Assembly: GCA_024958655.1 (NCBI GenBank)
Contig: JANWUR010000008.1
Span: 62,001-126,000, forward strand
Direction: 5' to 3'
Source of the DNA: Cyanobium sp. FGCU6
Lineage (GTDB): Bacteria > Cyanobacteriota > Cyanobacteriia > PCC-6307 > Cyanobiaceae
DNA: 64,000 nucleotides
Under the pieces are notes generated by a model that had not been told where the DNA came from, searched no databases, and saw only the letters and a list, made by a program, of their open reading frames with translations. Below, piece after piece: positions 1-64,000 of this stretch. Each line of letters starts with the position of its first letter. Positions within the stretch are counted from its first letter, which is position 1. Position numbers and translations under genes: made by a program.

Positions 1-1642
1 TGGTGAACTTGAGCGCGTTGCCCACCAGGTTGTCGAAGACCTGCAGCAGCAGATCCCAGTTGCCGAGGACCCGGGGCAGGGTGGGATCGGCCTCCAGCGC
101 CAGGGTGACGCCTCGGTCGTCGGCGTTGAGGCGGTAGGTGCGCAGGGTCTGCTCGATCGCCGGCGCCACCTCCAGGGGCTCCAGCTGCCACACGCGGTCG
201 GATTCCAGCCGCGAGAGATCGAGCACGTCGTTCACCAGGCGCGTGAGCCGGTCGGTTTCGGCGTTGGCGATGCCCAGGAACTCCTGCTTCTCCTGCTCGC
301 TCAGCTGGTCGCCGAGATCGTGCAGGGTCTCCACGTAGCTCTTGATGTTGAACAGCGGCGTGCGCAGCTCATGGGAGACGTTGCTGATGAAGCGGCTCTG
401 GGCCGCATTGAGCTCCACCTCGCGGGTGAGGTCCTGGATCGTCATCGCAATGCCCTTGAGGCTCTCGCCGCTGGCATCGCGCACCGACTGCAGCACGATG
501 CGCATGGTGCGGGCCGGCTCTCCCACGCTGCAGCGCACGTCGCTGCTGTCCTTGTCGCTGCAGATCAGGCTGGCGAGCGGGCCGTGCAGCTCCATCGCCA
601 GCCGGTCGGGGAGTTCGTCCTCCAGGTCGTTGCCCTCGAGCTTGCGGCCCTCCCAGCGGAACAGGCGCCGGGCGGTGGGGTTGGCCAGCACGATCCGGCC
701 CTCCTCGTCGAGCAGCACCGCCCCATCGGCCATGGTGGCAATGAGGGACTGCTGCTTGCCCTGCTCGGCCCGCAGCTCCTCGATGTTGGCGGCTTTGTAG
801 ACCTCCAGCTGCGAGGCCATGGTGTTGAAGCCCTCCAGCAGCTCCCCCAGTTCACCCCCCACCGGCAGGACGATGCGGGCGGCGAAATCACCGCCGGCGA
901 TCGAGCGCACCCCCCGCAGCAGCTCCTTCACCGGCCTTGTGATCGTCAGGGCGTTGAACACCGACCCCAGGATCACCAGGACCCAGATCGAGATGAACAC
1001 GGCCACCGTCACCTCACGGGTCAGGGCGGCGCTGGCCAGCAGGGTTTCGTTGGGGTTGATCCCGAGGGCCACCACCCCCAGGTAGCGATCGTCGGCCACG
1101 ATCGGCACGAACACGTCGGTGACCTGCCCATCGGGGGTGAGGTGCTGGCGGATCAGGGGGTTGTCGGGCCGGCGCTGCAGATCGGCCGGCAGCGCCAGGC
1201 GGCGGCTGAGCAGCTCCTCGCCGGGACCGCCGGTGCTGCCGTTGCCCATCGGGATGCCGAGGTAGATCACGCCCGTGGCATCGGCGAACACGATGTAGCG
1301 GAGGCTGCGGCTCGAGCGCCAGAAGCGTTCGGCCACCGCCGCCAGCTCCCGGTCGTTGCCCTGCGCCACCAGCGGCGTGACATTGGCGGAGAGCAGCAGC
1401 CCGAGGTCGCGCGCGTAGCGGGTGTCGCTCATGCGGGCGTCCTGCTGGATGCCGTTCAGGGCGAAGAACGTGATGCCCGTCATCAGCAGGCTCACCACCA
1501 GGGTGGCCACCGCCAGCAGCTTGGTCTGCAGGCTGAACTCGGCCCACCAGTGCGCCAGGCGTCGCTGCCAGTCGGCGGCGGCGGCACCCACGGTTGCCGC
1601 CGCCGCCGGGAGGGGCAGCGCGGGGGGGGAGCTGTCCGTCAT
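1..1642 (-). CDS. nblS: Sensor histidine kinase NblS/DspA (Hik33) family, C-terminus off the window edge
   Basis: Manual minus-strand translation from ATG at 1642: MTDSSPPALPLPAAAATVGAAAADWQRRLAHWWAEFSLQTKLLAVATLVVSLL..., then a HAMP-like segment, PAS-like segment, H-box FISNVSHELRTPLFNIKSYVETL and N-box FDNLVGNALKFT. Absent from the ORF track because the ORF is open at the window edge. ATGA overlap with the purD stop. Confidence 0.9.
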   Translation of the reverse strand, partial: MTDSSPPALPLPAAAATVGAAAADWQRRLAHWWAEFSLQTKLLAVATLVVSLLMTGITFFALNGIQQDARMSDTRYARDLGLLLSANVTPLVAQGNDRELAAVAERFWRSSRSLRYIVFADATGVIYLGIPMGNGSTGGPGEELLSRRLALPADLQRRPDNPLIRQHLTPDGQVTDVFVPIVADDRYLGVVALGINPNETLLASAALTREVTVAVFISIWVLVILGSVFNALTITRPVKELLRGVRSIAGGDFAARIVLPVGGELGELLEGFNTMASQLEVYKAANIEELRAEQGKQQSLIATMADGAVLLDEEGRIVLANPTARRLFRWEGRKLEGNDLEDELPDRLAMELHGPLASLICSDKDSSDVRCSVGEPARTMRIVLQSVRDASGESLKGIAMTIQDLTREVELNAAQSRFISNVSHELRTPLFNIKSYVETLHDLGDQLSEQEKQEFLGIANAETDRLTRLVNDVLDLSRLESDRVWQLEPLEVAPAIEQTLRTYRLNADDRGVTLALEADPTLPRVLGNWDLLLQVFDNLVGNALKFT

Positions 1643-2958
1643 CGTGTACGCACCTGGTGGCCGATGTCACGGCGCAGGGTCATGCCGTTGAATCGCACCC
1701 GCTCCAGACCGCGGTAGGCCCGCTCGAAGGCGGTGTCGAAATCGTCCGCCTGGGCCACCACCGCCAGCACCCGGCCGCCTGCGGTCACGCAGCGACCGTC
1801 CTCCGCCCGCCGGGTGCCGGCATGGAACAGCTGCAGGCTGTCGCCGGTGGCAAGATCGCCCTCGACCACGTCGCCCCGCCGGATCTCGCCGGGGTAGCCC
1901 TCGGCCGCTGCGATCACGCAGGCACTGCAGCCTGCGGCGATGGAAAGGGTCGGGGCCCTGTCGAGGCGGCCGTTGGCACAGGCCAGCAGAACCGTGGCCA
2001 GCTCTGGGCCCAGCAGCGGCATCAGGGTCTCGCACTCCGGGTCGCCGAAGCGGCAGTTGAATTCGATCACGCTCGGCCCATCGGCTGTGAGCATCAGGCC
2101 GGCGTAGATCACGCCGCGGTAGTCGATAGACCGGGCCTGCAGGGCCGCGAGGGTGGGCTCCAGCACCAGGCGGCGCACCGCCGCCAGGCCGTCGGCATCC
2201 AGCAGGGGCGCCGGCGCGTAGGCGCCCATCCCGCCGGTGTTCGGACCCGTGTCGCCCTCGCCGATGCGCTTGTGGTCCTGGGCGGGGGGCAGGAGCACCA
2301 TGCGTTGGCCGTCGGTGAGGGCGAACACCGAAACCTCAGGGCCCTCGGTGCGTTCCTCCAGCACCAGCGACGCCCCCTGGCTCTCCCCGAAGCGGCCGGC
2401 GAAGATCTCCTCGATCGCGGCACGGGCCTCGGCCATGGTCTCGGCCACGGTCACCCCCTTGCCGGCGGCCAGGCCGTCGGCCTTCACGACCAGGGGTCGT
2501 CCCTGGGCCTCAAGCGCCGCCAGGGCCTGCTCACGGCTCGTGGCGGGCCAGAAGCCCGCCGTGGGGATGCCAGCCTCGCGCATCAGCGTCTTGGCCCACT
2601 GCTTGCTGGCCTCGAGCCGGGCTCCGTCGGCACCGGGGCCGAAGACCGGCAGCCCGGCGGCCCGCAGCCGGTCGGCCAGGCCGGCGGCCAGCGGCGCCTC
2701 CGGCCCCACCACCACCAGATCCACCTCCCGGCTGCGGCACGCCTTGAGCAGGCCCTCGCTGTCGCTCTCGGCGATCGCCAGGGTCTCACAGCCCGCCAGA
2801 GCTGCCGTGCCGCCGTTGCCCGGTGCCACCCATACCCGCTCCACACCGGGGCAGCGCGCGAGGGCCCAGGCCAGGCTGTTCTCACGGCCGCCGCCTCCGA
2901 CCACCAGGACCCTCCGGGGGCCGGGGATCTGGGAGGCTTGCGGAGCGGAGGCGGTCAT
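1639..2958 (-). CDS. purD: Phosphoribosylamine--glycine ligase
   Basis: RRVLVVGGGGRENSLAWALARCPGVERVWVAPGNGGTA...VVKADGLAAGKGVTVAET...GPNTGGMGAYAPAP...FNCRFGDPECETLMPLL. Start set at MTASAPQ (2958), inside the 849 aa ORF. Confidence 0.96.
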   Translation of the reverse strand: MTASAPQASQIPGPRRVLVVGGGGRENSLAWALARCPGVERVWVAPGNGGTAALAGCETLAIAESDSEGLLKACRSREVDLVVVGPEAPLAAGLADRLRAAGLPVFGPGADGARLEASKQWAKTLMREAGIPTAGFWPATSREQALAALEAQGRPLVVKADGLAAGKGVTVAETMAEARAAIEEIFAGRFGESQGASLVLEERTEGPEVSVFALTDGQRMVLLPPAQDHKRIGEGDTGPNTGGMGAYAPAPLLDADGLAAVRRLVLEPTLAALQARSIDYRGVIYAGLMLTADGPSVIEFNCRFGDPECETLMPLLGPELATVLLACANGRLDRAPTLSIAAGCSACVIAAAEGYPGEIRRGDVVEGDLATGDSLQLFHAGTRRAEDGRCVTAGGRVLAVVAQADDFDTAFERAYRGLERVRFNGMTLRRDIGHQVRTR

Positions 2959-3102
2959 GAGCGCAGGGTCGGGTGGGGCGCTGAGCGGGAGCGCCGGTAG
3001 GTTGTCGCGGAGCTCCGGGTGACGCCATTGTCCTTGACAGCGGGCCGCTCCGACGGGCCGTCGTCTCCCTCCGCTGCTGCGCGATCCCGTGAGCGCCACC
3101 CC

Positions 3103-4296
3103 GTGACCGTTCCACCGCCCGCCCCCGTGCGTCGCCATCCAGCGGGGTTCCGCCGCCGGCGCCCCGGCGCGGCCCTGCTGGCGGCGGGGCTGCTGGCTGT
3201 GGTGCTGTCGCCTTCGGTGCGGGCCGTGACGCGGGGCGATGTCCCTGCAGCTCCCGTTGGCCCTCCCGCCACCGCCAGGCCAGCGGGCCCCCCGCCCCCA
3301 GAGGCTGCTGCAGGCCCAGGCCTGCTGCCGGTGGTGTCCGGAACTGCCCCAGGCGCGCCTCCGCCCCTCGATGACGCCGCCTTCGCCGCCGCGCTGCAGA
3401 GGGGTGATCTCGATCGCCTCTACGCCCTCTGCCGCCAGAGCCTGGCCGAGGACCGGCGCGATCGACTGCGCCTGCTTCATGGGCGCCTGCTGGCGATCCA
3501 TCCGGCTCCCCAGCCGCTTCCGGTGGTGCTGGCCAATGCCGAAGCCCTGCTCGGCTGTCTGGCGCCGGAGGCGGCGCTCACTGTTCTGGATCGCATCGGC
3601 CCCGCTCCAGGCCAGGACCGGATTCAGTGGCTCGTCGTGCAGTGGCGGGCCGCCAGCGCCGGCCTCGACCACCGCCGCGCCGCCCTCGCGCTCGAGCGCC
3701 TGGCCGTGGCGCTGGGGCCCGGCCGCAGTCTCGATGCGGTGGCCCTGCCGATGCGGCGGCGCGAGGACGGCACCGTGCCCACGAGGGCGGCCCTCGACGA
3801 GCTGGCGGAACATCTGGCGGCCCGTGGCCTGACCTTGCAGGCGGCCCAGCTGCTGCTCTCCTCCCGCCGCCCGGGAGTGGCGGGGGCTGAGCGGCTCCGA
3901 CTCGCCGCCGGCTGGGGGTCCGCGCTCTCGCTGGAGCAGCGGGAGGCGCTGCTGGAGCAGGCCCTGGATCAGGCGGCGGCCCTCGGGGCCTGGGGCCTGG
4001 TCAACGATCTGCTCGACGACCAGATGGGTCTGCCGGTGGCCCGGGCACGGGAACGGCGCCTCAGGCTGGCACCCCGCCTCGACGACGCCTATGGCGAATG
4101 GCTGCTGCGCCAGGGGGATCCGGCCTCTGCCCCCCGGGCCCGCGAGCTGGAAGGGCGCCTGCGTTCGCCCCGCTCCCCTGGCGGCCATGCCGCCGGGTTG
4201 TCGGATCCCGCAGCGGGGCCGGCCCCCGAGACCGTGCCAGCGCCCGCACTCCCCCCCGCCTCGTCCTCCGCCCCTTCGCCCGCACCCCGGCCATGA
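3103..4296 (+). CDS. Conserved hypothetical secreted/anchored protein with Pro/Ala-rich segments
   Basis: Continuous ORF 3019-4296; probable GTG start at [12 protein letters not shown] followed by hydrophobic [21 protein letters not shown]. The stop overlaps the purC ATG. Confidence 0.65.
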
Positions 4297-5048
4297 CCCT
4301 TCCCTTCCTCGGACCGCTGCTGCACGAAGGCAAGGCCAAGCGGGTGTATGCCACCGACCATCCCGACCGGGTGGCGGTGGAGTTCAAGGACGACGCCACC
4401 GCCTTCAACGCCCAGAAGCGGGCCTCCCTCGCCGGCAAGGGGGAGATGAACTGCCGCATCTCGGCCCTGGTGTTCGAGCGTCTGGCGGCCCGTGGGGTTC
4501 CCACCCATTACCTGGGGGTGGAAGGGCCGAACTGGATGGTGGTGCGTGCGGTGCGGATCGTGCCGGTGGAGGTGGTGGTGCGGAACATCGCCGCCGGCTC
4601 GCTGTGTCGCCAGCTGCCGATCGAGGTCGGCACCCGCCTCGATCCCCCGCTGCTCGATCTGTATTACAAGGACGATGCCCTGGGCGACCCCCTGCTCACC
4701 GAGGCCAGGCTCGAGCGCCTGGGGCTGCTGACGTCGCCCCAGCGCCAACGCCTGGGGGAGCTGGCCTTCGCCATCAATGCCGAACTGTGCGCGCTGTTCG
4801 CTGAGGCGGATCTCGAGCTGGTGGATTTCAAGGTGGAACTGGGCTTCACCGGCGTCGGCGAGCTGGTGCTCGCCGACGAGATCAGTCCAGACACCTGCCG
4901 TCTCTGGGATCGCCGGGTCAGCGACGCCAGTGATCGCATCCTCGACAAGGACCGCTTCCGTCAGGACCTCGGCGGGGTGGTGGAGGCCTACGGGGAGGTC
5001 CTCAAACGGGTCCAGGGGGTCTGTCCGGAACCACGGGTCTACCGGTAA
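4293..5048 (+). CDS. purC: Phosphoribosylaminoimidazole-succinocarboxamide synthase
   Basis: [57 protein letters not shown]...[10 protein letters not shown]...[14 protein letters not shown]. Confidence 0.96.
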
Positions 5049-5092
5049 CGTCAGCCGGATTCGCGGCGCCGCCGCTCAGCTGACGAGATTCC

Positions 5093-7591
5093 ATGGCCGG
5101 CGCTCGCCGCAGAACGCCCCATTCCAGCTCCCGCACCCCCCTGGGTGCCGCGGCAGCGCTGCCGCTGATGGGGGCGTTCCTACTGGCCTCCGGCGAGGCG
5201 AGAGCCGAGGATCGCGCTGGTCTGGCGGTGACGCCACCGCCACCGGTCGAGCAGACCTTGGACGAACGTCCTGAGGTCGTGCATGTGGACACCGCCGCCC
5301 TTGATGGCGCGGTCAGTTCCAGCACCGGACCCATCGCCCAGGCCGCGCCGGCCCCGGTGGATCCCGCGCCCGCATCGGCCCCGGCACCGACCGAGTCCGC
5401 CGCGCCAGCGCCAGCCGCCGAGTCGGCTCCACCGGCGGAGGCCAACCCTCCTGCCGAGGGTGACGCCCCCGATCCCTTCAGCGCCCCCGGCGGTCCTCAG
5501 GCCGCACCCGCCACCCCGTCCCCGGAGGGTGCTCCGGCTTCAGGCGCGCCCGCGGCACCGCCGCCGGCTGCCAACGAGCCGCGGGTGCGTATCAGCGAAG
5601 TGGTGGTGGAGGGCCTCGACGGCCACCCCGAGAAGGAGCGTCTGGAACTGGCGGCCTACGCCGCCATGAAGGTCACCCCCGGTGGGGAGACCACACGCAG
5701 CGAGCTGCGCAACGACCTCACCGCCGTCTACGCCACGGGCTGGTTCTCCGATGTGCGCATCCAGCCCGTTGACGGGCCCCTGGGTGTCCGGTTGAAGGTC
5801 CAGGTGGTGCCCAATCCCGTGCTCACCAAGATCAGCCTCGACCCACCCGACGCCAAGGTGCCGCCGGAGGTGGTTCAGGACACCTTCGCCGGTGACTACG
5901 GCCGCACCCTCAATCTCAACACCCTGCAGACCCGTCTGCAGGAACTGCAGAAGTGGTACGCCGACCAGGGCTACTCCCTGGCCCGGGTCACCGGCCCCAA
6001 CCGGGTCAGCCCGGAGGGCGACGTGCTGGTGTCGGTGCGTCAGGGCACCGTGGAGGGGGTGGAGGTGCAGTTCCTGAACAAGGAAGGCTCCGCCACCAAC
6101 GACAAAGGCCAGCCGATCCGCGGCAAGACCCGCCCCTGGGTGATCACCCGCGAGATCTCCCTCAAGTCCGGCCAGATCTTCAACCGCCGCAACCTCGAGG
6201 AAGACCTCAAGCGGCTTTACGGAACCGGTCTGTTCAGCGATGTCAAGGTCACGCTGCGCCCGGAACCCGCCGATCCTGGCAAGGTGACGATCGTCCTGGG
6301 GATCGTCGAGCAGTCCACCGGCTCCCTCTCCGGTGGCCTTGGCTACAGCCAGAGCCAGGGTGTGTTCGGCCAGGTGCAGGTGCAGGACAGCAACCTGCTC
6401 GGCCGGGCCTGGGACCTGGCCACCAGCTTCACCTATGGCCAGTTCGGCGGCCTGGCGGACATCACCTTCACGGATCCCTGGATCAAGGGCGATCCCTTCC
6501 GCACGGCCTTCCGCTTCAAGGCCTTCGTCAGCCGCGATGTTCCCCAGATCTTCCAGAGTCAGGACAACGGCAACATCTATACAGCATCTGATTTCTATGA
6601 AGCGCCGGGAACCAGCGTTGCCTACAACATCAACAGCAACGACAACCCCCTGAACCGGCGCTTCGGCTCCGTGGAGGAGGCCCAGAACCGAGACGACAAC
6701 CTCAGCTGGTTTGACTACACCGGCAATTCGGTCGTCATCCAGCGCATCGGCGGCAACATTCAGTTTGTGCGACCTCTGAACGGCGGCAATCCCTTCAAGC
6801 GAGCCCCCTGGAGCGTGGTTGTGGGTCTGAGTGCCCAGCAGGTGACGCCGATGGATTTTTCCGGCGATTCCCAGAAGTATGGTGTTGCCACCAACAACTT
6901 TAATGGTAATGGCAGCAAGATTCCGAATGATTCGATCATCTGCCTGGCCTATAACTGTGCCACCAACAATCAGCTTCTCGGGTTGCGGATAGCCGCCACC
7001 ATGAACACCCTCGACGATCCACGCAACCCCACGCGTGGCAATTTCCTCAGTCTGGGCACCGAGCAGTTCATTTCCGTCGGGCCTGATTCCCCCACCTTCA
7101 ACCGCCTCCGGGGCAGCTTCAGCCACTACATCCCGGTGCGCTGGCTGAAGTTTTACAAGGGTTGTCGGCCCAAGCCGGGTGAAACCGACGACTGCAAACA
7201 GGCCCTCGCCTTCCAGGTGTCAGCCGGCACCAACATCGGTTCGCTGCCTCCCTATGAAGCGTTCTGTGTGGGCGGTGGCAACTCCGTGCGGGGCTTCTAC
7301 GACTGCGACATGGGCGTGGGCCGCAGCTTCGGCGAAGCCACGATCGAGTACCGCTTTCCCCTGTTCAGCATCGTCAGCGGTGAGCTGTTCATCGATGGCG
7401 GCACCACCTTCGGCTCCCAGAAGAATGTGCCGGGCAACCCCGGTGAGCTTCTCGACAAGCCCGGCGATGGTTTCTCGGTGGGTACCGGCCTGATCGTCAC
7501 CACCCCCGTGGGCCCCCTGCGTCTGGAGGTGGCCAGCCGTGATTTCAGTGGCGACTGGCGCTTCAACCTCGGCGTGGGCTGGAAGTTCTAG
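5093..7591 (+). CDS. bamA: BamA/Omp85 family outer membrane assembly protein (POTRA repeats plus beta-barrel)
   Basis: 832 aa; POTRA-like repeats (VRISEVVVEGLDGHPEKERLELAAYAAMKV..., GVEVQFLNKEGS...), barrel end VGTGLIVTTPVGPLRLEVASRDFSGDWRFNLGVGWKF, VRGFYDCDMGVGRSFGEATIEYRFP motif. Confidence 0.93.
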   Translation: MAGARRRTPHSSSRTPLGAAAALPLMGAFLLASGEARAEDRAGLAVTPPPPVEQTLDERPEVVHVDTAALDGAVSSSTGPIAQAAPAPVDPAPASAPAPTESAAPAPAAESAPPAEANPPAEGDAPDPFSAPGGPQAAPATPSPEGAPASGAPAAPPPAANEPRVRISEVVVEGLDGHPEKERLELAAYAAMKVTPGGETTRSELRNDLTAVYATGWFSDVRIQPVDGPLGVRLKVQVVPNPVLTKISLDPPDAKVPPEVVQDTFAGDYGRTLNLNTLQTRLQELQKWYADQGYSLARVTGPNRVSPEGDVLVSVRQGTVEGVEVQFLNKEGSATNDKGQPIRGKTRPWVITREISLKSGQIFNRRNLEEDLKRLYGTGLFSDVKVTLRPEPADPGKVTIVLGIVEQSTGSLSGGLGYSQSQGVFGQVQVQDSNLLGRAWDLATSFTYGQFGGLADITFTDPWIKGDPFRTAFRFKAFVSRDVPQIFQSQDNGNIYTASDFYEAPGTSVAYNINSNDNPLNRRFGSVEEAQNRDDNLSWFDYTGNSVVIQRIGGNIQFVRPLNGGNPFKRAPWSVVVGLSAQQVTPMDFSGDSQKYGVATNNFNGNGSKIPNDSIICLAYNCATNNQLLGLRIAATMNTLDDPRNPTRGNFLSLGTEQFISVGPDSPTFNRLRGSFSHYIPVRWLKFYKGCRPKPGETDDCKQALAFQVSAGTNIGSLPPYEAFCVGGGNSVRGFYDCDMGVGRSFGEATIEYRFPLFSIVSGELFIDGGTTFGSQKNVPGNPGELLDKPGDGFSVGTGLIVTTPVGPLRLEVASRDFSGDWRFNLGVGWKF

Positions 7592-8469
7592 TGAGCAGCT
7601 GGCCCGCCGACTACAGCCGAGCCTGGACCCTTGCCGGCACGGTGGAGCGCCGGGGAGTGGGCCTGCACAGCGGCGCCGAATCCCTGGTGCGACTGGCCCC
7701 TTCCGACCAGCCGGGTTACAGGGTCGGCTTCCTCGACGATCCCAGCCGCCCCCCCCTGCGGCTGGCCCCCGATCAGGTGGGCGATACGCGCCTTTGCACG
7801 GCCCTGCAATTGGGGGATCGGCGGCTGGCCACGGTGGAACATCTTCTGGCTGCCCTCGCCGGCACTGGCGTCAGCCAGGCCGTGCTGTGGGTTGAGGGCG
7901 ATGAGATCCCGTTGCTGGATGGTTCGGCCCAGCCCTGGGTGGAGGCGATCGCTGAGGCCGGACTGGTGGAGCAGGGTCCCCGGACGCTGCCCAGCCTCAG
8001 CGGCGACCAGCCGCTGATCGAGCGTCGGGGCGAGGGCTTCGTGATGGCCCTGCCGGCACCGGCGCCCCAGCTGGCCGCCGCCATCGAGTTCCCCCATGCC
8101 GCCATCGGCCGCCAGCTCTATTCGCTCACGCTCACCCCGGAGCGGTTCGTGGCCGAGATCGCCCCGGCCCGCACCTTCGGCTTCCGCGATCAGGTGGAGC
8201 AGCTCCGGGCCGCCGGCCTGATCCGCGGCGGTGCCCTGGAGAACGCCCTGGTGTGCGATGGCGACGGCTGGCTCAACCCGCCGCTGCGCTTCGCCGACGA
8301 ACCGGTGCGCCATAAGCTGCTGGATCTGCTGGGGGACCTCGCCCTGGTGGGTCTTCCCTGCGCCCAGGTGTTCGCCTATCGCGGCTCTCACGGGCTGCAC
8401 ACCGCCCTGGCGGGCCGTCTCGCCGATCGGCTCCCCGCCGCCAGCGCTTCTGCCGTCCTGTCCCTCTGA
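7591..8469 (+). CDS. lpxC: UDP-3-O-acyl-N-acetylglucosamine deacetylase
   Basis: [22 protein letters not shown]...[37 protein letters not shown]...[22 protein letters not shown]...[19 protein letters not shown] start. Confidence 0.95.
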
Positions 8470-8473
8470 GCCC

Positions 8474-8959
8474 TTGACCGCCTCCCCCACCTCCCCACCG
8501 GCCCCTGCACCCCACGCCGTCGAGCCGGCGATGCTGGCGAGCGAGCAGATCCACGGCCTGCTGCCGCATCGCTATCCCTTTGCCCTGGTGGACCGGGTGG
8601 TGCAGTACGTGCCCGGTGAGATGGCCGTGGCGATCAAGAACGTCACCTTCAACGAACCCCAGTTCCAGGGCCATTTCCCCGGTCGGCCCCTGATGCCGGG
8701 AGTGCTGATCGTGGAGGCCATGGCCCAGGTGGGCGGGCTGATCGTCACCCAGATGCCCGACCTGCCCAAGGGCCTGTTCGTGTTCGCCGGCATCGACGGC
8801 GTCCGCTTCCGCCGTCCGGTGGTGCCCGGCGATCAGCTGCGCATCACCTGCCACCTGCTCAGCCTCAAGCGCCAGCGCTTCGGCAAGGTGAAGGGCGAGG
8901 TCACCGTGGATGGCCAGCTGGTCTGTTCCGGCGAACTGATGTTCTCCCTGGTGGACTGA
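8474..8959 (+). CDS. fabZ: 3-hydroxyacyl-[acyl-carrier-protein] dehydratase FabZ
   Basis: [63 protein letters not shown]; start could be TTG 8474 or ATG 8531. Confidence 0.95.
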
Positions 8960-8963
8960 GCCG

Positions 8964-9785
8964 ATGTCCAGCGCAGCCATGGCGACATCGGTGCATCCCA
9001 CGGCCGTGGTCGATCCGCGGGCGCGGCTCGGCAGCGGCGTCGAGATCGGACCCTTCGCCGTGATTGGGCCGGATGTGGAGCTTGGCGACGGATGCCGCAT
9101 CGGCCCCCATGCCGTGATCGATGGTCGGGTGCGTATGGGCCGCGGCAACCGTGTGTTCCCGGGAGCCTGCATCGGCCTTGAACCTCAGGATCTCAAGTAC
9201 GACGGTGCTCCCACCGAGGTGGTGCTTGGCGACGACAACACCATCCGCGAGTGCGTCACGATCAATCGCGCCACCCACGAGGGCGAGCAGACGCGGCTGG
9301 GCAATGGCAATCTGCTGATGGCTTACAGCCATCTTGGCCACAACTGCCAGCTCGGCGATCGAATCGTGATCGCCAACGGTGTGGCCGTGGCCGGTCATGT
9401 GGTGATCGGTGACCGGGCGGTGATCGGAGGCGTCCTGGGCATCCACCAGTTCGTCCATGTCGGCACGCTGGCGATGGTGGGCGGTATGAGCCGCATCGAC
9501 CGCGACGTGCCCCCGTTCATGACCATCGAAGGCCATCCGGGCCGGGTGCGGGGCCTGAACAAGATCGGCCTGCGCCGCAGCGGCATGGCCGAGCGCGATG
9601 GTGGTGCCCAGCTCCGCCAGCTGCAGGAGATCTGGAACCTGATCTACCGCAGCGATCGCGTTCTGACGGCTGCTTTGGCCGAGGCTCGGCGCGAACCCCT
9701 GCTCCCAGCCGCCGACGAACTCTGCCGCTTCCTCGAGGCCTCGATCGGCCCCGGACGCCGCGGCCCCCTGCCCGCCGCGCGCTGA
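8964..9785 (+). CDS. lpxA: Acyl-ACP--UDP-N-acetylglucosamine O-acyltransferase
   Basis: Hexapeptide-repeat protein [44 protein letters not shown]...[17 protein letters not shown]...[16 protein letters not shown]. Confidence 0.96.
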
Positions 9786-10981
9786 TGGTGCGGCTGCTGG
9801 TGAGCACAGGGGAGGTCTCCGGGGACCTCCAGGGAGGCCTGCTGATCGAGGCGTTGCACAGGGAGGCGCGACGTCGGGCGCTGCCGCTGGAGGTGATGGC
9901 GCTGGGGGGCCGCCGCATGGAGGCGGCCGGAGCCGAACTTGTGGCCGACACCACCGCCATGGGGGCGATCGGTCTGTGGGAGGCGGTGCCTCTGGTGTGG
10001 CCCACGCTGCGGCTGCAGGCGCGCCTCGATCGTCTGCTCGCCACCGATCCCCCCGACGGGGTGGTGCTGATCGACTACATGGGCGCCAACGTGAACCTGG
10101 GCATGCGGCTCAAGCGCCGCTATCCCACTGTTCCCATCACCTATTACATCGCCCCCCAGGAATGGGCCTGGCGCATCGGCGAGGGGGGCTCCACCCGGCT
10201 GATCGGCTTCACCGATCGCATCCTGGCGATCTTCCCGGAGGAAGCCCGCTTCTACGGCGAGCGCGGGGCCTCGGTCAGCTGGGTGGGTCATCCCCTGCTG
10301 GATACCCTCCAGCATCTCCCTTCCCGCGAGCAGGCCCGCCGGGAGCTGGGCCTGCCGGCCGAGGCCCCGGTACTGCTGCTGCTCCCCGCCTCAAGGCGGC
10401 AGGAACTGCGCTATCTGCTGCCGCCGATGGCGGCCGCCGCCGCCGAACTGCAGCGTCGCCATCCGTCGCTGCAGGTGCTGGTGCCGGCCGGACTGGCGGA
10501 ATTCGAGGAGGTGCTCCAGCGGCAGCTCCGGGCCGCCGGGGTCCGGGCGCGGGTGGTGGGGGCAGCGGAAGCCGACCGCTGCCGCCCGGCCCTGTGCGCC
10601 GCGGCGGATGTGGCCCTCACCAAGTCGGGCACGGCCAATCTCGAGCTGGCCCTGCGCGGGGTGCCGCAGGTGACGGGCTATCGGGTGAGCCGGCCCACCG
10701 CCTTCCTGGCCAAGCACGTGCTCCGCTTTGATGTGCCCCATATCTCGCCGGTGAACCTGGTGCTGGGGCAGCGGTTGGTGCCCGAGCTGCTGCAGGATGC
10801 CCTGCAGCCCGCCGCGATCGTCAGCGCCGTGGAGTCGTTGCTCGATCCCGCCAGCGAGGACCGGCGCCGGATGGACGAGGGCTACCGGCAGTTGCGCACC
10901 TCTCTCGGTGAACCGGGCGTCACCGACAGGGCAGCGGCCGCCATTCTGGATCTGCTTGCTCCCGCCCCCCCGTGCGCCTGA
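9785..10981 (+). CDS. lpxB: Lipid-A-disaccharide synthase
   Basis: [24 protein letters not shown]...MGLWEAVPL-like, [11 protein letters not shown]..., [21 protein letters not shown]. Confidence 0.95.
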
Positions 10982-11694
10982 TCGTCGCCCTCCTTCTCGG
11001 CCTGCTGCTCGCGCTGGCCGGCCCCGTGGCCCCTGCCCTGGCCGCGACGGAGGAGGCGGTGCTGGCAGGCGGCTGCTTTTGGTGTCTGGAGCATGATCTC
11101 GAGGAGCTGCCCGGCGTCCTGTCCGTGGAGAGCGGCTACAGCGGCGGCAAGCTCGCCAGGCCCACCTACCGGCAGGTCTCCGCCGGCGGCACCGGCCATC
11201 AGGAGAGCGTGCGGGTGCGCTTCGACAACACTCTCCTGCGCTACGACAAGCTGCTGCGCGCCTACTGGCGCAACGTGGACCCCTTCGATGGGGGCGGCCA
11301 GTTCTGCGATCGCGGTGATTCCTATCGGCCGGTGATCTTCACCACCAGCGCCACCCAGGCCGTGGAGGCCCGCAACAGCCTGGTGGCGGCTGCCCGGGAG
11401 CTGGGCCGACCCACCACGGCGATCAAGGTGACGATCCGCCCCCTGGCCAAGTTCTGGCCGGCGGAGGACTATCACCAGAACTACGCCCGGCGCAACGGCC
11501 TCCGCTACCGCTACTACCGGTGGTCCTGCGGCCGCGATCGCCGGCTGGATGCGGTCTGGGGTAGCCGAGCCCGTGAAAGGGATCCCTGGCAACCGGCCGC
11601 CAGCGGGATGCGGCGCAAGGCCCTGCTCTCCTCGGATTCGGTGGAAATCCTGAAGGAGCCTGTGCCTGCGAATGCTGCAAATCTGCCGTCCTGA
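10972..11694 (+). CDS. msrA: Peptide-methionine (S)-S-oxide reductase MsrA
   Basis: Signal-like N-terminus then [59 protein letters not shown]. Confidence 0.93.
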
Positions 11695-11763
11695 CGGCGA
11701 TCTGGCCTGTCCAACGCTGGAATTCTTCCCTAGCGTGGCTCCGTTCTCCTCGCCTGACCCTGT

Positions 11764-11970
11764 ATGTATCTGCTGACCATCAGGGACGGTCTGCTGACCC
11801 GTCACATCGGTCCGTTCGCATCCACCGCTCAGGCAGCCGCCCACCTCGACCAGTTGCTGCTCACCTGCGGCGACCGCGCCCACTGGCAGATCCATGAACT
11901 GGAAGCGCCGGAAGCGCATCCGGCCGCACTGCAGGTGCGCAGCCAAACCCTTCCCTCCCTGGCCGCCTGA
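11764..11970 (+). CDS. Hypothetical small protein (68 aa)
   Basis: ATG ORF in a gap between supported genes; MYLLTIRDGLLTRHIGPFASTAQAAAHLDQLLLTCGDRAHWQIHELEAPEAHP. Confidence 0.55.
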   Translation: MYLLTIRDGLLTRHIGPFASTAQAAAHLDQLLLTCGDRAHWQIHELEAPEAHPAALQVRSQTLPSLAA

Positions 11971-11972
11971 GA

Positions 11973-12245
11973 TCAGCCCAGGGGGGCGCGCGGATAGCCC
12001 CGCAGCAGACCGCTTTCGATCATCAGACCAACGCCGGCCGTGATCAGGATCAGGCCCAGGGTTCCGTACCAGAACCAGGGGCCGGCCTGGGGCAGCACGA
12101 CCCCGGAATCACTGGCCGCGAGCAGGCTCGCCCAGGTGCCGATTCCCTTGCGGATCACCGCTTCGCCGAACAGGCAGAGCCCTGCCGGCAGCAGGAGAAC
12201 GCCGAGCTGGGCTTTCACGTACCAGCGGATCTTGTGAGCGGCCAT
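11973..12245 (-). CDS. Small membrane protein, two predicted TM helices (90 aa)
   Basis: MAAHKIRWYVKAQLGVLLLPAGLCLFGEAVIRKGIGTWASLLAASDSGVVLPQAGPWFWYGTLGLILITAGVGLMIESGLLRG. Confidence 0.65.
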   Translation of the reverse strand: MAAHKIRWYVKAQLGVLLLPAGLCLFGEAVIRKGIGTWASLLAASDSGVVLPQAGPWFWYGTLGLILITAGVGLMIESGLLRGYPRAPLG

Positions 12246-12284
12246 CGACGACGGGGGTGGCGGCGGGTCCTGAACCTAGGTGGT

Positions 12285-13790
12285 TCAGGACGGCGCGCCG
12301 GCGCAGATCCAGCGCACCAGGGTGCGCACGCCGAAGCCGGTGGCTCCGGCGGGATCGCTGCCACGCCCCTTGTCGCTCCAGACGGTGCCGGCGATGTCGA
12401 GGTGGGCCCAGGCCACATCCCTGGCCACGAAATCCTGCAGGAAGAGAGCCGCGGTGATCGAGCCGCCGGGGCGCGGGCCGGTGTTCTTCATGTCGGCGAC
12501 ATGGCTCTTGAGGCCCTCGCGGTAGGACGAGCGCAGCGGCATGCGCCACAGGGATTCGCCGGCACTGTTGGCGGCGCTCACCAGCGCCTCGGCGAGCCGG
12601 TCCTCGGGGGTCCAGAGGCCGGCGATCTCCTCGCCGAGGGCAATCACGCAGGCCCCGGTGAGGGTGGCCAGATCCACCACCACGTCGGGCTCGAGCCGGC
12701 AGGCATACACGAGGGCATCCGCCAGGGTGAGTCTGCCCTCGGCATCGGTGTTGTTGACCTCGATCGTCTTGCCGTTCGATGCGGTGAGCACGTCACCGGG
12801 ATGGATGGCGCCGCCACTGATCATGTTTTCGCAGGCGGCCACGATCACGTGCACCTCCACCCCCTCGGGGCGCCTCTGCCCGAGCGCCCGGGCCGCCCCC
12901 AGCACCGCGGCGCTGCCCCCCATGTCGTACTTCATCATCTCGATCTGGGAGCCGGCCGTCTTGAGGTTGTAGCCGCCGGAATCGAAGGTGAGCCCCTTGC
13001 CCACCAGAGCGACCCGGCGGTGCACCGGGCCGGCCGGGCGATAGATGAGATGGATGAACTTCGGCGGCAGCGAGGATCCCTGGGCCACTCCCAGGTAGGC
13101 CCCCATCCCCAGGGCTTCGCATTCCTCCATGTCCAGCAGCCGCAGCTCGAGGTCGAACTCGCGGGCGATTGACTCCGCCGTTTCGGCCAGATGCAGGGGG
13201 GTGGCCACGTTCGGTGGTGAGGCCACAAGCCCGCGGGCCAGCTCCACCCCGGCGCAGTCAGCCTCCAGTCCCGCCAGACCGGCGGCGGCACCGGCCGGCA
13301 GGCCCAGCAGACTCACCTGAGCGAGTTCATTGCGGGGCTCGGGATCGCTGCGGAACCGCTGATCCACGTAGAGCGCCAGGCGCACCGCCTCGGCCATGGC
13401 GGCAACACTGCTCTGCGGTTCGAGGCCCTCCACCGGCAGCTCCAGGCCCAGATGGCCTGCGCCGGCAGCGACGGCGGCCTTCGCGGCGGCGGCGGCGGCA
13501 TTGCGCAGGGCGGCGACGTCGAAGCCGGCCGGTTCACCCAGGCCCACCACAATCAAGGTGGAGGGCAGGATGCCCAGCCTGTCGATGCTCAGGCACTGGC
13601 CTGGCTTTGCCTGGAAGCGACGCTGTTCCAGCAGGGCGCCGAGATCGGCCCCGAAGCGCTCCACCAGCGCGGCCCGGCCCGGATGATCGTCGCCGGCGAA
13701 CACGCCCAGCGCCAGGGCATCGCCCTCCCAGCCCCCGGGAGCCCCGGCGGCGGCGGCGACACCGGTGGTCTCAAGGCAGCGGATGTCCAT
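12285..13790 (-). CDS. pepA: Leucyl aminopeptidase (M17)
   Basis: VALVGKGLTFDSGGYNLKTAGSQIEMMKYDMGGSAAVLGAARAL...NTDAEGRLTLADALVYA...ATLTGACVIALGEEIAGLW. Confidence 0.96.
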   Translation of the reverse strand: MDIRCLETTGVAAAAGAPGGWEGDALALGVFAGDDHPGRAALVERFGADLGALLEQRRFQAKPGQCLSIDRLGILPSTLIVVGLGEPAGFDVAALRNAAAAAAKAAVAAGAGHLGLELPVEGLEPQSSVAAMAEAVRLALYVDQRFRSDPEPRNELAQVSLLGLPAGAAAGLAGLEADCAGVELARGLVASPPNVATPLHLAETAESIAREFDLELRLLDMEECEALGMGAYLGVAQGSSLPPKFIHLIYRPAGPVHRRVALVGKGLTFDSGGYNLKTAGSQIEMMKYDMGGSAAVLGAARALGQRRPEGVEVHVIVAACENMISGGAIHPGDVLTASNGKTIEVNNTDAEGRLTLADALVYACRLEPDVVVDLATLTGACVIALGEEIAGLWTPEDRLAEALVSAANSAGESLWRMPLRSSYREGLKSHVADMKNTGPRPGGSITAALFLQDFVARDVAWAHLDIAGTVWSDKGRGSDPAGATGFGVRTLVRWICAGAPS

Positions 13791-13855
13791 GCGTCCAGCT
13801 CAGGCGGGCCGCGATCGTAGCCAGCGGTTTCCTGCTCTCCGCTGCGCAGCGCCCC

Positions 13856-14476
13856 TCAGCCTTGATCGGCGGTGAAGGGGGTGGACCAGCGGCCGGCGGT
13901 CTCCTTGTTGAAGGGGGGCAGCCAGCGGCGGATCAGCGCCTGCTCCAGCGCCCGGCGGGCCTTCACCGCCTCCGGCACGTCGCACCAGAAGCGGATGCTG
14001 GGCCGCGCGTCGAGATCGGCGCGGCGCAGGGCTTCGCCATAGGCCGCCAGGTAGGCCTTGCAGTCGTGATCGCCCTTCCAGCGCCGGTCCGCCCGGCCGG
14101 TCTCGCCCACGTAGAGCAGCAGGGGCAGCGGCAGGTGGGGGGGGCGGTCGAGCACCAGGTAGATGGCGGCGCCGCGTTGGGGGGCCGACGGCCAGCGCCA
14201 GAAGGAGAGGCTCTGGGGCTGCAGGCCGAGGGGATCCAGGGCGCGGGCGCGAGCGATGGGATCAAGGTTCTTGTCTCCCAGGAGGGCGGGATTGATCTCC
14301 GGCAGCAGCTGGCCCTGCTCCGCGGCGGGCGCGGATGGCCCGGCGGTGAACAGAGGCCCCTGATGGGCGGCCAGCCGCTCCTGCCACGCCAGCAGCTGGT
14401 GGCGTTCGAGGGGCAGTGCCGGCGGCGGCGAGCCGGCGGCGGCGGCCCCGGGCGCGAACAGATCTCCCTGGCGCAT
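13856..14476 (-). CDS. GIY-YIG nuclease-family protein
   Basis: Start at MRQGDLFAPG (14476). GIY-YIG-like AIYLVLDRPPHLPLPLLLYVGETGRADRRWKGDHDCKAYLAAYGEAL...ARRALEQALIRRWLPPFNKE. Confidence 0.75.
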   Translation of the reverse strand: MRQGDLFAPGAAAAGSPPPALPLERHQLLAWQERLAAHQGPLFTAGPSAPAAEQGQLLPEINPALLGDKNLDPIARARALDPLGLQPQSLSFWRWPSAPQRGAAIYLVLDRPPHLPLPLLLYVGETGRADRRWKGDHDCKAYLAAYGEALRRADLDARPSIRFWCDVPEAVKARRALEQALIRRWLPPFNKETAGRWSTPFTADQG

Positions 14477-14486
14477 GGCCGTCGCC

Positions 14487-15185
14487 TCAGCGGCGGGGCC
14501 GCTGCACGGCCGGGGGCAGCACGGGGCCTGCGGCCGGCGGCAGGAACGACACCCGGCCGATCCAGCGCTCCACCACCTCGGGTGGAAGCTGGAGCCGCTC
14601 CTGCAGATCGGCCAGATCGCGGAACGGGCCGCGGGCCCGCTCCTGCAGCAGCCGTCCGCAACGGGTGGAATCCATGGCGGGCAAGGCCGCCAGCGCCTTG
14701 GCATCGGCCCGGTTGACGGCCACGGCCGGGCCAGGGGAGGGGCGCGGAGCCGGGCTGCCGTACCAGCGGAACTCGAGCAGCGGCTGCCATAGCCGCAGCT
14801 GATCAGCGTCGAGCTGCAGCACCTCCAGGAGATCCTCCGGGCCGCTGAGCTGCACGCCGGAGGACTGCAGCCGCAGCAGCAGATCCACCTGGTCGCTGCG
14901 GCAGCCCGGCAGCCGCAGCCAGTCGGCCGCGGTGGCCCGGTTCACGTCCAGGCGCCAGCCGAGGGCAGCGGCATGGCGCACCTCCTCGGCGTTGCGCAGG
15001 CGCAGGGCAGGGTCCTGACGCAGTTTCAACTCCAGCAGCTCGCGCTCCACCACGTCGTCGGCCCGCTCGCTGGGGGCGCTGGGGGCGCCGGAGCCACCTC
15101 GAACGGGGCGTTGCGAGGGAGGGAGTTGGCCGCTGGCGATCAGCAGCCTCCGGGCCAGGGGATCCAGCCAGTGCCGCTTGGCCAT
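14487..15185 (-). CDS. Helix-hairpin-helix (ComEA-like) domain protein
   Basis: Start at MAKRHWLDPLARRL (15185). Two HhH-like repeats: LDVNRATAADWLRLPGCRSDQVDLLLRLQ and VAVNRADAKALAALPAMDSTRCGRLLQERARGPFRDLADLQERL. Confidence 0.75.
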   Translation of the reverse strand: MAKRHWLDPLARRLLIASGQLPPSQRPVRGGSGAPSAPSERADDVVERELLELKLRQDPALRLRNAEEVRHAAALGWRLDVNRATAADWLRLPGCRSDQVDLLLRLQSSGVQLSGPEDLLEVLQLDADQLRLWQPLLEFRWYGSPAPRPSPGPAVAVNRADAKALAALPAMDSTRCGRLLQERARGPFRDLADLQERLQLPPEVVERWIGRVSFLPPAAGPVLPPAVQRPRR

Positions 15186-15219
15186 GGCGGCCTGAGGGGG
15201 CTGCAGGATGTTGCGCACC

Positions 15220-15927
15220 TTACTGATGCCATCCCCCTGAGGGCGAGAAATCCACCAGCCCGCGGTGCACGGCGATGGCCACCGCATGGGCGCGGTCCCG
15301 GGCCTCCAGCTTGCGCAACACGTTGGCCATGTGGGTCTTGATTGTCTGGCGGCTCACGAACAGGCGGCGGGCGATCTCCTCGTTGGTCTCCCCCTGCATC
15401 ACGCCGCCCAGCACTTCCAGCTCGCGCGGACTCAACCCCGCACGTGAAGGCGCCGCCGACCCGGCCGCGCTGCGCAGGCGCGCGTCGAGATAGCTGCCGC
15501 CGCCGCAGAGGGTGCGCAGAGCGTCGAGCCCCGCGCCCTGGCCCAGCCGCGCTTCGGCCAGCACCGCCTCGCAGCCCGCCTCGATCGCCGCCCGCAGTCG
15601 TGCCCGGCGCGACTCCTGAGAGACCAGAAGCAGGGTGCGTACGGAGGGATGGCGTCGTTTCACCTCCACCACCAGGGCACTGCCGCACCCCTGCTCAAGC
15701 TGGTCGCTGGCCACCAGCAGGCAGGGTCGGGTTTCGGCCACCAGCCGAAGGCCTTCGGCCTCGGTGGTGGCGGCGCCCACCACCCGCAGACCCTCAGGGG
15801 CACCGGTACAGAGGGCCAGCAGCAGGCCGCGATGGCCAAGGCAGAAAACCAGACTGCAGTCGGCCAGGAGTTGGCCGGCCAGCGCGTGCTGCTCGCGCCA
15901 GTGGGCCAGGAACGGGGTGAAGTCCAT
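15220..15927 (-). CDS. LuxR-family response regulator with atypical receiver domain
   Basis: C-terminal LSPRELEVLGGVMQGETNEEIARRLFVSRQTIKTHMANVLRKLEARDRAHAVAIAVHRGLVD; N-terminal receiver-like fold. Confidence 0.85.
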   Translation of the reverse strand: MDFTPFLAHWREQHALAGQLLADCSLVFCLGHRGLLLALCTGAPEGLRVVGAATTEAEGLRLVAETRPCLLVASDQLEQGCGSALVVEVKRRHPSVRTLLLVSQESRRARLRAAIEAGCEAVLAEARLGQGAGLDALRTLCGGGSYLDARLRSAAGSAAPSRAGLSPRELEVLGGVMQGETNEEIARRLFVSRQTIKTHMANVLRKLEARDRAHAVAIAVHRGLVDFSPSGGWHQ

Positions 15928-16060
15928 GGCATCCCGGGTCGGGACTCCTCAGAGTGATGTCTCCGCCATGGGGATGGGGGAATGATGCGTGGATCCGCAC
16001 TCCCCCGCCGGCGGAACCCTTCCCAGAATCGTGCCACTTGCTGCACCTCCTGATCGAGCC

Positions 16061-16384
16061 ATGGCTTTCTTCGACTCCGAGATCGTTCAGGATGAGGCGA
16101 AGCGCCTGTTCGGCGACTATCAGCAGCTGATGCAGCTGGGCGGCGACTACGGCAAGTTCGATCGGGAGGGGAAGAAGCTTTACATCGAGCGCATGGAGGA
16201 GATGATGGACCGCTACCGCGTGTTCATGAAGCGCTTCGAGCTCTCCGAAGACTTCCAGGCCAAGCTCACGGTGGAGCAGCTGCGCACCCAGCTCGGCCAG
16301 TTCGGTCTGACTCCGGAGGCGATGTTCGATCAGATGCAGCTCACCCTGGAGCGGATGAAGAGCCAGCTCGAAACCGCAGGCTGA
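16061..16384 (+). CDS. DUF1825 family protein
   Basis: [78 protein letters not shown], a cyanobacterial conserved family. Confidence 0.88.
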
Positions 16385-16461
16385 GGCAGGGGTGGCGCGG
16401 AGGCCAGGCGGGCGGCTGCTTACGATCCGCCCCATACCCTGGGCGCGATGGAGAGCGGGCG

Positions 16462-17766
16462 ATGAGCGGGAGCGAGGCGGGCAGAGAGGCGGGCAGTGAG
16501 AAGGTGGGCCAGGGGTTGGCGCACGGCCTGCCTCCATGGCTCAGCCGCGGTCTGGACGACCTGTTCCCCGCCGGCGCGGCAGAGGACGCCGATCAGGCCC
16601 TGGCGGCCCGGCTCGAGGAGGCCCGGCGCCGGGGCCGGCCGCTGCGGGTGAAGCTGGGAATCGATCCCACAGGCTCGGAGATCCATCTGGGCCACTCGAT
16701 CCTTTTCCGCAAGCTGCGGGCCTTCCAGGACGCGGGCCACACGGCCGTTCTGATCATCGGCGACTTCACCGCCCGCATCGGCGATCCCACCGGCAAGAGC
16801 GCCACCCGCGTGCAACTGGGCGCGGCCGAGGTGGAGGCCAATGCCGACACCTATCTGGTGCAGCTGGGGCTCGGGCAGGATCCCGCCCATGCCCTGCTCG
16901 ATTTCCAGACGCCCGGGCGGCTGGAGGTGCGGCGCAACGGCGAGTGGCTGGCGGGCATGGACCTGCCGGCGGTGATCGAACTGCTGGGGATCAGCACCGT
17001 GGGCCAGATGCTGGCCAAGGAGGACTTCGCCAACCGCTACGGATCCGGCACTCCGATCAGCCTGCATGAGTTCCTCTATCCCCTGCTGCAGGGGTACGAC
17101 TCGGTGCAGGTGCAGGCCGACGTGGAGCTGGGCGGCACCGATCAGAAGTTCAACGTGGCCATGGGCCGCGATCTGCAGCGCCATTTCGGCCACCGGCCCC
17201 AGTTCGGCCTGCTGCTGCCGATCCTGCCCGGCCTCGACGGCGTGCAGAAGATGAGCAAGAGCCTGGGCAACACCGTGGGCCTGCGCGAGGACCCGCTCTC
17301 GATGTATTCGAAGCTGGAGAAGGTGCCCGATGCGGTGGTGAACGACTACCTCACCCTGCTCACAGAGCTGGATCTCGAGGCGCTGCCGGCCAACCCGCGG
17401 CAGCGTCAGCAGGCGATGGCCCTGGAGGTGACGCGTCAGCGCCACGGCGTCGCGGCGGCCGCCCAGGCCCAGCTGGACGCCGCCCGGCTGGTGGGCGGCG
17501 CCAGTGGCAGCGGCGCCGCCGACGCCGAGGTGCCGGAGGCTTCGCTGGCGGCGGTGAACTTCCCGGCGAAGGCGTTCTATCTGCTCAGTGCCGTGGGGCT
17601 CTGCGCCACCAGCAGTGAGGCGCGTCGCCAGATCACCGGCGGCGGCGTCCGGCTTGATGGCGAGAAGTTGGCCGATCCCAACCAGGAGTTCGCCGATGCG
17701 GCGGCGCTGGCAGGCAAGGTGGTGCAGCTGGGCCGAAAGACCTTCCGGCGCCTGGTGGTGGGCTGA
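16462..17766 (+). CDS. tyrS: Tyrosyl-tRNA synthetase
   Basis: [53 protein letters not shown]...[12 protein letters not shown]...S4-like C-terminus. Confidence 0.96.
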
Positions 17767-17783
17767 GGTCCTGCGACTTTGGC

Positions 17784-18215
17784 TCAGAGGCTGCGCAGCA
17801 CCCGAAGATCCTCGGCGTCGAGCGGTGTGGGGATCCCATGCCGCGTGGGGATCCCATGCCGCAGCAGCTCGGCGAAGTCACCGGCGCCGCTGAGCACCGT
17901 GAGCAGGTAAAGGCGATCCGGGACGGGGTTCTCCAGATCGTGGAGGGCCTCCTCGGGCACCATCACGAAATCGCCGCCGCTGGCGCTGATCGAGCGGTCG
18001 TCCACGTGGAAGATCACCTTGCCGCGCAGCACGAAGAACAGTTCTGCCGACCGGTGATGGACATGCGGAGGACAGCGATCGCACGGATCGTGCACCTCCA
18101 GGAACATCGTGCAGCTTCCCTGGGCCGGCTGGCTCAGCAAAGCCAGCCGGCAGTGATCACCGAGGCTGAGGCGATAGCTCTGCAGCTGTTCGGGGTGGAG
18201 GATGCGCGGCAGCAT
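17784..18215 (-). CDS. Cupin-domain protein
   Basis: MLPRILHPEQLQSYRLSLGDHCRLALLSQPAQGSCTMFLEVHDPCDRCPPHVHHRSAELFFVLRGKVIFHVDDRSISASGGDFVMVPEEALHDLEN. Confidence 0.82.
   Translation of the reverse strand: MLPRILHPEQLQSYRLSLGDHCRLALLSQPAQGSCTMFLEVHDPCDRCPPHVHHRSAELFFVLRGKVIFHVDDRSISASGGDFVMVPEEALHDLENPVPDRLYLLTVLSGAGDFAELLRHGIPTRHGIPTPLDAEDLRVLRSL
17827..17862. repeat. Perfect 18-bp tandem duplication (2 x GTGGGGATCCCATGCCGC)
   Basis: Read directly; duplicates RHGIPT in frame in the cupin protein (...LLRHGIPTRHGIPTPLD...). Confidence 0.97.
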
Positions 18216-18619
18216 CGGGGCGGCAGAGGCGGGCTCAATGTGGCGTGGATCGAGCGATCGGTCCTCAGTTTCGCCGATCCTTCGGGATTGCGTCGTTGCG
18301 CGCCCAGCAGGGATGCAGGCCATGTGCCGCGGAACCCAGGATCCCGCCGTGCTGCGAGATCCCTGGGACGGCTGATGGGGGTTGTTCAAGGCACGCAACC
18401 CTCGTTGCCGCGACCCGCTGCCGCAGGCGGTCGCCATGCCGGCGCTGCAGCCGGTCTGACGGTCGGCACTGCCGTCGGTGCCGACAGCCTCCGCCAGGGG
18501 AGCCATGACATGAAGAGGGATGGCGGCGGGCGATCAGCTCACGGGGAGGAGCTGGCCTGGCCGTTGCCGCCACGAGCCACTCAGCTCCTACGGTCAGATC
18601 CAGCCACACCTGGTCCACC

Positions 18620-19360
18620 ATGCCTGCAGCGATCGCCTCCGATCCCGCTGATCGGATCATCGTGGCTCTCGACGGCATGGAGCCCGCCCAGGCCCTGGCC
18701 TTTGCCGCTGCGCTACCGCAGCTCCGCTGGGTGAAGGTGGGCCTGGAGCTGTTCTGCGCCGCTGGCCCCGCGGTGGTGCTGCAGCTGCGCGACCAGGGCC
18801 GGCGCGTGTTTCTCGATCTCAAGTTCCACGACATCCCCGCCACCATGGCAGGTGCCTGCCGCAGCGCGGCGCGGCTCGGGGCTGAGCTGATCACTGTGCA
18901 TGCCTGCGCCGGCAGCGAGGCCCTGCGGGCGGCTCAGGCGGCGGCGACGGCGGGGGCGGAGGCGGCGGGCCTGCCGGCGCCCACCCTGCTGGCGGTCACT
19001 GTGCTGACCAGCTGGGATCCCGACCGCTTCGCCGCCGAGCTGGCGATCGGCGAGCCGGTGGCCGCCTATGTGCCGCGGCTGGCGGACCTGGCAGCGGCGG
19101 CCGGCATCGGCGGCTGCGTCTGCTCGCCCCTGGAGGTGGCGGCCCTGCGGGCGGCGCACCCCGAGCCCTTTGCCGTGGTCACCCCGGGCATCCGCCCGGC
19201 CGGTGCCGCCACCGGCGACCAGGCCCGGGTCATGACCCCCGCCCAGGCGATCGACGCCGGCGCCAGCCGGCTGGTGATCGGGCGTCCCATCGCCGCTGCG
19301 CCCGATCCGGCGGCCGCATTTGCGGCCTGCTGCGCCGAGCTGGCGGCAGCGGGCTTCTGA
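18620..19360 (+). CDS. pyrF: Orotidine 5'-phosphate decarboxylase
   Basis: [22 protein letters not shown]...[36 protein letters not shown]...[38 protein letters not shown]. Confidence 0.96.
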
Positions 19361-19418
19361 GGCCCTCCCCAGCCGATGGCGCCGGTCCACGCCAGCATGA
19401 GGTCCCTGCACGCCGCCG

Positions 19419-19925
19419 GTGGAGCCCCTGCTGCAGCCCCTCGACCAGGCCCTGTTCGATCGCGTGGCGGCGGAAGCCGCCCGCTCACCGCGCCTGCGCC
19501 TCAACCACAACCTCCACGCCGAGCCCGATGCGGTGCAGCGGTTCCTCAACGTGCTCCAGCCCGGTACCTACGTGCGTCCCCATCGCCATCGGCGGGAGCT
19601 CCCGGGGACGGGCTTCGAGTGTTTCGTGGTGCTGCAGGGGGCGATCGGGCTGCTGCTGCTCGGGGAGGACGGCCGGGTGATCGGTCGGGAACGCCTTGAT
19701 GCCGCCGGCCCGCTGAAGGGCATCCAGCTGGCCGAGGGCCAGATCCACACTCTGGTGGCCCTCAGCGCCGATGCGGTGATGTTCGAGGTCAAGCAGGGTC
19801 CCTACGTGCCCACGGCCGACAAGGACTTCCTTCCAGGCTTCCCGCTCGAGGGCACACCCGAGGCGGCGTCCCAGGAGCGGGCCTGGCGGGCCCTGTTCGA
19901 GGGGCTCCCCGGCGCGGAGTCCTAG
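19419..19925 (+). CDS. WbuC-family cupin-fold protein
   Basis: LNHNLHAEPDAVQRFLNVLQPGTYVRPHRHRRELPGTGFECFVVLQGAIGLLLLGEDGRV; GTG start. Confidence 0.8.
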   Translation: MEPLLQPLDQALFDRVAAEAARSPRLRLNHNLHAEPDAVQRFLNVLQPGTYVRPHRHRRELPGTGFECFVVLQGAIGLLLLGEDGRVIGRERLDAAGPLKGIQLAEGQIHTLVALSADAVMFEVKQGPYVPTADKDFLPGFPLEGTPEAASQERAWRALFEGLPGAES

Positions 19926-20449
19926 GGCTTCGCCAGATCCTGCCGCCGGCAGAAGCTGCAGTGGCCCCACAGGGCCATCTCCCCGGCCGGTGCCGGCCGG
20001 CCGCAGGCCGGACAATCCGCCAGGCCATGCACATCGATCCGGCTCGGATGGCGGGCCCAGTCGTCCTGCTCCTGAAGGCTGGCCGGCGGCGGTGACGGCT
20101 GGGCGTGGTGCTGCTGGAAGCGAAGGTCGCGCAGTTGGAATCCCGCCCCCCGCAGAGCACCCAGCAGCTGATGGCGGTTGTACTGCAGCGCCTGAAGCCA
20201 GGGCCCCGGCGGAGCGCCCACGGTGAGGATCCCGGACTGCAGGCGCAGCGGCCGGCAGTGGGGCGCCAGCTGGGGGCCTGCAATCCCGGGCCAGGCCTGC
20301 CAGAGCCCCGCCAGATGGCCTTCCTGTCGCCAGCGCTGCTGCATCCCGGCCAGGCAGGCGGCCACGGGCTGGGCCGGCGCAGGCGGCGGCGGGATCAGCA
20401 GCGACAGGTTGCCGATGCGTCGGCTCTGGTCACGCGGGGCGGCGGGCAT
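19922..20449 (-). CDS. DUF721 (DciA-like) family protein with C-terminal Cys4 motif
   Basis: LWQAWPGIAGPQLAPHCRPLRLQSGILTVGAPPGPWLQALQYNRHQLLGALRGAGFQLRDLRFQ, then CPACGRPAPAGEMALWGHCSFCRRQ. Confidence 0.8.
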   Translation of the reverse strand: MPAAPRDQSRRIGNLSLLIPPPPAPAQPVAACLAGMQQRWRQEGHLAGLWQAWPGIAGPQLAPHCRPLRLQSGILTVGAPPGPWLQALQYNRHQLLGALRGAGFQLRDLRFQQHHAQPSPPPASLQEQDDWARHPSRIDVHGLADCPACGRPAPAGEMALWGHCSFCRRQDLAKP

Positions 20450-20548
20450 CCCCCAACGCTAGGGGGGTGCGGCAATCCGGATGTTGGCCGGCGGCAGCGG
20501 TGCGGCAAGGATGTGCCTACCCTCGGGCCCTGCCCCACCCCCACCTCC

Positions 20549-21322
20549 ATGGGCTTCTTCGATCGGCTCAGCCGCCTGCTTCGCGCCAACCTCAACGACA
20601 TGGTGAGCAAGGCGGAGGATCCGGCCAAGATTCTCGACCAGTCGGTCACGGACATGCAGGCCGATCTGGTGAAGCTGCGCACGGCGGTGGCCACGGCGAT
20701 CGCCGGCCAGAAGCGGCTGCAGAACCAGGCCGAGCAGGCCGAGGCGCAGGCCAAGGCCTGGTACGAGCGGGCCGAACTGGCCCTGAAGAAGGGGGAGGAG
20801 GATCTGGCTCGCGAGGCCCTCTCCCGTCGCAAGACCTACACCGAGACCGCCACCGCCCTCAACACCCAGATCTCCTCCCAGGCGGGTCAGGTGGAGACCC
20901 TCAAGAAGAGCCTCACCGCCCTGGAGGGCAAGATCGCCGAGGCCAAGACCAAGAAGGACATGCTCAAGGCCCGTGCCCAGGCGGCCCAGGCCCAGGAGCA
21001 GCTCCAGAGCGCCGTCAGCGGGCTGGGGACCAACACCTCGATGGCCGCCTTCGAGCAGATGGAGGAGAAGGTGCTGGCGATGGAGGCCCGCAGCCAGGCG
21101 GCGGCCGAGCTGGCCGGCGCCGATCTCGAGAGTCAGTTCGCCGCTCTCCAGGGCACCGGCGTGGAAGACGAACTGGAAGCTCTCAAGACCCGCCTCTCCG
21201 GAGGCGCCAACCCCATCGCCCTTCCGGCCGAAGGAGGCCCGGTTCCCCAGCTGGAGCCGGTGCAGGTGGCGGAGGTGAATGCCGAGCTCGAGGAGCTGCG
21301 CCACTCGATCGACAAGCTCTGA
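20549..21322 (+). CDS. PspA/IM30 (Vipp1) family protein
   Basis: MGFFDRLSRLLRANLNDMVSKAEDPAKILDQSVTDMQADLVKLRTAVATAIAGQKRL... coiled coil with short C-terminal helix. Confidence 0.93.
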   Translation: MGFFDRLSRLLRANLNDMVSKAEDPAKILDQSVTDMQADLVKLRTAVATAIAGQKRLQNQAEQAEAQAKAWYERAELALKKGEEDLAREALSRRKTYTETATALNTQISSQAGQVETLKKSLTALEGKIAEAKTKKDMLKARAQAAQAQEQLQSAVSGLGTNTSMAAFEQMEEKVLAMEARSQAAAELAGADLESQFAALQGTGVEDELEALKTRLSGGANPIALPAEGGPVPQLEPVQVAEVNAELEELRHSIDKL

Positions 21323-21358
21323 ACTTCATACAATCGGCCCCATTCGCAGAACCGGGCC

Positions 21359-21691
21359 GTGCCAGCCTCCGCCGCCGTCCTCGACCTCACAGACGAAACC
21401 TTCCCCGCCGAGGTGCTGGCCCGCTCCGGCGCTGTGCTGGTGGACGTCTGGGCCTCCTGGTGCGGCCCCTGCCGGCTGATGGCCCCGCTGATGGAGTGGG
21501 CGGCCACCGCTTACGAGGCCCGTCTGGTGGTGGGCAAGCTTGAGGCCGACGCCAATCCGGGAACCCGCGACGACCTGCGGATCCAGGGTCTGCCGACTCT
21601 GATCCTGTTCCGTGATGGCGTCGAGGTGGCACGCCATGAAGGTGCTATGGCCAGGCCCCAGTTGCAGGCCTTCCTGGATGCCGGTCTCTGA
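21359..21691 (+). CDS. Thioredoxin-family protein
   Basis: GAVLVDVWASWCGPCRLMAPLMEWAATAYEARLVVGKLEADANPGTRDDLRIQGLPTLILFRDG; GTG start. Confidence 0.93.
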   Translation: MPASAAVLDLTDETFPAEVLARSGAVLVDVWASWCGPCRLMAPLMEWAATAYEARLVVGKLEADANPGTRDDLRIQGLPTLILFRDGVEVARHEGAMARPQLQAFLDAGL

Positions 21692-22877
21692 ACGCCTGAG
21701 CCGCCTGGGCAGCGGTGTCTTCGCCCGCAACGACCGGCGCAAGGAGGCCTACCGGCAGCGGCGGATGGAGAGCGCGGCGCCGCTGCCCGAGCTGCTCGAT
21801 CTGTCCCTCGGCTCCACCGATCTCCAGCCCCCGCCGGCGGCCCTCGAGGCGATCGCCGCGGCCCTTGGCCGGCCGGAGAGCGCCTCCTACTGTCTGCACG
21901 CGTCCACCTTGCCGTTCCGCGAGGCCGTAGCGGCGTGGGCCGAGCGGCGTTTCGGTACCCGGGTCGATCCTGAAACCGAGGTGCTGCTGCTGGTGGGATC
22001 GCAGGAGGGCACGGCCCATCTCCCCCTGGCGGTCCTCGATCCCGGCGACGCGGCCCTGCTGCTCGATCCGTACTATCCCTCCCACATGGGTGGCCTTCAT
22101 CTGGCCTCGGCCCGGCCGGTGCTGCTGCCGCTCCAGGCGGATCAGGGCTGGCGGCCGGTCTTCGAGCGCGTCAGCGACACCGACTGGCAGGAGCTGAAAC
22201 TGATGGTCCTCGGTTTCCCCCATAACCCCACCGCCACCACCGGTGAGCAGGCCTGGATCGATGCAGCGGTGGAGCGGGCCCTGCGCCACGACGTGGTGCT
22301 GGCCCACGACAACCCGTACGTGGATCTGGCGCTGGAGGGGGAGGCGCCCGCCCTGCTGCGCAACCCTGCCTGGGGCGCGTGCGGCATCGAGTTCTTCTCC
22401 TTCTCCAAGAGCTGGTGCCTGGGGGGCTACCGCCTGGCCTTCGCCATCGGCGCCGAGTGGCTGATCACCGCCTTGCGTCAGCTCAAGGGGGTGGTGGATT
22501 TCAACCAGTCGCTCGCCCTGCAGGCCGGGGCGATCGCGGCCATTGAGCAGGCCCCGGACTGGCCCGCCCGCCTGCGCGAGGTGTATCGCGACCGCCGCGA
22601 TCGCATGAGCGCTGCCCTCGACGCCGCCGGCTGGGCGGTGCCCCGCCCGTCGATGGCGCTTTACCTGTGGCTGCCGGTGCCGAAGGCGGCCCGGGAGCGG
22701 GGCCTGGATTCCGAGGCGTTCGCGGCGGCCCTGCTGGAAGGCACCGGCGTGTGTCTCACTCCCGGCAACGGCTTCGGTCCGGGCGGCGAGGGCTGGCAGC
22801 GGCTGGCCCTGGTGCATCCGGCCGACGACCTGGAGGCCGGCGCTGCCCGCATGGGAGCCTGGCTGGCTGCCCTCTGA
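21678..22877 (+). CDS. Class I/II PLP-dependent aminotransferase
   Basis: LLLVGSQEGTAHLPLAVLDPGDAALLLDPYYPSHMGGLHLA...GFPHNPTATTGEQAW...FFSFSKSWCLGGYRLAFAIG (SxxK PLP-Lys motif). Confidence 0.92.
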   Translation: MPVSERLSRLGSGVFARNDRRKEAYRQRRMESAAPLPELLDLSLGSTDLQPPPAALEAIAAALGRPESASYCLHASTLPFREAVAAWAERRFGTRVDPETEVLLLVGSQEGTAHLPLAVLDPGDAALLLDPYYPSHMGGLHLASARPVLLPLQADQGWRPVFERVSDTDWQELKLMVLGFPHNPTATTGEQAWIDAAVERALRHDVVLAHDNPYVDLALEGEAPALLRNPAWGACGIEFFSFSKSWCLGGYRLAFAIGAEWLITALRQLKGVVDFNQSLALQAGAIAAIEQAPDWPARLREVYRDRRDRMSAALDAAGWAVPRPSMALYLWLPVPKAARERGLDSEAFAAALLEGTGVCLTPGNGFGPGGEGWQRLALVHPADDLEAGAARMGAWLAAL

Positions 22878-22900
22878 GCCCGCTGGCCGGCGCCGGCGCC

Positions 22901-23653
22901 GTGCTTGCCGCAAGGCGCGCCCTGCCCCCCGCCGGCGTGGATGCAGCCCCCCTGCGCTGGCACCTGCAGGTGCTGCCGGTGTGTGCCAGCACCGAGCGGG
23001 AGCTGGAGCGCCGGCTCCGGGAGCCCGGCGCCGCCCCCCGGGCCGGTGAGGCCTTGGCGGTACTGGCGGCCCGACAGCGCTTCGGCCATGGCCAGCAGGG
23101 TCGGGTGTGGCAGTCGCCGGCGGGCGGGGTGTGGATCAGTGCGGCGCTGCCCTGGCCCGAGGATCCCGCCGCTGCGGCGGCCCCCGGGCTGGCCCTGGCG
23201 GTGGGGCTGGCGCTGGCGCTGGAGCCGCTGGGTCTGCCGGTGCGGCTCAAGTGGCCGAACGACCTCCTGGTGGAGGGCCGCAAGATTGCCGGGCTGCTGC
23301 CTCGCCTGCGTCTGCGGGGGGATCGGGTGCGCTGGGCTCAGGTGGGGCTGGGGCTCAACGGCTGCCATGCGGTGCCTGCCGGCGCCGTGGCCCTGGCGGA
23401 GCTGATCGGCCGGCGGGCCGACGCCCGGCCGCCGCGGCTCAGCGCCCGGGTGCTGCAGGCCCTGGAGTGGGCCGTGGCCGAGGCCGGAGAGCCCGAGCGG
23501 GTGCGCGCCCTGGCCTTGGCCCGCCTGCTGCTGCCCGCGGAGTCGATCGCCCATCAGGGGAGCCTCTGGCGCGCCGTGGGCCTCGGCATCGACGGTGCCC
23601 TGCTGCTGGAGGCCGGGGACGGCCGGCGCACTGCCCTGCATCGCCGCTTCTGA
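22901..23653 (+). CDS. birA: Biotin--[acetyl-CoA-carboxylase] ligase
   Basis: QRFGHGQQGRVWQSPAGGVWISAALPWPE...VRLKWPNDLLVEGRKIAGLLPRLRLRGDRVRWAQVGLGLNG; GTG start. Confidence 0.9.
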   Translation: MLAARRALPPAGVDAAPLRWHLQVLPVCASTERELERRLREPGAAPRAGEALAVLAARQRFGHGQQGRVWQSPAGGVWISAALPWPEDPAAAAAPGLALAVGLALALEPLGLPVRLKWPNDLLVEGRKIAGLLPRLRLRGDRVRWAQVGLGLNGCHAVPAGAVALAELIGRRADARPPRLSARVLQALEWAVAEAGEPERVRALALARLLLPAESIAHQGSLWRAVGLGIDGALLLEAGDGRRTALHRRF

Positions 23654-23753
23654 AGCCGGCGCCCTGCCCATCGCCTGCATCGCTTGCGCTTCTTATATTG
23701 CGTCACGCTTTCTCAGCCGCCTCTCCTGTCCCCTGCGGCGCTCCCCTCTCGCC

Positions 23754-25007
23754 ATGGCTCCCAAGCCCCACCATCTGCTGATGGCCGCGGCCGCCCTGGC
23801 GGCCGGGCCGCTCTCCGGTGTGCCGCTGGTACTGGCCCAGGGCGCCGATCCGGCTCCGATCGCGGCTCCCCCCATCGAGCCGCCTCCTCCGGTCACCCCC
23901 GATCCCGAGCCTGCTCCTGCCGCCGTTGCTCCGCCTCTGGCCGCACCGCCCCCTCAGGCCCTGCGGCCCGAACCTGCCGACCGGGTGATCGAAGCTCCCC
24001 GCAGCGTCGATTCCTCGATCGATGATCTGGTCCGGGATCAGGTGATTCTGCCCTCGGAGCGGGTGCGTGTGCGCGGCAACCTGGTGGTGCCGCAGATGGC
24101 CGGACCGCGCGAGCGGGCCTGTCTGGATGGTGCCCTTTCGATGCGCGAATGCGGGGGGGGGGTCGTGGTGGTGGGTCGCAGCCGCCGCGATGGTCTTGGT
24201 GCCACCGTTCTTGACGGCGGTGGCAGCGGCGCTGGTGGAGGGGGCGGTTCCCCGCTTCTTGGTTCCTCGGGGTACGGCTACGGCTCCGGCGAGCGGGTGG
24301 GGATCGATGCGGCGCCCCTGCCGCCGATCACCGTGCCGGTGACGGCCCTGCTCTCCGGGGCCGGTGGCAGTTTCCGCCTCACCGATGTGTTCCGGGTCAC
24401 GCCCCGTCCCGCGGCCGCCGGCGGCAACGGCAACCGCCGCCTGCTGTACCCGCTGGTGGGATCCGCTGTCACCACCAGCAGCTTCGGCTGGCGTCTGCAT
24501 CCGGTGATCGGGACCTGGAGAATGCACGCCGGCCTCGATCTGGCCGCCCCCGAGGGCACCCCGGTGGTCGCGGCCCTCACAGGGCGGGTGGTGATGAGTG
24601 GTGTGGCGGGTGGCTACGGCCTGGCGATCGAGGTTGAACACGACCGCCCCCGTCGCCGCACCCTCTACGGCCACCTCTCCGAGCTGTATGTAAAGGAAGG
24701 GGACACCGTGCGCCAGGGTGAGGTGATCGGCAGGGTGGGCAGCACCGGCCTGAGCACCGGCCCCCACCTCCACTTTGAGTTGCGGGTGCCGGAGGAAGGC
24801 GGCTGGGTCGCGATCGATCCGGGTGATCTCGATCCCGGCGGCCCGATGGTGGCCAGCCTGCCCGGCCTCCCCGGCCAGCCCGCTGGCGTTGCCCCCCGCG
24901 ACGTGGATGCGGTGGCCATTCTGATGGGCCAACTGCTGCAGACCCTCGAGCGTCCGCGCTCGCCTCTGCCCTCCGTTCCTGCTGCAGCCGCTGCCCCGCA
25001 GGGGTGA
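23754..25007 (+). CDS. Secreted M23 family metallopeptidase, Pro-rich and Gly-rich linker
   Basis: Signal peptide; C-terminal SSFGWRLHPVIGTWRMHAGLDLAAPEGTPVVAALTGRVVMSGVAGGYGLAIEVEH...LYGHLSELYVKEGDTVRQGEVIGRVGSTGLSTGPHLHFELRV. Confidence 0.93.
   Translation: MAPKPHHLLMAAAALAAGPLSGVPLVLAQGADPAPIAAPPIEPPPPVTPDPEPAPAAVAPPLAAPPPQALRPEPADRVIEAPRSVDSSIDDLVRDQVILPSERVRVRGNLVVPQMAGPRERACLDGALSMRECGGGVVVVGRSRRDGLGATVLDGGGSGAGGGGGSPLLGSSGYGYGSGERVGIDAAPLPPITVPVTALLSGAGGSFRLTDVFRVTPRPAAAGGNGNRRLLYPLVGSAVTTSSFGWRLHPVIGTWRMHAGLDLAAPEGTPVVAALTGRVVMSGVAGGYGLAIEVEHDRPRRRTLYGHLSELYVKEGDTVRQGEVIGRVGSTGLSTGPHLHFELRVPEEGGWVAIDPGDLDPGGPMVASLPGLPGQPAGVAPRDVDAVAILMGQLLQTLERPRSPLPSVPAAAAAPQG
24153..24162. repeat. 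G10 homopolymer within M23 peptidase CDS
   Basis: Read directly: gaatgc-GGGGGGGGGG-tcgtggtg. Confidence 0.95.
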
Positions 25008-25036
25008 CCGATCCCCACCGACGGTGGACAACTGGA

Positions 25037-25786
25037 TCAGTGCCCAGCCGGATGCAGTTCCGCCTCGGCGTTGAGAGTGCCGGCGATGCGGCCGTCGCGG
25101 AACACCACGGTGCGCTCAGCACGCTCGGCCACGTCGTGCTCGTGGGTCACCATCACCAGGGTGATGCCCTGATGGTGGAGCTCGTCGAAGATCTCCAGCA
25201 CCTCCCGGGTGGTGTTCGAGTCGAGAGCGCCGGTGGGCTCATCGGCCAGCAGCAGGGCCGGCTGGTTGATGATGGCCCGGGCGATCGCCACCCTCTGCTG
25301 CTGACCGCCGGAGAGCTGGTTGGGTCGATTGTGCAGACGCTTGTCCAGGCCCACCCGTGTGAGGGCCTGCTGAGCGCGTGTCCGTCGCTCGCCGGCTGTC
25401 ACTCCGGCATAGACCATCGGGAGCATCACGTTCTCCAGGGCCGTGAGTTGGGGCAGCAGGTGGAACTGCTGGAACACGAAGCCCAGTTCCCGGTTGCGCA
25501 GATCGGCCAGGGCATCATCGTCGAGATGCTCCACCGGTGTGCCGTTCAGCACATAGCTGCCGGTTGTGGGGCGATCCAGGCATCCCAGGATATTCATCGC
25601 CGTGCTCTTGCCCGAGCCCGAGGCACCCATCACCGCCAGGTAGTCGCCGCGCTGCACCCGAAAGCTCAGATGGTCGAGGGCCACGACCTCGGTGTCACCA
25701 CTGCCGTAAACCTTACGGATGTCGATCAGCTGAGCCACGGTGTCGTGGCCGGGTTGGCGACCCGATGATTCCTGGGTGGGGCCCAT
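25037..25786 (-). CDS. ABC transporter ATP-binding protein (MacB/LolD/DevA-like)
   Basis: AQLIDIRKVYGSGDTEVVALDHLSFRVQRGDYLAVMGASGSGKSTAMNILGCLDRPTTG...NQLSGGQQQRVAIARAIINQPALLLADEPTGALDS. Confidence 0.93.
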   Translation of the reverse strand: MGPTQESSGRQPGHDTVAQLIDIRKVYGSGDTEVVALDHLSFRVQRGDYLAVMGASGSGKSTAMNILGCLDRPTTGSYVLNGTPVEHLDDDALADLRNRELGFVFQQFHLLPQLTALENVMLPMVYAGVTAGERRTRAQQALTRVGLDKRLHNRPNQLSGGQQQRVAIARAIINQPALLLADEPTGALDSNTTREVLEIFDELHHQGITLVMVTHEHDVAERAERTVVFRDGRIAGTLNAEAELHPAGH

Positions 25787-25790
25787 GGGA

Positions 25791-27407
25791 TCAACCGAGC
25801 GGCGGCGTGCTCGCGGCGGCGATGGCCTGCTGCAGCAGGGGGGTGCCGGTGACGGCGGCGCTCGCCCAGTAGAAGAGCGGGCTGGAGAGCACACCGCCCA
25901 CGGCGGTGACGATCACGCAGCCGAGCAACGCGGCCCGCAGCGGCTGCATGCCGGCGAGGCTCCACTCGATCGGCGGATAGTTCTTGACCACATCGGAAGC
26001 CTCCTGAGGTTCCTTCACCACCATCATCTTGATGACCGAGATGTAGTAGTAGATCGACACCACCGAGGTGACCAGGCCCACCACAACCAGCAGGTACTGA
26101 TGGTCGGCCCAGCCGGCGAAGAAGAGGTAGATCTTGCCGAAGAAGCCAAGCATCGGCGGGATGCCGCCCAGGGAGAGCAGGCAGAGACTCAGGCCCAGGG
26201 TGATCAGGGGATCCTTCTGATAGAGGCCGGCGTAATCGGCGATGCGATCGCTGCCGGTGCGCAGGGAGAACAGGATGATGCAGGCGAAGGCCCCCAGGTT
26301 CATGAACAGGTAAGCCGCCATGTAGAGCACCATCGCCGCGAAACCGTCTTCGGTTCCACATACCATGCCGATCATCACAAAGCCGGCCTGACCGATGGAG
26401 CTGTAGGCCAGCATCCGCTTCATCGAGGTCTGGGCCAGGGCGACGACGTTACCCAGCACCATGGAGAGCACGGCCAGCACGGTGAACAGGAACTTCCACT
26501 GGGCGTCAAAGCTCTCGAAGCAACCCACCAGGATGCGCAGGGCAAGGGCGAAGCCGGCCGCCTTTGAGCCCACCGAGAGGAAGGCCACCACCGGGGTGGG
26601 CGATCCCTCATACACGTCCGGGGTCCACTGGTGGAACGGAACGGCAGCGATCTTGAAGGCCACCGTGGCGAGCACGAACACCAGGGTGAGTGCGGTGATC
26701 GGCGAGGCGGAGGTGCGCAGGGCCAGGGCGATCGCCTCCAGGCTGGTACCGCCGCCGCTGAGCCCATAGAGCAGGGAGGCACCGTAGAGGAACACGGCCG
26801 CGGCGGCCGAGCCCACCAGCAGATACTTCAGGGCCGCCTCGGAGCTGCGGGCGTCCCGCTTCATGTAGCCCGAGAGCAGATAGCTCGACACCGACAGCGT
26901 TTCCAGCGAGATGAAAATGCTGATCAGGTCGGTGGAACCGCACAGGAACATCGCGCCGAGTGTGGCGGCCAGCAGGATCGCGGCGTATTCACCCACCGGT
27001 GTGCCGCTGCGCTCCACGTAGCGCCAGCTGAGCAGGAGGGAGATCAGGGTGGAAGCGGCGACCACGCCGCGGAAGGCGATGGCCAGGTTGTCGGCCAGGA
27101 AAGAGCCCAGGAAGGAGGGCTCGGCTCCACCGTTCCACTGGAGTGCCAGCAGCACGAGGGCACCGCCCAGGCCGGCGTAGCAGATCGGCGGAACCCAGCG
27201 GCTGGCAGCCTTCTCGCCCGCCAGGTCCACCAGCAGGCACAGAACGAGGGCCACCAGCACGGAGCCCTCGGGAAGGATCGCGACCGCGTTCAGGTCGAGG
27301 GAGAGTGCACCTGTGCCGAGCCCGGAGGCGATCGCCGCGGTGGCATCGGAGGCGGCCGTGGCGGCGCCGAAAATCAAGTCGGTGGCAGCGGGAAACACGT
27401 CGGCCAC
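25791..27407 (-). CDS. ndhB: NAD(P)H-quinone oxidoreductase subunit 2 (NdhB)
   Basis: 538 aa multi-[57 protein letters not shown]...[32 protein letters not shown]. Confidence 0.95.
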
Positions 27408-27505
27408 ACCCTCCGGGTCGGTGGTGCAGCGGACTGTAGCGGCCTCAACCTGACCTCGGTCCGTCCTTCGATGCGATAAAGAGGGAAGCGGTTCAGCGCC
27501 TGCCC

Positions 27506-30219
<2,714 letters not shown>

Positions 30220-30220
<1 letters not shown>

Positions 30221-30729
30221 TGGTTCACCTGCGGGCTGGAATCCTGCTTCTGCCGCTGGTGCTGGCCGGCTGTCAGGGCACGCCCTTCGGCGATCGCCTG
30301 TCCGCCAGCTTCCCGGGCGTCCCCGCCGCCGGGAGCTCCCAGCCCGGCCCGGCCCCAGCGCCGCCCATCCAAGGCGCACCCCAGGCTTCCCGCCCCGCTT
30401 CCCCCGCCGTCCCGGATACCGCCGCTTCCCCCGCCGCCCGCCCGGCCGGCCAGGCTGCGCCGACTCCCGCCCGCTCCGCTCCCCAGCCGGCTCGCCCGCC
30501 GGCGGCCTCTGGATCGGGCCGAACCTCCGCCACGGCCCCCTATCGCATCACCCTGCGCCTGCCCCTGGCCGACCCGGCTGCCCCGGCCGAGGGGGTCACA
30601 CAGGCCCTGCGGGCGGCCGGTGTGCCCTTCGAGGTGGAGACGATCGAGCGCATGAACGCCACTTCTGCCGCCGCCGATGTCCCGGCCACAGGGGCTCCGG
30701 CGGTGCGCCCGGCACCCGCTCCCCGCTGA
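30220..30729 (+). CDS. Putative lipoprotein with Pro/Ala-rich linker
   Basis: Lipobox-like LLLPLVLAGC at N-terminus; ATG overlaps topA stop (TGATGG). Confidence 0.65.
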
Positions 30730-30736
30730 GCGCCCG

Positions 30737-31384
30737 ATGTCCACCCCTCCCCTCAGCCATCGCCAGGCCCGCCAGCTCACGGACACGGCCTACCTGGCGG
30801 CCTCCACCGCCCTGCTGTGGGTGGCCCTGTATTACCTGCCGGTGGGCAGCCCCCTCTTCCGCCTGGCCCTGCCCCTGCCCCTGGCCCTGCTGCAGCTCCG
30901 CCATGGCGGCCGCTGCGCCCTGGAGGGGATGGTGGTCACCACCCTGCTGCTGGTGGCTCTGATGGGGCCGATCCGCGGCCCGCTGGTCCTCTTCCCCTAC
31001 GGACTGCTGGCCCTCTGGCTGGGCTGGGGCTGGCGGCAGCGCCTCAGCTGGTGGATCACCCTGTCGCTGGGGGGCCTGATCGGCGCGGCCGGGTTCCTGG
31101 TGCGGGTGGCGGTGCTTTCAGTGCTGGTGGGCGACAACCTCTGGGTGGTGATCACCACGGCCGCGGCGAGCCTTCTGGATCGCCTGGCGGGTCTGCTGGG
31201 GTTGGGCCCCGGCCTCGACCTGGCACAGGTTCAGGTCGCCGCCCTGGTGCTGGTGCTGATCCAGAACCTCCTGGTGGTGCTCTGTCTCCATGCTGTGGCC
31301 TACTGGATCTTTCCCCGTCTGAAGGCGCCGATCAGCGAACCTCCTCCCCTGCTGCGCTCCCTGGTGGCCCTCGACCCGCTTTGA
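30737..31384 (+). CDS. DUF2232-like multi-spanning membrane protein
   Basis: ARQLTDTAYLAASTALLWVALYYLPVGSPLFRLALPLPLALLQLRHGGRCALEGMVVTTLLLVALMGPIRGPLVLFPYGLLALWLGWGWR. Confidence 0.7.
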   Translation: MSTPPLSHRQARQLTDTAYLAASTALLWVALYYLPVGSPLFRLALPLPLALLQLRHGGRCALEGMVVTTLLLVALMGPIRGPLVLFPYGLLALWLGWGWRQRLSWWITLSLGGLIGAAGFLVRVAVLSVLVGDNLWVVITTAAASLLDRLAGLLGLGPGLDLAQVQVAALVLVLIQNLLVVLCLHAVAYWIFPRLKAPISEPPPLLRSLVALDPL

Positions 31385-32529
31385 ATCCCCTCCGCCGCCT
31401 GGTCGGGGAAGCCGGCGCCGCGGCGGCCTGGCAGGAGCGCTGGTCGCGCGACTGGGCGGAGACACGGGTGCTGCTGCTGCTGGCGGCCACCCTCACCGCC
31501 GAGGTCCCCGGGATCTCGGCTGCGGGGGCAACACCCGAGTCGAGGCGTCGCACCGCCGCCGCCGATGCGGAGCTTCTGCTGCTCGGTCCGGAGGCCGAGC
31601 GGCCCCATGCGCTGCCGCCACTGCCGGCGGGGGTCTCGCCGGCCCTGATCTCCCACGTGGTGGTGCGGGAGCTGGCGCTGGCGCCGCTGGTGGTGGATCT
31701 CGGCTGTCCCGTGGCGCCGGCTGTGCCCCATCTGCGGCCGGGCTCTCCCGCCGGCGACGGACCCGCGGCCTGCCTGAGCGGTGGTGCCGCGATGATGCCC
31801 GGGCGGGTGGCGCATCTCTTCGCCCTGGGTCGACGCTGGGGGGAGCGTCTGGCGATGGGTGCCGGCGGGCCGCCGCTGCTGCTGGCCGAGTGCGTGCCCG
31901 GGGGCACGACCACGGCTCTGGCGCTGCTTTGTGGACTTGAGGTGGCGGCCGACGGGCTGGTGAGCGGCAGCCTGCAGGCCCCAGCCCATGCCCACAAGGC
32001 CGAGCTGGTGGCGCGGGGCCTGGCCGCCGGTCGCCCGGCCGATCCCCTGGCCGCCGTGGCGGCGGTGGGCGATCCGATGCAGCCTCTGGCGGCGGGTCTG
32101 TTGCTCGCCGCCGCCGCCGCCGGAGTGCCGGTGCTGCTGGCCGGTGGCAGCCAGATGGCTGCGGTGCTGGCGTTGGCGCTGGCCCTGGCTCCTGCGACGC
32201 TCCGCCCCGCGCTCGCGGCGGCGACGGCGGTGGGAACCACGGCCTGGGTGGCGGATGAGGCCGGCAGCGATCTCTCCCTGCTCCTTCGGCGCATCGGCGA
32301 GCGCTGGGGGGTGGAGCCCCTCGCCTTCGCGGCGGATCTGCGCTTCAGCGATCCCATCCATCCCGCTCTGGCCGACTACGAGCGCGGCTTCGTGAAGGAG
32401 GGCGTGGGGGCGGGAGGAATGGCCCTGCTCTGGCAGCTCAGCGGCCGCTCCGCCGCCGCCCTGGCCCTGGCCTGCGATCAGGCCTGCCGGGCCCTGGAGC
32501 GCTCCGGTCTACCGTCCCCGCATGGCTGA
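31381..32529 (+). CDS. TIGR00303-type CobT-like nicotinate-nucleotide-dependent phosphoribosyltransferase
   Basis: LLLAECVPGGTTTALALLCGLEVAADGLVSGSLQAPAHAHKAELVARGL...GDPMQPLAAGLLLAAAAAGVPVLLAGGSQMAAVLALALAL; TTG start proposed. Confidence 0.78.
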   Translation: MNPLRRLVGEAGAAAAWQERWSRDWAETRVLLLLAATLTAEVPGISAAGATPESRRRTAAADAELLLLGPEAERPHALPPLPAGVSPALISHVVVRELALAPLVVDLGCPVAPAVPHLRPGSPAGDGPAACLSGGAAMMPGRVAHLFALGRRWGERLAMGAGGPPLLLAECVPGGTTTALALLCGLEVAADGLVSGSLQAPAHAHKAELVARGLAAGRPADPLAAVAAVGDPMQPLAAGLLLAAAAAGVPVLLAGGSQMAAVLALALALAPATLRPALAAATAVGTTAWVADEAGSDLSLLLRRIGERWGVEPLAFAADLRFSDPIHPALADYERGFVKEGVGAGGMALLWQLSGRSAAALALACDQACRALERSGLPSPHG

Positions 32530-33580
32530 GCGCCTTCTCCCCCGCCGCACCCTGCTGCGCCTGGCCGCCTCCACCGGTCTCGGTCTGCCTGCCCTATCCC
32601 TGCTCGGCGGCTGTCGTGCCGAAGCCGCTGAGCTGCTCGCGGTGCGTGGGGAGCTGCCTGCCGGCTGGGCCCGGCGCCTGCCCAGCCCCTGGCGGCTGCG
32701 CCAGCTCGATGATCCCGCCGCCGTGCGGGCAGCGCTGCTGCCGCCGGCGGCGGGATCTGCCGCGTCCGCTCGCCCCCGGACTGACGGCTCCCCCCCGGCA
32801 CTGATCCAGCTCGGCGACGGCTGGGCCACCAGCCTGCCCCGCCCCTCCCTGCAGCCGATCGGCACCCCGGCCCTGCTGGCCAGACTGGCGCCCCTCGCCG
32901 CCCCCGTGCAGCGCCTGTTCGCTCCCGAAGGATCACCGGCGCTGGCCTGGCCCTGGTCGCTGTCTCCCTGGGTGCTGGTCCTCCGGGACCGGCCCGATCT
33001 CGCCGCCCGCGCCGCCGATGGCTGGGACCTTCTGCTCGATCCCAGCCTGGCCGGCCGGGTGGTCCTGCCCTCCAGTCCCCGGGTGACCATCGCCCTGGTG
33101 GAAGGGGATCTCACCCGCCTGCGCCGCCTGCGGGCCCACGCCCTCGCCAGCGACGACCGCGATGGCCTCCGGCTGCTGCTCAGTGGACCGGCTCAGGCGG
33201 CGGTGGTGCCGCGCCAGCGGGTGGTGCCCCTGCTGCGCAGCGATCCGCGCCTTCAGGTGGTGCTGCCGGCGGAGGGCGGGCCCCTGACCTGGAACCTGCT
33301 GCTCCGCCCCACCGGTGACGGGCCCGCCCCCCCCATCGACTGGCTGGCGGAGATCCTGGAGCCGCCCCTGCTGCCACGGCTGCTGGCGGCGGGCTGGGTG
33401 CCCCCCCTGCCGCGGCCGCTGTTGCAGCAGGCCCTGAAGGGCTTTCCCGCCGCGATGGCCGCCATCCTGCTTCCCCCCGCTGTCGTGCAGGAGCGCTGGC
33501 GGGATCTGCCGCCGCTTCCGGCCCAGGAACGCCTGGCTCTTCAGCACCTGTGGGATGAGGCGGCCCCGCCCCCCGGCTAG
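32522..33580 (+). CDS. Tat-type signal extracellular solute-binding (PotD-like) protein
   Basis: MAERLLPRRTLLRLAASTGLGLPALSLLGGCRAEAAELLAVRGELPAGW...ALAWPWSLSPWVLVLRDRPDLAARAADGWDLLLDPSLAGRVVLPSSPRV. Confidence 0.75.
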   Translation: MAERLLPRRTLLRLAASTGLGLPALSLLGGCRAEAAELLAVRGELPAGWARRLPSPWRLRQLDDPAAVRAALLPPAAGSAASARPRTDGSPPALIQLGDGWATSLPRPSLQPIGTPALLARLAPLAAPVQRLFAPEGSPALAWPWSLSPWVLVLRDRPDLAARAADGWDLLLDPSLAGRVVLPSSPRVTIALVEGDLTRLRRLRAHALASDDRDGLRLLLSGPAQAAVVPRQRVVPLLRSDPRLQVVLPAEGGPLTWNLLLRPTGDGPAPPIDWLAEILEPPLLPRLLAAGWVPPLPRPLLQQALKGFPAAMAAILLPPAVVQERWRDLPPLPAQERLALQHLWDEAAPPPG

Positions 33581-34743
33581 CCCCACAGCCGCCGCCGCGG
33601 CGCGGCCGCCAGCCGGCGGTGGGTGTCGGCGAGCAGATCGGGGATCGGCAGCTCCAGGGGACAGCGCGGCAGGCAGGCGCCGCAGCGGTTGCATGCCGAC
33701 GCATCACGCTGCTCCCACCAGTGTCCGGCGCGGCCGATGAGGCTGTAACGCTCGCCGGCGAAGGCCTCCATCCCGTGCCCCACCGCCAGGTTGCGCAGAC
33801 GCAGCAGCGCCGGGATCGGCACCTCGGAGGGGCAGGGCAGGCAGGCCCGGCACTGTCCGCAGCGTTCGGGGCCCAGCCGTTGCCGGCCCGCCGCCTCCAG
33901 ACGCTCGATCGCCGCTCGTTCCGCCTCCGTGAGCGGGCCATCGGCGCGGCCCAGCCGCTCGGCCCACACCAGATCACTCGGCTGGGCGGCGCCGAGGCTG
34001 AGGGTGCTGATGCCCTGGGCCAGCAGGAACCGGTAGGCCAGCTCGAGCGGCTGGAAGGGGGAGCAGTCCTGCCGCAGCTCCGCTGGCGGGTCGTAGAGCC
34101 GTCCCCCCTTGTCGGCGGGGGAGATCGCCATCACGCCGATGCCCTCGGCCAGGGCGGCGTGGGCCAGGGGCAGCCGCTGCCGATCGAACAGGTGCAGGTG
34201 AAGGCTGCAGAACCCGAAGCGCCCGCCCTCGAGCGCCGCCGCAATCAGGGCATCGTCGCCATGGCTGGAGAAGCCCACCTGCCCCGCCAGCCCTTCCCCC
34301 TCGGCCCAGGCCAGCAGCTCCGCCCCTTCGCCTCTCAGGCTCCAGGCCAGGTGCTCGGGAGTGTTGAGGCCATGCACCGCAAGGTTGTCGAGCCGCCCGG
34401 TGCCGAGCCGCTGCAGACAGGCTCGCAGGGCCTGCTTCCCTTCCGCCAGCCCCACCCCCGGCAGGATCTTGCTGGTGAGCACCAGGGCGGCCCGGGTAAC
34501 GGGATCCCGCTGCTCGAGTGCCGCCAGGGCCCGGCCCAGAAATGCTTCCGCCGGGCCATAGGCCGGGGCGGTTTCCAGATGGTTGATCCCCACCGCCACG
34601 GCGCGCTCCAGCACCGCCGCCATCGCCGCGGGGTTGTCGAGGGCCCGCATGGTGCCAAGGGTGAACAGGGAGACGGGACGCCCCCGGCGGCCGAACGGTC
34701 GGCTGCTGGCCCGGCCCTCCTCCCGCTCAGAGAGGACCGGCAC
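33577..34743 (-). CDS. Aldo/keto reductase with C-terminal 2x[4Fe-4S] ferredoxin-like motifs
   Basis: VSLFTLGTMRALDN...GINHLETAPAYGPAEAFLGRALAAL; CGQCRACLPCPSEVPIP and CNRCGACLPRCPLELPIP. Confidence 0.88.
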   Translation of the reverse strand: MPVLSEREEGRASSRPFGRRGRPVSLFTLGTMRALDNPAAMAAVLERAVAVGINHLETAPAYGPAEAFLGRALAALEQRDPVTRAALVLTSKILPGVGLAEGKQALRACLQRLGTGRLDNLAVHGLNTPEHLAWSLRGEGAELLAWAEGEGLAGQVGFSSHGDDALIAAALEGGRFGFCSLHLHLFDRQRLPLAHAALAEGIGVMAISPADKGGRLYDPPAELRQDCSPFQPLELAYRFLLAQGISTLSLGAAQPSDLVWAERLGRADGPLTEAERAAIERLEAAGRQRLGPERCGQCRACLPCPSEVPIPALLRLRNLAVGHGMEAFAGERYSLIGRAGHWWEQRDASACNRCGACLPRCPLELPIPDLLADTHRRLAAAPRRRLWG

Positions 34744-35308
34744 GACCCTCGTCGCCGGATTCCTCCTCCGGAGCTCCGCCGCTCTCCGTTCCGGGGGACG
34801 GCTCGCTCTCCGGAGAGGCCTTGCCCAGATTGCGGATCAGCTCGGCCGGGCTGGTGCGCTCCAGGAAGCGGCGGAAATCGGCCAGATCCTCGGCATCGGC
34901 CTCGGCGTCCACCGGGATCGAGGCATCGGCCACAACCTCCTCCAGCATCCAGATGCCGCTGCCGGTGCGCAGAGCCAGGGCGATGGCATCGCTCGGGCGG
35001 GCGTCGAGTTCGTGACTCGTGCCATCGCTGCGCTCGAGCTTGATCACGGCTCGGAAGGTGCTGTTCTCGATGGCGTGGATCACCACCCGCTCCAGGGTCA
35101 GCCCCGCCACCTCCAGCAGGCTGGCCATCAGATCGTGGCTGAGGGGCCGGGGCGGGCGCTCGCCGCTGAGTCCGGCGAGGATGTTCTGGGCCTGGGCCTG
35201 GTCGATCCAGATCGGCACCTGCCGGCGGCCCGAGGGATCGCGGAGCAGCACGATCGGGCTGCGGCTGGCCGCATCGAGGGCAATGCCGGCAACGCTCATC
35301 TCCACCAT
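34727..35308 (-). CDS. Bifunctional nuclease (DUF151) family protein
   Basis: MVEMSVAGIALDAASRSPIVLLRDPSGRRQVPIWIDQAQAQNILAGL...RPLSHDLMASLLEVAGLTLERVVIHAIENSTFRAVIKLE...[24 protein letters not shown]. Confidence 0.9.
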   Translation of the reverse strand: MVEMSVAGIALDAASRSPIVLLRDPSGRRQVPIWIDQAQAQNILAGLSGERPPRPLSHDLMASLLEVAGLTLERVVIHAIENSTFRAVIKLERSDGTSHELDARPSDAIALALRTGSGIWMLEEVVADASIPVDAEADAEDLADFRRFLERTSPAELIRNLGKASPESEPSPGTESGGAPEEESGDEGRAGPL

Positions 35309-35383
35309 GGCGTGACCGTTCCCCCTGGCAGGCGCCGGTATCCGTGAAACGATTATGGCCACTGGGAACCCTGCAGGACCGCG

Positions 35384-36049
35384 ATGTTCACCGGACTGGT
35401 CCAGGCCGTCGGGCGGCTCGAGCGTGCTGCAGCCGGCGTGGGGGTGAGGACCGAGCCCGGTGCCATCGGCCCCCTGGCTCTCGGAGACAGCGTGGCGGTC
35501 GATGGGGTGTGTCTCACCGTTGCCGAGCGGCTGGAGGGGGATCGGGGCTTCCTGGCGGACGTGAGCGAGGAGACCCTGGGCCGCACCACCCTGGCCGCCA
35601 GGGCGGCTGCGGGAGCGGCGGTGAATCTGGAGCCGGCCCTGCGCCTGAGCGACCGGCTGGGGGGCCATCTCGTGAGCGGCCACGTCGATGGCCAGGGCGT
35701 AGTGCGGGCGATCGAACGTCGTCCAGCCTCCTGGCATCTCGAGGTGGCCTGGCGAGACCCCGCCTACGGCCGTTATGTGTGCGAGAAGGCCAGCGTGGCC
35801 GTCGACGGCATCAGCCTCACGGTGGCGGGCTGTGATCCCACCGGCGCCAGCTTCTGGATCGCGGTGATTCCCCACACCTGGGCGATCACCACGCTGGGGC
35901 ACCGGCGGGTGGGTGATGCCGTGAACCTGGAGGCGGATCTGCTGGCCAAGTACACCGAACGGCTGCTGTCCGGATCGGCGGCCCTCCCGAGCGCGCCTGC
36001 TCCCGAAGCGATCACCCCCGACTGGCTGGCCCGTCAGGGCTGGCTGTGA
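35384..36049 (+). CDS. ribE: Riboflavin synthase, alpha subunit
   Basis: MFTGLVQAVGRLERA...LALGDSVAVDGVCLTVAE...DVSEETLGRTTLAARA...GGHLVSGHVDGQGVV. Confidence 0.96.
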   Translation: MFTGLVQAVGRLERAAAGVGVRTEPGAIGPLALGDSVAVDGVCLTVAERLEGDRGFLADVSEETLGRTTLAARAAAGAAVNLEPALRLSDRLGGHLVSGHVDGQGVVRAIERRPASWHLEVAWRDPAYGRYVCEKASVAVDGISLTVAGCDPTGASFWIAVIPHTWAITTLGHRRVGDAVNLEADLLAKYTERLLSGSAALPSAPAPEAITPDWLARQGWL

Positions 36050-36105
36050 GCGGATGGCGCCTGGCGGACGACCTGCCTAGGTTCCGGTTGGTCGCGACGC
36101 ACTCC

Positions 36106-36714
36106 ATGGTCCACGATCCCTCCCCGCTCTCCTCACCGCCTGGTCGTCTGGTGGGGCGTAGCAGTTCGGCCCTGCGCAGCTTCACCCTGGCCGAGGGGAT
36201 CGTCCTGCTGGTGCTGGGGGTGCTCTCCCTGATCTTTCCGGTGGTCGCCTCGGTGTGGGTCACGGCGGTGGTGGCCCTGTCCTTCCTGGTGGGGGGGATC
36301 ATCGGCTGGATCAACGGGCTCACCCGTTCACCGCGCCTCATGGGCTCTGTCGCCTTCTGGCGACTGGTGGTCGCCACGCTCTTTCTGGTGGCCGGGCTAT
36401 GGATGATCCGCCAGCTCGCCGGCGGTCCGGCTGCAGCCGCCTCCCAGGTGGCAGCCCTGGCGCTGGCGATCGGCGTGGTGTTCCTGGCGGAGGGCCTGGT
36501 GTCGATCCTGGTGGCGCTCACCCACCGTCAGGTGAAGGGGTGGGGATGGGGACTGGCCAACGGGATCGTGACCCTGGTGCTGGGCCTGCTGATCCTCACC
36601 ATGAAGGAACTGAGCCTGCTCTGGGTGCTGGGCACCCTGGTGGGGATCAGCTTCCTTTTCAGCGGCATCGATCTGCTCACCTTCAGCGCCAGCTTCCACC
36701 CTGAGTCCGAATAA
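36106..36714 (+). CDS. DUF308/HdeD-family membrane protein
   Basis: RSFTLAEGIVLLVLGVLSLIFPVVASVWVTAVVALSFLVGGIIGWINGL...LVLGLLILTMKELSLLWVLGTLVGISFLFSGIDLLTFS. Confidence 0.82.
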   Translation: MVHDPSPLSSPPGRLVGRSSSALRSFTLAEGIVLLVLGVLSLIFPVVASVWVTAVVALSFLVGGIIGWINGLTRSPRLMGSVAFWRLVVATLFLVAGLWMIRQLAGGPAAAASQVAALALAIGVVFLAEGLVSILVALTHRQVKGWGWGLANGIVTLVLGLLILTMKELSLLWVLGTLVGISFLFSGIDLLTFSASFHPESE

Positions 36715-36761
36715 GAGCGGCGCGGTCGGCGGCGTCGCCTCACGCAACGAGTAAGGCCGCT

Positions 36762-37154
36762 TCAGGGTGCAACGTCTTCGGCCTCTCCCTCGTCTTGCCG
36801 TCCTTCGCCCGGCTCGAGGGGAAGCAGCCAGATCGAGCCCGTTTCCTTGTGCAGTTCGATCCGGAACTCCTGGCCCGGGCTCAGACCCAGGCGCCGGGTG
36901 TAGGCCTGGCCGATCAGCAGGTTGCCGTTGCCGTGCACCCGCGTACGGAACTCGGCCTGACGACCCTTGCCGGCTCCGCTGCCGGTGCTGGTGGCTGGCA
37001 GGGCATAGCCCTTGGCGCTCACCAGCGCCCGGTAGAAGCTTTTCTTCAGCACCCGACCGCTGGGGCCCACATAGCCGCACGCCCGGGCGATCTGGTCTTC
37101 GGGTCGATTGCCCAGGGAGCGGGCCTTGTCGAGCAGGGCCTGACCCTCGAGCAT
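36762..37154 (-). CDS. AbrB-family (cyAbrB-like) transcriptional regulator
   Basis: MLEGQALLDKARSLGNRPEDQIARACGYVGPSGRVLKKSFYRALVSAKGYALP...AEFRTRVHGNGNLLIGQAYTRRLGLSPGQEFRIEL; an upstream ATG at 37232 is possible. Confidence 0.82.
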   Translation of the reverse strand: MLEGQALLDKARSLGNRPEDQIARACGYVGPSGRVLKKSFYRALVSAKGYALPATSTGSGAGKGRQAEFRTRVHGNGNLLIGQAYTRRLGLSPGQEFRIELHKETGSIWLLPLEPGEGRQDEGEAEDVAP

Positions 37155-37362
37155 CACGTTGGCGCCATCACGCCCGTGGAGGCGCCCATCGGATCCAGCG
37201 TCATCATCGCCGCTTGGTGATGCGGAGAACATCCTGCCTTTCGGAGGCATTACCGCCTGCCTTCGATGATGGCCTGATTCTGCCGATTCACCAGCCGCTG
37301 CGGCAAGGGGGGAGTGGCGAGCTGCGCTGACCGGGCCCAGATCCGATGGCTCGAAATCATGG

Positions 37363-37998
37363 TCAGAGCAGATAGAGAAGGCCGTACAGCACAACCCAGA
37401 TCCCATCCACGAAGTGCCAGTAGAGCTCTGCAGCCTCGAGGCCGAAGGGGTTGGAGGCACTGATGCGTCCGCTCTCTCTCGCCTGCCAGCAGACGATCAG
37501 GATGCAGATCACCCCGAGGGTCACATGCAGGCCGTGGAAGCCGGTGAGGGCGTAGAAGGTGCTGGCGTAGAGGTTGTCGGTGAGACCGAAGGGGAGGTGG
37601 AAATACTCCACCATCTGGCCCGCCAGGAAAGCTGCCCCAAGGGCACCCGTCACCAGCAACCAGAGACGGGCCGCTTCCCCGTCGCCGCTCAGCAGACGTC
37701 GTCCGGCCCGGTGGAAGGTGACGCTGCTCACCAGCAGCAGCACCGTGTTGATGGTGGGCAGAAGCAGCTCCAGCTCGTAGGTGGAGTCCGCTGGGAGCGG
37801 ATTGACCGCTCGGAAGGTGAGGTAAGCGGCGAAGAAGCCGGCGAAGGTCATGCCGTCGGCGATCAGGAAGGTGGCCAGCCCGAACAGACGCACATCAGCA
37901 TGGCCCTCGTCATGGCTGCTTTCGTGGCCAGCGCCGTTCGGGGATGGCAGCGCCACCGCGCCGGCTGCTGTTGAGGTTTCGGGAGTGAGGGGTGTCAT
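37363..37998 (-). CDS. ctaE: Cytochrome c oxidase subunit III
   Basis: VRLFGLATFLIADGMTFAGFFAAYLTFRAVNPLP...TFYALTGFHGLHVTLGVICILIV...ELYWHFVDGIWVVLYGLLYLL. Confidence 0.95.
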   Translation of the reverse strand: MTPLTPETSTAAGAVALPSPNGAGHESSHDEGHADVRLFGLATFLIADGMTFAGFFAAYLTFRAVNPLPADSTYELELLLPTINTVLLLVSSVTFHRAGRRLLSGDGEAARLWLLVTGALGAAFLAGQMVEYFHLPFGLTDNLYASTFYALTGFHGLHVTLGVICILIVCWQARESGRISASNPFGLEAAELYWHFVDGIWVVLYGLLYLL

Positions 37999-38055
37999 GG
38001 CAATCGCGATGGGCGTGAGCGAAACCGCACAGTGAGCAGGGCGTGGAGGTCCGGA

Positions 38056-39726
38056 TCAGCGCTGGCTGGCCCGCCAAAGCTCACTGCCGCTGGCGGCGGT
38101 CAGATCAAGCTGACCTTCGGGCGTGCCGTAGGCATAGGGGTGGGTCACAAGGGGGGCCTCCCCCACCCAGTTCTCCACGGGCGGGGGGGAGCTGGTGAGC
38201 CATTCCGGCGTCAGTGCCCTCCAGGGGTTGTCGCCGGCCGGCTGGCCCCGGTAGGCGGTGAGGATCACATTGATCAACAGGGGCACCGTGCTGAGTGCCA
38301 TCAGCAGGGCACCAACACTGCTGACCTGATTCCAGGTGGTGAAGGAGGGGTCGTACTCGGCTACGCGGCGGGGCATGCCGTTGAGGCCCAGCCAGTGCTG
38401 GGGCGCGAAGCAGAGGTTGAAGCCGATGAAGGTGAGCAGGAAATGGAGGCGACCAAGGTCTTCGTTCAGCAGCCTGCCGGTGAACTTGGGATACCAGTGA
38501 TAGAGGGCGCTGAAGATCACGAAGACCGTGCCGCCGTAGACGATGTAATGGAAATGGGCAACTACGAAATAGGTATCGTGGACATGGATGTCGAAGGGCA
38601 CCTGGGCCAGTGCGATGCCGGTGATGCCGCCGAACACGAAGTTCACGATGAAGGCGCAGGCGAACAGCATGGCGCTGTTGAGGGCGATGCGTCCACCCCA
38701 CAGGGTGGCGAGCCAGTTGAAGAACTTGATGCCGGTGGGAACCGCGATGAAGGAGGTGGCGATGGTGAAGAAGAGGCGCATCCAGGGCGGTGTGCCGCTG
38801 GTGAACATGTGATGGGCCCAGACGATCAGCCCCAACACGACGATCCCCATGATCGAATACACCATCGTGGTGTAGCCGAACAGTGGCTTGCGCGCATGCA
38901 CAGGCAGGATTTCACTCACAAGTCCGAATGCCGGAAGTACCATGATGTAAACCGCCGGGTGTGAGTAAAACCAGAACAGATGCTGATACACCACCACGTT
39001 GCCCCCCATGCTCGGATTGAAGAATCCCGTGTGGGCGACGATGTCAAAGCTCAGGAGGATGAGCGTTCCAGCCAGGACAGGGGTGGAGAGCACCACCAGA
39101 AGGCTGGTGCCGAGCATGGCCCAGCAGTACATCGGCAGGTGCATCATTTTCAGCCCTGGCCGCCGCAGCTTCAGGATCGTGGCGATGAAATTGATGCCCC
39201 CGAAGATCGAGCTTCCCCCCAGAAGCAGCACGCTCACGATCCAGAGCACCTGCCCCAGCGCCGGCGTGGTGAGGCTCAGGGGCGGGTAGGCGGTCCAGCC
39301 GGACTGGGCGGCGCCGCCGCTGATGAAATAGCTGCTGATCAGCAGGATGCCTGCCGGGGGGATCAGCCAGAAGGCCACAGCATTGAGGCGGGGGAAGGCC
39401 ATGTCCCTGGCGCCTACATAGAAAGGGATCAGGTAGTTCCCAAAGGCACCGTTCACCACCGGCACGATCCAGAGAAAGATCATCACCGTGCCATGGAGGG
39501 TGAGAATCTGGTTATAAACGTCGCGGCTGACGAAATCGCTGATCGGGCTTGACAGTTCGGTGCGGATCACACCCGCAAGGGCTCCGCCGATCAGGTAGAA
39601 GACGAAGCCGCACACCAGGTACTGAAGACCGATCACCTTGTGGTCAAGGCTGAAGCTGAAATAGCGGAGCCAGCCCTCGGGCTGCAGGCTGCCGGCCTCG
39701 AAGTCGGCGGGGCGGGCGATGGTCAT
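38056..39726 (-). CDS. ctaD: Cytochrome c oxidase subunit I
   Basis: YFSFSLDHKVIGLQYLVCGFVFYLIGG...HGTVMIFLWIVPVVNGAFGNYLIPFYVGARDMAFPRLNAVAFW...HLFWFYSHPAVYIMVLPAFG...VHDTYFVVAHFHYIVYGG. Confidence 0.97.
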   Translation of the reverse strand: MTIARPADFEAGSLQPEGWLRYFSFSLDHKVIGLQYLVCGFVFYLIGGALAGVIRTELSSPISDFVSRDVYNQILTLHGTVMIFLWIVPVVNGAFGNYLIPFYVGARDMAFPRLNAVAFWLIPPAGILLISSYFISGGAAQSGWTAYPPLSLTTPALGQVLWIVSVLLLGGSSIFGGINFIATILKLRRPGLKMMHLPMYCWAMLGTSLLVVLSTPVLAGTLILLSFDIVAHTGFFNPSMGGNVVVYQHLFWFYSHPAVYIMVLPAFGLVSEILPVHARKPLFGYTTMVYSIMGIVVLGLIVWAHHMFTSGTPPWMRLFFTIATSFIAVPTGIKFFNWLATLWGGRIALNSAMLFACAFIVNFVFGGITGIALAQVPFDIHVHDTYFVVAHFHYIVYGGTVFVIFSALYHWYPKFTGRLLNEDLGRLHFLLTFIGFNLCFAPQHWLGLNGMPRRVAEYDPSFTTWNQVSSVGALLMALSTVPLLINVILTAYRGQPAGDNPWRALTPEWLTSSPPPVENWVGEAPLVTHPYAYGTPEGQLDLTAASGSELWRASQR

Positions 39727-39771
39727 GATGGGCTGGAGGTGCTGAGGGAGTGGAGAAGGCGAGACGGGGGC

Positions 39772-40650
39772 TCAGGCGAAGGGCGTAGCCGTGGCGGCGC
39801 TGACGGTGACGGGGGCCGGGCGATTGCTCGCCAGCCACGCTTCGAAAGCGTCGTCTTCGTGCACCACCACGGTGGAACGCATGCCGCCGTGATACGGACC
39901 GCAGAGCTCGGCACAGACGATGGGATAGCTGCCCGGCCGGGTGGCGGTGAAGCTCAGAAGCGTGGGCTGACCCGGGATCACATCCTGCTTGAGTCGGAAC
40001 TGGGGGACCCAGAAGGCATGGATCACATCATTGGCCTTCATGCGAAGTTGCACCGGCCGACCCACAGGAACATGCAGTTCGCCGCTGATGAAATCACCTT
40101 CGGGGTAGTGGAAGAGGAAGGCGAATTGGATGGCCGTCACGTCCACCGCCAGGGGTGGACTCTGCGGAGCTCCCTCAGCGATGCCGGCGTTGGCGATGCC
40201 TCCCCAGATGCGTTCCTCGGAGGTGTTGATCACAACGTCGGCCACCGAAGCCATCTCAGCGGCGGCGTGCATCGAGCTGTGATCATGGAGTGGTACCATC
40301 CCACCCATACGCTCGTAGATGTCGTAGCTGTAGATACCAACGAACAGCACGACGATCGCAGGGATGGCCGTCCAGACGATTTCGAGCGGCAGGTTGCCTT
40401 CGATCGCCAGCCCGTCGCCGAGTTCACCGGCCCGCCGTCGAAAGCGAACAAGACTGTACACCAAAAGCCCCACGATGCCGAGGAAGAGGATCGTGCCGAT
40501 GCTGAAAAGAACACGGAACAGGTCGTCGTAGACCGGCGCGTTCGCGCTGGCATCAACGGGCAGCAGCGAAACGTTCTGGCCGATCCAGAGGCCGGCGAGA
40601 ACAAGTCCCATGCCAAGTAGCAGGGTGATCAGAGGTGAGGGGATCGTCAC
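39772..40650 (-). CDS. ctaC: Cytochrome c oxidase subunit II
   Basis: LEIVWTAIPAIVVLFVGIYSYDIYERMGG...VIHAFWVPQFRLKQDVIPGQPTLLSFTATRPGSYPIVCAELCGPYHGGMRSTVVVHE (CuA motif). Confidence 0.96.
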   Translation of the reverse strand: MTIPSPLITLLLGMGLVLAGLWIGQNVSLLPVDASANAPVYDDLFRVLFSIGTILFLGIVGLLVYSLVRFRRRAGELGDGLAIEGNLPLEIVWTAIPAIVVLFVGIYSYDIYERMGGMVPLHDHSSMHAAAEMASVADVVINTSEERIWGGIANAGIAEGAPQSPPLAVDVTAIQFAFLFHYPEGDFISGELHVPVGRPVQLRMKANDVIHAFWVPQFRLKQDVIPGQPTLLSFTATRPGSYPIVCAELCGPYHGGMRSTVVVHEDDAFEAWLASNRPAPVTVSAATATPFA

Positions 40651-40753
40651 TGGTGAACCCCGGCAGAGGGTGAATCCGCTTTTCAGCCTATGGGCGTCGC
40701 TCCGGGTGCGCGAGTCTGGCGGGGTGGAGTGTCACGATTGCCGCCAAAATTCA

Positions 40754-40791
40754 CAGGGAATCCCTGAGATGTGCGGGATCGCTCATCTCAG
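40754..40791. promoter_or_regulatory. Two overlapping inverted repeats in the ctaC/ctaA divergent region
   Basis: CAGGGA-a-TCCCTG (40754-40766) and CTGAGATG-N12-CATCTCAG (40764-40791), read directly; function inferred. Confidence 0.45.
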
Positions 40792-40806
40792 CGGACTCGC
40801 TAACTT

Positions 40807-41781
40807 GTGCATCCTCGCTTCTTGCGGGCCGTGGTCACGGCGTTTTCTCCACGACTGCTCCGAGCCCTGGTGCTGCTCTGTGCCCACCTCGTGGTGGCGC
40901 TGATCGCCCTGGTGGTGATCGGCGGTGTCACGCGTGTCATGGAGGCCGGTCTGGCCTGTCCGGACTGGCCCCTCTGCTACGGCTCCCTCCTGCCGGGGCG
41001 GCAGATGAACCTGAAGGTGTTCCTGGAGTGGTTCCACCGTCTCGACGCTTTCGTGGTGGGGGTTGCCCTGCTGGTTCTTGGAGTCGTCAGCTGGCTGCGC
41101 CGCAGCCAGCTGCCCGGCTGGCTTCCCTGGGCGGCCACCGGCGCCCTTGGCCTGGTGGCGGTGCAGGGTGCCCTCGGAGCCCTGACCGTGACGCACCTTC
41201 TGGAGGCTTCCACCGTCACAGCCCATCTCGCCACAGCCCTCGCCCTGGTGCTCGGCATGGCTGCCCTCCACCAGGCGCTGCTGGGCTCCCTTTCCCCAGA
41301 GCCCCTCGCCACGCCGCCGCTTCCCTGGCGGCTTGCCGCCCTGCTGGCAGGGGTTCTGGTGCCGGCCCAGTGTCTTCTGGGTGGCGCCATGGCCAGTCGC
41401 TGGGCGGCCGAACGCTGTTTCGCCGCAGGCGAGTCGTGCCGCTGGCTGCTGCTCCATCGGCTGGGGGCCTGGCCGGCGGTGCTGTCGCTTTTGCTGCTCG
41501 CCCTGCTGTCCCTCGCTCTGCCTGCATCACAGGCACAGCTGCGGCGCCTCTCCCTGGTGGCTCTGCTGCTGGTGGCGGCCCAGGTAGGCCTGGGGATCCT
41601 CAGCCTGCGGCTTCAGCTGGCCCTGCCGGCCGTGACGGCGGCCCACCAGTTGGTTGCCGCCCTCCTGGTGGCCCTGATCGGCGCCCTCTGGGGCCGTGGG
41701 CTGCTGCGGCCGTCCTCCCCGGCAGAGATCCCCTCGATAGCTCCTTCTCCTTCCCTCTACAGCGAGGCCCTTCGTGGTTAG
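40807..41781 (+). CDS. ctaA: Heme A synthase (COX15/CtaA)
   Basis: [60 protein letters not shown] start (TTG 40805 is nearby but out of frame). Confidence 0.93.
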
Positions 41782-42763
41782 TGCTCCCCTGCATCCGGCC
41801 GCGTCCCGGCCCGTTTCCGATGTCCCACGCTCGGTTCGCCTGCCGGCCTGGCTGGAGGTGGCCAAACCCCGCCTGATCCCGCTGCTTCTGGCCACCACCG
41901 TCGGGGGGATGGCTCTGAGCGGGGCCTGGCCCCTCGATCCTCGCCGGCTGCTGGCCACCCTGGTCGGAGGCGCGATGGCGTCCGCTGCCGCGGGTGTTCT
42001 CAACTGCCTCTGGGAGCAGGAGCTCGACGGCCGCATGCAACGCACCAGCCGGCGGGCCCTGCCTTCGGGTCGGCTGGCCCAGCGCCAGGCGTTTCTGCTG
42101 GCGATCGCCCTCACCACCGGTTCGGTGCTGCTGCTGATCACGGCGGTCAACGCCCTGGCCGCCGCGCTCGCCCTGCTGGGGTTATGCAGCTACGTGCTGC
42201 TTTACACCGCCCTGCTCAAGCCGCGCACCACCCAGAACATCGTGATCGGCGGCATCGCCGGTGCCATCCCTCCCCTGGTGGGCGCTGCAGCCGCCAGTGG
42301 CCGGCTCGGCTGGGGTGGCTGGTGGCTGTTTTCGCTGGTGATGGTGTGGACACCGGCCCACTTCTGGGCCCTGGCCCTGCTCCTGCGCGACGACTACCGC
42401 TCCGTGGGGATTCCGATGCTGCCCGTGGTGAAGGGTGAGGCGGTCACGGCACGGGCCATCGGCTGGTACAGCTGGCTCACCGTGGCCCTCAGCCTCGGCG
42501 GCATCGCCGTTCTGCCCACGGGTGGCTGGCTTTACGGGCTTCTGGTGCTGCCGTTCAACGGCCGCCTGCTGCAGCTGAGCAGCCGACTGCAACGCAGTCC
42601 GGAGGAGGCGCAGCCCGCCCGCAACCTCTTCCGCTGGTCGATCCTTTATCTGTTCGGCATCTGTCTGCTGCTGGTGCTGGCGCGCACGGCGCCAGCCTCG
42701 GCCCTCGATCCCTCCCCCCTGCTGGGAGCTCTGCTTCAGCTGTCCCAGGCGGCCGCTGCCTAG
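41774..42763 (+). CDS. ctaB: Protoheme IX farnesyltransferase
   Basis: [23 protein letters not shown]...[25 protein letters not shown]...[62 protein letters not shown]. Confidence 0.96.
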
Positions 42764-42799
42764 ATTGGCTCCCTTCCACCGATCCGGAGCAGATCAGGC

Positions 42800-43825
42800 T
42801 TGATCGAGCTGCAGCACCTCAGCAAGCGCTATGGCGGCGGCAGGAAGGCCCAGCCGGTCCATGCCCTCGACGACCTCTGTCTCTCCGTTCCCGCCGGCTG
42901 TCTCTATGGCCTGCTCGGTCCGAACGGAGCCGGCAAGACCACGGCCCTGCGCATCCTCTGCACCCTGCTGGCTCCCGATGGGGGATCGGTGCAGGTGGCC
43001 GGAATCGATGCGCTGGCTCAGCCGCGTGCCGTCCGTCGTCTGCTCGGGTATGTGGCCCAGGAGGTGGCGCTCGACAAGATCCTCACCGGTCGGGAGCTGC
43101 TGCAGCTGCAGGGCGATCTGTATCACCTGCGTCCCGCCGACCGCGATGGTCGCATCGACGAGCTGACCGCCCTGCTGGCGATGAACGACTGGATCGACCG
43201 GCGCTGTGGCACCTACTCCGGTGGCATGCGGCGCCGGCTGGATCTGGCGGCCGGGCTGCTGCACCGGCCGAAGGTGCTGGTGCTCGATGAACCCACCGTG
43301 GGCCTCGACATCGAGAGCCGATCCGCCATCTGGCAAGTGCTGCGCCAGCTGCGCGATCAGGGCACCACGGTGCTGCTCAGCAGCCACTACCTCGAGGAGG
43401 TTGACGCCCTGGCCGATCGCCTGGCCATCCTCGAGGCCGGCCGGGTGATCGCCGAAGGCCCGCCGCAGCAGCTCAAGGCTGCCCTCGGTGGCGATCGCGT
43501 CACCCTGCGGGTGCGGGAGTTCAGCGACGCCGAGGAGGCCGAACAGGTTCGCCGCCTTCTGGAGGACTGTCAGGGCGTGAGCCGGGTTGTGGTGAACCGC
43601 GCTCAGGGTTTCTCCCTGAACCTGGTGGTCGACGACGACGGCGTGGTGGAGCGTCTGCGCCGCCAGCTGGCCGAGGCGCGCCTGCCGGTGTTCGCGCTCT
43701 CCCAGAGCCGTCCCAGCCTCGATGACGTGTACCTTCAGGCCACTGGCCGGACCCTGATGGATGCGGAGCTCTCGGTGGCCGGCCTGCGGGATGCGAAGGC
43801 CGAGCGCAAGCAGGCGATGCGCTGA
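42800..43825 (+). CDS. ABC transporter ATP-binding protein (DrrA/NodI-like)
   Basis: LYGLLGPNGAGKTTALRILCTLLAPDGGSVQVAGIDALAQPRAVRRLLGYVAQEVALDKILTGRELLQLQGDLYHL...GGMRRRLDLAAGLLHRPKVLVLDEPTVGLD. Confidence 0.93.
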   Translation: MIELQHLSKRYGGGRKAQPVHALDDLCLSVPAGCLYGLLGPNGAGKTTALRILCTLLAPDGGSVQVAGIDALAQPRAVRRLLGYVAQEVALDKILTGRELLQLQGDLYHLRPADRDGRIDELTALLAMNDWIDRRCGTYSGGMRRRLDLAAGLLHRPKVLVLDEPTVGLDIESRSAIWQVLRQLRDQGTTVLLSSHYLEEVDALADRLAILEAGRVIAEGPPQQLKAALGGDRVTLRVREFSDAEEAEQVRRLLEDCQGVSRVVVNRAQGFSLNLVVDDDGVVERLRRQLAEARLPVFALSQSRPSLDDVYLQATGRTLMDAELSVAGLRDAKAERKQAMR

Positions 43826-43870
43826 TCCCTTCCTGCAACAGAGCCCCTCCGTCCGCCTCCCCTTTCTCCG

Positions 43871-44731
43871 ATGACCAGCGCGAGCCCTTCGATTTCCGCC
43901 GCCGGCCCCGCTCCCGAGCCGTCGGCCCTTGCCGAGATCAGCCAGGAAACCCTGGCCCTCTGCCGGCGCCTGTTCGTGCAGCTGCTGCGTCGCCCCTCCA
44001 CCCTGGTGGCTGGAGTGCTTCAGCCCCTGATCTGGCTGGTGCTGTTCGGGGCGCTGTTCTCCAGGGCACCGGAGGGTCTCCTCCCCGGTGGCATCAGTTA
44101 CGGCCGCTTCCTCGGGGCCGGTGTGATTGTGTTCACGGCTTTCAGCGGCGCCCTCAATGCCGGCCTGCCCTTGATGTTCGACCGTGAATTCGGCTTCCTG
44201 AACCGTCTGCTGGTGGCTCCCCTGCGCTCCCGCAGCTCGATCGTGCTGGCCTCGGTGCTCTACATCACGGCGATGAGCCTGGTGCAGAGTCTGGCGATCA
44301 TGGCGACCGCCGCCCTGCTGGGCTACGGCTGGCCCAGTGGCCCCGGCTTGTTCGTGGTGCTGGTCACCCTGCTGCTGCTGGTGTTTGCCGTGACGGCCCT
44401 CAGCCTCGGGCTGGCCTTCGCCCTGCCCGGCCATATCGAGTTGATCGCGGTGATCTTCGTGGCCAATCTCCCCCTGCTGTTCGCCAGCACCGCCCTGGCG
44501 CCGATTTCATTCATGCCCCCCTGGCTGGGCTGGCTGGCGGCCCTGAATCCCCTTACCTTCGCAATTGAACCGATCCGAGCCGTCTACAGCGGTTCCTTCC
44601 ACCTCGGCGACGTCGTCCTTAACGCTCCCTACGGGTCGCTCACCGCGGGCACCTGTCTCGGGCTTCTGGCCGTCCTTTCCGCGGCACTGTTCCTGTCGAT
44701 CCGGCCGCTGCTGGATCGCAAGCTGACCTGA
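43871..44731 (+). CDS. ABC-2 type transporter permease
   Basis: Multi-TM; VAGVLQPLIWLVLFGALFSRA...FDREFGFLNRLLVAPLRSRSSIVLASVLY...PLLFASTALAPISFMPPWLGWLAALNPLTFAIEPIRAVY. Confidence 0.92.
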   Translation: MTSASPSISAAGPAPEPSALAEISQETLALCRRLFVQLLRRPSTLVAGVLQPLIWLVLFGALFSRAPEGLLPGGISYGRFLGAGVIVFTAFSGALNAGLPLMFDREFGFLNRLLVAPLRSRSSIVLASVLYITAMSLVQSLAIMATAALLGYGWPSGPGLFVVLVTLLLLVFAVTALSLGLAFALPGHIELIAVIFVANLPLLFASTALAPISFMPPWLGWLAALNPLTFAIEPIRAVYSGSFHLGDVVLNAPYGSLTAGTCLGLLAVLSAALFLSIRPLLDRKLT

Positions 44732-44743
44732 ACCCCTGATCCC

Positions 44744-45559
44744 GTGCCCGAACCCGAAGTCGTCCACCGTCGTCCGCTCCCGCCCCGCCCGGATCCAGCC
44801 AGCCAGCTGATTCAGGCCATCGAGGGCCGGGACGGAAGTCGGACCCGCCGACTCGTCGAGGTCTGGGTGCATCGCCGGGGCCTCCCTTCCCTGTACACGC
44901 TCTGCGCCACCACCCTGCAGGTCTCGCTCGACCCCGAGGCGCTGCTGTGGCTCGAATGTCAGGAGTGGTTCCCCTGGCCGGTCGGCACCGAAGCCTTTTC
45001 CCCAACAGCGGTGCTGGAGCAGGCCCTGGCCCCCTACGCCAATGGCGTGGCCGATCCCGAACCTGAACCGGAACTCCTGCCGGAACCCCAACCGGAAGCG
45101 ACGGAGGTCCCTCTCCCGCTGGTCGCCGTTGAAGATGGAGTGGCTGCCGAAGAGGCGCCTCCCCTGCCGCCGCCGCCCGACTCGCTGCTGAAAACGGCTC
45201 CGGCCCGGGCCCTGCGCCTTGTCAGCCGCGCCAGGGTGCTGTTGCGCGACTGCCTGGATGAGGTCTGGGATGGGCTGGCGGGCGCCTCCACGCGTGCGGC
45301 ACGTCCTGAAGCCGTGGCCCCGCCCTTACCCGAGAAGGTGGCGCTTCCGAGCGATGGCCTCCCCGCCGCTCCGGTGACGATTCCGGCTCTCACTCCCGCC
45401 CCCTCCGCTTCCGTGGCCCTGGAGCGGCTGCGGCCGCGGCCCCGCCTGACGGTTCCCCGGCTCCCCCGGGCTTCCCGTCCGGCTCCAGCCCCGCCCGACC
45501 TTGCGGATCTGCGCATGTGGCTGCCGGATCCGATCGAGGATCTCCCCCGCGCCTGCTGA
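44744..45559 (+). CDS. Conserved hypothetical protein, N-terminal globular segment plus Pro-rich tail
   Basis: PASQLIQAIEGRDGSRTRRLVEVWVHRRGLPSLYTLCATTLQVSLDPEALLWLECQEWFPWPVG; GTG start, same strand as ABC genes. Confidence 0.65.
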   Translation: MPEPEVVHRRPLPPRPDPASQLIQAIEGRDGSRTRRLVEVWVHRRGLPSLYTLCATTLQVSLDPEALLWLECQEWFPWPVGTEAFSPTAVLEQALAPYANGVADPEPEPELLPEPQPEATEVPLPLVAVEDGVAAEEAPPLPPPPDSLLKTAPARALRLVSRARVLLRDCLDEVWDGLAGASTRAARPEAVAPPLPEKVALPSDGLPAAPVTIPALTPAPSASVALERLRPRPRLTVPRLPRASRPAPAPPDLADLRMWLPDPIEDLPRAC

Positions 45560-45583
45560 GATTCTCCTTCGCTTCCCGCGTCG

Positions 45584-46291
45584 ATGACCCTGCCAGCAGC
45601 TGAGAGCCTCTCCGGTGGCCTGATCGTTTCCGTGCAGGCCCCGGAAGGTTCTCCCATGAGAGACCCGGCCGTGATCGCAGCGATGGCGGAGGCCAGTCTG
45701 GCGCGTGGCGCCATCGGCGTGCGGCTCGAGAGTCCGGAGCACATCGGCGCCGTACGCCGTCGCTGCCCAGGGGCCCTGATCGTGGGTCTGTGGAAACGGG
45801 TTCATCCCGACAGTTCTGTGTACATCACCCCTGGCTGGCAGGAGATCCGGGCCGTGTGGGCCGCAGGGGCCGATGTGGTCGCCCTCGATGCCACCGAGCG
45901 CTCGCGGCCGGGCGGGCAGGATCTGGCCACGCTGATCGGCCGCTGCCGCGATGAACTGGGGGCTCCACTGATGGCGGATGTGGATTCCCTCGCCAGCGGG
46001 CTGCGGGCCGCTCAGCTGGGCTGTGCCTGGGTGGGCACCACCCTGTATGGCTACACCGAGGCCACCGCCGTCCTGCGCCCACCCGCCTGGGATGTGCTCG
46101 GCCCCCTGCGGCGGCAGCTGCCACCGGCGGTGCCCCTGATCTGCGAAGGCGGGATTGCCAGCCCTGAGGAGGCCGCCCGCGCCCTGACGGCTGGTGCCGA
46201 TGCGGTGGTGGTGGGAACGGCGATCACTGGGGTGGATCTGCAGGTGAGCGCCTACCTGGGAGCGATGGCCTCGACGGCACCGTCACGGTGA
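45584..46291 (+). CDS. Putative N-acylglucosamine-6-phosphate 2-epimerase (NanE-like)
   Basis: GGLIVSVQAPEGSPMRDPAVIAAMAEASLARGAIGVRLESPEHIGAVR...PLICEGGIASPEEAARALTAGADAVVVGTAIT. Confidence 0.85.
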   Translation: MTLPAAESLSGGLIVSVQAPEGSPMRDPAVIAAMAEASLARGAIGVRLESPEHIGAVRRRCPGALIVGLWKRVHPDSSVYITPGWQEIRAVWAAGADVVALDATERSRPGGQDLATLIGRCRDELGAPLMADVDSLASGLRAAQLGCAWVGTTLYGYTEATAVLRPPAWDVLGPLRRQLPPAVPLICEGGIASPEEAARALTAGADAVVVGTAITGVDLQVSAYLGAMASTAPSR

Positions 46292-46444
46292 CCACGAACA
46301 CAAAACTTTCTTGACGTCCAGCCAGGGCGGGACCGTTGAGGTTCACGATGGGAACAGTTTGCTCTGGGCGCCAGGCCGATGGGACCGATCTCCCCGGCCT
46401 GGCGCTGTCTGCCCCCTACAGCTGGTCCTTGACCGGGAGTTGCC

Positions 46445-46660
46445 ATGGAGAATCGACGCCTCCTGTTCCCGTGGTGGATCACCGGAACCTGCACCGGCGT
46501 GGTGCTGTTCGGATCCACCCTGCTCGGTCTGCCGCTGAACACCTACCACCTGTCCCAGGTTCAGGCCCTGAACCGCGAACTCGGGAAGCTGTGCGCGGCG
46601 CCGCCGCGGCAGGCGATGAGCGTGTGCCGCATCCATGCCCGGCTTGTGAACGCGCTGTAG
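46445..46660 (+). CDS. Small single-TM hypothetical protein (71 aa)
   Basis: MENRRLLFPWWITGTCTGVVLFGSTLLGLPLNTYHLSQVQALNRELGKLCAAPPRQAMSVCRIHARLVNAL. Confidence 0.6.
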   Translation: MENRRLLFPWWITGTCTGVVLFGSTLLGLPLNTYHLSQVQALNRELGKLCAAPPRQAMSVCRIHARLVNAL

Positions 46661-46679
46661 GCACCCCGGCTGCCGGGCC

Positions 46680-48446
<1,767 letters not shown>

Positions 48447-48483
48447 TCAGCAGGGGGTACTGCGGTCCCGGTAGTCTCCGGCG

Positions 48484-48726
48484 ATGGAGGATCTGCTGCA
48501 GCAGACAATCGACAGTGCCGTGGCCACCGGCGCCGATGGGGGATTGGCCTCCAGCGCCAACGGCATGGTGTTCCTGCTGATCGCGGCCCTGGGGGTGCTG
48601 ATGGCGCTGGTCTACGTGCCGATCCGGCTGTTCCTCACCATCACGGCCCGCAGCCGCCGCCTGCGTCTGCTGCAGCGCATACGCCGGCTCCGCGACGAAC
48701 TCGGTCAGCCCGTGGTGCCGGAGTGA
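48484..48726 (+). CDS. Small single-TM protein (80 aa)
   Basis: [54 protein letters not shown], sits between groL and fabG. Confidence 0.65.
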
Positions 48727-48757
48727 GAGCGGAGCCACCGCGTGCGGCCTGCCTCGA

Positions 48758-49564
<807 letters not shown>

Positions 49565-50605
49565 TCAGCTCGTCATGCTGCCCATGTCCACCACCGCCCG
49601 GCCGAGCAGCTCGGCGAAGCGGCGCAGCTGCTCCTTGCTGCCGAGCACCACCAGCAGCTGGCCGGGGGCCAGGCGCACGTGGCCGCCGGGATTGGCGATC
49701 AACTCCCCGGCGTCGCCCTCCCGCCACGGGTTGGGAATCCTCTCGACCGGGTTTCGGACCGCCAGCACCATGGCCCCGCTGCGGCGTCCCAGCTGCAGGT
49801 CGGCCAGGCTGGCGCCGTTGATCCCCTCCAGATCCGCCGGATCGCTGCTGAGCTGGAACTCCTCCACTTCGCAGTCCGAGCCGCTGAGCAGTTCCATGAA
49901 GCTCACCGCCAGGGGCCGCAGGGCGGTGGCGGCCATCGTGCGGCCTCCGGCCACGTAGGGGCTCACCACCTGGTTGGCGCCTGCGAGCCGCAGCTTCCGC
50001 TCCGCCTCTTCGCTGTCGGAGCGCGCGATCAGGCGGCAGTGGGGGGCGATGCCCCGGGCACTGAGCACCACGTAGAGATTGGCGGCGTTGCTGGTGAGGG
50101 CTGCCACCAGGCTTCGGCAGCGGTGGATGCCGGCGTCCACCAGCGTCTCGTCGAGTGTGGCGTCAGCCATCAGCACCGGCAGGCCCCTCTCCTCGGCGGC
50201 CTCCCGCCGATCGGCATCCATCTCGATCACCAGCAGGGGAACGCCTTCCCTGGTGAGCTGCTCGGCGATCTCCTGGCCGATGCGGCCGTAGCCGCAGAGG
50301 ATGACGTGGTTGTGCATGCGGCGGATCCAGAGCAGGAAGCGGCGCTCGCGCAGCCGCCTGAAATAGCCCGATTCGGCAAGCCCCAGCATGCTCTGGATCG
50401 TGATCTGCACCACCACCAGGCCACCGATGATCGTGAACACGGTGACCAGGCGCCCGGCATGGCTGAGGGGCTGCACTTCGCCGAACCCGATCGTGGAGAT
50501 GGTGATCGCCACCATCCAGTAGCAGTCGCCCCAGTCCCAGCCTTCGGTGATGCGATAGCCGAGGGCGCCGGCATTCACCAGCGCCACCAGGGCCAGGATC
50601 GGCAT
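49565..50605 (-). CDS. Potassium channel / TrkA-N (RCK) domain protein
   Basis: [40 protein letters not shown]...[58 protein letters not shown]. Confidence 0.92.
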
Positions 50606-50719
50606 CAGCCAGGGTCGCCTCAGGCGGGTGGAGGGCGGCGTGGCGTTCCCGTACGACCCTGGCCAGCGAAGGCGCCAGCGGCGCGGACGGCTGCGGGGGA
50701 AGGGACCGCTCAGGATGCC

Positions 50720-51562
50720 TCAGCCCAGCCCGAGGGCGGTCAGCACGACGCGGTCGTCGAGGGCGCTGAGGCCTTCCGGGGCGATGAGGCCGGCCACCCC
50801 TGGCCGGGCGGGAAGGCTGGAGGGATCGCGCCCCAGGGCCACCAGGGGCACCCCGCAGAGCAGGGCCAGCTCCTCGCAGAGGGGATCGCTGGCCAGCACC
50901 ACATCGGCGGTGGCCACCTCGGCCGCCCCCGCCACCGCCGCAGCGGGGGAGACGGGACGCAGGCGGCGGCTGCGCAGGCCCGGGATCGTGGTGCGGATGT
51001 GGGCCGGCAGCCCCTGCCAGCGCTCCTCCGGCCAGTCACCTGGGACTCCGGCCGGGGCCAGCAGCAGCAGCGGACCGTCGCCGGGTGGCTGGGCGGCGGC
51101 AGCCGCATCGAGGGCCTGGCGGGGCAGGCTGAGACGGAAGGCTTCGGCTTCGAGCCGGACGCCGATCGGCTGCAGGAAGGCCTCCAGAGACTGGGCCCCC
51201 CAGCCGCCGGAAGGGGGGGTGACCGTGGTGGTGGCCGAGAAGCCCCCGGCGGCCACCCGGTTGGGGATGTGGCTCATCGAGAGCATCAGATCAACCTGGC
51301 GCCCCTCGGCCAGGTTGATGCAGGCCTGGAAGTCGGGTTCGCGCACGCAGCCCAGCAGGTTGGCCCAGTCCGCCAGGGAAGCATCGCCGAAGGCGAAGGG
51401 GATCACCTTCTCCACCGCCGGCAGCAGCTTCCACAATCCGGCGAGTTCTGGCCGGCACGCCACCTGGATCGCGAAGCCCAGCTGGTCGGCCACCGCGGCC
51501 GCCGCAGGCAGGGCCTGCAGCTGACGCACGCCATCCCCCGGGATCAGAAACAATGCACGCAT
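50720..51562 (-). CDS. Glycosyltransferase family 9 (heptosyltransferase-like)
   Basis: [85 protein letters not shown]-terminal [28 protein letters not shown]. Confidence 0.75.
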
Positions 51563-51589
51563 CGGGGGCCGGCCTCGTGGGCTGATTGT

Positions 51590-52333
51590 ATGGAGGGGAT
51601 CCCCGTTGTCCCCTCGCAGGGGAAGCCCCTTTTGCATTTGCTGATCGCCGCCGCCGGCAGCGGCCGCCGCATGGGAGCCGATCGCAACAAGCTGCTGTTG
51701 CCCGTGGCCGGGCGTCCGGTGCTGGCCTGGACCCTGGAGGCCGCTCTTGCCAGCCCCGCCATCACCTGGATCGGGATCATGGGCCAGCCCCATGACGAGG
51801 CCGCGGTGGCGGCGATCGTGGCCGCTGCCGCTCCCACCCTGCCGGTGCGGTGGATCCTGGGGGGGGACACGCGCCAGGAGTCGGTGAGCCAGGGCCTGGC
51901 CGCTCTGCCGCCGGAGGCCGGGGCCGTGCTCATCCACGACGGCGCCCGCTGCCTGGTGGAGCCTGAGCTGCTCTCACGCTGCGCGGTGGCGGTGCAGGAG
52001 GCCGTCGCCGCGGGGGCCGGCATGATTGCCGCAACGCCCGTGACCGACACGATCAAGCAGGTGGATGCTCAGGGGGCGATCACCGGCACACCCGACCGCA
52101 GCAGACTGTGGGCGGCCCAGACGCCCCAGGGGTTCGGCGTGGCCCAGTTGCGCCACGCCCATGCCCGTGCCGACGATGAGGGCTGGAGCGTCACCGACGA
52201 TGCTGCCCTCTACGAGAGGCTGGGGCTGACGGTGCGGATCCTGGAGGCTCCACCCTCCAACATCAAGGTCACCACCCGCTTTGATCTGGTGGTGGCCGAG
52301 GCTGTGCTTGCCTCCCGTCGCCGGCCCGCCTGA
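51590..52333 (+). CDS. ispD: 2-C-methyl-D-erythritol 4-phosphate cytidylyltransferase
   Basis: [37 protein letters not shown]...[19 protein letters not shown]...[33 protein letters not shown]. Confidence 0.96.
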
Positions 52334-52346
52334 GGCGGGGAGCCCC

Positions 52347-53279
52347 TCAGGGCAGCAGGCTCAGCCGGCCGGTGCGCCCATCGAGGCCGGCTCGCACGCC
52401 GAGGGGCAGGGCTGCATTGCCCGGAGTGTGGCCCACCGGCAGGTTCGCCACCACCGGGATGCCCAGATCGAGGCTGCGTTCCCCCAGCACCTCGGCCACG
52501 GCGAAGCGCCGATCGGCGGGCTCGTCGGCCCGCCCGTCGGCCTCCTCGCAACCGCTGAAGCTGCCGAAGCCCAGACCACCCAGGCGCTGCAGGGCACCGC
52601 ACAGGCGCCAATGGGTGAGCATGCGCTCCAGCCGGTAGGGGGCCTCGCCCACGTCCTCCAGGATCAGGATCGCTCCGTCGAGGGCGGGGAGATGGGTGGT
52701 CCCCAGCAGGTGGGTGGCCACGGTGAGATTGGCCACCAGCAGGGGCCCTTCGGCCTGTCCGCCAGCCCAGGGCGTGCCCTGGAGCGTGGCGAGGGGCTCG
52801 CCGAACAGCAGGGCCCTCAGCCGTTCGCGGCTCCATGCCGGTTCCGCTGCGAGCGTGGTGAGCAGGGGGCCGTGAACGGCCCCGGGCTGGCCCCGGGCCA
52901 CCCGGTGCCACAGCAGTGAGGTGACATCGGAGAAGCCCAGCAGCCAGCCCCCCGGCAGGTCGAGCGGGCCCTCCAGCAGGCGGGCCGATCCCCAGCCCCC
53001 TCGAACGCAGGCCAGCAGTCCCGGGGAAGCATCCGCGGAATCGGGATGCAGGTCGGCGGCGCGCTCGGCATCGCCTCCGGCCAGATAGCCCCAGCGTCGG
53101 CCCACCAGCTCCTCGCTGCGGGCTTCCACCCGCAGGCCCCAGTCGCGCAGCACGGCGATGCCGGCCTCCAGCCGGGCGGCCTCCTCGAGGGCCGAGCTGG
53201 CGGCCACCAGCCGCACCTGATCGCCCGGGCGCAGGGCCTGAGGCAGCGGCAGGCAGGGGGCGGCAACCACGGGCGGCAT
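52347..53279 (-). CDS. LD-carboxypeptidase (S66 family)
   Basis: ALRPGDQVRLVAASSALEEAARLEAGIAVLRDWGLRVEA...LLACVRGGWGSARLLEG...GWLLGFSDVTSLLWHRVARGQPGAVHGPLL...PVVANLPVGHTPGNAALPLG. Confidence 0.9.
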   Translation of the reverse strand: MPPVVAAPCLPLPQALRPGDQVRLVAASSALEEAARLEAGIAVLRDWGLRVEARSEELVGRRWGYLAGGDAERAADLHPDSADASPGLLACVRGGWGSARLLEGPLDLPGGWLLGFSDVTSLLWHRVARGQPGAVHGPLLTTLAAEPAWSRERLRALLFGEPLATLQGTPWAGGQAEGPLLVANLTVATHLLGTTHLPALDGAILILEDVGEAPYRLERMLTHWRLCGALQRLGGLGFGSFSGCEEADGRADEPADRRFAVAEVLGERSLDLGIPVVANLPVGHTPGNAALPLGVRAGLDGRTGRLSLLP

Positions 53280-53283
53280 CGGC

Positions 53284-54228
53284 TCAGCGGGCGACGGTGG
53301 GCAGCACCAGGGCGAGCAGCAGCAGCGCCCCCAGTTGCACCTGGCGGGCGAAGTGCCGCCCGTAGGCGGAGCGTGGCAGGTCGCTGCGGCGCAGCAGGGC
53401 CGCCTCCCGCTGCATGCCGGCTGCCGCCACGGCCCAGGGGATCCAGAACAGCGGTCCCCCCAGCCCCTGCAGCACGGCCGCGACGGCCAGAGCGAGGGCG
53501 GCGCCGCCGTAGCAGAGCGAAACCACCGCCGGTGCTGCCGCTCCCAGGGTGAGGGCGCTGCTGCGCACCCCCAGGCGACGGTCGTCGTCGCGGTCGCTCA
53601 TGGCGTAGACCGTGTCGAACCCGAAGGTCCACACCACCGCGGCCAGCCAGGTGAGCAGCAGAGGTCCGCCGGCGCCGCCAGCCAACCCACGGCCGGGTCC
53701 CGGCTCGAAACCGCCGCTGGCGGCCCAGGGGATCAGCACGGCAAAGCCCCAGCAGAAGGCCAGCACCAGCTGAGGGAGTGGAAACCAGCGCTTGGCCGAG
53801 GGGTAGAGCAGCACCGGTGGCAGGGTGGCCACCGCCAGACCCAGACATACCCCGCGCACCGGGGAAGGCAGGGCCAGCACCACCGCCAGGGCCGCCAGCA
53901 GGCAGATCAGCAGCAGCGCCACAGCGCTGCCCACCGCCACTCGACCCGCTGCCAGGGGACGATCGCGCGTGCGTTCAACCAGGGGATCGATGCGCCGGTC
54001 CCAGAGGTCGTTGGCGATGCAGCCCGCACCGCTCACCGCCAGGCCGCCGAGGACGATCCAGCCCACCAGGGGTGCCGGCGGCGGTGCTCCCGGGGCGAGC
54101 CACAGGCCCCAGCCGGCCGGGATCAGGAGGATCAGCCGGCCGCTCGGCTTGTGCCAGCGCAGCAACCTGAGAGCATCGCCGATGCTGCTGAAGCCGCCGG
54201 TCTGCCTCCAGGAGCCCAGCTCCGCCAT
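53284..54228 (-). CDS. ubiA: 4-hydroxybenzoate polyprenyltransferase (UbiA family)
   Basis: LLRWHKPSGRLILLIPAGWGLWLAPG...GCIANDLWDRRIDPLVERTRDRPLAAGRV...TVYAMSDRDDDRRLGVRSSALTLG. Confidence 0.92.
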   Translation of the reverse strand: MAELGSWRQTGGFSSIGDALRLLRWHKPSGRLILLIPAGWGLWLAPGAPPPAPLVGWIVLGGLAVSGAGCIANDLWDRRIDPLVERTRDRPLAAGRVAVGSAVALLLICLLAALAVVLALPSPVRGVCLGLAVATLPPVLLYPSAKRWFPLPQLVLAFCWGFAVLIPWAASGGFEPGPGRGLAGGAGGPLLLTWLAAVVWTFGFDTVYAMSDRDDDRRLGVRSSALTLGAAAPAVVSLCYGGAALALAVAAVLQGLGGPLFWIPWAVAAAGMQREAALLRRSDLPRSAYGRHFARQVQLGALLLLALVLPTVAR

Positions 54229-54319
54229 CGCATCCCCCAGGATGCGCCCAACCCTAGGGCCGCTGCCGGGGAGCGCCGGCGATGGCAAAGTGGCGCCGCC
54301 GAATAGGCGCCGGCAAGCC

Positions 54320-56008
54320 ATGGTCCTGAGTCCAGCCCCGCCCCCCGTCGCGGGACCCGATCCCGGCGAGGTGCCCGCGGGGGTGCGTCGCGTCGCCGCG
54401 ATCGACATCGGCACCAATTCGATCCACCTCCTGGTGGCGGCGATCGATCCGTCCCTGCACAGCTTCAGCGTGCTGGTGGCCGAGAAGAGCACCACCCGGC
54501 TGGGGGAGAGGGATCCCGAGACGGGCGATCTGAGCCCCGAGGCGATCGAACGGGCCTTCCGCACCCTGCGCCACTGCCGCGACCTGGCCCTCAGCCACGG
54601 GGTTGAGCAGATCGTCACCGCTGCCACCAGCGCCGTCCGCGAAGCCCCCAACGGACGCACCTTCCTGCAGGCGCTGCAGGAGCAGCTGGGTCTCGACGTC
54701 GATCTGGTGAGCGGCCCGGAGGAGGCCCGCCTGATCTATCTGGGCGTGCTGTCGGGCATGGCCTTCGGCGATCAGCCCCACCTGATCCTCGACATCGGCG
54801 GCGGCTCCACCGAGCTGATCCTCGCGGACGAGCGCGATGCGCGGGCGCTCACCAGCAGCCGCATCGGCGCCGTGCGACTGCAGCGGGAGTTCTGCCAGCT
54901 GGACCCCCTGCCGGAGGGCCGTCGCACGTTTCTGTCGGCCTACATCCAGGGGGCGCTCGATCCGGCGGTGGCCCAGGTCAGGCGGGCGCTGCGGCCTGGC
55001 GAGAAGCCGATCCTGGTCGCCACCAGCGGCACCGCCATGGCGATCGCCGCCCTGGCCGCTGAGGAGGACCCCAAGCCGCCGATGAAGCTGCACGGCTACC
55101 GGGTGAGCCGGGCGCGCGCCGCCCAGATCCTGGATCGCCTGGTGGGGATGACGCCGGAGCAGCGCCGCGCCCTGGCGCCGATCAACGATCGCCGGGCCGA
55201 GATCATCGTGCCGGGGGCCCTGATTCTGCTCACGGCGATGGAGATGCTGCAGGCCCGGGGCTTTGTGGTGTGCGAGCGCGCCCTGCGCGAGGGCCTGATC
55301 ATGGACTGGATGCTGCGCAGCGGCCTGCTCGACGACCGCTTCGCTTTCCAGAGCACGATCCGCGAGCGAACGGTGCTGCACCTGGCCCGCACCTACGGGG
55401 TGGACAGCGCCCGGGCCGAACAGGTGGCCGCCCATGCCCTCAGCCTGTACGACCAGACCCGGGGACTGCTGCACCACGATCGGGGACCGGGCCGCCTGCT
55501 GCTGTGGGCCGCTGCCCAGCTCCACGCCTGCGGCAAGCACGTGAACGTGGGCGCTTATCACAAGCACACCTGGTACCTGATCCGCCATGGCGAGCTGCTG
55601 GGCTACTCCCAGGCCGAGCATCTGATGGTGGCGGCCATGGCCCGCTACCACCGGCGCAGCCTGCCGAAGAAGCGCCACGAGTCATGGCAGCTGATCGAAA
55701 GTCGCGACGACCGCCGCACCGTGACCTCCATGGCCCTGCTGCTGCGGCTGGCGGCAGCCCTCGACCGCCGCCCCGAACCGATGGTGGCAGGCCTGCGGGT
55801 CCGCGCCATTCCGGGTCTGGAGGGAGAGCCCGAGGGTGTGAGCATCACGCTGCAGCCGAGGCCTCAGCAGCCCGACGAGGCACCGATTGATCTGAGCCTG
55901 GAGTGCTGGAGCCTGCGCTCCTGCGCCGAGGTGATGCTCGAGGCCACGGGGCTTCAGCTCAGGGTCGAGGGGCCTGAGGCGGTGCCGGCACTGTCGACGG
56001 CGGGCTGA
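54320..56008 (+). CDS. ppx: Exopolyphosphatase (Ppx/GppA)
   Basis: VRRVAAIDIGTNSIHLLVAAIDPSLHSFSVLVAEKSTTRLGE...TAATSAVREAPNGRTFLQAL...LILDIGGGSTELILAD...HD-like C-terminus. Confidence 0.94.
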   Translation: MVLSPAPPPVAGPDPGEVPAGVRRVAAIDIGTNSIHLLVAAIDPSLHSFSVLVAEKSTTRLGERDPETGDLSPEAIERAFRTLRHCRDLALSHGVEQIVTAATSAVREAPNGRTFLQALQEQLGLDVDLVSGPEEARLIYLGVLSGMAFGDQPHLILDIGGGSTELILADERDARALTSSRIGAVRLQREFCQLDPLPEGRRTFLSAYIQGALDPAVAQVRRALRPGEKPILVATSGTAMAIAALAAEEDPKPPMKLHGYRVSRARAAQILDRLVGMTPEQRRALAPINDRRAEIIVPGALILLTAMEMLQARGFVVCERALREGLIMDWMLRSGLLDDRFAFQSTIRERTVLHLARTYGVDSARAEQVAAHALSLYDQTRGLLHHDRGPGRLLLWAAAQLHACGKHVNVGAYHKHTWYLIRHGELLGYSQAEHLMVAAMARYHRRSLPKKRHESWQLIESRDDRRTVTSMALLLRLAAALDRRPEPMVAGLRVRAIPGLEGEPEGVSITLQPRPQQPDEAPIDLSLECWSLRSCAEVMLEATGLQLRVEGPEAVPALSTAG

Positions 56009-56789
56009 AGCGCTTCCAGCCGAAATCGTCACTGGCGCCAAGGGGGCGGGCCGCCATTCCCGGTGCTGAAACGGTGACCTCGTCGGGGCGCCCGGCTCTC
56101 ACCTCCAGGCCACGGCCGAGCGCGAAGGAGCGGGGCTCGGAGAGGGTGCCTTCGAACAGGATGCGCCCGTTGAGGTCCTGCACGGCCAGCCAGCTGGGTT
56201 CGCGGGGCCGCAACTCGAGGCTGGGAGAGGTGGTCGGGCTGGTGGGCGCCGCCGTTGTCGCGGGGGTGGCAGCCGCGGGGGTGCGGGAGGGTGCCTGCCG
56301 TTTCGGCAGCAGCAGGGCCGTGGCCAGTCCCAGGGCCACCACGGCGGCGGCGGCGGCCGGCAGCCAGGCGGGCATGGCAGGAGAGGGAGCGGCGCGTCGT
56401 GCCGGGCGGACTTCAGGGGCCAACGGCTCCGGTGCGACCCGGGCCGGTGCCGCTGGTCGCCGGACCGGCTCCATCAGGCCGCTCTGCCGCAGGGCGACGA
56501 TCTGCTCATCGATGGTGATGCCGAGCGATCCGGCCACCCGCTTGGCCTGGGCGATCACGAACACCGGTTCCGGCAGTCGGCTCCGGTCGCCCTGCTCGAG
56601 GGCATCGAGCTGGTCGGTGCCGAGCCGCAGCCGCTCCGCCAGCTCCTCCTGGCTCAACCCCTGACGGCTCCGCTCCTCCCGCAGCAGCTGCCCGAGCGCG
56701 AGCAGCTCAGGCAGGGCATCGCTGCTGGCAGAGGCCGGGGTCTTGGGCACAGATGAACGACGTCCTTGAGCCTGCAGTATGCCGGACAC
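55959..56789 (-). CDS. RodZ-like protein (N-terminal HTH, TM helix, C-terminal DUF4115-like domain)
   Basis: LGQLLREERSRQGLSQEELAERLRLGTDQLDALEQGDRSRLPEPVFVIAQAKRVAGSLGI...PAWLPAAAAAVVALGLATALLLPK...SWLAVQDLNGRILFEGTLSEPRSFALGRGLEVRAGRPDEVTV. Confidence 0.85.
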   Translation of the reverse strand: MSGILQAQGRRSSVPKTPASASSDALPELLALGQLLREERSRQGLSQEELAERLRLGTDQLDALEQGDRSRLPEPVFVIAQAKRVAGSLGITIDEQIVALRQSGLMEPVRRPAAPARVAPEPLAPEVRPARRAAPSPAMPAWLPAAAAAVVALGLATALLLPKRQAPSRTPAAATPATTAAPTSPTTSPSLELRPREPSWLAVQDLNGRILFEGTLSEPRSFALGRGLEVRAGRPDEVTVSAPGMAARPLGASDDFGWKRFSPPSTVPAPPQAPRP

Positions 56790-56846
56790 CTACAGCAAAG
56801 ACTACGCCAAGCATCCGGCAGAACCGGCATGGGATCTCAACCAAGT

Positions 56847-56917
<71 letters not shown>

Positions 56918-57179
56918 GCGTGCGTGAACCGCACCATGGCGAGCATAGAACACGGCCCTCCCGCGTCCGTCTCCGGTTGAGCTGGATCCTGCTGGCGCTG
57001 CTCACCGCCAGCGGTGCCACCCCGGCCACCGGCTGCCGTTGATCAACCTCTCGCCCCTGGTGCTGCTGGCCGGCGGCAGCCTGGGACTGTGCGCTGCGGC
57101 CCTGACGCTGGCTGGCGCGGTGCGAGAGGATCTGCTGTTGGCACAGGCGACGGCAAGGGTGAGCGACCAGGAGCGGCAG

Positions 57180-58619
57180 ATGGCGGACAGCCCCGATGAC
57201 AGCGCGGCGATCGACGCCACGACCGAGGTTCTGATCGTGGGTGGGGGCGTGTGCGGCACTGCCCTGCTGTTCGAGCTGGCCCGCTACACCGATCTGGCAT
57301 CCCTCACGCTGGTGGAGCGCTACGGGCAGCTGGCGCAGGTGAACTCCAAGGCCACCAACAACAGCCAGACGATTCACTGCGGTGACATCGAGACCAACTA
57401 CACCCTGGAGAAGGCGCTGAAGGTGAAGCGCACCGCCGAGATGATCGGGCGCTACGCCGAACTGCTGGAGCCGGCCGAGCGCGATCTGTGCGTCTTCCGC
57501 ACCCCCAAGATGGTGCTGGGGGTTGGAGAGAAGGAGTGCGCCTTCCTGCGCCGCCGCTTTGAGGAGTTCGCCCCGCATTTTCCGGCGATGGAGCTGCTCG
57601 ATGCGGCCGCGATCGCCGAATGGGAACCCCAGGTGGGCCTGGACGGTGGCGAGCCCAGGCCCGAGGAGATCGTGGCGATCGGCATCCGCAACTCCCCCAC
57701 CGCCGTCGACTACGAGGCCCTCTCCGCCTCCTTCCTGGCGCGGGCCCGCGCCGAGCTGGCGGGCACGGAGCGGCGGCTCGATCTGCGGCTTGGCACCACC
57801 GTGCACCGCATCCTCCCCGATGGTGATGGCTTCCTTGTGGAGATGGGGGCCACGGGCATGGGGCCGGGCCGGTCGGCCGCGCGACCGCTCCAGCGTGTTC
57901 GGGCGCGCCAGGTGGTGGTGAATGCCGGGGCCCACAGCCTGCTCATGGCCCAGGCGATGGGCTTCGGCCTGCAGTATTCCTGTCTGCCGGTGGCCGGCAG
58001 CTTCTACTTCACCCCGGATCTGCTGCGGGGCAAGGTATACACCGTGCAGAACGACAAGCTGCCCTTTGCCGCCCTGCACGGCGACCCGGACGTCCGAGCC
58101 CCGGGGCAGACCCGCTTCGGTCCCACGGCCCTGCTGCTGCCGCGGTTGGAGCGTTACGTGCCGGCTTCCTTCTGGGAGTTCCTGAAGGTGCTGCGCCTCG
58201 ATGGTGCCGTGCTGGCGGTGCTGTGGCAGCTGTTCGGGGTGGCCGACATCCGCCGCTACATCCTGCGCAATCTGCTGTTCGAGGTCCCCTGGCTCAGGCG
58301 CCGGCTGTTCCTGGCCGATGCCCGCAAGATCGTCCCCGGTCTCCAGCTCCAGGATCTGCGATTTGCGGAGGGCTACGGCGGCGTGAGGCCCCAGCTGATC
58401 GACAAGCAGCAGCGTCGGCTGATGCTCGGTGAGGTGAGCATCCCGGCGGTTCCGGGCCTGATCTTCAACGTCACCCCGTCGCCGGGGGGCACCTGCTGCC
58501 TGGGCAACGGGGAGCGGGATCTGGAGGCGATCGCCGTGCATCTGGGTTGCCGCTTCGATCGCGAGCGATTGGAGCGTGAGTTGCACGAGCCCCCCGCCGT
58601 GCCGGCCACCTGTCCCTGA
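57180..58619 (+). CDS. mqo: Malate:quinone oxidoreductase family FAD-dependent oxidoreductase
   Basis: TTEVLIVGGGVCGTALLFELARYTDLASLTLVERYGQLAQVNSKATNNSQTIHCGDIETNYTLEKALKVKRTAEMI; ORF extends in frame upstream to TTG 57039. Confidence 0.88.
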   Translation: MADSPDDSAAIDATTEVLIVGGGVCGTALLFELARYTDLASLTLVERYGQLAQVNSKATNNSQTIHCGDIETNYTLEKALKVKRTAEMIGRYAELLEPAERDLCVFRTPKMVLGVGEKECAFLRRRFEEFAPHFPAMELLDAAAIAEWEPQVGLDGGEPRPEEIVAIGIRNSPTAVDYEALSASFLARARAELAGTERRLDLRLGTTVHRILPDGDGFLVEMGATGMGPGRSAARPLQRVRARQVVVNAGAHSLLMAQAMGFGLQYSCLPVAGSFYFTPDLLRGKVYTVQNDKLPFAALHGDPDVRAPGQTRFGPTALLLPRLERYVPASFWEFLKVLRLDGAVLAVLWQLFGVADIRRYILRNLLFEVPWLRRRLFLADARKIVPGLQLQDLRFAEGYGGVRPQLIDKQQRRLMLGEVSIPAVPGLIFNVTPSPGGTCCLGNGERDLEAIAVHLGCRFDRERLERELHEPPAVPATCP

Positions 58620-58637
58620 GGCACGGCCGCCGGGGCT

Positions 58638-59297
58638 TCAGGGAATCCCCAGGAGCAGGGCGACCTGCCGTGCCAGCAGCAGCACGGCCGCGATCGAAAG
58701 CGGCGCGGTCCAGCGCCAGTGGCCGCCCGGCCGACGCTCCAGCCAGCCCCGGTACAGCCGTTGCACCAGTGGCACCAGCCACCAGCCCGTGAGCGAGACC
58801 GTGGCGATGTTGGCCAGCAGCAGGGTGGTGGCCGGATCCGCGGGCAGGTCCCGCAGCAGGCGCGCCACCACCAGCACCGACGGGTAAAGCACCAGCAGCA
58901 CCAGCAGGTTGATCTTCCAGGTCGGTGGCGCTCCCTGGGCGGAGCGGGCCAGCCAGAGTGCATAGCCCCGCCAGTTGGTATGGGCCGCGAAGCCACCGCC
59001 GGCCCGGTGGGCCTGCTCCAGGAGCCGGCGGCGCTTCGGGCTGTCCATCCAGCCCACCCAGCGATCCAGGTCGCTCCAACGGGAACTGCTGCGATAGATC
59101 AGCGGCGGTCCCTCGGCCACCTTCGTGGGACCGTCATGGGAGAGGAAGCCCGGCGCCCGGGCCTCGGCGTCGAACAGCCTGGCCATGGCCTCGAGGAACG
59201 CCCCCTCGGTCCCGGGATTCACCCGATGCTCGGCCGTGAAGGCGAAGGTGCTGTCGTCGTGGCCGCCGCTGGCGAGCTGGGGCTCGGACCGAACCAT
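58638..59297 (-). CDS. Antibiotic-biosynthesis-monooxygenase-like domain protein with C-terminal TM helices
   Basis: FTAEHRVNPGTEGAFLEAMARLFDAEARAPGFLSHDGPTKVAEGPPLIYRSSSRWSDLDRWVGWMDSPKRRRLLEQA..., then TM segments INLLVLLVLYPSVLVVARLL, TTLLLANIATVSLTGWWLVPLVQRLYRGWL. Confidence 0.78.
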   Translation of the reverse strand: MVRSEPQLASGGHDDSTFAFTAEHRVNPGTEGAFLEAMARLFDAEARAPGFLSHDGPTKVAEGPPLIYRSSSRWSDLDRWVGWMDSPKRRRLLEQAHRAGGGFAAHTNWRGYALWLARSAQGAPPTWKINLLVLLVLYPSVLVVARLLRDLPADPATTLLLANIATVSLTGWWLVPLVQRLYRGWLERRPGGHWRWTAPLSIAAVLLLARQVALLLGIP

Positions 59298-59307
59298 GGC
59301 GGCAGGG

Positions 59308-60069
59308 TCAGGCTCCGCCTCGGAACAGATGCTGATGCCCCTCCCAGTAGAGCTTCGAGCGGGCCTCGGCGGGGGGGCGCAGGGCCGGACTGACCACGTA
59401 GAGGGTGGTGCGGATCAGTTCCCGCTCGCGGCTGGTGGCGGCCATGGCGCTCAGGGGCACCACAGTGAGCCACTGGTCGGGCCAGCTCACCCGGTAGCCG
59501 ATCGCCACCGGCGTGTCGGCCCGGTAGTGGCGCAGCAGTTCCGCCTCCACCTCTTCCACATGGCGGGCGCTGAGGTACAGGCAGAGGGAGGCCTGCAGGG
59601 CGGCCAGCCGGGCCAGGGATTCTCGCTCGGGCACGCCGGTGCGGCCACCGGCGCGGCTGAGCACGATCGTCTGCACCAGCCCGGGGATGGTGAGTTCGCT
59701 GGAGAGGGCGGCGGCGGTGGCCTGGTAGGCGCTGAGGCCAGGCACCACCTCCACCTCCAGCCCCGCATCGGCCAGCCGGCAGATCTGCTCCTGCAGGGCG
59801 CCATAGAGACAGGGATCGCCGTCGTGCAGGCGCACCACCCGTTTGCCTGCGCGGGCCCGTTCCACCACCACGGCCATCACCTCCTCGAGGGTGAGCGTGC
59901 TGGTGCGGTGGCGCTCGCAGCCGCCCGGAGCGAGGGCGGCGATCGCGGGATTCACGAGCGAGTCGGTCCATACCAACACCTCGGCCTGCTCCAGGGCCCG
60001 GGCCGCCCGCAGGGTGAGCAGATCGGGGGCTCCAGGCCCCGCTCCCACGATCTGAACCCGGTGGCTCAT
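59308..60069 (-). CDS. cobM: Precorrin-4 C(11)-methyltransferase
   Basis: [47 protein letters not shown]...[71 protein letters not shown]. Confidence 0.94.
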
Positions 60070-60923
60070 GCCGCCACCCCGGCCGGATCCGGCAAGGAGC
60101 GATGGCGGATGCACAGCCACCAGAGGCCCACCCCACCCAGGGCGATGAGCAGCAGGCTCACCAGCTGGGCCATCCGCACACCCCCCTCACAGAAGGGGGG
60201 CGTGGCGAACAGGCAGAGGGGATCGATGCGCAGGCCCTCGATCCACACCCGTCCGCTGCTGTAGGCCATCAGGTACACGCAGCTCAGGGCCCCGGCCGGC
60301 AGGCGGATGCGGCCGCGGCTGGCCAGGCGGAACAGCAGGAGCAGCAGGGCGCAGACCCCAAGGTTCCACAGGGATTCGTAGAGAAAGGTGGGATGGAACC
60401 CCGAGTGGTCGAGAAACTCCATGGGTCGCTGGGCCTGGGGAATGGTGAGCCGCCAGGGCAGGTCGGTGGGGAGGCCGAAGGCCTCGGAATTGAAGAAGTT
60501 GCCCCAGCGTCCGATCGCCTGGCCCAGGGCGACGCAGGGCACCAGCACATCCAGAAGGGGCCAGAAGGCCTGCCGCCGCCAGCGACAGAAGAGGATCGTT
60601 GCCACCACCCCGCCGATCAGGGCGCCATGGATGGCGATGCCACCGCGCCAGATCGCCAGCATGTCAACCCAGCGCCCCTGGTACTGGCGCCACTCGAGAG
60701 CCACGTAGTACGTGCGGGCGCCGATCACGGCGCCCACCACCAGCACGGGCAGGAGGTCGGCCACCAGGGCCGGGTCGATGGCGCGGCGGCGGGCCAGCTG
60801 CATGGCCAGCATCAGTCCAACCAGCACCGCCGTGGCGATCAGCAGGCCGTACCAACGCAAGGAGAAGGGGCCCAGCTGGAACACCAGGGGCCCCGGAGAG
60901 GTGAAGACAGCCAGGAATGGCAT
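60066..60923 (-). CDS. lgt: Prolipoprotein diacylglyceryl transferase
   Basis: [25 protein letters not shown]...[35 protein letters not shown]...[20 protein letters not shown]...[12 protein letters not shown]. Confidence 0.96.
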
Positions 60924-60934
60924 CGGGAAGGCAA

Positions 60935-61867
60935 TCAGACGATGCCCTCGGCCGCCTGCACCTTCTCGACCTGACGCTTCTTGAGCACCAGCAGGATCTG
61001 GGAGAGCGCCACGAGGGCGAAGAAGGCGAGCAGGCCGTAGATGCGCACGGGGTCCTGCAGAACCACTTCGGCGTCAACCTGGCCAAAACCGCCCACGTTG
61101 GGATCGCTGCTGATCGGCGCACCTGCTTCCACGGTGTCACCCACCTTCACGATCACCGAGGGGCCCGCGGGCACGGTTTCACTGACGCTGCCGGTGGCGG
61201 TGGTGAGGGTGACGAGGGTGGTGCCGTTCTCGCCGGGCTCGATCGAGGCCACGGTGCCGGCCGCAGGGGCGGTGAAAGCGTTGTTATTGGTCTTCTCTCC
61301 GGTGGGGTTGACCTGACCACGACCGCGGTTGCCGCCCACATGCAGCTGGTACTTGCCGAAGTGGATGGCGCTGTCGGTGGCGGGGTCGGGCGAGAGGATC
61401 GGGAACACGATCTTCTGATGCTGATCGCCAGGCAGCGGGCCCACGAGAAGAATATTGGGCTGGGTTTCGCTGTACTGGGTGTAGTAGATCCCCTGGGTCT
61501 CCTCCTTGAGTTCCTCACTGAGGCGGTCCTGGGGAGCGAGGGTGAAGCCGTCGGGAAGCATCACCACGGCACCCACGTTCAGGCCGGTGGGGCTGCCGTC
61601 ACCGGCGACCTGCTGCACGGCGGTGTCGTAGGGGATCTCCACCTCGGCCTTGAAGACTGTGTCGGGGAAGACGGCCTGGGGGACCTCCACTCGGGTGGCC
61701 TTCTTGGCCAGGTGGCAGTTGGCGCAGACGATCTTGCCTGTGGCTTCCCGGGGGCTGGCGTAGTTCTGCTGGGCGTAGAAGGGATAGGCCCAGCTCGGGG
61801 AGGCCCCGGCCACGAGAACGACCAGACTGAGCAGGCTGCCGAGGAGGGCGGAGAGGGGACGGCGCAT
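60935..61867 (-). CDS. petA: Apocytochrome f
   Basis: [69 protein letters not shown]...C-terminal TM helix. Confidence 0.97.
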
Positions 61868-61923
61868 GGCGGGGAGTCGGACGGCGGGTCGGACGGTGGT
61901 GGCGAAAACGGGAGCGAAGGGGA

Positions 61924-62472
61924 TCAGGCCCACCAGGCCTTCTCGCCGGTGCGGAAATCGGTTTCGGTCCACTGGCTGAGAAACACGTTGTCGTTCTCGA
62001 CCGAGACGTGAGCCAGGGCCAGGGAGAGGGGAGCGGGACCGCGCACGACCTTGCCGGTGGCGTCGTACTGGGAGCCGTGGCATGGGCACATGAACTTGTT
62101 GGCGCCGCTGTTCCAGGGCACCACGCAGCCCAGGTGGGTGCAGATGGCGTTGATGCCGTAGTCGCCGATCGAATCGGGGCCATCCACCACCAGGTAGGTG
62201 GGATCGCCCTTGAGGCCTTGCACCAGGCTGCGGTCGCCCTCCTTGTGGCCAGCCAGCCAGCCGCTGAGGGTGACGGCGTTGCCCACCTCATCCTTGGCCG
62301 TGGTGCCGCCACCGCTGCCGGCGGCCTTCGGGGGGATGAAGTAGTTGGCCACGGGATAGAGGGCTGCCAGGGCCACCCCCGTGCACGAGCCGAAGGTGAG
62401 CAGGTTCATGAACTGCCGTCGACCCATTCCGGGCACATCACCACGGGGGGAGCTGGCGGGGATCTGGGTCAT
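61924..62472 (-). CDS. petC: Cytochrome b6-f complex Rieske iron-sulfur subunit
   Basis: [33 protein letters not shown]...[46 protein letters not shown]; Tat-like RRQFMNL. Confidence 0.97.
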
Positions 62473-62644
62473 GCGCGACGTTCCGGGAACCGGGGCAACG
62501 TGCCGCCCACATTAAGGGCTGCCGTTCCCACCCCGTGCCGGCTCTGCCGGGGCTGCGCCTGGTGCTGAAACAAGCCGTAGTGCGGGACTCCTCCCCGGCC
62601 CCCTCTAGGCTCCACCCTCACGCAGCGGACCGACGTCCTCCCCC

Positions 62645-62956
62645 CTGACGGCTGATGAGCTCCTGGCCCTGCTGCGCGACCGCTGGCAGGCCTCCTATGA
62701 CGTGCGCCTGGTGCAGCGCCAGGGGCGTCTGTACTTTCAGGTGATGTGGGCCCATCTCGAGCAGCAGTCCTTCCCCCTCAGTCCCGAGCAGTACGGCGAT
62801 CGCCTTGAGGCGGTCTGTGCCGCCCTCAACGATCTGGGCGTGGCCCAGTCGGTGCGCACCTGGCTGAGCACCACCCGCGATCGGCCCCGCCTGGGTAAGG
62901 CCCTGTCGCTGCCGCTGGAGGTCCCCGGGGCCCGTGCCAGCGAATTCCTGCTCTGA
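62645..62956 (+). CDS. DUF3067 family protein; probable CTG start
   Basis: (L/M)TADELLALLRDRWQASYDVRLVQRQGRLYFQVMWAHLEQQSFPLSPEQYGDRLEAVCAALNDLGVAQSVRTWL; no ATG/GTG/TTG in frame between the upstream stop (62606) and GTG 62702. Confidence 0.75.
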   Translation: MTADELLALLRDRWQASYDVRLVQRQGRLYFQVMWAHLEQQSFPLSPEQYGDRLEAVCAALNDLGVAQSVRTWLSTTRDRPRLGKALSLPLEVPGARASEFLL

Positions 62957-62964
62957 AGTCAGGC

Positions 62965-63735
62965 CTAGGCCTCCAGGGGCCTCCTCACCTGCTCGCTCAG
63001 CCGCACCAGCCCCACACCCACCAGGTAGAGGGCGGTGATCGCGCCGCCCAGGAGGAGCATCGTCACCGGATCGGTGGAGGGGGTGAGGACGGCCCCCGCC
63101 AGGGCGCTGGCGAGCACCACCCAGCGCCAGGCCGCCAGCATGCGGCGGGAGTCGATCAGGCCAAGGGCCCCGAGCAGCAGCTGCAGCACGGGCAGCTGGA
63201 AGGCCAGGGCGGTGGTGACCATCAGCAGCAGCACGAAATCGAGGTAGCGCTCGATCGACCACAGGGGCTCCACCACATCGGCCCCGTAACTCACAAGGAA
63301 CCGCAGGGCGGCGGGCACCAGGGCCCACCAGGCGAAGGCCAGGCCGGCGGCGAACAGCACGCTGGAGCCGGCCACCGCGGGGGCCACCAGCCGACGTTCC
63401 CGCCGGGTGAGGCCCGGCAGCACGAAGCCCAGCACCTCGAACAGAATCCAGGGCAAGGCGAGGGTCAGGCCCGCATAGCCCGCCACCTTCAGCGACACGA
63501 ACAGGAACTCGCCCGGCGCCAGCTGCAGGAAGCGGATGCCCTGGGCCGGCACCTCGAGCAGGCGCACCAGCGGTCGCACCAGGGCGAGGCAGGCCGCCGC
63601 CGCCACGACCACCGCCAGCAGGCTGCGCAGCAGGCGCCGGCGCAGTTCTTCGAGGTGGTCCACCAGGCTCATCTCCACCTCGGCCGGGAACTCATCGTCC
63701 GGGTCGAGGGGAACAGTGGAGGGAATGTCGTTCAT
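62965..63735 (-). CDS. tatC: Sec-independent protein translocase TatC
   Basis: EMSLVDHLEELRRRLLRSLLAVVVAAAACLALV...FLFVSLKVAGYAGLTLALPWILFEVLGFVLPGLTRRERR...QLPVLQLLLGALGLIDSRRMLAAWRW. Confidence 0.96.
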   Translation of the reverse strand: MNDIPSTVPLDPDDEFPAEVEMSLVDHLEELRRRLLRSLLAVVVAAAACLALVRPLVRLLEVPAQGIRFLQLAPGEFLFVSLKVAGYAGLTLALPWILFEVLGFVLPGLTRRERRLVAPAVAGSSVLFAAGLAFAWWALVPAALRFLVSYGADVVEPLWSIERYLDFVLLLMVTTALAFQLPVLQLLLGALGLIDSRRMLAAWRWVVLASALAGAVLTPSTDPVTMLLLGGAITALYLVGVGLVRLSEQVRRPLEA

Positions 63736-64000
63736 GGCCGTCTGTCCTGGCCGACGTTAGGGGTCTCCAGCAGGGCGAGGGCCCGCGCTGGTTCCCCCCA
63801 GAGAATCTCACCGCCGCGATGGCGCACCGTGCCCGCCCCGGCGCCGGGAATGCGCTGCAGTGTTTCGGTGGGCACCATCACCACCGGTACCCGGCCGCTG
63901 CCCCTCCCCCGGCTGAAATGGGCCGCCAGGTCGGCGGCGGCGGCCAGGTCGGCCTCGCCTGCCATCCCCTCCGAGGCCTTGAGCACCACGTGGCTGCCCG
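63732..64000 (-). CDS. NFACT/RqcH-family protein (fibronectin-binding protein A-like), C-terminus only
   Basis: ...GSHVVLKASEGMAGEADLAAAADLAAHFSRGRGSGRVPVVMVPTETLQRIPGAGAGTVRHRGGEILWGEP, an NFACT-R-like segment; 4-bp overlap with the tatC start. Confidence 0.85.
   Translation of the reverse strand, partial: GSHVVLKASEGMAGEADLAAAADLAAHFSRGRGSGRVPVVMVPTETLQRIPGAGAGTVRHRGGEILWGEPARALALLETPNVGQDRRP

Follow-up and report, generated by a model that had tools for sequence, protein, structure and literature searches.

A probably clamp-tethered GIY-YIG protein family of cyanobacteria, a candidate for mismatch repair incision without MutL in picocyanobacteria

Our analysis of a 64,000-nucleotide stretch of the Cyanobium sp. 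FGCU6 genome (the window) indicated that a small GIY-YIG protein (GIY) encoded there belongs to a putative family of DNA-cutting enzymes that is widespread in cyanobacteria and unstudied. Judged from the tandem QxxLF peptides in its flexible N-terminal tail, we consider it likely that GIY is an endonuclease tethered to the sliding clamp DnaN, and such tethering would place its cuts at or behind the replication fork. GIY is thereby well suited as a candidate for the cutting enzyme that is missing from mismatch repair in ocean picocyanobacteria. That the Cyanobiaceae protein is indeed the incision nuclease of a mismatch repair pathway working without MutL or MutH is conceivable, though we rate it below an even chance. 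The explanation as a whole, in which a clamp-tethered GIY nuclease would carry out MutL-free incision with an optional helix-hairpin-helix (HhH) protein and a local LuxR regulator, is offered tentatively, as one that falls somewhat short of an even call. The new elements are a conserved, probably clamp-tethered GIY family and a testable link between this family and the MutL-free picocyanobacteria.

Locus organization

The preliminary description of this DNA had singled out the locus as the spot of interest in the window, an assessment we share, and had placed three minus-strand genes there with gaps of 34 bp (luxR-hhH) and 10 bp (hhH-giy), both of which were confirmed by the coordinates (Table 1). 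The dN/dS ratios of 0.27 for GIY, 0.35 for HhH, and 0.25 for LuxR, obtained against a relative whose GIY protein is 88% identical, indicated that all three are real genes under selection. The same-strand run, however, does not end with the three-gene cluster originally proposed but extends past giy into pepA, located 65 bp downstream, and then into a 90-aa gene. pepA is the more strongly kept neighbor of giy. The 90-aa gene was kept in most Synechococcus/Cyanobium loci and was not found at Prochlorococcus-type loci.

The earlier assignments of the two upstream genes were also supported. The regulator carries a LuxR-type HTH (GerE; E = 5e-20 in Pfam) and probably acts locally. In P0002, read before as a DNA-binding-type HhH protein with two repeats, one HHH_3 module was called by Pfam (E = 1e-7), and the sequence shows a further HHH_3-like unit.

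Table 1. Coordinates of genes and protein features at the giy locus, numbered from the first nucleotide of the window.
Feature	Position	Strand	Remark
90-aa gene	11973..12245	(-)	directly 3' of pepA; without Pfam match
pepA, leucyl aminopeptidase	12285..13790	(-)	adjoins giy at every Cyanobiaceae locus examined, those of Prochlorococcus included
giy, GIY-YIG endonuclease-like protein P0001, 206 aa	13856..14476	(-)	cyanobacterial family of ~185-235 aa
GIY-YIG catalytic core	13886..14173	(-)	invariant Y106, Y122, G124, R132, H137, E178, N190
QGQLL, residues 54-58	14303..14317	(-)	family-wide second motif; QGSLF/QTSLF in relatives
QGPLF, residues 39-43	14348..14362	(-)	middle motif, specific to Cyanobiaceae, where the predicted helix ends
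QGDLF, residues 3-7	14456..14470	(-)	best-conserved part of the disordered tail; Q and L do not vary in alignment A1
hhH, HhH protein P0002, 232 aa	14487..15185	(-)	ATG at 15185; tandem ComEA-like HhH units; optional partner
luxR, LuxR/NarL-type regulator P0003, 235 aa	15220..15927	(-)	degenerate receiver-like N-terminus

Predicted nuclease identity of the GIY protein

By motif, Pfam, and profile evidence, GIY is a member of the GIY-YIG superfamily. The residues that had suggested this assignment (Y of AIY, YVG, R of RRW, E of LEQ, and N of PPFN) proved invariant, as did the catalytic residues in general, in alignments of 22 (A1) and 41 (A2) family members. P0001 alone matched no Pfam model; the GIY-YIG model PF01541 was matched by 18 of 22 relatives, with a best E-value of 5.8e-6. 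Profile alignment of the family with the GIY domains of cyanobacterial UvrC proteins in hhalign (P = 92%, E = 5.5e-7) brought the catalytic Y, YxG, R, E, and N into register. The AlphaFold2 model consisted of a confident core (pLDDT >90) with the beta-beta-alpha-beta-alpha order fitting GIY-YIG and a disordered N-terminal tail, with a helix predicted at residues 25-44. Foldseek comparison of this model with the PDB returned no solved structure at E<=1e-3, and sequence and fold searches of the PDB with GIY gave no useful match.

Clamp-type motifs in the N-terminal tail

QxxLF is the classical sliding-clamp-binding pentapeptide, and the disordered N-terminus of GIY contains two or three such peptides (QGDLF, QLSLF, QGSLF), a feature missed in the preliminary description, whose reading of the small protein as GIY-YIG-like was sound. 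All aligned members carry Q..L(F/L) within their first residues, with Q and L invariant and the rest of the tail variable. In the second motif, Q54 and L57 are invariant and F58 is conserved in at least 90% of the 41 members of A2; a third motif, HQxPLF, was added at the helix end in Cyanobiaceae. Strict QxxLF occurred in the N-terminal region of 131 of 156 homologues, and two or more copies in 90, against expectations from shuffled sequences of 5.6 (maximum, 13) and 0.1 (maximum, 2), respectively, all counts being uncorrected for relatedness. The 25 homologues without a strict match mostly carry near-variants such as QPSLL. GIY thus has the sequence feature expected of sliding-clamp-binding proteins, a conserved QxxL[FL] pentapeptide in an exposed or disordered segment.

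Peptides of the same form are present in presumed partners at the clamp. In DnaE of the source genome, GQGNLFD lies 252 residues before the C-terminus, which matches the position of the known clamp site of DnaE. MutS1 of Cyanobiaceae carries QGSLFG, QGNLFG, QGDLFG, or QLSL-type peptides in an N-terminal extension; in most other cyanobacteria tested, the MutS1 peptide is QLSLI, QLGLF, or QLNMF and lies near the C-terminus. The C-terminal clamp motif is gone from the Cyanobiaceae MutS1 proteins (L224-L230, L241-L252), one being found instead in the long N-terminal extension. Taken together, the tail motifs of GIY, the QGNLFD of DnaE, and the QGSLFG of MutS1 suggest that GIY is very probably a sliding-clamp-tethered nuclease. 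QxxLF-type pentapeptides have been described in the clamp-binding repair proteins MutS, MutL, DnaE, and RecBCD (PMC13254535, PMC9690074). GIY shares this type with them, in the QGxLF form of the source DnaE, and differs in that a single small putative nuclease holds two or three of the motifs; our literature search found no description of a GIY-YIG enzyme with clamp motifs.

Short linear motifs are promiscuous, and the QxxLF evidence is motif evidence, so the peptides might instead bind another partner, GIY being a nuclease with some other chromosomal role. We regard this reading as improbable in view of the number of the peptides, their position in a disordered tail, their invariance, and their identity with the DnaE and MutS1 forms.

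Distribution, synteny, and the HhH protein

Of 242 cyanobacterial genomes, 175 contained GIY relatives, almost always as a single copy; 46 genomes sampled from the sister classes contained none. The family is present in all 35 sampled Cyanobiaceae and missing from approximately one-third of the other cyanobacterial genomes. HhH relatives occurred in 170 of the 242 genomes, and the two presences were uncorrelated (both, 119; GIY only, 56; HhH only, 51; neither, 16; Fisher p = 0.27). The gene order luxR-hhH-giy-pepA is conserved in Cyanobiaceae; tyrS and a DUF1825 gene lie upstream in divergent orientation. This synteny holds across Synechococcus/Cyanobium and does not extend in full to Prochlorococcus-type genomes, which keep giy-pepA and have lost luxR and hhH; two genomes (G101/G252) retain LuxR and GIY in the absence of HhH. 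Beyond these close relatives, the proposed neighborhood survives only as the proximity of giy and hhH in S. elongatus-type genomes (560-760 bp apart); elsewhere outside Cyanobiaceae the two genes are unlinked, and the commonest recurrent neighbor of giy was found at 17 of 91 loci. The independent distribution and patchy linkage point to luxR-hhH-giy-pepA as a likely operon of picocyanobacteria rather than an obligate two-protein machine, with hhH probably co-transcribed with its neighbors in Synechococcus/Cyanobium and its product most plausibly an optional helper that binds DNA.

These distributions bear directly on the earlier proposal that GIY and HhH form a split UvrC-like nuclease/DNA-binding complex under a dedicated LuxR regulator. 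The tight adjacency in Synechococcus/Cyanobium and the proximity in S. elongatus-type genomes fit such a complex, yet GIY and HhH were gained and lost independently over the 242 genomes, without the co-occurrence and co-loss expected of a module, all Prochlorococcus-type genomes have GIY without HhH, and a UvrC of its own scored over the cut-off in every genome checked. We therefore abandoned the split module as quite unlikely.

The suggestion of a role in DNA uptake, with HhH as a ComEA-like uptake factor and GIY trimming incoming or foreign DNA, fared no better and is the least probable of the readings considered. ComEA is needed for transformation of S. elongatus (PMC7125226), no HHH_3 protein other than the P0002-type one was found in the source and S. 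elongatus-type genomes, and HhH and ComEC were both lost in Prochlorococcus. However, P0002 does not score as ComEA: it was not among the matches to the ComEA model TIGR00426 at E<=1, and no genome had a ComEA-family match over the cut-off. Inspection revealed no hydrophobic N-terminal segment in P0002 and no obvious membrane or signal segment in P0002 or the other HhH proteins inspected. ComEC was present in 20 of 26 HhH-minus genomes tested, including G101/G252, and absent from one HhH-plus genome (G273), and this led us to reject the competence link. Uptake is also unlikely because giy occurs in all sampled Prochlorococcus-type genomes, those tested lacking ComEC, and because P0002 shows no membrane or signal segment by inspection.

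Possible mismatch repair in genomes without MutL

MutL was absent or at noise level in all 35 Cyanobiaceae, including the source genome, and exceeded the cut-off in 203 of 207 other genomes. The loss thus covers the whole sampled family, beyond Prochlorococcus. MutS1 was full length in all 18 Cyanobiaceae tested, each with the mismatch-reading motif GDFFE. GIY was present in 37 of 38 MutL-less genomes compared with 138 of 204 others (Fisher p = 4e-5), an association that reflects few independent events (Cyanobiaceae once, G056, and G075); a contrary genome (G165) has MutS1 and lacks both MutL and GIY. Prochlorococcus MED4 has mutS and neither mutL nor mutH, and its repair pathway has been left open (PMC2921402); mutH is reported absent from all cyanobacteria (PMC5101192). 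The single-copy giy gene next to pepA, which can be deleted, provides a concrete candidate for the MED4 question.

In the proposed mechanism, the N-terminal peptides would anchor GIY in one DnaN pocket, or in both, behind the fork, where MutS1, bound to the clamp by the same kind of peptide, would find and signal the mismatch. The clamp would provide strand and location information, GIY would nick the daughter strand instead of MutL or MutH, and excision and resynthesis would follow. Picocyanobacteria would then possess a third kind of mismatch repair, in which MutS1 acts with a clamp-tethered GIY nicking the new strand, a step further that we consider rather unlikely as things stand.

Data from S. 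elongatus, which has a GIY orthologue, fit a MutS route independent of MutL. Among eight fidelity genes knocked out, including mutS and mutL, deletion of mutS raised the mutation rate approximately 10-fold (PMC9985602). The mutL deletion was not among the strains with a raised rate, as read from its omission and with polyploidy as a possible mask (PMC9985602).

Most cyanobacteria hold GIY alongside MutL, and the MutL motifs EQH[IV]AHE, ACR, and CPHGRP were found in GIY-plus and GIY-minus genomes alike. The idea that GIY-plus genomes have a MutL without an endonuclease motif was accordingly rejected, both groups sharing the EQHIAHE variant, and this likeness suggests that GIY is not simply a MutL substitute where both occur. 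The cyanobacterial MutL proteins (L258-L277) retain ACR and CPHGRP, and their endonuclease motif reads EQH[IV]AHE where DQHAxHE is usual.

The coexistence of GIY and MutL favors an alternative, unconnected with MutS1, in which clamp-tethered GIY would process branched or stalled intermediates of replication, by acting in fork restart or by cleaving flaps or junctions. The same motif and nuclease evidence applies, and the GIY-YIG domain of plant MSH1 offers an analogy, being reported to bind branched DNA (Fukui et al. 2018, cited in PMC12292046). Such a MutS-independent role is nearly as likely as the one in mismatch repair, each being possible rather than probable, although it leaves unexplained why only the MutL-less lineage never loses GIY, a pattern that ancestry could also explain.

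Comparison with known systems

The N-terminal GIY-YIG domain of UvrC (and Cho) has the same catalytic residues as GIY and the order of secondary structure predicted for it. In contrast to UvrC, the GIY chain has no UvrBC, RNase H-like, or HhH domains, carries N-terminal clamp-type motifs, and has its own gene in genomes that contain uvrC as well. EndoMS/NucS of Archaea and Actinobacteria is an endonuclease that acts on mismatches and is stimulated by the clamp (PMC8228993, PMC5290159). As a working idea, GIY would resemble it as a clamp-coupled nuclease in place of MutL-type mismatch repair. The nuclease fold of EndoMS/NucS differs from GIY-YIG, and NucS reads mismatches itself and replaces MutS too, whereas Cyanobiaceae with GIY keep MutS1. 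Plant-type MSH1 is a MutS fused to GIY-YIG (PMC12292046) and likewise joins mismatch recognition with a GIY-YIG nuclease, but in one polypeptide; the separate cyanobacterial MutS1 and GIY could meet on the clamp. If the mismatch repair role is true, MutS1 and GIY would correspond to a plant MSH1 split into two proteins, and to a NucS that depends on MutS. GIY would represent a family of GIY-YIG nucleases equipped with their own tandem tags for the sliding clamp and kept in ~70% of sampled cyanobacterial genomes.

Remnants and plasmid copies

A profile search confirmed that most absences among the 242 genomes are real, several genomes having truncated copies or remnants. Those of GIY (G119:C11:38389-38554, L183, L184) suggest loss in progress in MutL-plus lineages. 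GIY copies were also found on 31 plasmid records, a point against the proposed explanation, all listed genera being cyanobacterial; a mobile or phage origin was considered and set aside, with no phage match and no other genera listed for the plasmid copies. Two plasmid copies contain QLNLF. On plasmid pNLP3 (L257:2986-3480), the annotated GIY start omits an in-frame upstream stretch with NQLNLF, suggesting that starts in this family are likely mis-annotated in places.
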